Assembly (NCBI GenBank): GCA_027038555.1
Contig: JALVVX010000027.1
Coordinates: 1-40,589, forward strand
DNA from: Nautiliaceae bacterium
GTDB taxonomy: Bacteria > Campylobacterota > Campylobacteria > Campylobacterales > Nautiliaceae
Direction: 5' to 3'
DNA: 40,589 nt
Shown in pieces: positions 1 to 40,589 of this stretch. Each line of letters opens with the position of its first letter. Position 1 is the first letter of the stretch. Position numbers and translations under genes: made by a program. Below the pieces are notes generated by a model that was not told the DNA's origin, did no database searches, and saw only the letters and a list, made by a program, of their open reading frames with translations.

Positions 1-386
1 TTAAACTTGCTAAAAAACAAGGCGGAAGTGAAAAAATCACTACTATTGCCGAAGCACTAAATAGAGCTGTGGCAAAATATCTTGAAAATGACAAAACTCC
101 AAAAAGAAAAGTAGGTGAACTTGATAACAGAGGAAGTCATTACTATTTAGCTACTTACTGGGCAGAAGAACTTGCAAATTGTGGTGATATTGAACTTGAA
201 GAAAAATTCAGACCTGTTGCGAAAGAATTAAAAGCAAACGAACAAAAAATTCTTGAAGAAATAAAAGCTGTTGAAGGGCAACCGGCAGATATTAAAGGAT
301 ATTATCATCCGGATGAGAGCTTGGTTGAAAAATATATGAGACCAAGCGAAACACTAAATAAAATTATTGATGCTTTAAGAGGATAA
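1..386 (+). CDS. icd: Monomeric NADP isocitrate dehydrogenase, C-terminal fragment
   Basis: Only the last ~127 codons are present; the reading frame is open from base 3 and the true start lies upstream. The residues match the C-terminus of the ~740-residue monomeric isocitrate dehydrogenase family: an RGSHYYLATYWAEEL segment, then a GYYHPDE segment and a final MRPSETLN. The enzyme interconverts isocitrate and 2-oxoglutarate + CO2 with NADP(H). Beside mdh, fumarase, sucCD and oor it is likely to run in the reductive direction (inference). A GTG at 69 is in frame but is clearly internal, because homology continues upstream of it. A hairpin spans the stop codon and mdh follows after 36 nt. Confidence 0.9.
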   Translation, partial: KLAKKQGGSEKITTIAEALNRAVAKYLENDKTPKRKVGELDNRGSHYYLATYWAEELANCGDIELEEKFRPVAKELKANEQKILEEIKAVEGQPADIKGYYHPDESLVEKYMRPSETLNKIIDALRG

Positions 387-403
387 TCCCTTTTGGGGTT
401 ATC
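382..403 (+). terminator. Hairpin spanning the icd stop codon
   Basis: A 9-bp stem (382-390 with 395-403, one T-G wobble) with a TTTT loop starts inside the last icd codon. It is followed by TTAATTC rather than a long T tract. It may be a weak terminator, an attenuator before mdh or a 3'-end stabiliser. Confidence 0.5.
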
Positions 404-422
404 TTAATTCAAAAGGTAAAAG

Positions 423-1373
423 ATGAGTAATAAAGTTTCAATCATCGGTGCAGGAAATGTTGGGAGTATTGTTGGCTATTCTCTTGCAATGCAAGGGCTT
501 GCTCATGAAATTATTTTAGTTGATAGAGATACAGACAGAGCAAAAGGTAAAGCACTTGATATGAGTCATGCTGCAAGTGCCGTGAGAAGCCATTCCATTG
601 TAAGAGCCGCTGAAAGTTATGAAGATATAAAAGATTCAAAAGTTATTGTCATTACAGCAGGTTTTCCAAGAAAACCGGGAATGACAAGAGAAGATTTACT
701 TATAAAAAATGCTGAAATAATGAAAGATGTAATTACAAATGTCAAAGAATATGCTCCTGATGCTATTATTATTACAGTTTCAAATCCTCTTGATGCAATG
801 ACATATACGGCTCTTAGAATAGGAGGATTTAAAAGAAATCAAGTAATAGGAATGGCTGGTATACTTGACAGTGCGAGAATGGCATATTTTATTTATGAAA
901 AATTAGGTTACGGAGCCGGGCAGATTAGAGCAAGCGTAATTGGAGGACATGGTGATTTTATGGTGCCACTTCCAAGATACTCAACTGTTGCCGGAGTTCC
1001 TCTTAGTGATTTATTAACTCAAAAAGAAATTGAAGAAATTGTAGAAAGAACAAGACATGCCGGTGCTGAAATTGTAGGATATTTAAAAACAGGAAGCGCA
1101 TATTTTGCACCTGGAAAATCTACTGCCATTATGGTTGAAGCGATTCTTAAAGATTCTAAACAAATTTTCCCTTGTGCTGTTTTACTTGAAGGTGAATACG
1201 GTGTTAATAATGTAGTAAATGGTGTTCCAGTTATGCTTGGTGGTGAGGGAGCTGAAAAAGTTATAGAAGTTACACTTGATCCGTGTGAGAGAGAGCAGTT
1301 TAGGAAATCAACTCAGGCTGTAAAAGAGATGATAGATATATTAGAAAAAGATTTTTTAAAGGATATAAAATGA
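423..1373 (+). CDS. mdh: Malate dehydrogenase (LDH-like type)
   Basis: NAD(P)-dependent interconversion of malate and oxaloacetate, a TCA/reductive TCA step. The 316-residue length is normal for the LDH-like MDH family. The N-terminal Rossmann motif GAGNVG is at residues 9-14. The substrate loop RKPGMTR (83-89) has the arginine pattern of malate rather than lactate enzymes. The catalytic pair is Asp149 (ILDSARM) and His176 (GGHGDFM). The ATG follows an AAAGGT ribosome site. The gene sits between icd and the fumarase alpha gene, and its stop overlaps the next start as ATGA, so the three are probably cotranscribed. Confidence 0.95.
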
Positions 1374-2233
1374 GAGTTGTAAAATACGACGATATTGTAA
1401 AAGCAATCAGAGATATGATTATTTACTCAACTACACATCTTTCACCTGATATGAAAAAAGCTCTTGAAGAAGCATATGAAAATGAAAAAAGTGAAGTAAG
1501 TAGAGCTGTTCTTGCTCAGCTTCTTGAAAATGCGGTAATTGCAGAAAAAGAATGGAAACCTTTGTGTCAAGATACGGGACTTGCTATTTATTTCGTAAAA
1601 GTTGGCGAAGATGTAAAAGTAGAAGGCGGAAGTCTTAAAGACGCCATTTATGAAGGAACAGAAAAAGGATACAAAGAAGGATATCTTAGAGCGTCAACTT
1701 GTGATTGTTTTACAAGGGCTAATCTTAAAGATACAGTTGGATATAATTTGCCTCCTGTAATTTATTTTGATATTGTACCGGGTGATAAAATAGAAATTGA
1801 ATATGCGGCAAAAGGTGGTGGTAGTGAGAATGTCAGCCGTGCTACTGTTTTGGCTCCTGCGGCTGGAAAAGAAGGAATTAAAGAATTTGTTAAAAAAGTT
1901 GTAAGTGATGCAGGTCCTAATCCTTGTCCTCCGCTTGTTGTTGGTGTTGGAATTGGAGGAAGTTTTGATTACGCCGCTGTTATGAGTAAACATGCACTAT
2001 TTAGAGACATAGGTACACCAAATCCGGATCCTGAACTTGACGCACTTGAAAAAGAATTAAAAGAAGAATTAAATAAACTTGGAATTGGTGCAATGGGAAT
2101 GGGTGGAACAGAAACTGTTTTAGCAGTTCATATTGAAACATTTCAACCGGGTAGAATGTGCCATATTGCATCACTACCTGTTGCGGTAAATATTCAGTGT
2201 CACAGTTCAAGACATTCACATATAACTCTTTAA
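1370..2233 (+). CDS. Fumarate hydratase class I, alpha subunit
   Basis: Larger subunit of the two-subunit, oxygen-sensitive [4Fe-4S] fumarase (TtdA/FumA N-domain family), which hydrates fumarate to malate. At 287 residues it has the usual length. Three cysteines sit where the cluster ligands of this family are expected: Cys66 (PLCQDTG), Cys186 (PNPCPPLV) and Cys277 (NIQCHSSR). The start overlaps mdh by 4 nt (ATGA) and the beta subunit follows after 10 nt. An iron-sulfur fumarase fits an anaerobic or microaerophilic organism running the cycle reductively (inference). Confidence 0.93.
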
Positions 2234-2243
2234 AGGATAAAAA

Positions 2244-2798
2244 ATGGCAGAATACAGATTAACTACTCCTTTAAGCGATGAAGATGTAAGTAAACTTAAA
2301 GCCGGAGATATTGTTTATTTAAACGGTACTTTATATACAGCAAGAGATGCGGCTCATAAAAGACTTGTCGATTTGATTTTAAGCGGGGAAGAGCTTCCTT
2401 TTGATTTAAAAGGTGCTGTGATTTATTATGTAGGGCCTACTCCTCCAAAACCTGGCGAGCCTATTGGTAGTGCGGGACCTACAACAAGTTACAGAATGGA
2501 CCCTTACGCTCCTATTCTTATAGAACACGGTCTTAAAGGAATGATAGGAAAAGGAAAAAGAAATCAGGCAGTAAGAGAAGCGTGCCAAAAACATAAAGCC
2601 GTATATTTCGGTGCAGTAGGTGGTGCGGCGGCACTTATAGCAAAAGCTATTAAAAAAGCAGAAGTTATCGCATATCCGGAGCTTGGACCTGAGGCGGTTA
2701 GAAGAATTGAAGTTGAAGATTTTCCAGTTGTAGTTGTAAATGATACTTATGGAAATGACCTTTATGAAGAAGGAAGAAAACTTTGGGAGGAGAAATAA
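2244..2798 (+). CDS. Fumarate hydratase class I, beta subunit
   Basis: Small subunit of the same fumarase (TtdB/FumA C-domain family), 184 residues, normal length. Family motifs include YTARDAAHKRL (31-41), the GPTTSYRMD segment near residues 79-87, a GKG turn near 102 and a GGAAAL stretch near 126-131 followed by ELGPEAVRRIEVEDFP. It is preceded by an AAAGGA ribosome site 10 nt after the alpha subunit, so the two are translated from one message at matched levels. A GGAGG/CCTCC hairpin spans the stop codon. Confidence 0.92.
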   Translation: MAEYRLTTPLSDEDVSKLKAGDIVYLNGTLYTARDAAHKRLVDLILSGEELPFDLKGAVIYYVGPTPPKPGEPIGSAGPTTSYRMDPYAPILIEHGLKGMIGKGKRNQAVREACQKHKAVYFGAVGGAAALIAKAIKKAEVIAYPELGPEAVRRIEVEDFPVVVVNDTYGNDLYEEGRKLWEEK

Positions 2799-2807
2799 CC
2801 TCCTTTG
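2786..2807 (+). terminator. Hairpin spanning the fumarase beta stop codon
   Basis: GGAGG (2786-2790) pairs with CCTCC (2799-2803) across an 8-nt loop containing the stop codon, followed by TTTG. It could end the icd-mdh-fumarase transcript. The T tract is short, so strength is uncertain. Confidence 0.4.
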
Positions 2808-2868
2808 TTACTTATTCTCACATTTAATTTTTACTTAACAATTATTTGTCACTTTTTGAAACTGAGTG

Positions 2869-2877
2869 TGATATAAT
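2869..2877 (+). promoter_or_regulatory. Extended -10 promoter of sucCD
   Basis: TG-A-TATAAT at 2869-2877, 31 nt before the sucC ATG. No -35 is evident. The expected transcription start is near 2884. This fits the extended -10 promoters known for Campylobacterota housekeeping sigma factors. Confidence 0.65.
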
Positions 2878-2908
2878 ATTTCTATTGAGTTTAAAAAAAG
2901 GAGTGTAG

Positions 2909-4081
2909 ATGAATATACATGAATATCAAGCCAAAGAAATATTTAGAAAATACGGTGTTCCTACTCCAAGAGGTGGAGTTGCTTTTAGCGGTCCAGAAGC
3001 CAGAAAAGTAGCCGAAGAGCTTGGTGGCGATTTATGGGTTGTAAAAGCTCAAATCCATGCAGGTGGAAGAGGAAAAGCAGGTGGTGTAAAACTTGCAAAA
3101 ACTCTTGATGAAGTCGAAAAAATAGCAGAAGAGATGCTTGGAATGACACTTGTTACTCATCAGACAGGACCTGAGGGTAAAGTAGTTAAAAAAGTATATA
3201 TTGAAGAAGGTGCCGATATTAAAGCTGAATATTATCTTGGAATGGTGCTTGATAGAGCACTTGAAATGCCTGTAATGATGGCTTCAACTGAGGGTGGTAT
3301 GGAAATTGAAGAAGTTGCAGCAAAAACACCTGAAAAGATTATAAAAGTTGCAATTGACCCAGCAATCGGATTTCAGCCTTTTCATGCAAGAAAACTTGCT
3401 TTTGGTTTAGGACTTGGCAAAGATGAGCAAAAAGAATTTATTAGATTTGCGAGTGCACTTTATAATGTATATATGGATAATGATGCGGAGCTTATTGAAA
3501 TAAATCCTTTAATCAAAACAGGTGAAGGAAAATTTATAGCTCTTGATGCAAAAATGGGATTTGATGATAATGCATTATACAGGCATCCTGAAATTGCGGA
3601 AATGAGAGATTTAGACGAAGAAGAACCAACAGAACTTGAAGCTAAAAAATATGGACTAAGCTATATTAAACTTGATGGTAATGTAGGATGTATGGTAAAT
3701 GGAGCAGGTCTTGCGATGGCAACAATGGATATCATTAAACATGAAGGTGGAGAGCCTGCAAACTTCCTTGATGTAGGTGGTGGAGCAAATCCTGATACCG
3801 TTGCAAAAGGATTTGAGATAATTCTTAGTGACCCTAATGTAAAAAGTATTTTTGTTAATATTTTCGGTGGAATTGTAAGATGTGATAGGGTTGCAAACGG
3901 AATTTTGGAAGCAACTAAAAAAGTTGAAGTTAACGTTCCTGTTATTGTAAGGCTTGACGGTACAAACGCAGAAGAAGCTGCTGAAATTCTTAGAAATGCA
4001 AATATTAAAAATATTATTCCTGCCGAAGATTTAAAAGACGGTGCTAAAAAAGCTGTTGCTGCTGCGAAAGGAGAGTTATAA
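2909..4081 (+). CDS. sucC: Succinyl-CoA synthetase (ADP-forming), beta subunit
   Basis: Beta subunit of succinate-CoA ligase, which interconverts succinate + CoA + ATP and succinyl-CoA. In a reductive cycle it makes the succinyl-CoA used by the downstream Oor enzyme. At 390 residues it has the normal length. The N-terminus [12 protein letters not shown] is diagnostic, followed by an ATP-grasp domain ([16 protein letters not shown] near 45-60, EINPL near 196) and a C-terminal CoA-ligase domain with [13 protein letters not shown] and FGGIVRCD. A strong GGAG precedes the ATG. Its stop overlaps the sucD start by one base (TAATG). Confidence 0.96.
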
Positions 4082-4959
4082 TGAGTATTTTGGTAAATAA
4101 AGATACAAAAGTTATCGTTCAAGGATTTACAGGTAAAGAAGGAACATTTCATGCGCAACAATGTATGGATTACGGCACTAACATTGTCGGTGGTGTTACA
4201 CCAAATAAAGGTGGTATGACTCATCTTGGAAAACCTGTGTTTAATACGGTAGAAGAAGCTGTTAAAGCCACAGGTGCAACTGTCAGTATGATTTTTGTTC
4301 CGCCTGCATTTGTAGCTGATGCTGTCATGGAAGCTGCCGATGCGGGGATTGAGCTTGCTGTAATTATTACAGAAGGTGCTCCGGTTAGAGATATGATGTA
4401 TGCAAAACATTATGCCGTTAAAAAAGGTATGAAAACAATAGGACCAAACTGTCCTGGAATTATTACAGCAGAAGAGTGTAAAATCGGTATTATGCCGGGT
4501 AATATTTTCAAAAAAGGAAATGTGGGGCTTATTTCAAAATCTGGTACTTTAACTTATGAAGCAAGTAACCAAGTAGTAAAAGAAGGTCTTGGAATTACAA
4601 CTGCCGTTGGTATTGGGGGAGACCCTATTATTGGACTTAGTTATAAAGAACTTCTTCCTATGTTTGAAGCTGATGATGAGACAGAAGCAATAGTTATGAT
4701 TGGTGAAATCGGAGGAGATTTAGAAATTCAAGCGGCAAAACTTATTAAAGAAAAAATTACTAAACCGGTAGTTGCTTTTATTGCAGGTCAAACTGCTCCT
4801 AAGGGTAAAAGAATGGGACATGCCGGTGCGATTGTAAGCGGAAGTAAAGGTACTGCTCAGGAAAAAATGGAAGCTCTAAAAGAAGCTGGCGTTTATGTGG
4901 TTGAATCTCCTGCCGATATTGGTGCTACGGTTGTAAAAGCTCTTAATAACAAAAAATAA
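4081..4959 (+). CDS. sucD: Succinyl-CoA synthetase, alpha subunit
   Basis: Alpha subunit, 292 residues, carrying the CoA-binding Rossmann domain ([10 protein letters not shown] near 15-24) and the active-site histidine that is transiently phosphorylated, His247 in [16 protein letters not shown] (121-128) is a family signature. It overlaps sucC by one base, so the subunits are translationally coupled. An intrinsic terminator lies six bases after the stop codon. Confidence 0.96.
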
Positions 4960-4964
4960 TTTAT

Positions 4965-4988
4965 AGCCAAAATCTTTTTGGCTTTTTT
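4965..4988 (+). terminator. Intrinsic terminator after sucD
   Basis: An 8-bp stem AGCCAAAA (4965-4972) with TTTTGGCT (4976-4983) is followed directly by a T run. This is a good rho-independent terminator separating sucCD from the oor operon. Confidence 0.8.
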
Positions 4989-5270
4989 ATTTTCATTTAT
5001 ATAGTGTCAGATGAAAATTCTTTTTAATAATTAGTAAATTTATTTACTTGCTAATAAATTAATATTTATGTCATACAAATTTATGTGGAAAATAAAAGAA
5101 AATAATTGTAATTTTTTAATAAATTTTGGTATTAAATAAATCCTTCATTTTTAATTCTTCATTTTATTATTACCTTTTGTAACAATCATATAAAAAAGAG
5201 ACCTTTTTGGTTAAATTTAAATGTTTATTTAGGTATCATATATATGTAAAGAAAAGCAAAAGGAGAATAA
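4989..5270 (+). promoter_or_regulatory. AT-rich control region upstream of oorDABC
   Basis: There is no gene in this ~280-nt stretch. It contains a 7-bp perfect inverted repeat, AGTAAAT-TT-ATTTACT, at 5033-5048 that looks like an operator. An A/T-rich repeat (TTCATTTTTAATTCTTCATTTT type) lies at 5143-5171. A candidate -10 (TATCAT, or the overlapping TATATAT) is at 5234-5245, about 26 nt before the oorD start. The assignment of the -10 is weak; the length of the region suggests regulation. Confidence 0.4.
5143..5171. repeat. Short T/C-rich direct repeat
   Basis: Two tandem copies of CTTCATTTT separated by TAATT. It is of the same general type as the A/G-rich ATGGAAAATGG-like repeats seen at 11428, 15520 and 16371 (on the other strand). 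Confidence 0.35.
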
Positions 5271-5570
5271 ATGGCTTTAAATGTTGATTTTAAATTAAAA
5301 GCACCTGAAAATACGCCTGTTTGGGTTGATGAAGCGAAGTGTAAAAGCTGTGAACTTTGTGTTGATTTCTGTCCTACGGGTGTACTTGAAATGGTACCTG
5401 ATCCGCATAATATTTTAGGGCAAATGGTTAAAGTTACTCATCCTGAATATTGTATCGGATGTAGAGAATGTGAGCTTGAATGTCCTGATTTTTGTATTTT
5501 TGTAGCTGAAAGAGATGAATTTAAATTTAAAAAACTTAATGAAGTTAAAAAGCTTAAAGGAGAACAATAA
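5271..5570 (+). CDS. oorD: 2-oxoglutarate:ferredoxin oxidoreductase, delta (ferredoxin) subunit
   Basis: A 99-residue 2x[4Fe-4S] ferredoxin subunit. The first cluster motif is Cys24/Cys27/Cys30/Cys34 and the second Cys61/Cys64/Cys67/Cys71, both CxxCxxCxxxC. It relays electrons between reduced ferredoxin/flavodoxin and the TPP centre of OorAB, allowing reductive carboxylation of succinyl-CoA to 2-oxoglutarate in autotrophs. A strong AGGAG precedes the ATG. It overlaps oorA by one base. The oorDABC order is the Campylobacterota arrangement. Confidence 0.93.
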   Translation: MALNVDFKLKAPENTPVWVDEAKCKSCELCVDFCPTGVLEMVPDPHNILGQMVKVTHPEYCIGCRECELECPDFCIFVAERDEFKFKKLNEVKKLKGEQ

Positions 5571-6709
5571 TGCCAAGAGAAGTAGTATCTACCGGAAACC
5601 AACTTGCGGCAAAAGCGGCTATTGATGCAGGTTGTAAATTTTTTGGAGGATATCCTATTACTCCATCAAGTGAAATAGCTCATGAAATGAGTAGATTACT
5701 TCCAAAAGTTGGAGGTGTGTTTATTCAAATGGAAGATGAAATTGCTGGTATTTCTGTTGCACTTGGTGCAAGTATGAGCGGTGTTAAATCAATGACGAAT
5801 ACATCTGGTCCTGGAATTTCACTTAAAGCTGAACAAATCGGTCTTGCATTTATGGCAGAAACTCCGTTAGTTATTACAAATGTAATGAGAGGGGGACCAA
5901 GTACCGGGCTTCCAACAAGACCAGCTCAACAAGATATACTTCAAGCACAAGCACCAACTCACGGTGATTATCAGTCAATAACATTATGTCCAGGAAGTCT
6001 TGATGAGTGTTATACTGAAACAGTAAGAGCGTTTAATTTAGCAGAGAGATTTATGACACCTGTATTTGTGTTACTTGACGAAACACTTGGTCATATGGTA
6101 GGTAAAGCAGTACTTCCTGATATAGAAGAAGTTGAAGCGAATATTGTAAACAGAAGAGTTTATGAAGGTGATCCTGCAACTTATGAACCGTATAATGTAC
6201 CACAAGATGAACCTGCAATTTTAAATCCGTTTTTCAAAGGTTACAGATATCATATTACAGGACTTCATCACGGACCAACAGGTTTCCCGACAGAAGATGC
6301 AAAACTTTCACAAGAATTGATCGATAGACTTTTCAATAAAATTTTAGCTCACAAAGACGAGATTGAAAGTTATGAAGAATTTATGCTTGATGATGCTGAT
6401 ATTATGGTAATTGCATATGGAAGTGTTTCACTTGCAGCAAAAGAGGCGATAAGACAACTTAGAGAAGAAGGTATTAAAGTAGGGCTTTTCAGACCTATAA
6501 CGCTATGGCCGTCTCCGGAAGAAAAAATTGACGAGCTTTGTAATAAATTTGACAAAATTTTAGTTGCTGAAATGAACAAAGGTCAATATTTCAAAGAAAT
6601 ACAAAGAGCAAGCGGTAAAAAAGCAAATGATTTTGAAACTTTATTTAAAGCAAACGGAAGACCTATAAGTCCTGCTGAATTTAAAGCAAAAATAAAAGAA
6701 ATGGTGTAA
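5570..6709 (+). CDS. oorA: 2-oxoglutarate:ferredoxin oxidoreductase, alpha subunit
   Basis: Catalytic alpha subunit (pyrimidine-binding and transketolase C-terminal domains of the 2-oxoacid:ferredoxin oxidoreductase family), 379 residues. GYPITPSSE at residues 27-35 is the family hallmark. QMEDEIAG near 55-62 and TSGPG near 79-83 follow. The C-terminal domain begins near residue 280 (DIMVIAYGS) and has the LFRPITLWP segment. It overlaps oorD by one base and is followed by oorB after 9 nt with an AAGGAG site between. Confidence 0.94.
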   Translation: MPREVVSTGNQLAAKAAIDAGCKFFGGYPITPSSEIAHEMSRLLPKVGGVFIQMEDEIAGISVALGASMSGVKSMTNTSGPGISLKAEQIGLAFMAETPLVITNVMRGGPSTGLPTRPAQQDILQAQAPTHGDYQSITLCPGSLDECYTETVRAFNLAERFMTPVFVLLDETLGHMVGKAVLPDIEEVEANIVNRRVYEGDPATYEPYNVPQDEPAILNPFFKGYRYHITGLHHGPTGFPTEDAKLSQELIDRLFNKILAHKDEIESYEEFMLDDADIMVIAYGSVSLAAKEAIRQLREEGIKVGLFRPITLWPSPEEKIDELCNKFDKILVAEMNKGQYFKEIQRASGKKANDFETLFKANGRPISPAEFKAKIKEMV

Positions 6710-6718
6710 GGAGAGAAA

Positions 6719-7549
6719 ATGGCATTTAATTACGATTATTATCTAAGAACTGAAAAAATGCCGACACTTTGGTGTTGGGGATGTGGTGATGGTATTATTA
6801 TGAAAGCCGTTATCAGAGCTATGGCAAAACTTGGATGGGATAAAAACGATGTTTGTATAGTTTCTGGTATTGGGTGTTCAGGAAGATTTTCAAGTTATAT
6901 TGATGCAAATACGGTACATACTACACATGGTAGAACCATCGCGTATGCAACAGGGATAAAACTTGCTAATCCTGATAAACACGTTATTGTTGTTGCAGGT
7001 GATGGTGACGGTCTTGCAATCGGTGGTAACCATACAATTCATGGATGTAGAAGAAATATTGATTTGAATTTTATTTTGATTAATAACTTTATTTACGGTC
7101 TTACAAATTCACAAGTTTCTCCTACAACTCCAAAAGGTGCGTGGTCTGTTACAACTCAATACGGAAACATTGACCCTACATTCGATCCTGCGGAACTTGC
7201 TATTGGAGCAGGAGCGACTTTTGTTGGTAGAGAAAGTGTAGCAGAAGCTCAAAAACTTGAAAGACTCTTTGTAAAAGGTTTTGAGCATAAAGGTTTCAGT
7301 TTCTTTGATATTCATTCAAACTGTCATGTTAACTTCGGTAGAAAAAATAAATTAGCACAAGCTAAACAAAATATGGATTGGATTGAAGAAAACTTAATTG
7401 CCAAAAATAAATGGGATAAATTAAGTGAAGAAGAAAAATACGAGCTTAAAAAACAAGGTAAATTCCCAAGAGGAATTTTACATCACGTTGAAGAGCCAGA
7501 ATACTGTGAAGAGTATTACAAACTTATCGAGAGAGTAAGGGGTAAATAA
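6719..7549 (+). CDS. oorB: 2-oxoglutarate:ferredoxin oxidoreductase, beta (TPP) subunit
   Basis: Thiamine-diphosphate-binding subunit, 276 residues. The TPP/Mg motif runs from GDGD (94-97) through IGGNHTIH to NN (122-123). The early CWGCGDG segment (Cys19, Cys22) is typical of KorB/OorB proteins. Together with OorA it forms the active site that carboxylates succinyl-CoA or decarboxylates 2-oxoglutarate. It overlaps oorC by one base. Confidence 0.95.
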   Translation: MAFNYDYYLRTEKMPTLWCWGCGDGIIMKAVIRAMAKLGWDKNDVCIVSGIGCSGRFSSYIDANTVHTTHGRTIAYATGIKLANPDKHVIVVAGDGDGLAIGGNHTIHGCRRNIDLNFILINNFIYGLTNSQVSPTTPKGAWSVTTQYGNIDPTFDPAELAIGAGATFVGRESVAEAQKLERLFVKGFEHKGFSFFDIHSNCHVNFGRKNKLAQAKQNMDWIEENLIAKNKWDKLSEEEKYELKKQGKFPRGILHHVEEPEYCEEYYKLIERVRGK

Positions 7550-8109
7550 TGAGAAAACAATTAAGATTTACAGGGGTTGGAGGACAAGGTGTCCTTCTTG
7601 CCGGTGAAATTCTTGCAAGAGCGTATGTAAGAGCCGGAAAATATGGAGTTCAAGTTGGTACATATACATCTCAGGTTAGAGGTGGTCCTACAAAAGTTGA
7701 TATTATTCTTGATGATGAGCCTATTCTTTATCCTTATGCGGTTGATGGTGAAATTGATTTTATGCTAAGTGTTGCAGATAAGTCTTATCAATTATTTAAA
7801 GAAGGGGTAAAAGAGGGAGGAATTATTGTATATGAACCTAATCTTGTATATCCAAGCGATGATGATAAAGCAAGATGGAAAATGTTCCCTATTGAAGTAA
7901 TTACTATTGCAAAAGAAAAAGTAGGAAATGTTATTACTCAATCTGTTGTAGCACTTGCAATTGCTACAAGAATGAATAACCTTGATAAAGAACTGGTATA
8001 TGAAACAATGATTAATACTGTTCCACCAAAAGCGGTAGAAGTTAATAAAAAAGCATTTGAACTTGGTTATCAAGAAGCTGATGAGGTTTTAGCAAAATAC
8101 TCTTCTTGA
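7549..8109 (+). CDS. oorC: 2-oxoglutarate:ferredoxin oxidoreductase, gamma subunit
   Basis: Gamma-domain subunit of 186 residues. The GVGGQGVLLAGEIL motif (9-22) and TSQVRGGPTKVDI (44-56) are diagnostic. It is the last gene of the oorDABC operon. Downstream is a convergent ferritin-like gene, separated by 71 nt that hold a T-rich/A-rich inverted repeat. Confidence 0.94.
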   Translation: MRKQLRFTGVGGQGVLLAGEILARAYVRAGKYGVQVGTYTSQVRGGPTKVDIILDDEPILYPYAVDGEIDFMLSVADKSYQLFKEGVKEGGIIVYEPNLVYPSDDDKARWKMFPIEVITIAKEKVGNVITQSVVALAIATRMNNLDKELVYETMINTVPPKAVEVNKKAFELGYQEADEVLAKYSS

Positions 8110-8114
8110 TTTCC

Positions 8115-8180
8115 TTCTTCTTTTTTTATTCACAAATAAACACAGACATCAAAATTTGGGATAAAAGAAAAAAAGAAGAA
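8115..8180. terminator. Possible bidirectional terminator between convergent genes
   Basis: TTCTTCTTTTTTT (8115-8127) and AAAAAAAGAAGAA (8168-8180) are exactly complementary over 13 bp with a 40-nt spacer. Each strand then has a T-rich 3' end after its gene. The long loop makes it uncertain as a classic terminator. Confidence 0.35.
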
Positions 8181-9017
8181 TTATTTATTATTAATTGCGT
8201 TTAAAGCTCTTTGTAGTAATTCTCCGTGATAAACTTCTTGCCTTGAAATAAATAATAAGAAATCTTTTAGATATTTATTACCTATTTTTTCAGCTAAAAT
8301 CAGACATTGTTTTTCTGCGTCTAACTCTTCTTCTATGTTTTCTTTCAAAAATTCTACTACGCCGATATTTTCGTATTTATCATGAGGTATTGGTCTTGGT
8401 AGAGTAAGTACTCCCATTTGAGCAGCTAAATCCGCAAATCTTTTTAAATGATAAATGGAATCATATGCAAGGTCTGTAAATGCAGAATTTGCAACTGCTA
8501 TATCGCTGTGGACTTTTAAGTAGCTGTAAATAGTAATAAGTTCGTATTCTTTAAATGTTTCTTCCATTAAGAAAAATACAAGTGCGCTTTTTGATTCTTC
8601 GCTTAGTTCAACTCCCGGAAGTTCTTTTGATTCATTAAACGCAGTGATTTCACCTTCTACATCAAAAAAATTCATCTCTTCTAAGAAAAATTCGTCATCA
8701 CTTCTGAATCTGTTTATTGTAGGATTGTCAATTCCTTCATATAAAGCAATATTTTGATTTAAATCTTCTTTTAATGCTTCAATAAGCTCATCTTCGCTTT
8801 CGACTTTGATTTTTGCTATTTCATTATAATCAAAATCCATATTAAATTTAACATTGGCCATTGCCGCATCATGCATAGCCCATACCATGTGTCTGTATTT
8901 GAATTTTGCTATATCATTCAATTTATGTTTTACATCTTCTTCTTTTACCATTACACTTGCGTAAATAAATTTAATAAAACTTTCATGAGTTTTTTTTATG
9001 ATTTTAGGATAGTCCAT
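8181..9017 (-). CDS. Ferritin-like diiron-type protein
   Basis: 278 residues, all-helical by composition, no signal peptide. The C-terminal half (from about residue 140) looks like a ferritin-like four-helix bundle: EETFKEYE in helix 1, DSIYH in helix 2, NIEEELDAEKQ in helix 3 and RQEVYH (an ExxH motif) in helix 4. The first ExxH is imperfect (S-I-Y-H, with an Asp just before). The N-terminal half also contains helices with His (KYRHMVWAMHD) and may be a degenerate second bundle. Role unknown; iron or oxygen handling that protects nearby iron-sulfur enzymes is plausible (inference). It has its own TATACT -10. Confidence 0.6.
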   Translation of the reverse strand: MDYPKIIKKTHESFIKFIYASVMVKEEDVKHKLNDIAKFKYRHMVWAMHDAAMANVKFNMDFDYNEIAKIKVESEDELIEALKEDLNQNIALYEGIDNPTINRFRSDDEFFLEEMNFFDVEGEITAFNESKELPGVELSEESKSALVFFLMEETFKEYELITIYSYLKVHSDIAVANSAFTDLAYDSIYHLKRFADLAAQMGVLTLPRPIPHDKYENIGVVEFLKENIEEELDAEKQCLILAEKIGNKYLKDFLLFISRQEVYHGELLQRALNAINNK

Positions 9018-9037
9018 TAAATCTCCTTTTTATTTTA

Positions 9038-9043
9038 AGTATA
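9038..9043 (-). promoter_or_regulatory. -10 element of the ferritin-like gene
   Basis: TATACT on the minus strand, about 20 nt upstream of the ATG, with an AAGGAG ribosome site between. No convincing -35. Confidence 0.55.
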
Positions 9044-9053
9044 CCAAAAAGCG

Positions 9054-9083
9054 ATTTTAAAAAATTGATTTAAGTCAATTTTT
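9054..9083 (-). terminator. Terminator overlapping the pdxA stop codon
   Basis: On the minus strand AAAAATTGA (9083-9075) pairs with TCAATTTTT (9068-9060), loop of 6, followed by further T's. The stop codon lies inside the stem. Confidence 0.5.
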
Positions 9084-9974
9084 ATGTAAAAAGATATATT
9101 TTATCGCATTTTCATAACTTAATGTTTTGGCTTTGCCTTTATATGCGATATCAAATGCCGTTCCGTGGTCTACTGATGTCCTAAGAATCGGTAGATTCAA
9201 TGAAACATTTATGCTTTCATCAAAATAAAGAGCTTTTAAAGGAGCAAGACCTTGGTCGTGATACATTGCAATAAAGCGTCCCTTTTTTGTGCTAAACGCA
9301 ATATCCGGAACAAGCGGTCCGTAAAAAATATTTTTATCAAGCATTTCGTTTGCTTCCAAAATTGCCGGAAGTATCTCTTTTATCTCTTCATCTCCTAAAA
9401 CTCCTCCGTCTCCTGCATGAGGGTTGAGTCCTAAAACACCTATATTTTCAAAATTCGTACTTTTATAAAAATCTATAAAAAACTCAATTAAATCATTTTT
9501 TTTTATTTTAGAAGGAACTTCACGAAGTGGAATATGCTCCGTAAAAAGTGCCACATAAAGTTTTTCGCATCCGAGCATCATAATTGCATTTTTTTTGAAA
9601 ACATCCCTTAATACCTCCGTGTGACCTTTGTATTTTATACCAGCTTTACTCCAAGATTCTTTGTTTATCGGAAGTGTTGTTATTGCTTCAACTTTTTTTT
9701 CTTTTGCAAGTTCTATTGCCTTAACGAAAGATTTGTATGAATACTCTCCCGCCTTGGCATCAATAACTCCGGGTTTTATTTCAAAATCGCCTTCAACTTT
9801 TATAATTTCAAAATCATCAGGTATCTTGTAATTTAAAAGTTTTGCCCCTTTTTCAAGCATTTTTCTGTTTATACAATAAAGAGGTTTTACCCATTGTTTA
9901 ATTGTATCGTGGGCTTTTAGAGCAATTTCAAGCCCAACTCCATTTAAATCGCCTATACTAATTGCAACCTTCAT
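9075..9974 (-). CDS. pdxA: 4-hydroxythreonine-4-phosphate dehydrogenase
   Basis: Oxidises 4-phosphohydroxy-threonine with NAD in the DXP-dependent pyridoxal-phosphate pathway; the product feeds PdxJ, encoded at 21664-22449. At 299 residues it is somewhat shorter than the ~330 of enterobacterial PdxA. The N-terminal SIGDLNGVG motif is at 6-14. The three expected metal-binding histidines are present: His147 (TEHIPL), His186 (NPHAGDGG) and His239 (MYHDQGLAPLK). It follows kdsB by 2 nt and shares its transcript. Confidence 0.93.
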   Translation of the reverse strand: MKVAISIGDLNGVGLEIALKAHDTIKQWVKPLYCINRKMLEKGAKLLNYKIPDDFEIIKVEGDFEIKPGVIDAKAGEYSYKSFVKAIELAKEKKVEAITTLPINKESWSKAGIKYKGHTEVLRDVFKKNAIMMLGCEKLYVALFTEHIPLREVPSKIKKNDLIEFFIDFYKSTNFENIGVLGLNPHAGDGGVLGDEEIKEILPAILEANEMLDKNIFYGPLVPDIAFSTKKGRFIAMYHDQGLAPLKALYFDESINVSLNLPILRTSVDHGTAFDIAYKGKAKTLSYENAIKYIFLHKN

Positions 9975-9976
9975 TT

Positions 9977-10696
9977 TTAGTTCCTATAAAGTTTTGCCCA
10001 TTCTCTGGCTTTTTCCAGGTCTTCTTTTGTATCTATTCCAAAACTGTTGGTATTTACTTTAATCATTTTTATTTTGTATCCGTTTTCTATAACTCTTAAT
10101 TGTTCAAGTTTTTCTATATGTTCAAGATGTCCTTTTAAATTTACAAAAGTATCGAGGGTTTTTTTTGTAAAACCATAAATACCGATATGTCCTTTATATG
10201 AATGGGGCTGATTATCCCTGTTATAGGGAATTTTACTTCTTGAAAAGTATAGTGCGTAGGAATTTTTATCTATTACAACTTTTACGAGGTTAGGGTCTTC
10301 CGCATCGAGTTCGCTGATTTGTTTATAACAGCTGACCATATTGAATTCATTTTGGTTCTTTAAAAGTTCGTTTTTTACGGCTTTTAGAATGTCAGGTTCT
10401 AAAAATGGTTCGTCTCCTTGCATATTTATAACAATATCATTTTCTTTAAGACCAATTATATCTGCTGCTTCTTTTATTCTATCGCTACCGCTTTGATGAT
10501 TTTTGTTTGTCATTACCGCATTAAAGCCGTATTTATTACACACATCTATTACTTCTTTTGAATCGGTGGCGATTAAAACCTCATCAATCTCTTTTGCAAC
10601 ATTTGCACAATGTATTATCATTGGAATGTCATTGATTTGTGCTAAAACTTTATTCGGAAGTCTTGATGAGCTAAGACGTGCCGGGATAATTATCAT
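9977..10696 (-). CDS. kdsB: 3-deoxy-manno-octulosonate cytidylyltransferase (CMP-Kdo synthetase)
   Basis: Activates Kdo with CTP for lipopolysaccharide inner-core synthesis. At 239 residues it has the normal length. The nucleotide-binding N-terminus IPARLSSSRLPNKVL (4-18) is diagnostic, with INMQGDEPF near residues 90-98 and a VRVIENG-like end segment. The start is the ATG at 10696, preceded by AAGGA. The partner gene kdsC lies at 29282-29779. First gene of the kdsB-pdxA unit. Confidence 0.94.
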   Translation of the reverse strand: MIIIPARLSSSRLPNKVLAQINDIPMIIHCANVAKEIDEVLIATDSKEVIDVCNKYGFNAVMTNKNHQSGSDRIKEAADIIGLKENDIVINMQGDEPFLEPDILKAVKNELLKNQNEFNMVSCYKQISELDAEDPNLVKVVIDKNSYALYFSRSKIPYNRDNQPHSYKGHIGIYGFTKKTLDTFVNLKGHLEHIEKLEQLRVIENGYKIKMIKVNTNSFGIDTKEDLEKAREWAKLYRN

Positions 10697-10708
10697 TTAA
10701 TTCCTTTT

Positions 10709-10724
10709 TGATAAAATTATAACA
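10709..10724. promoter_or_regulatory. Overlapping divergent extended -10 elements (kdsB / methyltransferase)
   Basis: Minus strand: TG-T-TATAAT (10724-10716) for kdsB. Plus strand: TG-A-TAAAAT (10709-10717) for the methyltransferase gene. The two -10 elements share bases 10716-10717, so the promoters should exclude one another. A plus-strand start near 10724 leaves a short leader with AAAGGAG at 10732-10738. Confidence 0.55.
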
Positions 10725-10744
10725 TTAAATCAAAGGAGTTAATA

Positions 10745-11428
10745 CTGAAACTTAAACAACCAAAAGAGGGATATTGTTATAATTCGGATACAATGTTTTT
10801 ATATGATTTTATAAGCGGGTTTAATATAAAAGGTGAAGTTTTAGAAGTCGGAGGAGGGTGTGGAGTCCTCGGACTTCTTTTAAAAAGGGATTTTTCAAAA
10901 ATAAATTTAACGGTAATAGAAAAACAAAAACTTATGTATGAGTTTATAATAGAAAACTCAAAAATAAACAATCTTGAATTGGATGCGTTAAATGAGGATT
11001 TTTTGGAATATGAATTTGATAAAAAATTTGATTTTATTGTTTCCAATCCCCCTTTTTATCAAGGAACACTTAAAAGTGACAATGAAATTAAACGTATTGC
11101 AAGATATGAGGAATTTTTACCGATGGATAAATTATTTAAAAAGGTAAATTCTTTACTTAAAGAAAGAGGTGAGTTTATTTTCTGTTATGATGCAAAAAGA
11201 ATTGATGATATAATTTCACAAATGCCAAAACCTTTGAAAATTACCGATTTAAGATTTTTTTATCCAAGAAATAACAAAAATGCGACCCTTGTTCTTGTGA
11301 GGGCAAAAAGACATGCAAAGTCAATGGTGAAAATACATCCGCCTCTGATTGGATTTGAAGGGAATGAATATTCCTCGGAAGCAAAAAAAATTTATAAAAA
11401 AGCAAATACGAAGAGTATAAAAATATAA
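10745..11428 (+). CDS. tRNA1(Val) adenine-N6 methyltransferase-like protein (TrmN6/YfiC type), CTG start
   Basis: A SAM-dependent N6-adenine methyltransferase, ~227 residues. Motif I is LEVGGGCGVLG and the catalytic NPPF tetrad is at about residues 101-104 (VSNPPFYQG). The first ATG in frame is at 10793, but the family's conserved start segment (QPKEGYCYNSD) is encoded upstream of it. Between the in-frame stop at 10712 and 10793 there is no ATG, GTG or TTG. CTG at 10745 lies 6 nt after a perfect AAAGGAG, so it is the best start; ATA at 10742 is less well spaced. Its stop overlaps the next gene by one base. Confidence 0.75.
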   Translation: MKLKQPKEGYCYNSDTMFLYDFISGFNIKGEVLEVGGGCGVLGLLLKRDFSKINLTVIEKQKLMYEFIIENSKINNLELDALNEDFLEYEFDKKFDFIVSNPPFYQGTLKSDNEIKRIARYEEFLPMDKLFKKVNSLLKERGEFIFCYDAKRIDDIISQMPKPLKITDLRFFYPRNNKNATLVLVRAKRHAKSMVKIHPPLIGFEGNEYSSEAKKIYKKANTKSIKI

Positions 11429-11462
11429 TGGAAAATGGAAAATTTAAAATGGAAAATGAAAA
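11428..11462. repeat. ATGGAAAATGG-type A/G-rich short repeat
   Basis: Imperfect tandem copies of ATGGAAAATGG / TTTAAAATGGAAAATG. The repeat provides the possible start codons and the first ~12 residues of the YkgJ-type gene. Related copies lie at 15520-15552 and 16371-16396. Confidence 0.5.
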
Positions 11463-11832
11463 CTTAATAAGTAAAGAAGGATTTCCTTATAAATTTAATC
11501 AAAATGCTTGTAAAGATTGTGATGGAAACTGTTGCATAGGAGAGAGCGGTTATATATGGGTGAGTCCAAAAGAGATTGAAGAAATTGCCGGATTTTTAAA
11601 GATGGATGTAGAGAAATTCAAGGAAATGTATCTTATAAAAGTCGGATATAAATATTCCTTAAAAGAAAAACCTTATAAAAACGGATTTGCTTGTATATTT
11701 TTTGCAAAAGGGTGCAGTATATATCCTGTACGGCCTAAACAATGCAGGACTTTTCCTTTTTGGGATTATTTTAAAACGCGTGTGAATGAATTAAAAAAAG
11801 AATGTCCAGGCATAATTGAAGATGGAGAATAA
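11428..11832 (+). CDS. YkgJ-family Cys-cluster (putative zinc/iron-binding) protein
   Basis: 134 residues with the YkgJ/CxxCxxxCC signature Cys28-Cys31-Cys35-Cys36, further cysteines at 89, 96 and 106, and the RPKQCRTFPFW segment typical of the family. It probably binds a metal; the biochemical function is unknown. The N-terminus (MENGKFKMENEN) is encoded by an A/G-rich repeat with three possible ATG starts at 11428, 11437 and 11449. The conserved region begins only near residue 18, so the exact start is uncertain. It overlaps the preceding methyltransferase by one base. Confidence 0.8.
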   Translation: MENGKFKMENENLISKEGFPYKFNQNACKDCDGNCCIGESGYIWVSPKEIEEIAGFLKMDVEKFKEMYLIKVGYKYSLKEKPYKNGFACIFFAKGCSIYPVRPKQCRTFPFWDYFKTRVNELKKECPGIIEDGE

Positions 11833-11835
11833 AAA

Positions 11836-13104
11836 TTGAAAATCAAAAATCTATTGTTTTTATTGATTTTTTTGGCCGGTTGTAGTGTAAAACAATTGCA
11901 AACAGGCAAAAAAGCATTTCCTCAGGAAGATAATTATATTATAAAAGCACTTGTTTATGAAAATAGTGGAGATTTTAAAGAAGCGGCAAAAATTTATATG
12001 TTTTTATATAAAAAAACCGACAAAGATGTTTATTACGTTAAATATCTTGATTCATTGTTTGCTCTTAAAAAATATGATGAGGTTATAAAAAAAGCCGATG
12101 AATTTTTGGATGAAAAATGTAATGACGAAATTTTTAAAATTAAAATTTTTGCTTTATTGGAAAAAAACGAGCTTGAAAAAGCCAAAGAAGAGCTTCTTAA
12201 TAATTTTAATAAAAAAGATGAATTTTTTTATTCTATGATGAGCTTTATTCTAATGAAACAAGGGAAATATCCTGATGCTTTGGCATATTCAAAAAGTAAT
12301 TATGCATTAAATCATACAAAAAGAAATCTTTTAAATCTTACCGATATACTGATAAAAAACAAAAAATATAATGAAGCCATAGCCTATTTAAATACAAGAC
12401 TTAAAGAAAAAGGATGTGAGTACGAAATCTGTATTAAATTGGCGCAAATATATAAAGAGCTTTATGATTATAAAAGAGTTGCTGAAATTTATGAAAAAAT
12501 CGGGAAATTCGATAAAAAATTTTATCTTTTGGCTTTGAATTATTACATGAATGAGGGAGAGTATAAAAATGCTGTAAAACTTATAAAAAAACATCATCTT
12601 GATGAAGAATATTTGATGTATATTTATGATGAAATGGGCAAATACAACAAAGCCGCTTTGGTGGCTATGAATCTTTATTTAAAAACAAAAGATTTGAGAT
12701 ATCTTCTTAAATATACTATATATATTTATAAAGCAAGTGATGATTTGAAAACGGCAAAAGAAGTTGTAAATAAACTTAAAATAATAGAAAAAAAAATAAA
12801 GACTCCTTTTGTTTATAATTTTTTAGGTTATGTATTGATTGATAAAAACATAAATCCCAAAGAAGGGCTTAAATACATTCAAAAAGCTATTGAAATGCAG
12901 CCTGATAATATAGAATATATCGATTCTTTGGCATGGGGATATTATAAACTTCATGACTGCAAAACTGCATGGGAAATTATAAAAGATATAAACAGTAGTG
13001 ACGAAATTATAAATATGCATAAAAAAAAGATTAAAAGGTGTTTGAATGATTCTGAAAAAAATAATAGACCAAACAAAAAAAGATTTACAAAAAAGAAAAA
13101 ATAA
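11836..13104 (+). CDS. TPR-repeat lipoprotein
   Basis: 422 residues starting at TTG, 8 nt after GGAG. A lipoprotein signal peptide ends in LAGC with the acylated Cys at residue 16, so the mature protein is anchored in the envelope. The rest is built from tetratricopeptide-like helical repeats, for example near residues 45-75 (AAKIYMFLYKK) and 330-370 (ALEYIQKAIEMQPDN-like unit), ending in a very basic tail. No specific function is assigned. The last 59 nt overlap trpC in another frame, and the trpC ribosome site lies inside this gene. Confidence 0.8.
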   Translation: MKIKNLLFLLIFLAGCSVKQLQTGKKAFPQEDNYIIKALVYENSGDFKEAAKIYMFLYKKTDKDVYYVKYLDSLFALKKYDEVIKKADEFLDEKCNDEIFKIKIFALLEKNELEKAKEELLNNFNKKDEFFYSMMSFILMKQGKYPDALAYSKSNYALNHTKRNLLNLTDILIKNKKYNEAIAYLNTRLKEKGCEYEICIKLAQIYKELYDYKRVAEIYEKIGKFDKKFYLLALNYYMNEGEYKNAVKLIKKHHLDEEYLMYIYDEMGKYNKAALVAMNLYLKTKDLRYLLKYTIYIYKASDDLKTAKEVVNKLKIIEKKIKTPFVYNFLGYVLIDKNINPKEGLKYIQKAIEMQPDNIEYIDSLAWGYYKLHDCKTAWEIIKDINSSDEIINMHKKKIKRCLNDSEKNNRPNKKRFTKKKK

Positions 13105-13816
13105 AGATGATTTTGAGAAATTTCTGAAAGTAAAAAGAAATTTCAGAGATGTTAAAAAGGCTCTTAAATCAACAGATGACAATCCATACAGAATAATTGC
13201 GGAAGTTAAAAAAGCAAGTCCGAGCAAAGGTATAATAAGAGAGGATTTCAATCCGGTTGAAATAGCTAAAATATATAATGAAGTCGCAGATGCAATGAGT
13301 GTTTTGACTGAACCTCATTTTTTTCAGGGTTCTATTGAATATTTAAAAAAAATAAATGAAATAAGTAAAATTCCGCTTTTAAGAAAAGATTTTATTATTG
13401 ATGAGTTTCAAATTGCCGAAGCTTATGCATCAGGAGCCGATTTTGTTTTGTTAATAGCAAAAGCACTTAATTTAAAAGAATTACAAAATCTGTATAATTT
13501 TGCTATAAATACTGGGCTTGAAGTGTTATTTGAAATACATGATGAAGAAGACCTTGATAAAGCCCTCAAAGTAGGAGCCGAGATTATAGGTTTTAATCAC
13601 AGGGATTTGAAAACTTTTGAAATGCATATGGATTTAAGTGAAAAATTAATAAAAAAATTACCAAAAAGTTGTATAATAGTGGCAGAGAGTGGAATTAATG
13701 ACTTTGGAACCGTAAAAAAACTTCATCAAAACGGTGTAGATGCATTTTTGGTAGGAGAACATTTTATGAGACAAAATGATATTAAAAAGGCAGTTTTAGA
13801 ATTGAAAGGAATATAA
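13046..13816 (+). CDS. trpC: Indole-3-glycerol phosphate synthase
   Basis: Converts carboxyphenylamino-deoxyribulose phosphate to indole-3-glycerol phosphate in tryptophan synthesis. At 256 residues it is a monofunctional TIM barrel. Motifs: AEVKKASPSKG near 49-59, LLRKDFIIDEFQI near 110-122 and VAESGIND near 211-218. The usual INNRDL segment reads FNHRDL, a mild deviation. The ATG at 13046 follows AAAGGTG and gives the standard MILKKIID-type start, hence a 59-nt overlap with the TPR lipoprotein gene. No other trp gene is in the window. Confidence 0.93.
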   Translation: MILKKIIDQTKKDLQKRKNKDDFEKFLKVKRNFRDVKKALKSTDDNPYRIIAEVKKASPSKGIIREDFNPVEIAKIYNEVADAMSVLTEPHFFQGSIEYLKKINEISKIPLLRKDFIIDEFQIAEAYASGADFVLLIAKALNLKELQNLYNFAINTGLEVLFEIHDEEDLDKALKVGAEIIGFNHRDLKTFEMHMDLSEKLIKKLPKSCIIVAESGINDFGTVKKLHQNGVDAFLVGEHFMRQNDIKKAVLELKGI

Positions 13817-14527
13817 ATGATTAAATCTTTTATTATAGATTTTTTCATATCTGTTTTATTATCGACAATATTGTTTTTTCTTTTAACTAAAATATTTTTG
13901 TTAAATACCGGAAGCGCATATATTTTTTCTATTGTAGTGTTTGCAATTATATTTATTTTTTCAATAATACTTTCTTTTTATTTACATAAAATTAAAGAAA
14001 AAATCGATTTTTTAAATTTGCAAATTGAAAAACTGAATAAATTTGATGAAATAACAGATGTTTATAATAGAAATTTTCTTTTGGAAAATTTGCAAAGATA
14101 TTTTGATATTTCAAAAAGAAAAGAAATTCCTTTGAGTATTATGATTATCAATATTGACAATTTTAAAAGAATTAATGAAAAATTTGGTTTTGAAAAAGGA
14201 AATGAAATTTTAAAAGATGTTTCCAAAGTGTTGAAAAATAATCTCAGAGGAATGGATATAATAGGTAGATACAGCTCAGATGAATTTTTAATCGCTTCTT
14301 TTTCGACAAAAGAGGAATTTTTAAAACTTGCTGCAAGAATACATAATCTTTTGAAAAGCATAAAAAATGATAATATAAATATTGAAATAAGCATCGGTGT
14401 AACAGAAAGAAATAATTTCGACACATTGAAAGATATGCTTAGAAAGGCACAAGAAGCGGTATATTTGGCGCAAAAAAAAGGCGGGAACAGAGTAGATTTT
14501 CTGGAACATTTTTTGCTTATAGAGTAA
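13817..14527 (+). CDS. Membrane protein with degenerate GGDEF (SSDEF) domain
   Basis: 236 residues: two membrane segments (about 5-28 and 36-57), a short coiled linker, then a GGDEF-type domain from about residue 75. The domain opens with FDEITDVYNRNFLL and has the metal/nucleotide motif IDNFKRIN (Asp114, Asn118). The signature loop is SSDEF (Ser153-Phe157) in place of GGDEF, so cyclic-di-GMP synthesis is doubtful, although single-Gly variants can be active. It starts directly after the trpC stop and precedes flgH. Confidence 0.8.
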   Translation: MIKSFIIDFFISVLLSTILFFLLTKIFLLNTGSAYIFSIVVFAIIFIFSIILSFYLHKIKEKIDFLNLQIEKLNKFDEITDVYNRNFLLENLQRYFDISKRKEIPLSIMIINIDNFKRINEKFGFEKGNEILKDVSKVLKNNLRGMDIIGRYSSDEFLIASFSTKEEFLKLAARIHNLLKSIKNDNINIEISIGVTERNNFDTLKDMLRKAQEAVYLAQKKGGNRVDFLEHFLLIE

Positions 14528-14538
14528 AAAGGGTGTAA

Positions 14539-15246
14539 TTGAAAAAAATAATTTTATTCTCTTCACTTGTGTTTTTTATCGGGTGTGCTTCACATCCGAT
14601 GGATCCCGATATTAGTATGACTCCTCCTAAGTATGTTGAAGAAATGCCAAGCCGTGATAATGACAATATTGTCAATAATCCAGGTTCTCTTTTTACCAAT
14701 TCTGATAATCTTTTTTCCGATACAAAAGCCAAAAAAGTAAATGATATTGTTACCGTTGTAATTACCGAGCAAGTGATACAATCTTCACAAGCTACCAAAA
14801 AGCTTAATGAATCAAATCAGGATAACGGAGGGCTTTTTGATGCGAGCATAAGCGGCGGTGTTAATGTAGGAGGGAAAAAATACGGTATTTCAAAAACAGG
14901 GCTTAGCTTGAATTTGCCTTCTATGAATTCCAATAGAGCTTTTAACGGAAGCGGAGTTCAGGACAGGAAAGAAAAATTTCAGACAACTATTAGTGCAAGA
15001 ATAGTAAAAGTTTTAAAAAACGGAAATTATTATATTTACGGTACAAGAGAAATTTTCGTAGATGGTCAAAAGCAGATTATTAAAATAGCCGGAGTTATCA
15101 GACCTCAGGATATAGGGGCAGATAATACAATAGATTCAAAATACATTTCCGATGCAAAAATAAAATATGTAACACAGGGAGATATAAAAGAATATACCGA
15201 GCCTAACTGGTTTGTGAAGTTTTGGAATAAAATTTCACCTTGGTGA
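14539..15246 (+). CDS. flgH: Flagellar L-ring protein precursor
   Basis: Outer-membrane lipoprotein that forms the L-ring around the flagellar rod. 235 residues, normal length. It starts at TTG. The signal peptide ends FIGC with lipidated Cys16. The FlgH domain includes NDIVTVVITE near residues 72-81, an NRAFNGSGVQDRKEKFQTTISARI segment around 136-160 and the IKIAGVIRPQDI strand near residue 185. The other flagellar ring genes are not in the window. It abuts the convergent hemW with no intergenic base. Confidence 0.9.
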   Translation: MKKIILFSSLVFFIGCASHPMDPDISMTPPKYVEEMPSRDNDNIVNNPGSLFTNSDNLFSDTKAKKVNDIVTVVITEQVIQSSQATKKLNESNQDNGGLFDASISGGVNVGGKKYGISKTGLSLNLPSMNSNRAFNGSGVQDRKEKFQTTISARIVKVLKNGNYYIYGTREIFVDGQKQIIKIAGVIRPQDIGADNTIDSKYISDAKIKYVTQGDIKEYTEPNWFVKFWNKISPW

Positions 15247-16377
15247 TTATTCTATTATATAAGCGCTTAGCGCATCGGCAAGTAAAAAATCATTAGAGTG
15301 AATTTTACTTTCTTTTTTGAAAAGTTTATTTTCATTTATTAAAATTTCTACTCTTTTTTTCTCTTCTTTGTTTAAAATATCCTCTTCAAATCCGGTTATG
15401 CTTCTAAGTCCTAAAAGAACTTTTTCTTTTTTTATGTCGTTATCTGTTAAATATTCATACACATAATGCGTAGGGTTTTTTATGTATTTATTTACATCAG
15501 TTTGTGTGTAATATCTAAAATTTTCATTTTTCACTTTACACTTTTTACTTTTAATAAACCCCACAGCCCCCGAGCCTATACCAAGATACTCTTTATGCTC
15601 CCAATAAGCTAAATTATGAAGGCACGGTTTGCCAAAATTTGAAATTTCATATTGTTTAAATCTTTTTTTTATTTCCTTAATAAACCATATTTCAAGCTCT
15701 TCATCATCTTTTCTTTTGCTGTAATCACCTTCCCATTTTGTATTTTCTTCTATCATCAGAGAATATGCACTTAAATGAGTAACCGGAAGTGAATCTATAA
15801 TTTTTAAATCGTTTTTTAGTAATTCATAATTATCTAATACCGTTGCATATATAATATCAAGATTAATATTTTCAAAACCGGCTTTTTTTGCATTTAGAAT
15901 GGTATTTATTGCAAGTTTTGATGAGTGATTTCTATTTAAAAATTTTAATTTTTCCCCATTAAAACTTTGAACTCCGAAACTGATTCTGTTTACACCGAAA
16001 TTTTTAATGTTTTTTAACCATTCGTATGAAGCGTTTGGGTTTGATTCTATTGTGATTTCTTTTGTGTTTTTTAAAAAGGGCTCTAAAAGTTTAAAAAGTT
16101 TTTCATAAAAAGGCAAAGGCATGGTTGAAGGAGTGCCTCCTCCTATAAAAACCGTTTCAAACTCCTTGACTTTAAATTTTTCTATATCGTGTAAAAACTG
16201 TTTTTTTACTGCCTCAAAATAATCTTTTTTGAGATGATTTAAGTTCGTATATGAATTAAAAGCGCAATAATTGCATTTGCTGTCACAAAAAGGTATGTGA
16301 ATATAAAGTAGTGGAGATTTGAGAATGGAAAATTTATAGTTATTGTTTGATTTTCGTTGTATTGATTTTTTCTCCAT
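15247..16377 (-). CDS. hemW: HemW-type radical SAM protein (heme chaperone)
   Basis: Radical SAM enzyme of the HemW family (formerly HemN-like coproporphyrinogen oxidase). The cluster cysteines are Cys31, Cys35 and Cys38 in CDSKCNYCAF, without the extra Cys typical of true HemN. GGGTPSTM and GVQSFNGEKLKFLNR follow. Residues 1-22 are a non-conserved extension, and residues ~276-286 (KSKKCKVKNEN) look like an insertion. Both stretches are associated with A/G-rich short repeats in the DNA. The repeat at 16371-16396 also supplies the GGAG ribosome site and the ATG. Confidence 0.88.
   Translation of the reverse strand: MEKKSIQRKSNNNYKFSILKSPLLYIHIPFCDSKCNYCAFNSYTNLNHLKKDYFEAVKKQFLHDIEKFKVKEFETVFIGGGTPSTMPLPFYEKLFKLLEPFLKNTKEITIESNPNASYEWLKNIKNFGVNRISFGVQSFNGEKLKFLNRNHSSKLAINTILNAKKAGFENINLDIIYATVLDNYELLKNDLKIIDSLPVTHLSAYSLMIEENTKWEGDYSKRKDDEELEIWFIKEIKKRFKQYEISNFGKPCLHNLAYWEHKEYLGIGSGAVGFIKSKKCKVKNENFRYYTQTDVNKYIKNPTHYVYEYLTDNDIKKEKVLLGLRSITGFEEDILNKEEKKRVEILINENKLFKKESKIHSNDFLLADALSAYIIE
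15520..15552. repeat. A/G-rich short repeat inserted in frame in hemW
   Basis: On the minus strand this reads as a run of AAAGTG/AAAAATG-like units and encodes residues ~276-286. It is low complexity and similar in type to the repeats at 11428 and 16371. Confidence 0.45.
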
Positions 16378-16396
16378 TTTCCATTCTCCATTTTTT
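16371..16396. repeat. ATGGAGAATGGAAAATGGAG-type repeat at the hemW start
   Basis: On the minus strand the repeat runs AAAAAATGGAGAATGG then AAAATGGAGA. It contains both a GGAG ribosome-binding sequence and the hemW ATG. Confidence 0.5.
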
Positions 16397-16399
16397 GGT

Positions 16400-16405
16400 T
16401 ATAAT
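16400..16405 (+). promoter_or_regulatory. -10 element of rppH-lysC operon
   Basis: TATAAT 20 nt before the rppH TTG start, next to the repeat at the hemW start. AAAAAAGG serves as ribosome site. Confidence 0.6.
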
Positions 16406-16425
16406 TTTACAAAAAAAGGTGAAAT

Positions 16426-16884
16426 TTGAAAAAATACAGACCAAATGTAGCGGCAATCATACTTTCACCTAAATATCCCGAAAAAGTTGAAGTTTTTGTG
16501 GCAAAACGAACAGATGTAGACGCATGGCAGTTTCCACAAGGCGGGATTGATGAAGGGGAGAGTCCAAGAGAAGCACTTTTAAGAGAGCTTAAAGAAGAAA
16601 TAGGTACCGATAAAGTGGAAATAATAGCAGAGATGCCTGAGTGGTTAAGTTATGATTTTCCGAAAATGATTGCAAGAAAAATGTATCCTTATGACGGACA
16701 GACTCAAAAATATTTTTTGGTGAGATTAAAACCAAACGCAAAAATAAATCTTAATACGGAAATACCCGAGTTCAAAGATTATAAATTCGTACCTTTGAAT
16801 AAAGTATTCGAATATGTTAAATCTTTCAAAAGACCCGTATATAAAAAAGTAATTGACTATTTCAAAAAAAATGGTTATTTATAA
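16426..16884 (+). CDS. rppH: RNA pyrophosphohydrolase (Nudix)
   Basis: 152-residue Nudix hydrolase of the RppH/NudH type, which removes pyrophosphate from RNA 5' ends to trigger decay. The [10 protein letters not shown] start segment and [12 protein letters not shown] are typical. The Nudix box is complete ([20 protein letters not shown], with REL..EE). It starts at TTG. The next gene, lysC, follows after 8 nt with GGAG, so they are cotranscribed; RppH upstream of lysC is a familiar arrangement in this phylum (from memory). Confidence 0.92.
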
Positions 16885-16892
16885 GGAGAAAA

Positions 16893-18101
16893 ATGTTAGT
16901 TGTTCAAAAATTCGGAGGGACCAGTGTAGGAGACCTTGATAGAATTAAAAATGTTGCAAATATAGTAAAAAAATACAAAGAAAACGGTGATGATGTAGTG
17001 GTTGTAGTTTCGGCAATGGCAGGTGAGACAAACAAACTGCTTGAATATGCCAATCATTTTTCCAAAACTCCACCGCAAAGAGAGGTTGATTTGTTAGTTA
17101 GCAGTGGAGAAAGGGTTACAAGCGCTCTTTTATCAATTGCACTCCAATCTATGGGAATCCCGGCAATTGCACTTACAGGAAGACAAGCAGGTATTAAAAC
17201 AACAAGCGACCATACAAAAGCCAGAATTATGGATATTAATCCGGAAAAAATGCAAAAACAGCTTAACAACGGTAAAGTTGTAATTGTCGCAGGTTTTCAG
17301 GGAATAAACGAAAATGGAGATGTAACAACACTCGGAAGAGGGGGAAGTGATTTGACAGCCGTTGCAATAGCAGGTGCTTTAAATGCTGATAAATGTGAAA
17401 TATATACGGATGTTGACGGTATTTATACAACTGACCCAAGAATTGAGCCGAAAGCAAAAAAAATAGATGTAATAAGTTATGATGAAATGCTTGAACTTGC
17501 AAGTTTAGGCGCCAAAGTTATGCAGTCACGCTCAGTAGAACTTGCTAAAAAACTTGATGTTGATATTGAAGTAAAATCATCTTTTAAACCGGAAATTAAA
17601 GGAACATTAATTACAAAGGAGACACCTGATATGGAAAAAGTTTTAGTCAGCGGAATCGCACTTGATAAAAATCAAGCGAGGGTAAGTATTTTCGGTGTGG
17701 AAGATAGACCTGGAATAAGTGCGGAAATATTCAAAAAACTTGCGGATAAAAATATAAATGTTGATATGATTGTACAAAATGTAGGGAAAGACAACAAAGC
17801 CAATTTGACTTTTACCGTACCTCAGACTGAACTTGAACTTACAAAAGAAGTTTTAGCTGAATACGAAAAAAATTCCGAAGGGATTGAATATGACGATTCA
17901 ATTGCAAAAGTGAGCGTTGTGGGTGTTGGTATGAAATCCCACAGTGGTGTTGCGGCAAAAGCATTTGAAACATTGGCAGACGAAAACATAAATATTTTAA
18001 TGATTTCTACGAGTGAAATAAAAATTTCTATGGTAATCGATGAAAAATATGGGGAACTTGCCGTCAGGGCATTACATAAAGCATACGAATTGGATAAATA
18101 A
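16893..18101 (+). CDS. lysC: Aspartate kinase
   Basis: Phosphorylates aspartate, the first step to lysine, diaminopimelate, threonine and methionine. 402 residues: amino-acid kinase domain with KFGGTSVG (6-13), SSGERVT and [11 protein letters not shown], followed by two ACT domains (from about residue 265) that normally bind the feedback inhibitors. Its last base is the first base of hobA (TAATG), which couples metabolism and replication genes in one operon. Confidence 0.95.
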
Positions 18102-18631
18102 TGGATTTAAACCGTTTTATAATTGATTTGATTCGTAAAAAAAATTATAAATGGATGGAAGAGAGGAGATTAGACTTCGTACCCCTTCTTTCTGTCTTTT
18201 TGCAACAGATACTTGATGGTAAGAGTGTAATTATTATCACTGACGAAAAAAGAAAATGGTACGGAGAATATCTTATTAATAAAATAAATAATTTTTCGGA
18301 GTTCAAGCCTCAATTTTTTCCTTTTTATATTTTAGAAAATTTGGTACCACAAATAAAAATAGCAAAACATCCAGAAGATTTTGATATGATTGAAGATATG
18401 CTAAATGTGTCGTTTAAAGATTATATTTTCTGGTATATTGGACAAGAAACACCCGTTTTAAAATTTGCCAGAAGAAAGCCCGAATCATTTTATTGGATTA
18501 TGGATAACGACCTCTCAAAAAATTTTTATTTAAAATCTACCGATATATATCTTGATAACAAACTTTTACATCTTGCTGATATGGTAAATGAAAGCCTTAA
18601 TGCAGCAGTGTTTGGAGAAGTTGAGATTTGA
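18101..18631 (+). CDS. hobA: DnaA-binding initiator-associating protein HobA
   Basis: 176 residues. HobA binds DnaA domains I-II and organises DnaA oligomers at oriC in Helicobacter; it is a structural analogue of DiaA and confined to Campylobacterota. The WMEERRLDFVPL segment (18-29) and position between lysC and holB match the Helicobacter gene order as I recall it. The SIS-like fold cannot be judged from sequence alone. It overlaps lysC by 1 nt and holB by 4 nt. Confidence 0.85.
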   Translation: MDLNRFIIDLIRKKNYKWMEERRLDFVPLLSVFLQQILDGKSVIIITDEKRKWYGEYLINKINNFSEFKPQFFPFYILENLVPQIKIAKHPEDFDMIEDMLNVSFKDYIFWYIGQETPVLKFARRKPESFYWIMDNDLSKNFYLKSTDIYLDNKLLHLADMVNESLNAAVFGEVEI

Positions 18632-19182
18632 GTAGAGCGGTTATAACAAACGATATTGATAAATTTTTACAAGAGATTAATGCATGGGAAATTGTCAGAA
18701 AAAATGAAATTAAAATGGAAGATGTGGCTTATATTAAGAAAAAAGCATATATATCGGATAAAGATAAAAGAATTATTGCAATAGCAGCGGAAAAATTTAA
18801 TGTTTATGCTCAAAACGCACTTTTAAAACTTATTGAAGAACCTCCTAAAAATATTGATTTTTTAATTGTTACAAAATCAAAGCACTCTTTGCTTGATACG
18901 ATTCTCTCACGTGTGATTATTGAAAAAAAATTTTATGAAATTGAAAATGAGTTTGTACTTAAACCTGTTACCAATGAATATATATTGGAACTTTTGACTT
19001 CTGATTTGGAAAAAGAAGATATAAAAAAAATGTTTAAAGCTATTGTAAAACAAAAAAAATTATCTGATGAGATGCTTAAAATTATAAATGATGCTGTTTT
19101 AATGCTTGAACTTAACCTTGATAAAGAAGCCATAATTTCGCTTGTAATGCTTTCATTAAAGGTAGAAAATGCAAATATATAA
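18628..19182 (+). CDS. holB: DNA polymerase III delta' subunit, short form
   Basis: 184 residues starting at TTG, overlapping hobA by 4 nt. The clamp-loader segment AQNALLKLIEEPPKN followed by a LLDTILSRV motif is the conserved delta' region. The protein lacks a zinc module and a Walker A site and is about half the length of enterobacterial HolB, as is usual for Campylobacterota. It works in the clamp loader with DnaX and HolA. It overlaps folP by 14 nt. Confidence 0.82.
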   Translation: MSRAVITNDIDKFLQEINAWEIVRKNEIKMEDVAYIKKKAYISDKDKRIIAIAAEKFNVYAQNALLKLIEEPPKNIDFLIVTKSKHSLLDTILSRVIIEKKFYEIENEFVLKPVTNEYILELLTSDLEKEDIKKMFKAIVKQKKLSDEMLKIINDAVLMLELNLDKEAIISLVMLSLKVENANI

Positions 19183-20329
19183 ATTAAACGACCAAATAAA
19201 TCTTGCAAAATTAATGCAAAAACTTAATGTAGATAAACCCGGAATTGAAATTATGAAAAAAAAGCATTCCAAATATATTTTTTATATCAAAGGCATTTCG
19301 TGCGGTGCGGCAAATATTCTCAAACAAGACGCTTTAAGCATAGGAGCCGAACTGGCCGTTCCTATCGGTGTGCCTAATTGTAAAAATAAAATTTTTGATG
19401 CCCTTTTATTATGTAATCAAAAACAGCTTGAAATTCTTGCCAAAAAAGAGCTTTCTCAGCCTTTTAAACTAAAAGAATTTGCCAAACAGCTAAAAGAATT
19501 CATAAATCTTCCTAAATTTCCTTTAAAAATTATGGGTGTTATTAATGCAAACGACGATTCTTTTTTTGAAGGGAGTAGATTTCAAGGAATTGAAGCTATA
19601 AAAGCAATTGAGAAAATGATAAAAGATGGTGCGGAGATTATCGATATAGGAGGCGTTTCAAGCAGACCGGGAAGTGAATATGTGGGAAGAGAAGAAGAAC
19701 TTAGAAGAGTTAAGCCTATTATTGATGAAATATACAATCAAAAACTTTATGATAAAGCAATTTTTAGCATAGATACATTTGATGAGGTAGTTTTGGAATA
19801 TGCTCTTGATAGAGGATTTAAGATTGCTAATGATATTACCGGACTTGAAAATGACGCATATGCAAAAACAGTTTCCAAATACGGAGCAAGTGCTGTAATA
19901 ATGCATAAAAAAGGAAATCCCAAAGATATGCAAAAAAATCCTTTTTATGAAAATGTCATATTGGAAGTTGATGATTTTTTTAAAGAGCGTATAGAAAAAG
20001 CAAAATATTTCGGAATTAAAGATATTATTTTGGATGTCGGTATAGGCTTTGGTAAAAGGCTCGAAGATAACATTGCATTAATTAAACATATGGAACATTT
20101 TCTTCATTTTGGTTATGAGCTTTTAATAGGAGCAAGCAGAAAATCAATGATAGATATGATTATGAGAAGAAAAGGTATGCAAACTACTCCTGCTAAAAGA
20201 CTTCCAGGAACACTTGCCTTGCATCAAGAAGCCGTAAGAAACGGTGCAAGTATTGTGAGATGTCATGATGTGGCTGAACATTTTCAGGCACTGAATGTAT
20301 TTGAAGAAATTAGGAAGTTCGATGTTTAG
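19169..20329 (+). CDS. folP: Dihydropteroate synthase with N-terminal extension
   Basis: Condenses p-aminobenzoate with hydroxymethyl-dihydropterin diphosphate in folate synthesis; the target of sulfonamides. 386 residues, of which the first ~120 are an extension seen in Campylobacterota FolP. The TIM-barrel part starts at MGVINANDDSFF (about residue 122). Further motifs are DIGGVSSRPG, DVGIGFGK, GASRKSM and RCHDVAEH. The usual VNxTPDSF reads INANDDSF. It overlaps holB by 14 nt and the next gene by 8 nt. Confidence 0.93.
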   Translation: MQIYKLNDQINLAKLMQKLNVDKPGIEIMKKKHSKYIFYIKGISCGAANILKQDALSIGAELAVPIGVPNCKNKIFDALLLCNQKQLEILAKKELSQPFKLKEFAKQLKEFINLPKFPLKIMGVINANDDSFFEGSRFQGIEAIKAIEKMIKDGAEIIDIGGVSSRPGSEYVGREEELRRVKPIIDEIYNQKLYDKAIFSIDTFDEVVLEYALDRGFKIANDITGLENDAYAKTVSKYGASAVIMHKKGNPKDMQKNPFYENVILEVDDFFKERIEKAKYFGIKDIILDVGIGFGKRLEDNIALIKHMEHFLHFGYELLIGASRKSMIDMIMRRKGMQTTPAKRLPGTLALHQEAVRNGASIVRCHDVAEHFQALNVFEEIRKFDV

Positions 20330-20948
20330 AAGGCAAATTGAAGTTTTGGGAGAAGAAAATCAGAAAAAATTATCTCAAAAAAGTATTTTAATTGTAGGAT
20401 GCGGAGGGCTTGGAAATATAATTGCCACAACTCTTGGCTGTATCGGTCTTAATAAAATTTATCTTATTGATTTTGACAAAATAGAACTTCATAATATTCA
20501 TAGACAGTTTCAGTTTTGCAAAAATGATATCGGAAAGTTTAAATGCGAAGTTTTAAAAGAAAAAATACAAAGATGTGATACCGAAATTATATCTTTAAAT
20601 AAAAAATTCAGTACAGATTTGGATATTGATATTGATTTGATAATTGATGCGACCGATAATTTTGATGTTAGGCTTGAAATAGACAAATTTGCAAAAAAGA
20701 AAAATATTCCCTGGATATATTCAAGTGTGGAAGAGTGGAAGGCTCAAATAGCTGTTTTTAAAAAAACTTCATTTGAAATTTTTGCCGTAAAAAATCATAT
20801 TCCCAAAGGTCAACTCCCTCCAATGGTCAATTTTGCAGGGTCTTTTGCTTCTTTAATAGCTTTAAAAGTATTGCTTTTTAATATAAAAGAAAAGCTTTTT
20901 TTTATTGATTTTGAAAAAGATTTTATCTGTAAAGAATTCTCTTTTTAG
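20322..20948 (+). CDS. ThiF/MoeB-family E1-like protein without Cys knuckle
   Basis: 208 residues from the ATG at 20322, chosen because AGGAAG lies just upstream and the conserved start (MFRRQIEVLGEE) begins there. An earlier in-frame ATG at 20295 is inside folP. It has the adenylation fold: GCGGLGN near 27-33, DFDKIELHNIHRQF (the Arg finger) and DATDNF near 107-112. The CxxC zinc knuckle and catalytic Cys of MoeB/ThiF are absent. It may adenylate a ubiquitin-like sulfur carrier or be a divergent paralogue; substrate unknown. Confidence 0.75.
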   Translation: MFRRQIEVLGEENQKKLSQKSILIVGCGGLGNIIATTLGCIGLNKIYLIDFDKIELHNIHRQFQFCKNDIGKFKCEVLKEKIQRCDTEIISLNKKFSTDLDIDIDLIIDATDNFDVRLEIDKFAKKKNIPWIYSSVEEWKAQIAVFKKTSFEIFAVKNHIPKGQLPPMVNFAGSFASLIALKVLLFNIKEKLFFIDFEKDFICKEFSF

Positions 20949-21017
20949 AAATTTTACAACTGTCATTTTAGTGTCACTATGTTTTATTATTATTCACAAA
21001 AACAAAAGGTGGGGGTA

Positions 21018-21683
21018 ATGTTGAATTTTACCGAACTTACAGTTAATTTAAATTTAAAAAAGCCTCTTCATTTTCAACATGCACCTGAGATAATAGGTAA
21101 AATGTTAAAAGTCGCCGGTGACATTGAAGAAGAAAAATATGTATTTTCAAACTTAGGAAAAGCTGAAAGCGACGGATATTTTAGAGACAAAGGAAATTTT
21201 AAATTAAGAAGTCTTGATAATGTTTTGATTGAAGATTTTGCAAGAAGTTTAAAAGATTACGAAGATGAATATTTTAAAATTAATTTTATAATGGCATCAA
21301 ATAAACCTTTTGATAAAATAAAATCAATTTATTCTCTCAATCCTGTGTTTTTAAAAATGGACGATGCTATTTTTTGGACTTTTAAATCCTCAGGCAATAT
21401 TGAAAAATTTGTTGAAATTCTACAAAAAGATTTAATGGATAAGTTTGAATTATATTTTGAAGAAAAACTTGATTTTGATGACAGTTTTATAAAATTTTTA
21501 AATTTTAAAAATGAAAAACCTTTTACTTATATCAAAGACGGCAAAAAATGTTTCGGTTATAAAGTATATATCGAGCCAAAAGAAGATGATATTTCACAAC
21601 TTTTGGCTTTTATTGCATTATCAAATGGACTTGGGCATTTGAATGAAGAAGTTGGAGGAGGTTTTAGTAATATTTTAGGATAA
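21018..21683 (+). CDS. Orphan Cas6-like CRISPR RNA endoribonuclease
   Basis: 221 residues from ATG 21018, which follows AAAAGGTGGGGG; an in-frame ATG at 20979 lacks a ribosome site. The features resemble Cas6 (ferredoxin-like repeats): ELTVNLNLKKPLHF with His18/His21 near the N-terminus where Cas6 often has its catalytic His, a YVFSNLG segment, KLRSLD, IYSLNPVFLK, and a C-terminal Gly-rich loop at 204-216 (GLGHLNEEVGGGF). Similarity is from memory of the family, not a search. No CRISPR repeats or other cas genes are in the window. The 3' end overlaps pdxJ (opposite strand) by 20 nt. Confidence 0.62.
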   Translation: MLNFTELTVNLNLKKPLHFQHAPEIIGKMLKVAGDIEEEKYVFSNLGKAESDGYFRDKGNFKLRSLDNVLIEDFARSLKDYEDEYFKINFIMASNKPFDKIKSIYSLNPVFLKMDDAIFWTFKSSGNIEKFVEILQKDLMDKFELYFEEKLDFDDSFIKFLNFKNEKPFTYIKDGKKCFGYKVYIEPKEDDISQLLAFIALSNGLGHLNEEVGGGFSNILG

Positions 21684-22449
21684 TTTCTTTCATTTTCCTA
21701 ACCGCTTCATATAATCCTGTGAAAATTGAATTTGCTATTATACTATGACCTATATTTAATTCCGATATTTCTTTTATTTCGAGTATATCATAAATATTTT
21801 GATAATTAAGCCCGTGTCCTGCCGCAACTTCAAGATTTATATCTTTTGCAAGTTTTGCCGCATCTTTTAAAAGATTTAATTCAAGAAGATATTCTTTTCT
21901 TAATGTTTTTTTATCTAAATTTTCAAAAACTTTATTGGGAGTTTTGTTTATATTTGTAAAAAGCGCTAAATAAAGATTTGCAAATTTTCCTGTATGAAGT
22001 TCAATCATTTCGGAATTTAACTCTTTTGATTTTTTTATTTGTTCAAAATCGGGGTCAATAAAGAGTGATACTTCTATGCCGTTTGAGTGAAGTTTTTCAA
22101 TTGCTTTTTTTACTCTTTTTTCATTTTTAATCACATCAAGACCGCCTTCGGTTGTAATTTCTTCTCTTTTTTCAGGGACAAGTGTGGCACGCTGAGGTTT
22201 TAAATCGCATATAATTTCTATAATATCCTCATTAATACTGCATTCCATATTTACAGGAAGAAAAGAGCTTTCAATAATTCTTTTTGCATCATAATCGTTT
22301 ATATGTCTTCTATCTTCTCTAAGATGTATTGTAACTTGATTGGCACCTGCTTGTTTTAATATTTCAAGTGCCATTAAAGGGTCCGGTTCATTAATTTTTC
22401 TTGCTTCTCTTAATGTTGCAATATGGTCGATATTGACTCCAAGTTTCAT
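21664..22449 (-). CDS. pdxJ: Pyridoxine 5'-phosphate synthase
   Basis: Forms pyridoxine phosphate from deoxyxylulose phosphate and the PdxA product. 261 residues from the ATG at 22449. The standard start MKLGVNIDHIATLREAR fixes this choice, although the frame stays open for another 55 codons. Motifs: NIDHIATLR (6-14), an ITIHLREDRRHI-like segment (VTIHLREDRRHI) and AAGHGLNY, ending in the ELNIGHSIIA phosphate site. It has its own TG-C-TATAAT promoter and is divergent from rpiB. Confidence 0.94.
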   Translation of the reverse strand: MKLGVNIDHIATLREARKINEPDPLMALEILKQAGANQVTIHLREDRRHINDYDAKRIIESSFLPVNMECSINEDIIEIICDLKPQRATLVPEKREEITTEGGLDVIKNEKRVKKAIEKLHSNGIEVSLFIDPDFEQIKKSKELNSEMIELHTGKFANLYLALFTNINKTPNKVFENLDKKTLRKEYLLELNLLKDAAKLAKDINLEVAAGHGLNYQNIYDILEIKEISELNIGHSIIANSIFTGLYEAVRKMKEIILKYY

Positions 22450-22468
22450 AAAATCCCTTTTTATTGGG

Positions 22469-22477
22469 ATTATAGCA
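22469..22477 (-). promoter_or_regulatory. Extended -10 promoter of pdxJ
   Basis: TG-C-TATAAT on the minus strand, about 19 nt before the pdxJ ATG, with AAAAGGGA between. Confidence 0.65.
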
Positions 22478-22517
22478 TTTTTAATGATGCAATGTTTTAA
22501 TTTTAAATATGAAATTT

Positions 22518-22526
22518 TGTTATAAT
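22518..22526 (+). promoter_or_regulatory. Extended -10 promoter of rpiB
   Basis: TG-T-TATAAT ending 19 nt before the rpiB ATG, followed by an AAAAAGGA ribosome site. Confidence 0.65.
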
Positions 22527-22545
22527 TTCTGAAAAAAGGATAATA

Positions 22546-22977
22546 ATGAAATATTTTATTGGGAGTGACCATGCTGGGTTTGAAGTAAAGCCTTTTGTCA
22601 TTGAATATCTTCAAAAAAAAGGTATTGAAGTTGAAGATTTAGGTACATATTCTAATGAAAGTGTAGATTATCCAGATTATGCACACAAAGTGGCTAAGGC
22701 TGTTCTTGATAACCCAGGGAGTATGGGAATACTGATATGCGGAAGCGGTATAGGAATGAGCCTTGCAGCTAATAAACACAAAGGTATAAGAGCTGCTTTA
22801 TGTCATGATTATTATACCGCTGAAATGGCAAGAAGACATAATAATGCAAATATTTTATGTTTTGGGGCGAGAATTGTAGGAAAAGGTGAAATAGAGTCAA
22901 TTTTAGAGGCATGGCTTACACATAAATTTGAAGGCGGAAGACATCAAAGAAGGGTAGAAAAGATTGATAATTTTTGA
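22546..22977 (+). CDS. rpiB: Ribose-5-phosphate isomerase B
   Basis: 143 residues of the RpiB/LacA/LacB family, interconverting ribose 5-phosphate and ribulose 5-phosphate. SDHAGFEVK (7-15) and the catalytic ICGSGIGMSLAANK (near 64-77, with the active-site Cys) are complete. HxxxTAxMARRHNNANILCFGAR follows. It overlaps the downstream coiled-coil gene by 14 nt. Confidence 0.95.
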   Translation: MKYFIGSDHAGFEVKPFVIEYLQKKGIEVEDLGTYSNESVDYPDYAHKVAKAVLDNPGSMGILICGSGIGMSLAANKHKGIRAALCHDYYTAEMARRHNNANILCFGARIVGKGEIESILEAWLTHKFEGGRHQRRVEKIDNF

Positions 22978-23299
22978 TTGGATTTTTTTAACTATTACTG
23001 TAATTGTTATTTTAATTTTGATATTTAAGATGTATTATTATAAACATCTTTATGAACAAACATATGAAGAAAGAAAACAGCTTAAAGAAGCTCTTAATGA
23101 TGCTGAAATTTTAATTAAAAAATATCAAATTCAGCTTCAAAGGGCTCTTGGAAATATGGAACTTTTAGATGAAGAAATAAGTAAACTTAAAAACGATTTA
23201 AAAGCTGTCAAAAACAGAAATTCTCAGCTTAGAGTGGAAAATGAACAGTTAAAAAGAAGAATTAGAGAGCTTGAAAATAAAATTGAAGCTCTGCTTTAA
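22964..23299 (+). CDS. Small membrane-anchored coiled-coil protein
   Basis: 111 residues: one membrane segment (about 5-23), then an uninterrupted coiled coil rich in Glu, Lys, Leu and Arg from about residue 35 to the end (heptad-like spacing of Leu/Ile). It has no recognised domain. It overlaps rpiB by 14 nt at the 5' end and the convergent mogA by 4 nt at the 3' end. The layout resembles FtsB/FtsL-type or YtxH-like small envelope proteins only in general architecture; no function is assigned. Confidence 0.7.
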   Translation: MIIFDWIFLTITVIVILILIFKMYYYKHLYEQTYEERKQLKEALNDAEILIKKYQIQLQRALGNMELLDEEISKLKNDLKAVKNRNSQLRVENEQLKRRIRELENKIEALL

Positions 23300-23811
23300 T
23301 TTTTCTTTTTAGGTCTGAATGCTGTGGGAGAATCAATAAAATCTCCGCCTATTAAATCAACAGCATAAGGTATCGCCGCCCATACCGCTTCAAGGTTTTC
23401 TCTGATAGCTTTTGGACTGCCGGGAAGATTCAATATAAAAGAGTTTTTAACTACACCTGCCGTTCCTCTTGCTAATATGGATGTTGGTACATATTTAAGA
23501 GAATGCATTCTCATAAGTTCCCCAAATCCTGGAAGTTCTTTTTCTATTACTTCTCTTGTGGCTTCTGGTGTAACATCTCTTGGCGCGGGGCCTGTGCCGC
23601 CGGTTGTTAAGATAAGAGAGCATTTTTCATTAACAAGTTCTTTTAAAGTTGAAACAATTTTTTCATAATCGTCAGGAATTAACCTGTAAATTATCTCAAA
23701 TTCATTTGTAATGTTCTCTTTTAAAAAATTTTCAATTTCCCTGCCGCTTTTGTCTTCATAAATACCCTGACTTGCTCTGTCACTCATAGTAACAATACCG
23801 ATTTTTAACAT
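23296..23811 (-). CDS. mogA: Molybdopterin adenylyltransferase
   Basis: 171 residues of the MogA/MoaB family; adenylates molybdopterin before molybdate insertion. Signature TTGGTGPAPRDVTPEAT near residues 69-85, then GFGELMR and a NLPGSPKA segment near 128-135. It would serve formate dehydrogenases, nitrate reductase or other molybdo/tungsto-enzymes encoded elsewhere. It lies 44 nt downstream of the malic enzyme gene on the same strand, perhaps in one transcript. Confidence 0.9.
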   Translation of the reverse strand: MLKIGIVTMSDRASQGIYEDKSGREIENFLKENITNEFEIIYRLIPDDYEKIVSTLKELVNEKCSLILTTGGTGPAPRDVTPEATREVIEKELPGFGELMRMHSLKYVPTSILARGTAGVVKNSFILNLPGSPKAIRENLEAVWAAIPYAVDLIGGDFIDSPTAFRPKKKN

Positions 23812-23855
23812 TTGTTTGCCTTTGGTAGTTAATTAAAAGAAAGAAAAAAAGAAGA

Positions 23856-25169
23856 TTATTCGGCGTCGTAATCGATGCCTTCTTTTTCTTTAAGCATTTT
23901 AATTAGGTGTTGTTTATATCCTTCAACCCATTTGTCAATATCGTCAACTTTAATTCTTGCTACACCGCTTTCAAGTGCTGCTCTTGCAACTGCCACTGAT
24001 TCGTCAACAAATACTCTTCTATCAAACGGTTTTGGTAGGATATAATCTTTTCCAAATTTGAAATCAGTTCCACCATAAGCGTCTTTTACATATTTAGGAA
24101 CAGGTTTTTTAGCAAGGTCTGCAAGTGCTTTACAAGCTGCTATTTTCATTTCCATATTTACAGCTTTTGCATGAGTATCAAGTGCTCCTCTGAATATGAA
24201 AGGGAATCCTAAAACATTGTTTACTTGATTTGGATAGTCACTTCTACCTGTACCTATATATAAATCAGGTCTTACTTCAAGAGCAAGTTCAGGCTTGATT
24301 TCTGGGTCTGGATTTGCCATAACAAGTAAAAGTGCATTAGGATTTAATGTTTTTACCATATCTTGTGTAATACAATTGGCAACAGAGTTTCCAACGATAA
24401 CATCCGCACCATTCATGGCATCGGCAAGTGTTTCAATATCTTCATCAACAGCCCAAGGTTGTTTGTATCTATTTAAATCATTCCTTTTTGTAGTAATTGC
24501 ACCTTTTGAATCAGTAACTACCATATTTTTAATACCGAGTGCTTTATACATTTCCGCCGCAGCAAGACCAGCCGCACCTGCACCGATAATAACTACTCTT
24601 ATTTCATCAAGTTTTTTTCCTTCAAGTTCAGCCCAGTTAAGAATAGCTGCCGCTGAGATAATAGCAGTTCCGTGTTGGTCATCATGGAATACAGGAATAT
24701 CGCATTTTTCTTGTGAAAGTTTTTCAATGTCAAAACATTTAGGTGCTTTAATGTCTTCAAGGTTTATACCTCCGAAGGTAGGAGAAATAGCTTCAACAAC
24801 GTTAACTATTTCATCGATTTCGTGAACTTTTAGCTCAATATCGTATGCATCAATGAAAGCGAATTTTTTAAATAAAACTGATTTTCCTTCCATTACAGGT
24901 TTTCCTGCAACTGGTTTAAGTGTTCCAAGTCCAAGTACTGCTGTTGAATCGGATACGACAGCTACAAGATTTGCTTTGTTAGTATATTCATATGCTAAAT
25001 TTTCGTCTTTATCTATTTCAAGACAAGGAATTGCAACACCCGGTGAATATGCAATTGAAAGGTCTTTTGAATCTCTTACAGGTTTTGTGACTTCAATAGC
25101 TATTTTACCAGGGACCGGTTTAGCGTGATATTCGAGTGCTTCTTCTTTTGTAAATACAGGTTTTGACAT
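23856..25169 (-). CDS. NAD(P)-dependent malic enzyme, short form
   Basis: 437 residues: malic domain and NAD-binding domain, without the C-terminal phosphotransacetylase-like domain of long MaeB. It decarboxylates malate to pyruvate (or the reverse). Motifs: SIAYSPGVA near 38-46, DSTAVLGLG near 73-81, HDDQHGTAI near 161-169 and the Rossmann GAGAAGLA near 196-203. It links the C4 pool made by the genes at 423-4959 to pyruvate. A TATAAT -10 and AAGGAG lie upstream. Confidence 0.93.
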
Positions 25170-25193
25170 ATTGTCTCCTTATTGTTTTTGTTT

Positions 25194-25199
25194 ATTATA
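25194..25199 (-). promoter_or_regulatory. -10 element of the malic enzyme gene
   Basis: TATAAT on the minus strand, 24 nt upstream of the ATG at 25169. Confidence 0.6.
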
Positions 25200-25283
25200 T
25201 TCAAAAGTTACCAAACTTTACAATAATGAGAGGATTTTAAATGTAAGATGTTACAAAAGGTAAAAAGGGAGAATGAAAAGAGA

Positions 25284-25832
25284 TTATTTTTTAAAAGATT
25301 TTTTGTTTAATTTTATTTTGTTTTTTAAATTTGTTTTTTTATTTTTTATGTTATTTATTTTATTTTTATAAGCCGCTTTTTTATTTTTTAAAGCTTTCTT
25401 TTTTGCAGCAGCTTTTAATTTTTTATTTTTTAATTTATTTTTAAAGCTGTTTTTATTTTCTTTTTTAGAATTTAATTTTTCTTTCATTGCTGCTTTTTTG
25501 TTTTTTAGACTTTCTTTTTTATTTTTTAAATTTTCTTTTTTGGTGTCTATTTTATTTTTAAAAGCTTCTTTTTTATTTTGAATTTTTGATAAATGTTTTT
25601 TTGTCATAACATTGTTTTTTACATTTGCAATAGTGTTTTCATCAAAACCTTTTATATTTTTAAGATCGTCGGCACTTTTGATTTTATGAGTTTTTCTATA
25701 ATCGATTATTGCTTTTGCTTTTTGAGGTCCTATTCCTTTTATTTTTTCAAGTTCTTGCATTGAGGCTGTATTTAAATTCAATGCAAAGAGTGATGTTGAG
25801 ATTAATGATGTAATTAAAATAAATTTTTTCAT
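25284..25832 (-). CDS. ComEA-like helix-hairpin-helix protein with lysine-rich tail
   Basis: 182 residues from the ATG at 25832, which follows AAAGGA; an in-frame ATG at 25868 gives 12 extra non-conserved residues. A signal peptide of ~17 residues is followed by a helix-hairpin-helix pair (LNTASMQELEKIKGIGPQKA, then DLKNIKGFD), as in ComEA, the periplasmic DNA receptor of natural transformation. From about residue 70 to the end the protein is almost wholly Lys/Asn/Ala/Leu in repeats of a KNKK-type unit. It probably binds DNA in the periplasm (inference). Confidence 0.8.
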   Translation of the reverse strand: MKKFILITSLISTSLFALNLNTASMQELEKIKGIGPQKAKAIIDYRKTHKIKSADDLKNIKGFDENTIANVKNNVMTKKHLSKIQNKKEAFKNKIDTKKENLKNKKESLKNKKAAMKEKLNSKKENKNSFKNKLKNKKLKAAAKKKALKNKKAAYKNKINNIKNKKTNLKNKIKLNKKSFKK

Positions 25833-25854
25833 GTTCGTTCCTTTGTTTTTTGGA

Positions 25855-25860
25855 AGTATA
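25855..25860 (-). promoter_or_regulatory. -10 element of the ComEA-like gene
   Basis: TATACT on the minus strand, 22 nt upstream of the ATG at 25832. Confidence 0.5.
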
Positions 25861-25918
25861 AATTTCAAAAATGATATAAAAGTGACAGTGGTGTTTAATT
25901 TTAGCTAAATATTTAATA

Positions 25919-25927
25919 TGTTACAAT
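25919..25927 (+). promoter_or_regulatory. Extended -10 promoter of the tatD-mrdA operon
   Basis: TG-T-TACAAT at 25919-25927, 19 nt before the tatD GTG, followed by AAAAAAGG. It is the only clear promoter seen before the long envelope gene cluster. Confidence 0.55.
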
Positions 25928-25946
25928 TTCGGAAAAAAGGTTAGCA

Positions 25947-26696
25947 GTGATTATAGATACACATACTCATCTCGATAATGAAAAATTTATAGAAGATGTC
26001 GATGAGGTTATCAAAAGAGCAATTGAGCATAATGTGAAAAAATTTATAATTCCGGCAGCTGATCCAAAAGATTTGAAAAGAGCAATTGAACTTGCGGAGA
26101 AATACGATTATATATATTTTGGAGTTGGAGTTCATCCCGTGGATATTGATAAATATGATGATAATTTTTTACTTGAATATATAAATCATCCTAAATGTGT
26201 TGCAGTAGGGGAAATTGGACTTGATTATCACTGGGTAAAAGAGAAGGAAAAAAGAGAAAAACAGCAGGAATTTTTTAAAAGACAAATAGAAATTGCTCTT
26301 GAATATAATAAACCTATTATAATTCATGTAAGAGAAGCTACCGAAGATACTTATAAAATAATAAAACAATATCCGCAAGTAAAAGGGGTTTTCCACTGTT
26401 TCAATGCTGCCGAGCAGCTTTTGGATTTTAGTGAAAGGTTTTATTACGGAATTGGTGGAGTAATAACATTTAAAAACGCAAGAAAACTTGTAAATGTTTT
26501 TCCAAAGATTCCAAAAGAAAGAGTTATTATAGAAACTGATGCACCGTATCTTACACCACATCCTTTTAGAGGTCAAAGAAATGAGCCTATGTATACAGTG
26601 TATGTTAGAGATAAAATTGCACAACTTTGGAATGTTTCAAAAGAGGAAGTGGAAAACATAACAACGAAAAATGCAAAAAGGATTTTTAAAATATGA
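25947..26696 (+). CDS. tatD: TatD-family metal-dependent DNase
   Basis: 249 residues starting at GTG. Metal-dependent hydrolase fold: DTHTHLD (4-10) supplies the first metal histidines, VGEIGLDYH near 90-98, IIIHVREA near 124-131, FHCFNA near 149-154 and ETDAPYLTP near 196-204. TatD proteins are Mg-dependent 3'-5' exonucleases acting in DNA repair and fragmentation. First gene of the envelope cluster; overlaps the next gene by ATGA. Confidence 0.93.
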   Translation: MIIDTHTHLDNEKFIEDVDEVIKRAIEHNVKKFIIPAADPKDLKRAIELAEKYDYIYFGVGVHPVDIDKYDDNFLLEYINHPKCVAVGEIGLDYHWVKEKEKREKQQEFFKRQIEIALEYNKPIIIHVREATEDTYKIIKQYPQVKGVFHCFNAAEQLLDFSERFYYGIGGVITFKNARKLVNVFPKIPKERVIIETDAPYLTPHPFRGQRNEPMYTVYVRDKIAQLWNVSKEEVENITTKNAKRIFKI

Positions 26697-28033
26697 AATA
26701 TTTTTCAATTTTATTGATTTTAATTAATATTGTTTACGCTGATGTTTTTCAAAATAAAAACTTAAAGATTTTAAAATCATTGGATATTAAAGAGAGTTTT
26801 ATTAACAATCCGTTGCTTAAAAAAACATATAAATACTATGCTAAATATAAAAAAATTTATATGTATAATATAATTGATAATGGTTATGATTTGATTCCTA
26901 TTATACAAAACGAAATAAAACATTCACATCTTCCAAAAGAGCTTGTAACTGTTGCAATGGCTGAAAGTTATATGAATTTACAAGCAAAATCAGATAAAAA
27001 AGCTGTCGGTCTTTGGCAATTTATGCCTGTTACGGCTCAAAGATTCGGTCTTAAAATTGATAAATATATAGATGAAAGACGTGATGTTTATAAATCCACA
27101 AAAGCGGCAATTAAATATTTAAATTATTTGCATTCTTATCTTGGTAAATGGTATCTGGCTGTAATGGCTTATAATGCCGGAGAGGCAAGAGTGGTAGAAG
27201 GTGTTGTTAGAGCAAAAGTTGATAAATTATGTAAAAATATGGGCAAAAAATGTAAAACAGATGAATTCATTAAAAAATACAGAAAAATTATAAAAGATTA
27301 TCAACATTACGGAGGTAAAAAATATGTTCCGCTTTATAAATTGTATAAAAAATTATCCAATGTAAATATCACTCTTAGCGATTTATTAAAATATCAAAAA
27401 AAATTAAAACGTCAATATCTTCCAAAAGAGACCAGAGATTATATATTAAAAGTTTTGAGTATTTCATTTAATTATAATAAAGAAAAATTTATAAAATTAG
27501 CCCAGAAAAAATATTCTTCTTCAATGCTTAAACTGACCTATGTTTCAGTTAAAGTTCCTGCTGGAACTTCGCTTTATTATGTTTCCAAAATTTTAAAAAT
27601 CGATTATAAAAAATTAAGAAACCATAATTTACAGCTTAAATATTCTTTTACACCTCCTTATAATTATTATATTTACATTCCTGCAAATAAATTAAAACTT
27701 TTTACAAGGAAATTTAACCCTAAAAAAAGAAAATATATTTATGTTTATAAAGTTAAAAAGGGTGACAATTTGTTAAAAATTGCAAAAAAATTCGACATAA
27801 CCGTATCAATGATAAAAGATTATAATAAACTTGGAAAGTACCTTCATATAAATCAAAAAATTTTTATTCCTCTTAGTTATAGATTTGTAAAATATAAAGT
27901 TAAAAAGGGAGATTCCATTTTAAAAATAGCAAAAAAATTTGGAATACCATACAAAAAAATTATAAAATTCAATAATCTGAACACTTCTGTTATTAGGGTG
28001 GGACAGGTGCTTAAAATTCCACAAAGGATATAA
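26693..28033 (+). CDS. mltD: Membrane-bound lytic murein transglycosylase with LysM repeats (MltD-like)
   Basis: 446 residues with a cleavable signal peptide (VYA-D near 16). The SLT domain has catalytic Glu91 in AMAESY, followed by AVGLWQFMP. Three LysM-like units follow: a degenerate one near 285-335, then two good ones (YKVKKGDNLLKIA near 350 and YKVKKGDSILKIA near 400) that bind peptidoglycan. It cleaves glycan strands with 1,6-anhydro ends. It overlaps tatD by 4 nt and is followed directly by rlpA. Confidence 0.9.
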   Translation: MKYFSILLILINIVYADVFQNKNLKILKSLDIKESFINNPLLKKTYKYYAKYKKIYMYNIIDNGYDLIPIIQNEIKHSHLPKELVTVAMAESYMNLQAKSDKKAVGLWQFMPVTAQRFGLKIDKYIDERRDVYKSTKAAIKYLNYLHSYLGKWYLAVMAYNAGEARVVEGVVRAKVDKLCKNMGKKCKTDEFIKKYRKIIKDYQHYGGKKYVPLYKLYKKLSNVNITLSDLLKYQKKLKRQYLPKETRDYILKVLSISFNYNKEKFIKLAQKKYSSSMLKLTYVSVKVPAGTSLYYVSKILKIDYKKLRNHNLQLKYSFTPPYNYYIYIPANKLKLFTRKFNPKKRKYIYVYKVKKGDNLLKIAKKFDITVSMIKDYNKLGKYLHINQKIFIPLSYRFVKYKVKKGDSILKIAKKFGIPYKKIIKFNNLNTSVIRVGQVLKIPQRI

Positions 28034-28714
28034 TTGAAACAAATAATTTTAACGGTGATTTTTATTTTACTAACCGGATGTGCGACAAAAGAATATAACT
28101 CTTATGTTCTTCCAAGCCCAAATATAAAAAAACCGACTCAAAAACCGTATGTAGTAAATGGAAATGTTTATTATCCTTATAAAAAAGTACCGATAGGTTG
28201 GACTCAAAAAGGGATTGCCAGTTGGTATGGCCCAAACTTTCACGGAAAATATACAAGTAACGGTGAAATTTATAATATGTTTGCGTATACAGCAGCCCAT
28301 AAGACCCTTCCTATGAATACGATAGTAAAAGTTACGAATTTAAATAATGGAAAAAGTGTTATAGTAAGAATAAATGACAGAGGACCTTTTGTCAAAGGGA
28401 GAATAATAGATCTTAGTTATGTAGCAGGTAAAAAACTCGGACTTGATGTTACAGGTATTGCTCCTGTGATAATAAAAGTTATTAAATTCAAAGGGAAAAA
28501 TTATGTAAGCGGATATAAAATTCAAACAGGTGCTTTTATAAATAAAAAAGGAGCTTTGATTACGGCAAATAAATATAAAAAATTTGGCTATAATACCAAA
28601 GTGCTAAAAGTAGGAAAATTTTATAAAGTATATATCACAGGGTTTAAAACATACAACGAAGCAAAAAAATTTGAACTTGAAAATCATATTGCCGGATTTA
28701 TTGTAGGAGATTGA
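28034..28714 (+). CDS. rlpA: RlpA-family septal lytic transglycosylase, lipoprotein with SPOR domain
   Basis: 226 residues starting at TTG immediately after the mltD stop. The lipoprotein signal ends LTGC (Cys16). The double-psi beta barrel starts GIASWYGPNFHG (near 56) and keeps the residues used for catalysis in RlpA: His in AAHKTLP and Asp in INDRGPF. The last ~70 residues look like an SPOR domain (YKIQTGAF ... KVYITGF), which binds stripped septal glycan. Position after mltD suits a role in cell separation. Confidence 0.9.
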   Translation: MKQIILTVIFILLTGCATKEYNSYVLPSPNIKKPTQKPYVVNGNVYYPYKKVPIGWTQKGIASWYGPNFHGKYTSNGEIYNMFAYTAAHKTLPMNTIVKVTNLNNGKSVIVRINDRGPFVKGRIIDLSYVAGKKLGLDVTGIAPVIIKVIKFKGKNYVSGYKIQTGAFINKKGALITANKYKKFGYNTKVLKVGKFYKVYITGFKTYNEAKKFELENHIAGFIVGD

Positions 28715-28715
28715 A

Positions 28716-29285
28716 ATGATTGAAATAAAAAGAGAAACAAAAGAAACTAAAATAGAAATAAAAGTCGATATTAAAGGTGAGTTAAACACCAATATTTCCA
28801 CGGGAATAGGTTTTTTTGACCATATGCTTGAAACACTGGCAAAACATAGTGGCATTTCTATGGAGATTTTTTGTGACGGGGATATAGATGTTGATTATCA
28901 TCATACTGTTGAAGATGTCGGTATTGTATTGGGACAGGCTTTGTATAAAGAAGTTTATCCTATAACAAATATTGAAAGATTTGCAAATGCGGTAGCTATT
29001 CTTGATGAAGCGGCCGTTGAGGTGGACTTGGATATAGGAGGAAGGCCTTATCTTGTTTATGATTTCCCAATGGATGGAGCCATAAGAGATTTTGATATGG
29101 AGCTTGTGGAAGAATTTTTTAAATCTCTTGTCTTTAATTTTAAAATAGCGGCACATATTATTTACAAAAGAGGACAAAATAGGCATCATATCGTAGAGAG
29201 TGCTTTTAAATCTTTTGCGGTAGCTCTAAGACGTGCACTTGAATACAGACAAAGCGGGATTCCATCAACAAAAGGTGTTTTATGA
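28716..29285 (+). CDS. hisB: Imidazoleglycerol-phosphate dehydratase
   Basis: 189 residues, monofunctional HisB for histidine synthesis. Motifs: GIGFFDHMLETLAKHSG (29-45) and DVDYHHTVEDVGI (57-69), both carrying the paired Mn-binding histidines, plus HHIVESAFKS near 150-159. No other his gene is near; its place between rlpA and kdsC interrupts an otherwise envelope-directed cluster. It overlaps kdsC by 4 nt, so it is part of the operon. Confidence 0.95.
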   Translation: MIEIKRETKETKIEIKVDIKGELNTNISTGIGFFDHMLETLAKHSGISMEIFCDGDIDVDYHHTVEDVGIVLGQALYKEVYPITNIERFANAVAILDEAAVEVDLDIGGRPYLVYDFPMDGAIRDFDMELVEEFFKSLVFNFKIAAHIIYKRGQNRHHIVESAFKSFAVALRRALEYRQSGIPSTKGVL

Positions 29286-29779
29286 TAGAACTTATCGTAA
29301 TTGATGTTGACGGGACATTGACTGACGGGAAAATTTTATATTCAAGCGAAGGTGCAGAGATTAAGGCTTTTAATATAAAAGACGGTTTAATGATAAAATC
29401 ATGGAATATGCTTGGTAAAAAAAGTGCAATAATTACCGGAAGAGTTTCGAATATGGTAGAAAGAAGAGCAAAAGAGCTAAGTATAACTTATATTGAACAG
29501 GGAATAAGAAATAAAGAAGAAAAATTGAAAGAAATATGCGAAAAAGAAAATATTTCATTAAAAAATGTTGCGGTAATAGGTGATGATATGAATGATTACG
29601 GTATGATGAAAAATGTTAAAAGAACATTTGCACCTTTTGATGCTAATCCTTTTATTTATGATTTTGTAAGTGATCCTTTGACAAAAAAAGGCGGTGAGGG
29701 AGCAGTTGCCGAAATGATTGAAATTTTATTAAAAGAAGAAAATCTTTATGATAAATTTTTGGACTTATGGGTAAATTAG
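29282..29779 (+). CDS. kdsC: 3-deoxy-D-manno-octulosonate 8-phosphate phosphatase
   Basis: 165-residue HAD-superfamily enzyme that dephosphorylates Kdo-8-phosphate, giving the Kdo activated by KdsB (9977-10696). The nucleophile motif is DVDGTLTDG (8-16), followed by ITGR near 55-58 and the acidic GDDMNDYGMM motif near residues 100-109. It overlaps hisB by 4 nt and lptC by 13 nt. Confidence 0.93.
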   Translation: MIELIVIDVDGTLTDGKILYSSEGAEIKAFNIKDGLMIKSWNMLGKKSAIITGRVSNMVERRAKELSITYIEQGIRNKEEKLKEICEKENISLKNVAVIGDDMNDYGMMKNVKRTFAPFDANPFIYDFVSDPLTKKGGEGAVAEMIEILLKEENLYDKFLDLWVN

Positions 29780-30267
29780 TATTATTTACTATTATCTTAA
29801 TAATTATTTTACTTTTTCCTATATATGAAAATAGTAAAATTTTTATACCTATTGAAAAAAATTTAAAAAAAGAAATAGCGCTTGCTATAATTAGTAAAGG
29901 TACTTTTTCAGTTTATGATATTAATTTGAGTAAAAGAGGCAAATTTGATACTTTTTTTATATATAAAAACCGTTATATTGTCAATGAGCTGAATGTTGAC
30001 GATATTGAAAAAAACGAGAGTTATTTCGCTAAAAAAGCAATATTGAAAAATAAAATTTTAACCGCTTTTAATTTTAATTATAGAAGTCCGAAATACAGCT
30101 TTGTTTCGGATTTTGTTATATATAATTTAAAAACAAAAAATATAAGAGGGAGACAATTTTTCTTATATTCGGATGAATATAATTCAACCGGCAAAAAATT
30201 TTTTATAGATTCTAAAAGAGATATTAGTGCCGAAAATATAAGTTTTTATTTAAAGGTTAAAAAATGA
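29767..30267 (+). CDS. lptC: LPS export protein LptC (putative)
   Basis: 166 residues: one N-terminal membrane anchor (about 3-20) and a periplasmic beta-rich remainder with strand-like segments (SVYDINLSKRGKFDTFFIY, ISAENISFYL). Primary similarity to E. coli LptC is low; the call rests mainly on architecture and on the order kdsC-lptC-lptA. LptC bridges the LptBFG transporter and LptA. Overlaps kdsC by 13 nt and lptA by 4 nt. Confidence 0.75.
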   Translation: MGKLVLFTIILIIILLFPIYENSKIFIPIEKNLKKEIALAIISKGTFSVYDINLSKRGKFDTFFIYKNRYIVNELNVDDIEKNESYFAKKAILKNKILTAFNFNYRSPKYSFVSDFVIYNLKTKNIRGRQFFLYSDEYNSTGKKFFIDSKRDISAENISFYLKVKK

Positions 30268-30716
30268 AAAAAATTTTACCGCTTTTTTTAATGACTGTTT
30301 CTATATTATGTGCGGATATTTTACATATAACAAGTAAAAAATTTTATTATGACTCAAAAAAATTAATTAGTGTTTTTACCGGTGATGTGAATGCTACCAA
30401 AGGTAAAGATAATATTTTAGCTCAGAATATGACTATATATTTCAATAAAGATAAAAAACCTATCAAATATATGGCAGAAGGTAAGGTCAGATTTATATTA
30501 AATGATGAAAATGTAACCTATAAAGGGCATTGTGATAAACTTATTTATAATTTTTTGACGACAGATGTTTATTTAATAGGAAATGCATATGTTAGAAAAA
30601 TTCAGACAAATGAGAGTTTAAGTGGTGACGAAATAAAAATAAACAAAAAAAATAAGACAATAGAAGTAAACGGTGGTAAAAAACCTGTTAATATTATAAT
30701 AAAGGTAAATGAATGA
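30264..30716 (+). CDS. lptA: LPS transport periplasmic protein LptA
   Basis: 150 residues with a signal peptide (cleavage near CA-D, residue 17). The OstA/LptA jellyroll is suggested by FTGDVNATKGKDNILAQNM and YMAEGKVRFIL segments and by GDEIKINKKNKTIEV near the end. It forms the periplasmic bridge carrying LPS to the outer membrane. Overlaps lptC and engB by 4 nt each. Confidence 0.85.
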   Translation: MKKILPLFLMTVSILCADILHITSKKFYYDSKKLISVFTGDVNATKGKDNILAQNMTIYFNKDKKPIKYMAEGKVRFILNDENVTYKGHCDKLIYNFLTTDVYLIGNAYVRKIQTNESLSGDEIKINKKNKTIEVNGGKKPVNIIIKVNE

Positions 30717-31309
30717 AAGTTAAATTTTTAAAATCTGCTCCAAGCATAAATGAAGCTATTGAGCCTAATTTTACGGAAGTTGCATTGCTTGGGAGAAGTA
30801 ATGTTGGCAAAAGTAGTTTTTTAAACGCTTTTACTAATCAAAAAATTGCAAAAACTTCCCAAACTCCTGGAAAAACGAGGCTTATTAATTTCTTTGAAGT
30901 AGAAGATGAAGGAAAAAAATATATTCTTGTAGACCTTCCTGGATTCGGATACGCAAAAGTTTCAAAATCAATGCTTAAAGAATGGGGTAAAAACTTAGAT
31001 GAATTCTTAAAAAACAGATTTAATATTAAACTTTTTATTCATTTAAGGGATGCAAGGCATCCGAATCTTGATATTGATAATAATGTTGACGAATATTTAA
31101 AAAGTTTTTTAAGAAAAGACCAGCAAATTCTTACAGTTTTTACAAAGATTGATAAATTAAAACAAAGCGAACTTGCTAAACTTAAAAGAGAATATCCTAA
31201 TGCATTATTCGTATCGAATTCAAAAAAAAGAGGAATTGCCGAAGTAAAAAGAAAAATCAATGAAATTTTATGGGGTGAATATGAAAATAATAAAACCTAC
31301 TCTGAGTGA
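30713..31309 (+). CDS. engB: Ribosome biogenesis GTPase EngB/YsxC/YihA
   Basis: 198-residue GTPase needed for 50S subunit assembly. G1 GRSNVGKSS near 27-35, G3 DLPGFGYAKV near 74-83, G4 TKIDK near 144-148 and G5 SNSKK near 166. Overlaps lptA by 4 nt; its 3' end overlaps argA by 29 nt. Its place between lptA and the mrdA region is conserved in Campylobacterota as far as I recall. Confidence 0.94.
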   Translation: MKVKFLKSAPSINEAIEPNFTEVALLGRSNVGKSSFLNAFTNQKIAKTSQTPGKTRLINFFEVEDEGKKYILVDLPGFGYAKVSKSMLKEWGKNLDEFLKNRFNIKLFIHLRDARHPNLDIDNNVDEYLKSFLRKDQQILTVFTKIDKLKQSELAKLKREYPNALFVSNSKKRGIAEVKRKINEILWGEYENNKTYSE

Positions 31310-31736
31310 AATTATTGATATTCAGACAATTTTGAAACCTTATGTGGATGAAGGTATAATTCTTTACAGAGACGAAGATGAAATAGCAACTAATATACGT
31401 TCATATGTAATTGCATATGACGAGCATATACCTGTTGGTGTTGCAGCTTTACATATATTTTCTCCTTTTTTGGGAGAGATACGTTCACTTGCAGTTAGTA
31501 AAGATTATCAGGGAAAAGGAATAGGTAAAAAAATAATAAATTCTCTTTTAAAAGAAGCAAAAAACATTGGACTTAAAGAAGTATTGGTTTTAACATATCA
31601 AAAAGAATTTTTTGAAAAAATGGGATTTAGAGAAATTCCAAAAGAATCGATTCCTGATAAAAAAATATGGGCGGATTGTATAAAATGCAAATTTTTTCCA
31701 AATTGCAACGAAATAGCACTTATTATATCTTTATAA
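31281..31736 (+). CDS. argA: N-acetylglutamate synthase, short GNAT type
   Basis: 151 residues from the ATG at 31281, chosen because GGGGTGA lies just upstream; an earlier in-frame ATG at 31260 is less likely. It has the GNAT acetyl-CoA site (SLAVSKDYQGKGIGKKII) and the C-terminal signature of stand-alone NAGS: FFEKMGFREIP, then KKIWADCIKCKFFPNC. It would make N-acetylglutamate at the head of arginine synthesis. The reading frame begins inside engB and its end overlaps the next gene by 52 nt. Confidence 0.75.
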   Translation: MKIIKPTLSEIIDIQTILKPYVDEGIILYRDEDEIATNIRSYVIAYDEHIPVGVAALHIFSPFLGEIRSLAVSKDYQGKGIGKKIINSLLKEAKNIGLKEVLVLTYQKEFFEKMGFREIPKESIPDKKIWADCIKCKFFPNCNEIALIISL

Positions 31737-32107
31737 TATTTATAATATTTTTAATTGCATTATTTAATTCTAAGTCTATTTTTTTTCCTGTATTATTAGG
31801 AAGCGTGTTTTTATGTTTGGATTTATTCAGCACGGTTTTATATTTGGGGCTTTTTTCTATTTTGCATAAATATAATATATTTTATTTCGAATTTTTTTAT
31901 CTCTTTTATTATTTTTATCTTAAAAACAAAATTTTAGATTTTTTTGATAAAGAATATTTTGATGTAATATCTATTTTTATAATTTATGCCGGATATTTTT
32001 TTTATTTGTTAAAATTTACGAATATTAATTTTATTTTTATTTACATATTATACAATTTTGCATTCGATTTAATAATTATTAGGATATTTGGATGCAAACC
32101 AGAATAA
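31685..32107 (+). CDS. Hydrophobic membrane protein in the MreD position
   Basis: 140 residues from the ATG at 31685 (a 6-residue longer form starts at 31667; neither has a strong ribosome site). It consists of about five membrane segments rich in Phe, Ile, Leu and Tyr, with few charges. No family is recognised. It lies directly before mrdA (16-nt overlap), where MreD or an equivalent is often found, so a role in cell-wall elongation is a reasonable guess. It starts within the 3' end of argA. Confidence 0.65.
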   Translation: MQIFSKLQRNSTYYIFIIFIIFLIALFNSKSIFFPVLLGSVFLCLDLFSTVLYLGLFSILHKYNIFYFEFFYLFYYFYLKNKILDFFDKEYFDVISIFIIYAGYFFYLLKFTNINFIFIYILYNFAFDLIIIRIFGCKPE

Positions 32108-33867
32108 TACTCTTTTTTATTTTTTTATTATATTCACTTCTTGTATATCGGGTTTATAATTTAAGTGTCGTTTCTTATTCGAAGTATAATCAACTTTCGG
32201 AAAAAAACATTATTAAAACGCTTCCAATTGCTCCTGTAAGGGGTCTGATTTTTGATAGGAATAAAAACACACTTGCGATAAACGAGCTTAGATTTAATCT
32301 ATGCATAAAACCTCATCTAAAAGATAAGGAATTAAATTCGACGATAAATGATATTTCGCAGGTTATGGATATCAATAAAACAAAAGTTTATCAAGAATAT
32401 AAAAAGAACGATTCTCCATACAATAACAAAAGTATATCTGTTGTGAAATATCTTAGTGAAAATGATGTTTATAAAATTGAACCGGTACTTTCTTTAAATG
32501 AAAATATAGGATTTAAAACAACTTATTTAAGAAAATATCCTTTTAAATTTTTTCTTTCGAATATTTTGGGTTATGTTTCAAAAGCAAATGAAAAAGATTT
32601 AAAAAGAAATAAAATAATAAAACTTACTCAAATTTCAGGAAAAAGAGGAGTTGAAAAATATTATGACAATGTATTACAAGGAGATGCGGGAGAAAAAAAA
32701 GTTTTGGTAAATGCGAAAAATCGAATATTAAAAGTACTTTCATACAAACCTCCTAAAAGTCATATTTTGATTTTAAGTATTGATAAAAATTTGCAGGAAT
32801 TTATATATAACACTCTTATGAAAGAGCAAAAAAGAGGTGCTGTTATCGTAATGAGAACCGATGGTGAGATATTGGCGCTTGTATCGACTCCAAGTTATGA
32901 CAATAATCTTTTTGTAAAAGGAATATCTTATAAAAAATGGAATGAACTATCACACGATATCTATAACCCTCTTTTAAATAAGCCTGTAAGTGGTTTATAT
33001 CCTCCCGGTTCAACCGTAAAACCGGCAGAGGCGTTAATTGCAATTGCAAGCGGGAAATGGAATCCATGGAAAAAAATAGATTGTCCTGGATATATTGTTA
33101 TAGGTAATAGGAAATTTAGAGATTGGAGAAGTTGGGGGCATGGAAAAACTGATGTATTCAAAGCGATAAAAGAGAGCGTTGATACATATTTTTATCAGGT
33201 AGGATTGAAACTTGGTATTAATTATATAGCAAAAAATCTAAGAAAAATGGGATTCGGTAAAAAAACCGGTATTGATTTACCAAATGAAAAAAGCGGAATT
33301 GTGCCTGATAAAGAGTGGAAAGCAAGAAAATATCATCAGCCTTGGTTTATAGGGGAGACTCTGAATGCTTCAATAGGACAGGGATATTTTTTGGCAACAC
33401 CTCTGCAAGTTGCTGTAAATACTGCACTTATAGCCACAGGAAAACTCCCAAAACCTTATGTGGTTATGAAAATTGATAACAATCTTACAAAACCTGAACT
33501 AAAAGAAGTTTTATCACAAAAAGAAAAAAATGCCCTAAGACTTGTCAGACGAGGAATGTGGGAAGTATGTAATTCGCCGGGAGGTACTGCAACAAAACAT
33601 ATTCACACTAAAATCACAATTGCAGGTAAAACAGGAACGGCTCAGGTATATTCAATACCTCAGGAAGTTAAAAAAAGAAAAAAAGAGGACGAACTTGTTT
33701 ATTTTCACCGCTCACACGCGTGGCTTACGACTTTCGGTCCATACTCAAATCCTCAATTTGTTGTAACTGTATTGATAGAACACGGGGGACACGGAGGGAG
33801 TGCCGCAGGAGATATTGTGAGTAAAATTTATAATTATCTTGTTGATAAAGGTTATATCAAAAAATAA
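32092..33867 (+). CDS. mrdA: Penicillin-binding protein 2 (peptidoglycan transpeptidase)
   Basis: 591 residues: N-terminal membrane anchor (about 5-25), dimerisation domain starting APVRGLIFDRN (47-57) and transpeptidase domain. The catalytic motifs are S307-T-V-K310 (PPGSTVKP), S362-V-D364 (ESVDTYFYQ) and K513-T514-G515 (AGKTGTAQ). It is the class B PBP for lateral wall elongation, partner of RodA. Overlaps the upstream membrane-protein gene by 16 nt. The last gene of the envelope operon. Confidence 0.95.
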   Translation: MQTRIILFFIFLLYSLLVYRVYNLSVVSYSKYNQLSEKNIIKTLPIAPVRGLIFDRNKNTLAINELRFNLCIKPHLKDKELNSTINDISQVMDINKTKVYQEYKKNDSPYNNKSISVVKYLSENDVYKIEPVLSLNENIGFKTTYLRKYPFKFFLSNILGYVSKANEKDLKRNKIIKLTQISGKRGVEKYYDNVLQGDAGEKKVLVNAKNRILKVLSYKPPKSHILILSIDKNLQEFIYNTLMKEQKRGAVIVMRTDGEILALVSTPSYDNNLFVKGISYKKWNELSHDIYNPLLNKPVSGLYPPGSTVKPAEALIAIASGKWNPWKKIDCPGYIVIGNRKFRDWRSWGHGKTDVFKAIKESVDTYFYQVGLKLGINYIAKNLRKMGFGKKTGIDLPNEKSGIVPDKEWKARKYHQPWFIGETLNASIGQGYFLATPLQVAVNTALIATGKLPKPYVVMKIDNNLTKPELKEVLSQKEKNALRLVRRGMWEVCNSPGGTATKHIHTKITIAGKTGTAQVYSIPQEVKKRKKEDELVYFHRSHAWLTTFGPYSNPQFVVTVLIEHGGHGGSAAGDIVSKIYNYLVDKGYIKK

Positions 33868-34061
33868 TTATTTTCAAGTGGTTTTAATCCGTATTGGTAA
33901 GTTTTTATCTTATATTTTAATTTTACACTTTTATTATTTACAAATTTAGCACACCCGGGTATTTTGATTTTTATAACACGCAAATTTGAAGAATTTTTCG
34001 GCTTTTGTATAATTTTTTGTATAAGCATATAATCATTGGTTGTAATAAGCTGTGTTTGCAA
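33852..34061 (-). CDS. Doubtful small basic protein ORF
   Basis: Up to 69 codons from TTG at 34061; an internal ATG 12 codons later (at 34028) is an alternative. No ribosome site precedes either start. The product is basic (many Lys) and has segments that look protein-like (IKIKIPGCAKFVNNKSVKLK, YQYGLKPLENN). Its codon use (AAA, ATA, TAT) fits the genome. It overlaps the mrdA end by 16 nt on the other strand. It could be a real small gene or a remnant. Confidence 0.3.
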   Translation of the reverse strand: MQTQLITTNDYMLIQKIIQKPKNSSNLRVIKIKIPGCAKFVNNKSVKLKYKIKTYQYGLKPLENNYFLI

Positions 34062-34095
34062 ATAAAAATATAGGTGCTAAAAATTTTTACCTTTC

Positions 34096-35058
34096 TTAAA
34101 CAATATATTTTTGTATATCTTTTTTATCTATTTTCGAACCTGAATAAATTTTATCTCCTATTATTATATCACCTTTATCTAATTTTGTATAACTTACCAT
34201 AAAATCAGCCGCTTTTTGTTTTGAATCTTCATCTGCATCGGTTTGAATGAGACCTACGGGACCCGGAAATCCTTTTGTGAACATTTTAATGAATTTATTG
34301 CCTTTATAGTTTTTAAGAAAAGGATTTTCTTCGGCTTTTCTTGAAATTATTATTTTATATCCGTTATAATTGATATGTCGTCCGACTTTGAGTATATCTA
34401 TTTCATCAGGAGTCAATTCAAGATTTTTTGAGTAGTCTTTGAGTCTTTTTGAAAAATTTATATCAGTCAGCAAACAGCCTCCTGCCGGGGATTCATAGCC
34501 TTCAAGTCCGTATTTTTTAGCAAGTTCAAGCTGTCTTTTTCTGTCTCTGCCGCTTATATCAAGTAATTTTTCCCTATCAACCCATCCTTTTATTTCGGGA
34601 ATTGTGGGAGGCAGAAGTTTGGCGCTCAGAGGTCTTAAAATAAGCCCATCGGCATTTGAGAGTTTATTTACGCTTTTAAGCGCCGGAAGTCTCTGGCTCA
34701 TGGGTCTTTGTCCGACAACTTCTCCGCTTATTATGAATTTTGCCCCCGTTTTTTCCATCAATTCTTTTGCACTTTTTATCATAAAAGCGTGGCAGTCAAT
34801 ACACGGATTCATATTCTTACCGTAACCGTATACAGGATTAAAAAGTATTTTTTCAATATACTCTTTTTGTTTGTCAATGATATGAAGTTTTATTCCGAGT
34901 TTTTGAGCCATATTCTGTAAATAATTTATTTTTTCTTTATTTGATTCAAAGCCGAGATTTACATATACGCCTTCTACTTCTATATTTTGTTCTTGAATGA
35001 TTTTTACGGCTAAAATACTGTCAAGTCCGCCGCTAAACAGGGATATCGCTTTCAACAA
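34096..35058 (-). CDS. PP-loop ATPase, tRNA-thiolation-like protein (dnaG neighbour)
   Basis: 320 residues. The PP-loop motif SGGLDS is at 9-14; the pair Cys86/Cys89 (NPCIDCHAFM) and a later GGCLLTD Cys are placed as in tRNA 2-thiouridylase/ThiI-type enzymes. A C-terminal ~110-residue domain (from ELTPDEIDIL) resembles the RNA-binding NFACT-R/DUF814 type. Probably a tRNA sulfur-transfer enzyme; substrate unknown. The start is TTG at 35058 or the adjacent TTG at 35055, after AAAAGGAG. It overlaps dnaG by 26 nt. Confidence 0.75.
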   Translation of the reverse strand: MLKAISLFSGGLDSILAVKIIQEQNIEVEGVYVNLGFESNKEKINYLQNMAQKLGIKLHIIDKQKEYIEKILFNPVYGYGKNMNPCIDCHAFMIKSAKELMEKTGAKFIISGEVVGQRPMSQRLPALKSVNKLSNADGLILRPLSAKLLPPTIPEIKGWVDREKLLDISGRDRKRQLELAKKYGLEGYESPAGGCLLTDINFSKRLKDYSKNLELTPDEIDILKVGRHINYNGYKIIISRKAEENPFLKNYKGNKFIKMFTKGFPGPVGLIQTDADEDSKQKAADFMVSYTKLDKGDIIIGDKIYSGSKIDKKDIQKYIV

Positions 35059-36658
35059 GTTCTCCTTTTTTGAGTTTTAAAAGTTTAAGATTAATTTTTT
35101 TTAAATAATGCATTTTTTCTTCATTATTTAAAGTTTTACTGTATTTTATTTCAAGCATCTTTTTTTGATAATAAGGTATTAAAAGTTTTCTTATTTGATT
35201 TTTAAGTGTTTTAATATCAAGTGATTTTATGTCATCTCTAAGAACAATTTCAAGAAGTTTAGGGTTTTCAAAATCTTCTTTATAAACGGCATCAAGCTCT
35301 TCAAAATGGGTGTTAAACATTTGAGGAGAGAGATATTCAATAATTTCATCCATTAAATTAGGGTTTTCATAAAGCGTTTTTACAATACTTGCCTCCGCCA
35401 CATCTATTTTTTTGTTTAAATTTAGATTTTGCATATGGTTTGTGCGAACTTTTAAAATATTTGGCGGAATTTGAAGATATTGAGAAACTTTTATTGAAAA
35501 GTCGTCTTTTAATATATCGGGAAGTTCATTTATATAATTTCTGAACTCGTCAATTGCCTGTTTTTTTTCAACAGGGTTTTTAAGGTCATATTTTTTCGTC
35601 ATATATTCGATTATAAAATCTGCAAACTTTATTTCATTTTTCAGTATTTCTTCAATATTTTTGCCTTTTGCAACAGCATCTGCCGGGTCTTCTCCTTCTC
35701 CAAAGAGTATGACTCCTCCGTCAAAATATTCTTTGTATAAAAGTTTTGATGCTTTAAGTGCCGCATTAATACCTGCTGTGTCACTGTCGTATGACAGTGT
35801 GACTTTAGGGTTTAGTTTTCTAAGAATAGGCAGATGTTCGCGAGTAAGAGCCGTTCCAAGAGTTGCAACCGCGTTTTGAATACCTGCTTGATGAAGCATA
35901 ATAACATCCATATAACCTTCTGTAATTATTATCCGTTTAGACCTTAAAATATGTTCTCTTGCAAAATTAAGACCGTAGAATGTTTTGGATTTATTGAATA
36001 TTTTTGTATTTGTAAAGTTTATGTATTTAGCTGGGTGGTTTGTAATCGTACGTCCCCCGAATGCGATAATTTTACCGCTTTGCGAAAATATCGGGAAAGT
36101 TATTCTTTCAATAAGCCTTGGGTATTCTCCGCTATCATTTAAAACACCGAGTTCAATCAAATCTTTTTTGTTTAAATTTGCATCTTTAAAAAATTTAAAC
36201 TGCTCTTGCGATGAAGGCGCATATCCAAGCTGGAATTTTTCAATGGTTGAGTCAAAAAGTCCTCTTTGTTTTAAATAATTTAAGGCATTTTGATTTTTAT
36301 AAAGGTTTGAAATATAAAAACTGTTTACTCTTTCGAGTAAATCAATATGAACGAAACTGTTGCCTTTTGTATATTCAAGTTTGAAATTATACATGGAAGC
36401 CAGTTTTTCAATGGCCTCAGGGTATGTGAGTTTTTCTATTTCCATTATAAATTTTATGGCATCTCCGCTTGCCCCACATCCGAAACAGTGGTATATCTGT
36501 TTGCTTGGACTTACCACAAAAGAAGGGGTTTTTTCACTGTGAAAAGGACAAAGTGCAACAAAGTTGCTTCCTTGTTTTTTTAACTGAACATAATTTCCGA
36601 TTACATCTGCTATATCGATGAGTGATTTTAAATTTTCTATGGATTCAGGTTTAATCAT
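35033..36658 (-). CDS. dnaG: DNA primase
   Basis: 541 residues. The zinc-binding domain has Cys37, His40, Cys58, Cys61 (CPFH ... CFGC). The catalytic RNA-polymerase domain includes FGGRTI and the TOPRIM motif EGYMDVI (near 245-251), with a later SYDSDTAG. The C-terminal helicase-interaction region is short. It makes primers on the lagging strand. The ATG at 36658 has no ribosome site and lies only 6 nt after a TATAAT, so the mRNA may be leaderless. Confidence 0.95.
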   Translation of the reverse strand: MIKPESIENLKSLIDIADVIGNYVQLKKQGSNFVALCPFHSEKTPSFVVSPSKQIYHCFGCGASGDAIKFIMEIEKLTYPEAIEKLASMYNFKLEYTKGNSFVHIDLLERVNSFYISNLYKNQNALNYLKQRGLFDSTIEKFQLGYAPSSQEQFKFFKDANLNKKDLIELGVLNDSGEYPRLIERITFPIFSQSGKIIAFGGRTITNHPAKYINFTNTKIFNKSKTFYGLNFAREHILRSKRIIITEGYMDVIMLHQAGIQNAVATLGTALTREHLPILRKLNPKVTLSYDSDTAGINAALKASKLLYKEYFDGGVILFGEGEDPADAVAKGKNIEEILKNEIKFADFIIEYMTKKYDLKNPVEKKQAIDEFRNYINELPDILKDDFSIKVSQYLQIPPNILKVRTNHMQNLNLNKKIDVAEASIVKTLYENPNLMDEIIEYLSPQMFNTHFEELDAVYKEDFENPKLLEIVLRDDIKSLDIKTLKNQIRKLLIPYYQKKMLEIKYSKTLNNEEKMHYLKKINLKLLKLKKGELVESDIPV

Positions 36659-36664
36659 AAATGA

Positions 36665-36677
36665 ATTATACTATAAT
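36665..36677. promoter_or_regulatory. Back-to-back palindromic -10 elements (dnaG / LapB-like gene)
   Basis: The 13-bp sequence ATTATA-C-TATAAT is a perfect palindrome around one base. It provides TATAAT on the minus strand (36670-36665) for dnaG and on the plus strand (36672-36677) for the TPR gene. The plus-strand element lies 24 nt before ATG 36702, which has GGGAG. Confidence 0.6.
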
Positions 36678-36701
36678 ACTTAAAAAATTAATGGGAGTTT
36701 T

Positions 36702-37655
36702 ATGGATTACAGAGATCCTCTTTTTAGTGTAATAGCTTTTTTTATAATAGTCCTTGTAGCGGTACTTATTACATTGATACTTGGTAAAATCAGGGAGAAT
36801 CTGAGAGAAAAAGAAATTGAAAGGCTTATTAATAATTTTGATTATATAAAAACCGAAGATATGAAAAATCCAATAAATTCACTTATGCTTTTAGCCACCG
36901 CTTATGAAAAAGAGGGTAATTATGAAAAAGCTCTTAAAATTTATCTTACGATAGAAAAAGAGTATCCTTCAAAACAGATTCTTTTAAATATTGCAACACT
37001 TTATTTTAAAGCCGGTTTTCTGGAAAAATCCAGACATATTCTGTATAAAATTTTAAAAACTTCACCAAGAAATATTCAAGCGCTTAAACTATTGATTTTA
37101 GTAAACGAAAAACTGGGTGAAATAAAAGAAAATGTTGATATTTTGGAAATATTCGAAGAACTTGGTGTGTATATGCCAAAAGAAAAAGCCTATGCCATGA
37201 TAAGACTTTTTTATAAAGAAGGGTGTAAATTGGAAGATTTTTGTAAAAACATAAGCTCATTTGAAGATATATATGTCAAATATCCTTTTGTGAAAAGAGA
37301 GTATATCGATTATCTTTTTAAAACAAATCCACAAAAAGCATATGAAAAGTTGGATGTTTATGAACATTTGGATATTTATTACCACAGAAACGATATTCCG
37401 AAAAATGAAAAATTTTGTAATATTTTAGCTGCAAAGGGATTTGCGAAGTGCAATAAAAAAGCTCCTTTTGAAATAGAAGCTATGAAATATTTGCCAAAAA
37501 ATATGGCTGAACTTGAATTTGAGTTTTATTGTCAAAATTGCAAAAAAACTTTTCCTCTTTATTCGACGAGATGTCCGAAATGCCATGAACTTTTTTCACA
37601 CAGATTGTTAATAAAACTTAGTGAAAAAAGCAGTATTGAGAATATTGAATTTTAA
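36702..37655 (+). CDS. LapB-like TPR protein with membrane anchor and zinc ribbon
   Basis: 317 residues: N-terminal membrane segment (about 8-28), tetratricopeptide-like helices (about 60-150, e.g. NYEKALKIYLTIEKEYP) and a C-terminal rubredoxin-like zinc ribbon with Cys277/Cys280 and Cys291/Cys294. This order of parts is that of LapB/YciM, which controls LpxC stability and LPS synthesis in enterobacteria; the present protein is shorter (LapB ~390). Its role here is inferred from architecture. Transcribed divergently from dnaG. Confidence 0.7.
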   Translation: MDYRDPLFSVIAFFIIVLVAVLITLILGKIRENLREKEIERLINNFDYIKTEDMKNPINSLMLLATAYEKEGNYEKALKIYLTIEKEYPSKQILLNIATLYFKAGFLEKSRHILYKILKTSPRNIQALKLLILVNEKLGEIKENVDILEIFEELGVYMPKEKAYAMIRLFYKEGCKLEDFCKNISSFEDIYVKYPFVKREYIDYLFKTNPQKAYEKLDVYEHLDIYYHRNDIPKNEKFCNILAAKGFAKCNKKAPFEIEAMKYLPKNMAELEFEFYCQNCKKTFPLYSTRCPKCHELFSHRLLIKLSEKSSIENIEF

Positions 37656-37664
37656 TGGTAAAAT
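37656..37664 (+). promoter_or_regulatory. Extended -10 promoter of purL
   Basis: TG-G-TAAAAT immediately after the LapB-like stop codon, 20 nt before the purL ATG, with AAAAAAGG between. Confidence 0.5.
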
Positions 37665-37684
37665 TCAAATAAAAAAGGTTTCTT

Positions 37685-39901
37685 ATGGATTATATGGAAA
37701 TTGATAAATCTCAGCTTGATGAAATACTGGCGAAACATAAATTAACAAAAGAAGATTATGAACACATAGTAAAAATTTTAGGCAGAGCTCCGAATTTGGT
37801 AGAACTTGGAATTTTTAGTGCTATGTGGAGTGAACATTGTAGCTATAAATCAAGTAAATGTTATTTAAAAGGATTTCCGACAGAAGCACCTTGGGTTATT
37901 CAAGGTCCGGGGGAAAATGCCGGTGTTATTGATATAGGCGAAGGGATGGCGGCTGTATTTAAAATGGAATCTCATAACCACCCGAGTTTTATAGAACCGT
38001 ATCAGGGTGCGGCTACGGGAGTTGGTGGAATACTTAGAGATGTATTTACAATGGGTGCAAGACCTGTGGCAAACCTTAATGCTATAAGATTCGCACATGT
38101 AAAAGGTAATGATGAAGTAGCTAAACTTCATAAGCATCTTTTAAGCGGTGTTGTGGCAGGTATTGCAGGATATGGCAACTGTATAGGAGTTCCTACAATC
38201 GGGGGTGAAAGTGCATTTGAAGACAGTTATAAAGGAAATATTTTAGTTAATGCTTTTTCTCTTGGAGTATGTCCTCAGGATGAGATTTTTTACGCAAAAG
38301 CCGAGGGTGTCGGAAATCCTGTAATATATGTAGGTAGCAAAACGGGAAGAGACGGTCTTGGTGGTGCTGTAATGAGCTCTGACAGTTTTAAAGAAGGGGA
38401 TGAAGACCAAAGACCTACCGTTCAGGTCGGAGATCCGTTTACTGAAAAACTTCTTATGGAAGCATGTTTGGAACTTTTCAAAACCGATTATATTGTCGGT
38501 ATTCAAGATATGGGGGCGGCAGGGCTTACTTCTTCAAGTTTTGAGATGGCAAGCAAAAGCGGAAGCGGGCTTAAAATGTATCTTGATAAAGTACCTATGA
38601 GAGAAGAGGGGATGAATCCTTATGAGCTGATGCTTAGCGAATCACAAGAAAGAATGCTTATCTGTGCCAAAAAAGGATATGAGGATAAAGTAATTGAAAT
38701 ATTTAAAAAATGGGACCTTGACGCTGAGGTAATAGGAGAAGTTACCGATACAGGAAAAGTTGAATTATACTGGTATGGTGAAAAAGTGGCCGAAGTTCCT
38801 GTGGGACCTATTACAGATGAGGCTCCTGAGCTTTGCAGACCTGTTAAAGAGCCTGAATATTTAAAAACAATAAAAAATGTTGAAATTCCGGATGTAAATT
38901 TGCAAGAGGCATTTGAAAAACTGATGGCTGAGAGTGAAGTAGTGGATAAAGCATGGATATACGAACAATATGATTCAATGGTTCAAACAAATACAGTTGA
39001 TACTAAAAGGGCTGACGGGAGTGTCATAAGAGTAAAAGAAAATAATAAATTTCTTGGAATGAGCTGTGATTGTAATGCAAGATTTAATTACATAAATCCG
39101 CGTCTTGGAGCAGCAGCGGCTGTTATGGAAGCCGGAAGAAACGTAGCTGTTAAAAAAATCATTCCAAAAGCAATAACTGATTGTCTAAATTACGGAAATC
39201 CAGAAAATCCGGAAATTATGTGGCAGTTCAAAGAAGGATGCGAAGGTATAAAAGAAGCATGCAGAGCATTAAATACTCCTGTTGTAAGCGGTAATGTGTC
39301 GCTATATAATGAAAACGAAGGTGAAGGGGTATATCCTACTCCTGAAATTGCAATGGTAGGTGTGGGTGAAGATTTTAGAACGACTGAATTGAAAAATGAC
39401 GGTAACACTGTTTATATTTTGGGTGAGACAAAACCTGAATTTGGAGGAAGTTTGTATCTTAAAATATTTGGAGGTAAAGTTGCAGGCGAGCATCCGGAAG
39501 TTGATTTTGAAAAAGAGCTAAAACTTTGGGAAGTGCTTCAAAGCGATTTAATCAAATCGGCAAAAGATATCAGTACCGGCGGTCTTGCCATAGCCGCATA
39601 TAAATGGGCGTGCGTAAGCAATAAAGGACTTGATATCAATGTAAAAGTTCAAAATCCAAAAGATATTTTTGCTGAGTCTCTAAGTAGGGCGTTTGTGGAA
39701 GTTGCGCCTGAGGATGAAGAAGCCTTTGAAAAACTGTGTAGAGAAAAAGGAATTTATTTCGAAAAAGTAGGAATTGTAGGTGGTGATAAAATTAAAATAA
39801 ACGGTGTTGAAGTGAATCTTGAAAAAGCAAAAGATGTCTATTTCAACACATTTCCGAAAATTATGAAAAACATTCATGACTTTGCAGACGATTTTTTATA
39901 A
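37685..39901 (+). CDS. purL: Phosphoribosylformylglycinamidine synthase, large subunit
   Basis: 738 residues, the length of the bacterial small-type PurL that works with PurS and PurQ in purine synthesis. Motifs: [12 protein letters not shown] near 45-56, [10 protein letters not shown] near 94-103, [11 protein letters not shown] and [14 protein letters not shown] near 272-285, then a second ATP-like half with [11 protein letters not shown] and [13 protein letters not shown] 37685 is favoured over 37694 because of ribosome-site spacing. PurQ and PurS are not in the window. Confidence 0.95.
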
Positions 39902-39923
39902 AAACTCTCTTTTGAGAGCTTTT
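39901..39923 (+). terminator. Intrinsic terminator after purL
   Basis: CTCTC (39905-39909), loop TTTT, GAGAG (39914-39918), flanked by AAAA and CTTTT. The stem begins 3 nt after the stop codon. Confidence 0.6.
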
Positions 39924-39989
39924 AAATAAAGAGTAAAAATATTATGTTAATTTGTGGAGTTATATTATTTGGATACTGAATTAAATAAC

Positions 39990-40222
39990 GGAAAATAATA
40001 ACAAAACAGCGTTGCGTAATTTAACGAAAATTTTGCATTTAAAAAACTACCCCAAAGAGCAGGCGTCCGAAGAGTGCAAGTTTGCACATTATCGTCGCCG
40101 TGCGAGCCTAAAAATGACAAGCAGTTGTCATTTTTTTAACGGCTCTACTGTTTGTAATTTTTAGCAAAATTTAAGTGTTGCAAAGCAAAATAAAGCACGA
40201 AGCTGTTGTGTTTTTATTTTTA
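39990..40222 (+). ncRNA. Candidate structured non-coding RNA, family unknown
   Basis: No ORF lies in 39902-40383, but this part folds well. Outer stems: AAAATAA 39992-39998 with TTATTTT 40214-40220, and AACAGC 40005-40010 with GCTGTT 40202-40207. Closing stem of a multibranch: 40028-40036 with 40164-40172 (9 bp). Inside are hairpin A (GGCG 40062-40065/CGCC 40096-40099; CGA/TCG; GTGCA 40074-40078/TGCAC 40083-40087, AGTT loop) and hairpin B (GAGCC 40104-40108/GGCTC 40141-40145 enclosing an 11-bp stem 40110-40120/40125-40135, GCAG loop). The core is much richer in G+C than its surroundings, a mark of functional RNA in AT-rich thermophiles. It ends in a T-rich stretch. It shows no signature of tRNA, tmRNA, SRP or RNase P. 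Strand is inferred from the T-rich 3' end. Confidence 0.55.
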
Positions 40223-40383
40223 CTGTTACATATGTTTATAAAATTTTATTTAGTAAGTGCCATTATTTTAACATTAGAAAATTAAATCAAATAAAATTTG
40301 AATAATAAATATTCTGTATCTATTGGTGTCAAAGGATATTTATGAATTTTTAACTTTGGTATAATTTTTAAAAAAGGCTAAGT
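40223..40383 (+). promoter_or_regulatory. AT-rich leader with extended -10 of the aldo/keto reductase gene
   Basis: Nothing is seen in this stretch except TG-G-TATAAT at 40357-40365, 18 nt before the ATG, and an AAAAAAGG ribosome site at 40371-40378. The reductase therefore has its own promoter, separate from the RNA element upstream. Confidence 0.6.
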
Positions 40384-40589
40384 ATGGAATACAGATATAT
40401 TGGAAGAAGTGGACTTAGAGTAAGTGTAATTTGTCTTGGGACAATGACTTTGGGAAGTGCAACAGATAAAAAAGAAGCATTTAGAATAATGGATGAAGCA
40501 TATGAGAGGGGAATTAATTTTTTTGATACAGCAGAGCTTTATCCGGTACCGCCTGAGGCAAAATATGCGGGGATTACTGAAGAGATAAT
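40384..40589 (+). CDS. Aldo/keto reductase (Tas-like), N-terminal fragment
   Basis: The first 68 codons of an aldo/keto reductase; the window ends inside the gene. The start [19 protein letters not shown] is typical, and [15 protein letters not shown] carries the catalytic Asp and Tyr. The YPVPPEA ... GITEE continuation matches the Tas branch. It is an NADPH-dependent oxidoreductase of unknown substrate. Confidence 0.88.

Follow-up and report, generated by a model that had tools for sequence, protein, structure and literature searches.

A probable MITE-like element with a nested palindromic repeat between purL and an aldo/keto reductase gene of a Nautiliaceae bacterium

The gene-free region that follows purL in the window analysed here (the whole stretch of 40,589 nucleotides) is best explained as a non-autonomous element resembling a MITE (miniature inverted-repeat transposable element), in which a REP-like, terminator-like palindrome, called module B below, is nested. 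We give this explanation a probability of roughly 0.85. It is preferred because the element has ends of its own and a duplicated target, with an inverted-repeat pattern commoner than the backward control, and because module B occurs alone in 61 of 298 genomes, has a characteristic position at stop codons and is found both present and absent at one groEL site. The MITE assignment itself follows from terminal inverted repeats with 8-bp duplications in sister copies, from elements of about 150 bp sharing the same ends, and from the existence of dispersed copies, short and long forms, and empty sites.

No gene lies between purL (37685-39901) and the start of the reductase (40384), as the sequence-only reading had stated. 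That reading had placed an unassigned, multi-stem structured RNA at 39990-40222, and the fold it described is borne out: the minimum free energy is -67.6 kcal/mol, against a mean of -47.4 (SD 4.1) for 200 dinucleotide shuffles, none of which was as good (z = -4.95), and the outer AT-rich stem, the closing stems and the two internal hairpins were all recovered. The limits did not hold, since the true unit is wider, spanning 290 bp at 39972-40261, within which no open reading frame of 60 aa or more is listed. The fold is strong because the body of the element is one long imperfect palindrome. The reverse strand folds nearly as well (-68.1 versus -74.2 kcal/mol), which is expected of a DNA palindrome, so that the present evidence fits an RNA hairpin and a DNA hairpin alike. 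The parts of the element are these:

39964-39971, no strand: left target-site duplication ATTATTTG, identical to 40262-40269 at 7 of 8 positions
39972-39986, forward: left terminal inverted repeat GATACTGAATTAAAT, with one inserted base relative to the family consensus GGYACTGACTAAAT
39987-40059, forward: module A, the 5' half of the core palindrome of the MITE, conserved whether a copy is short or long
40060-40150, forward: module B, the nested two-hairpin palindromic repeat CAGGCG...GGCTCTACTG, missing from short copies, occurring alone across Campylobacterota and folding well
40096-40150, forward: second hairpin of module B, with a GCAG loop and a U/UUAAC internal loop, covarying and matching model R1 at 80.5 bits
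40151-40228, forward: module C, the 3' half of the same core palindrome
40248-40261, reverse: right terminal inverted repeat GGCACTTACTAAAT (read inward), with one mismatch to GGYACTGACTAAAT
40262-40269, no strand: right target-site duplication ATTATTTT, identical to ATTATTTG at 7 of 8 positions

The terminal inverted repeats are clearer in sister copies than in the one between purL and the reductase gene. In this copy the inner stem formed by AAAAATTGCA and TGCAATTTTT in relatives is broken by a 6-nt deletion (TTGCAT) within module A, and its CCCC/GGGG tip is mutated; with part of its inner stem lost and the tip altered, the copy looks decayed. We suppose that the element inserted between the two genes and duplicated about 8 bp of its target, probably moved by a transposase acting in trans, and that the decayed copy would now serve no dedicated function. 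Just upstream of the element position, 3' of purL at 39930-39950, there is a short motif like AGTAAAATTATTATGTTAA, and a similar motif follows purL in several relatives (G004, G005 and G006).

A DNA search of 60 relatives located related copies in the genomes of other Nautiliaceae, at loci that have nothing to do with this one. The nearest shares 87% identity and lies at a different place, on contig C3 of G006. Only one strong copy was found in the bacterium's own assembly, a draft in which repeats can be lost. Altogether 37 full copies were gathered, 26 of them short (about 165 nt) and 11, including the one described here, long (about 245 nt). The short copies match only the two outer parts of our element, while the long ones carry the nested module B of about 91 nt. 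In G005, a member of the same genus, and in G013, the same reductase gene comes next after purL, and the spacer between the two is devoid of the element. Many of the copies end in GGYACTGACTAAAT inverted repeats flanked by 8-bp direct duplications, which are exact in sister copies such as L033 (AATTAAAA) and L039 (ATTTTTTC), and occurrences of the GGYACTGACTAAAT pattern far outnumber those of its backward control. A second family, of MITEs of about 150 bp with GGYACTGACTAAAT ends, is common in Nautiliaceae (L199-L205, L210, L211) and also shows exact 8-bp duplications (L199 taaacata, L202 caaactta, L203 aagaaaag, L205 ttttcttt); no transposase partner was found for it. The same core is also found between other ends, CAGGGCTGTTTCA, accompanied by 10-bp duplications (L046 ATCTTTTCCA, L047 GTGAATGTAA, L048 AAAAACTACC). 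One MITE core thus appears to travel in two kinds of ends, GGYACTGACTAAAT and CAGGGCTGTTTCA. The copies with CAGGGCTGTTTCA ends (L046, L047, L048, L063, L064, L065) come from G016 and G020.

These observations bear on the proposal that the region is an independent small-RNA gene, for example a divergent 6S RNA, with its own promoter. The strong fold and the gene-free spacer would suit such a gene, and 6S RNA is likewise a long imperfect, intergenic hairpin. The element, in contrast, is multicopy and mobile, with a branched interior, transposon ends and target duplications, and the orthologous spacer exists without it. The two -10 boxes put forward for the gene are otherwise accounted for by the position of the element's ends, since TATATT falls in the left flank and duplication and GATACT in the left inverted repeat. 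Searches of Rfam 15, which the sequence-only reading had proposed, gave no match for 39990-40222 at gathering scores and, at relaxed thresholds (E up to 10) over the element, two chance-level matches with nothing relevant among them; the region thus stays unassigned in Rfam, and the 6S models, without a match, lend 6S RNA no support. What was found is in essence a match to an insertion-sequence end, which that reading had itself named as evidence against a gene. The small-RNA gene is largely refuted here, and we regard it as very improbable.

Some observations do count against the MITE reading. No match to the IS1595, IS6, ISL3 or DDE_Tnp_1 transposases was found in 21 Nautiliaceae genomes, many of them incomplete; these four DDE families were therefore rejected as movers, and no autonomous parent is available among them. 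The target duplication matches at seven of eight positions and the left repeat has an inserted base. The core copies with CAGGGCTGTTTCA ends go beyond a simple MITE history. Finally, a functional RNA would likewise account for the covariation in the core and in module B.

This covariation is considerable. In an alignment of 20 short cores, the core forms one long branched hairpin in which 97.5% of cells are paired and 10 pairs are altered on both sides. For the hairpin of module B, 93.7% of cells pair across 110 distinct matches, against at most 53% when the partners are slid, and 14 of the 16 pairs are changed on both sides; because this alignment had been fitted to the structure, its counts lean that way. 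The 20 starting sequences of module B, aligned without structure, agree with it: 95% are paired, and 11 of the 16 pairs covary. The stems are conserved in relatives with compensatory changes, which supports the sequence-only reading in this respect. The core or module B could accordingly be a functional structured RNA spread as cargo of mobile elements, and the conserved unpaired loops (GCAG and U/UUAAC) and the placement of module B flush to stop codons point the same way. Paired changes, however, may also arise from upkeep of a DNA palindrome or from homogenisation among copies, both strands fold almost equally well, and the copy downstream of purL has lost part of its inner stem. We consider the functional RNA possible but unlikely. 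Module B may be functional as RNA, may be a target for DNA recombination, or may be both.

Module B is an element in its own right, the one that separates the long from the short MITE copies, and in the preferred explanation it would be a separate palindromic repeat sitting at the tip of the MITE palindrome. Both of its hairpins fold. A covariance model of the second hairpin (R1) detected the module in 61 of 298 genomes of Campylobacterota, from 30 of 59 genera, with up to 19 copies per genome. The maximum belongs to G262, of the Helicobacter family, where at least 19 copies are set in a mosaic of other repeats (L120-L123, L152-L162) and several lie about 0.8 kb apart around small genes. An integron attC origin was considered for these spaced pairs and rejected: on inspection by eye, the base of the hairpin showed no GTTRRRY/RYYYAAC box pair, and each locus is a mosaic made up of many repeats. 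Module B is sometimes arranged in tandem, with units of about 80-87 bp; in the arrays noted at L124, L126 and L081 8795-9216 the units measure 80-138 bp. One such array lies between trmE and purL in G047, and copy number differs at orthologous sites between G251 and G292. A pattern scan of one genome per species, covering about 85,000 species, gave almost only Campylobacterota among the matches listed. The handful of other labels among them (Caldisericaceae, Deltaproteobacteria, Patescibacteria) may reflect mis-binned contigs, and one viral contig also matched. No Rfam model matched the family in the loci tested, at gathering or relaxed thresholds, and the open-access papers searched yielded nothing specific on a MITE, palindromic repeat or structured RNA of Campylobacterota. 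The module B family, whose structure is conserved and whose members are dispersed across the phylum, has apparently not been described before.

The position of module B relative to genes is precise. Its reverse strand directly follows a stop codon at 34 of 99 usable sites, counting any stop within a 21-nt zone at the end of B that closes an open frame of 120 codons or more. Random positions drawn from these loci gave 1.8 on average and 5 at most, and the other side of the module gave 5. The flanked genes, named by eye from their C-terminal sequences, include groEL, fabG, guaA and trmE. At the groEL site of one Sulfurovum-like genus (L134 5913-5967; L332-L335), G251 carries module B and the stop is TGA, G292 and G249 are without it and the stop is TAA, and G254 has a degenerate relative. 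The module was also found in an rRNA operon spacer, and at or inside the last CRISPR repeats, at the array end, in G008 and G037 (L071 5200-6500; L074 4400-5100; L073 3600-4130). A reverse-transcriptase gene lies near the CRISPR-end copies in both genomes and probably belongs to the adaptation module; the one first seen beside B in G008 adjoins the CRISPR repeats. In G075, such a gene is about 2 kb from a copy of B.

Read on its reverse strand, module B offers a hairpin flanked by an A-tract and a T-tract, and this form together with the stop-codon position suggests a terminator or REP-like role. It would then work like a REP element or a portable terminator, through termination or a translation-buffering action. 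A bolder proposal, which we hold only tentatively, is that module B is a phylum-wide mobile and functional 3'-end element, a portable terminator or regulator set flush to stop codons and at times seemingly supplying the stop, moved by an enzyme that recognises the hairpin with the GCAG loop and the UUAAC bulge.

As to its mover, Y1 transposase, reverse transcriptase and TnpB were each rejected for want of consistent co-occurrence. One alternative holds that module B belongs to the REP sequences and owes its movement to a RAYT-type Y1 transposase. The module is small, palindromic and intergenic, forms tandem arrays and lies close to stop codons, and a Y1_Tnp gene is present in every Nautiliaceae genome of the test set (including G000:C16:8466-8795). 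Many genomes bearing module B, however, gave no Y1_Tnp match, among them G262 with its 19 copies, G228, G029, G037, G075, G097 and G174, and the reverse situation is found in G011, G012 and G014, where Y1_Tnp is present and the threshold applied returned no copy of module B. The co-occurrence data already weaken this alternative, which we judge improbable; as several B-rich genomes gave no match to Y1_Tnp, we call the module REP-like and do not file it as a REP.

Like bacterial MITEs in general, the element between purL and the reductase gene is short, palindromic, multicopy and free of coding frames, with terminal inverted repeats and target duplications. It differs in that no parent insertion sequence was found among the four families tested, and in that one core occurs in two kinds of ends with a second repeat nested in its tip. 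The BOX elements of Streptococcus pneumoniae are modular repeats in which the outer modules are constant and an inner one may be present or absent. Our element resembles them by description in this arrangement, but here the inner module, B, is also found alone across a phylum. The REPs of E. coli are intergenic palindromes that are sometimes arrayed and often lie no more than 15 nt from a stop codon, at which distance they have been reported to stall ribosomes (PMC12306157). Module B shares with them the intergenic palindrome, the nearness to stop codons and the occasional arrays; it is larger (two hairpins), sits flush to the stop and does not track Y1 transposases.

Once explained as mobile DNA, this striking structured intergenic region need not be recorded as a new RNA gene. 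The same analysis brings to light a repeat family that occurs in about one-fifth of the Campylobacterota genomes searched, covaries strongly and has a precise position at stop codons. The module B family is a more interesting result than the MITE copy that led to it, and it matters for the annotation of genomes, for the ends of CRISPR arrays and for the question of how genes come to have terminators.
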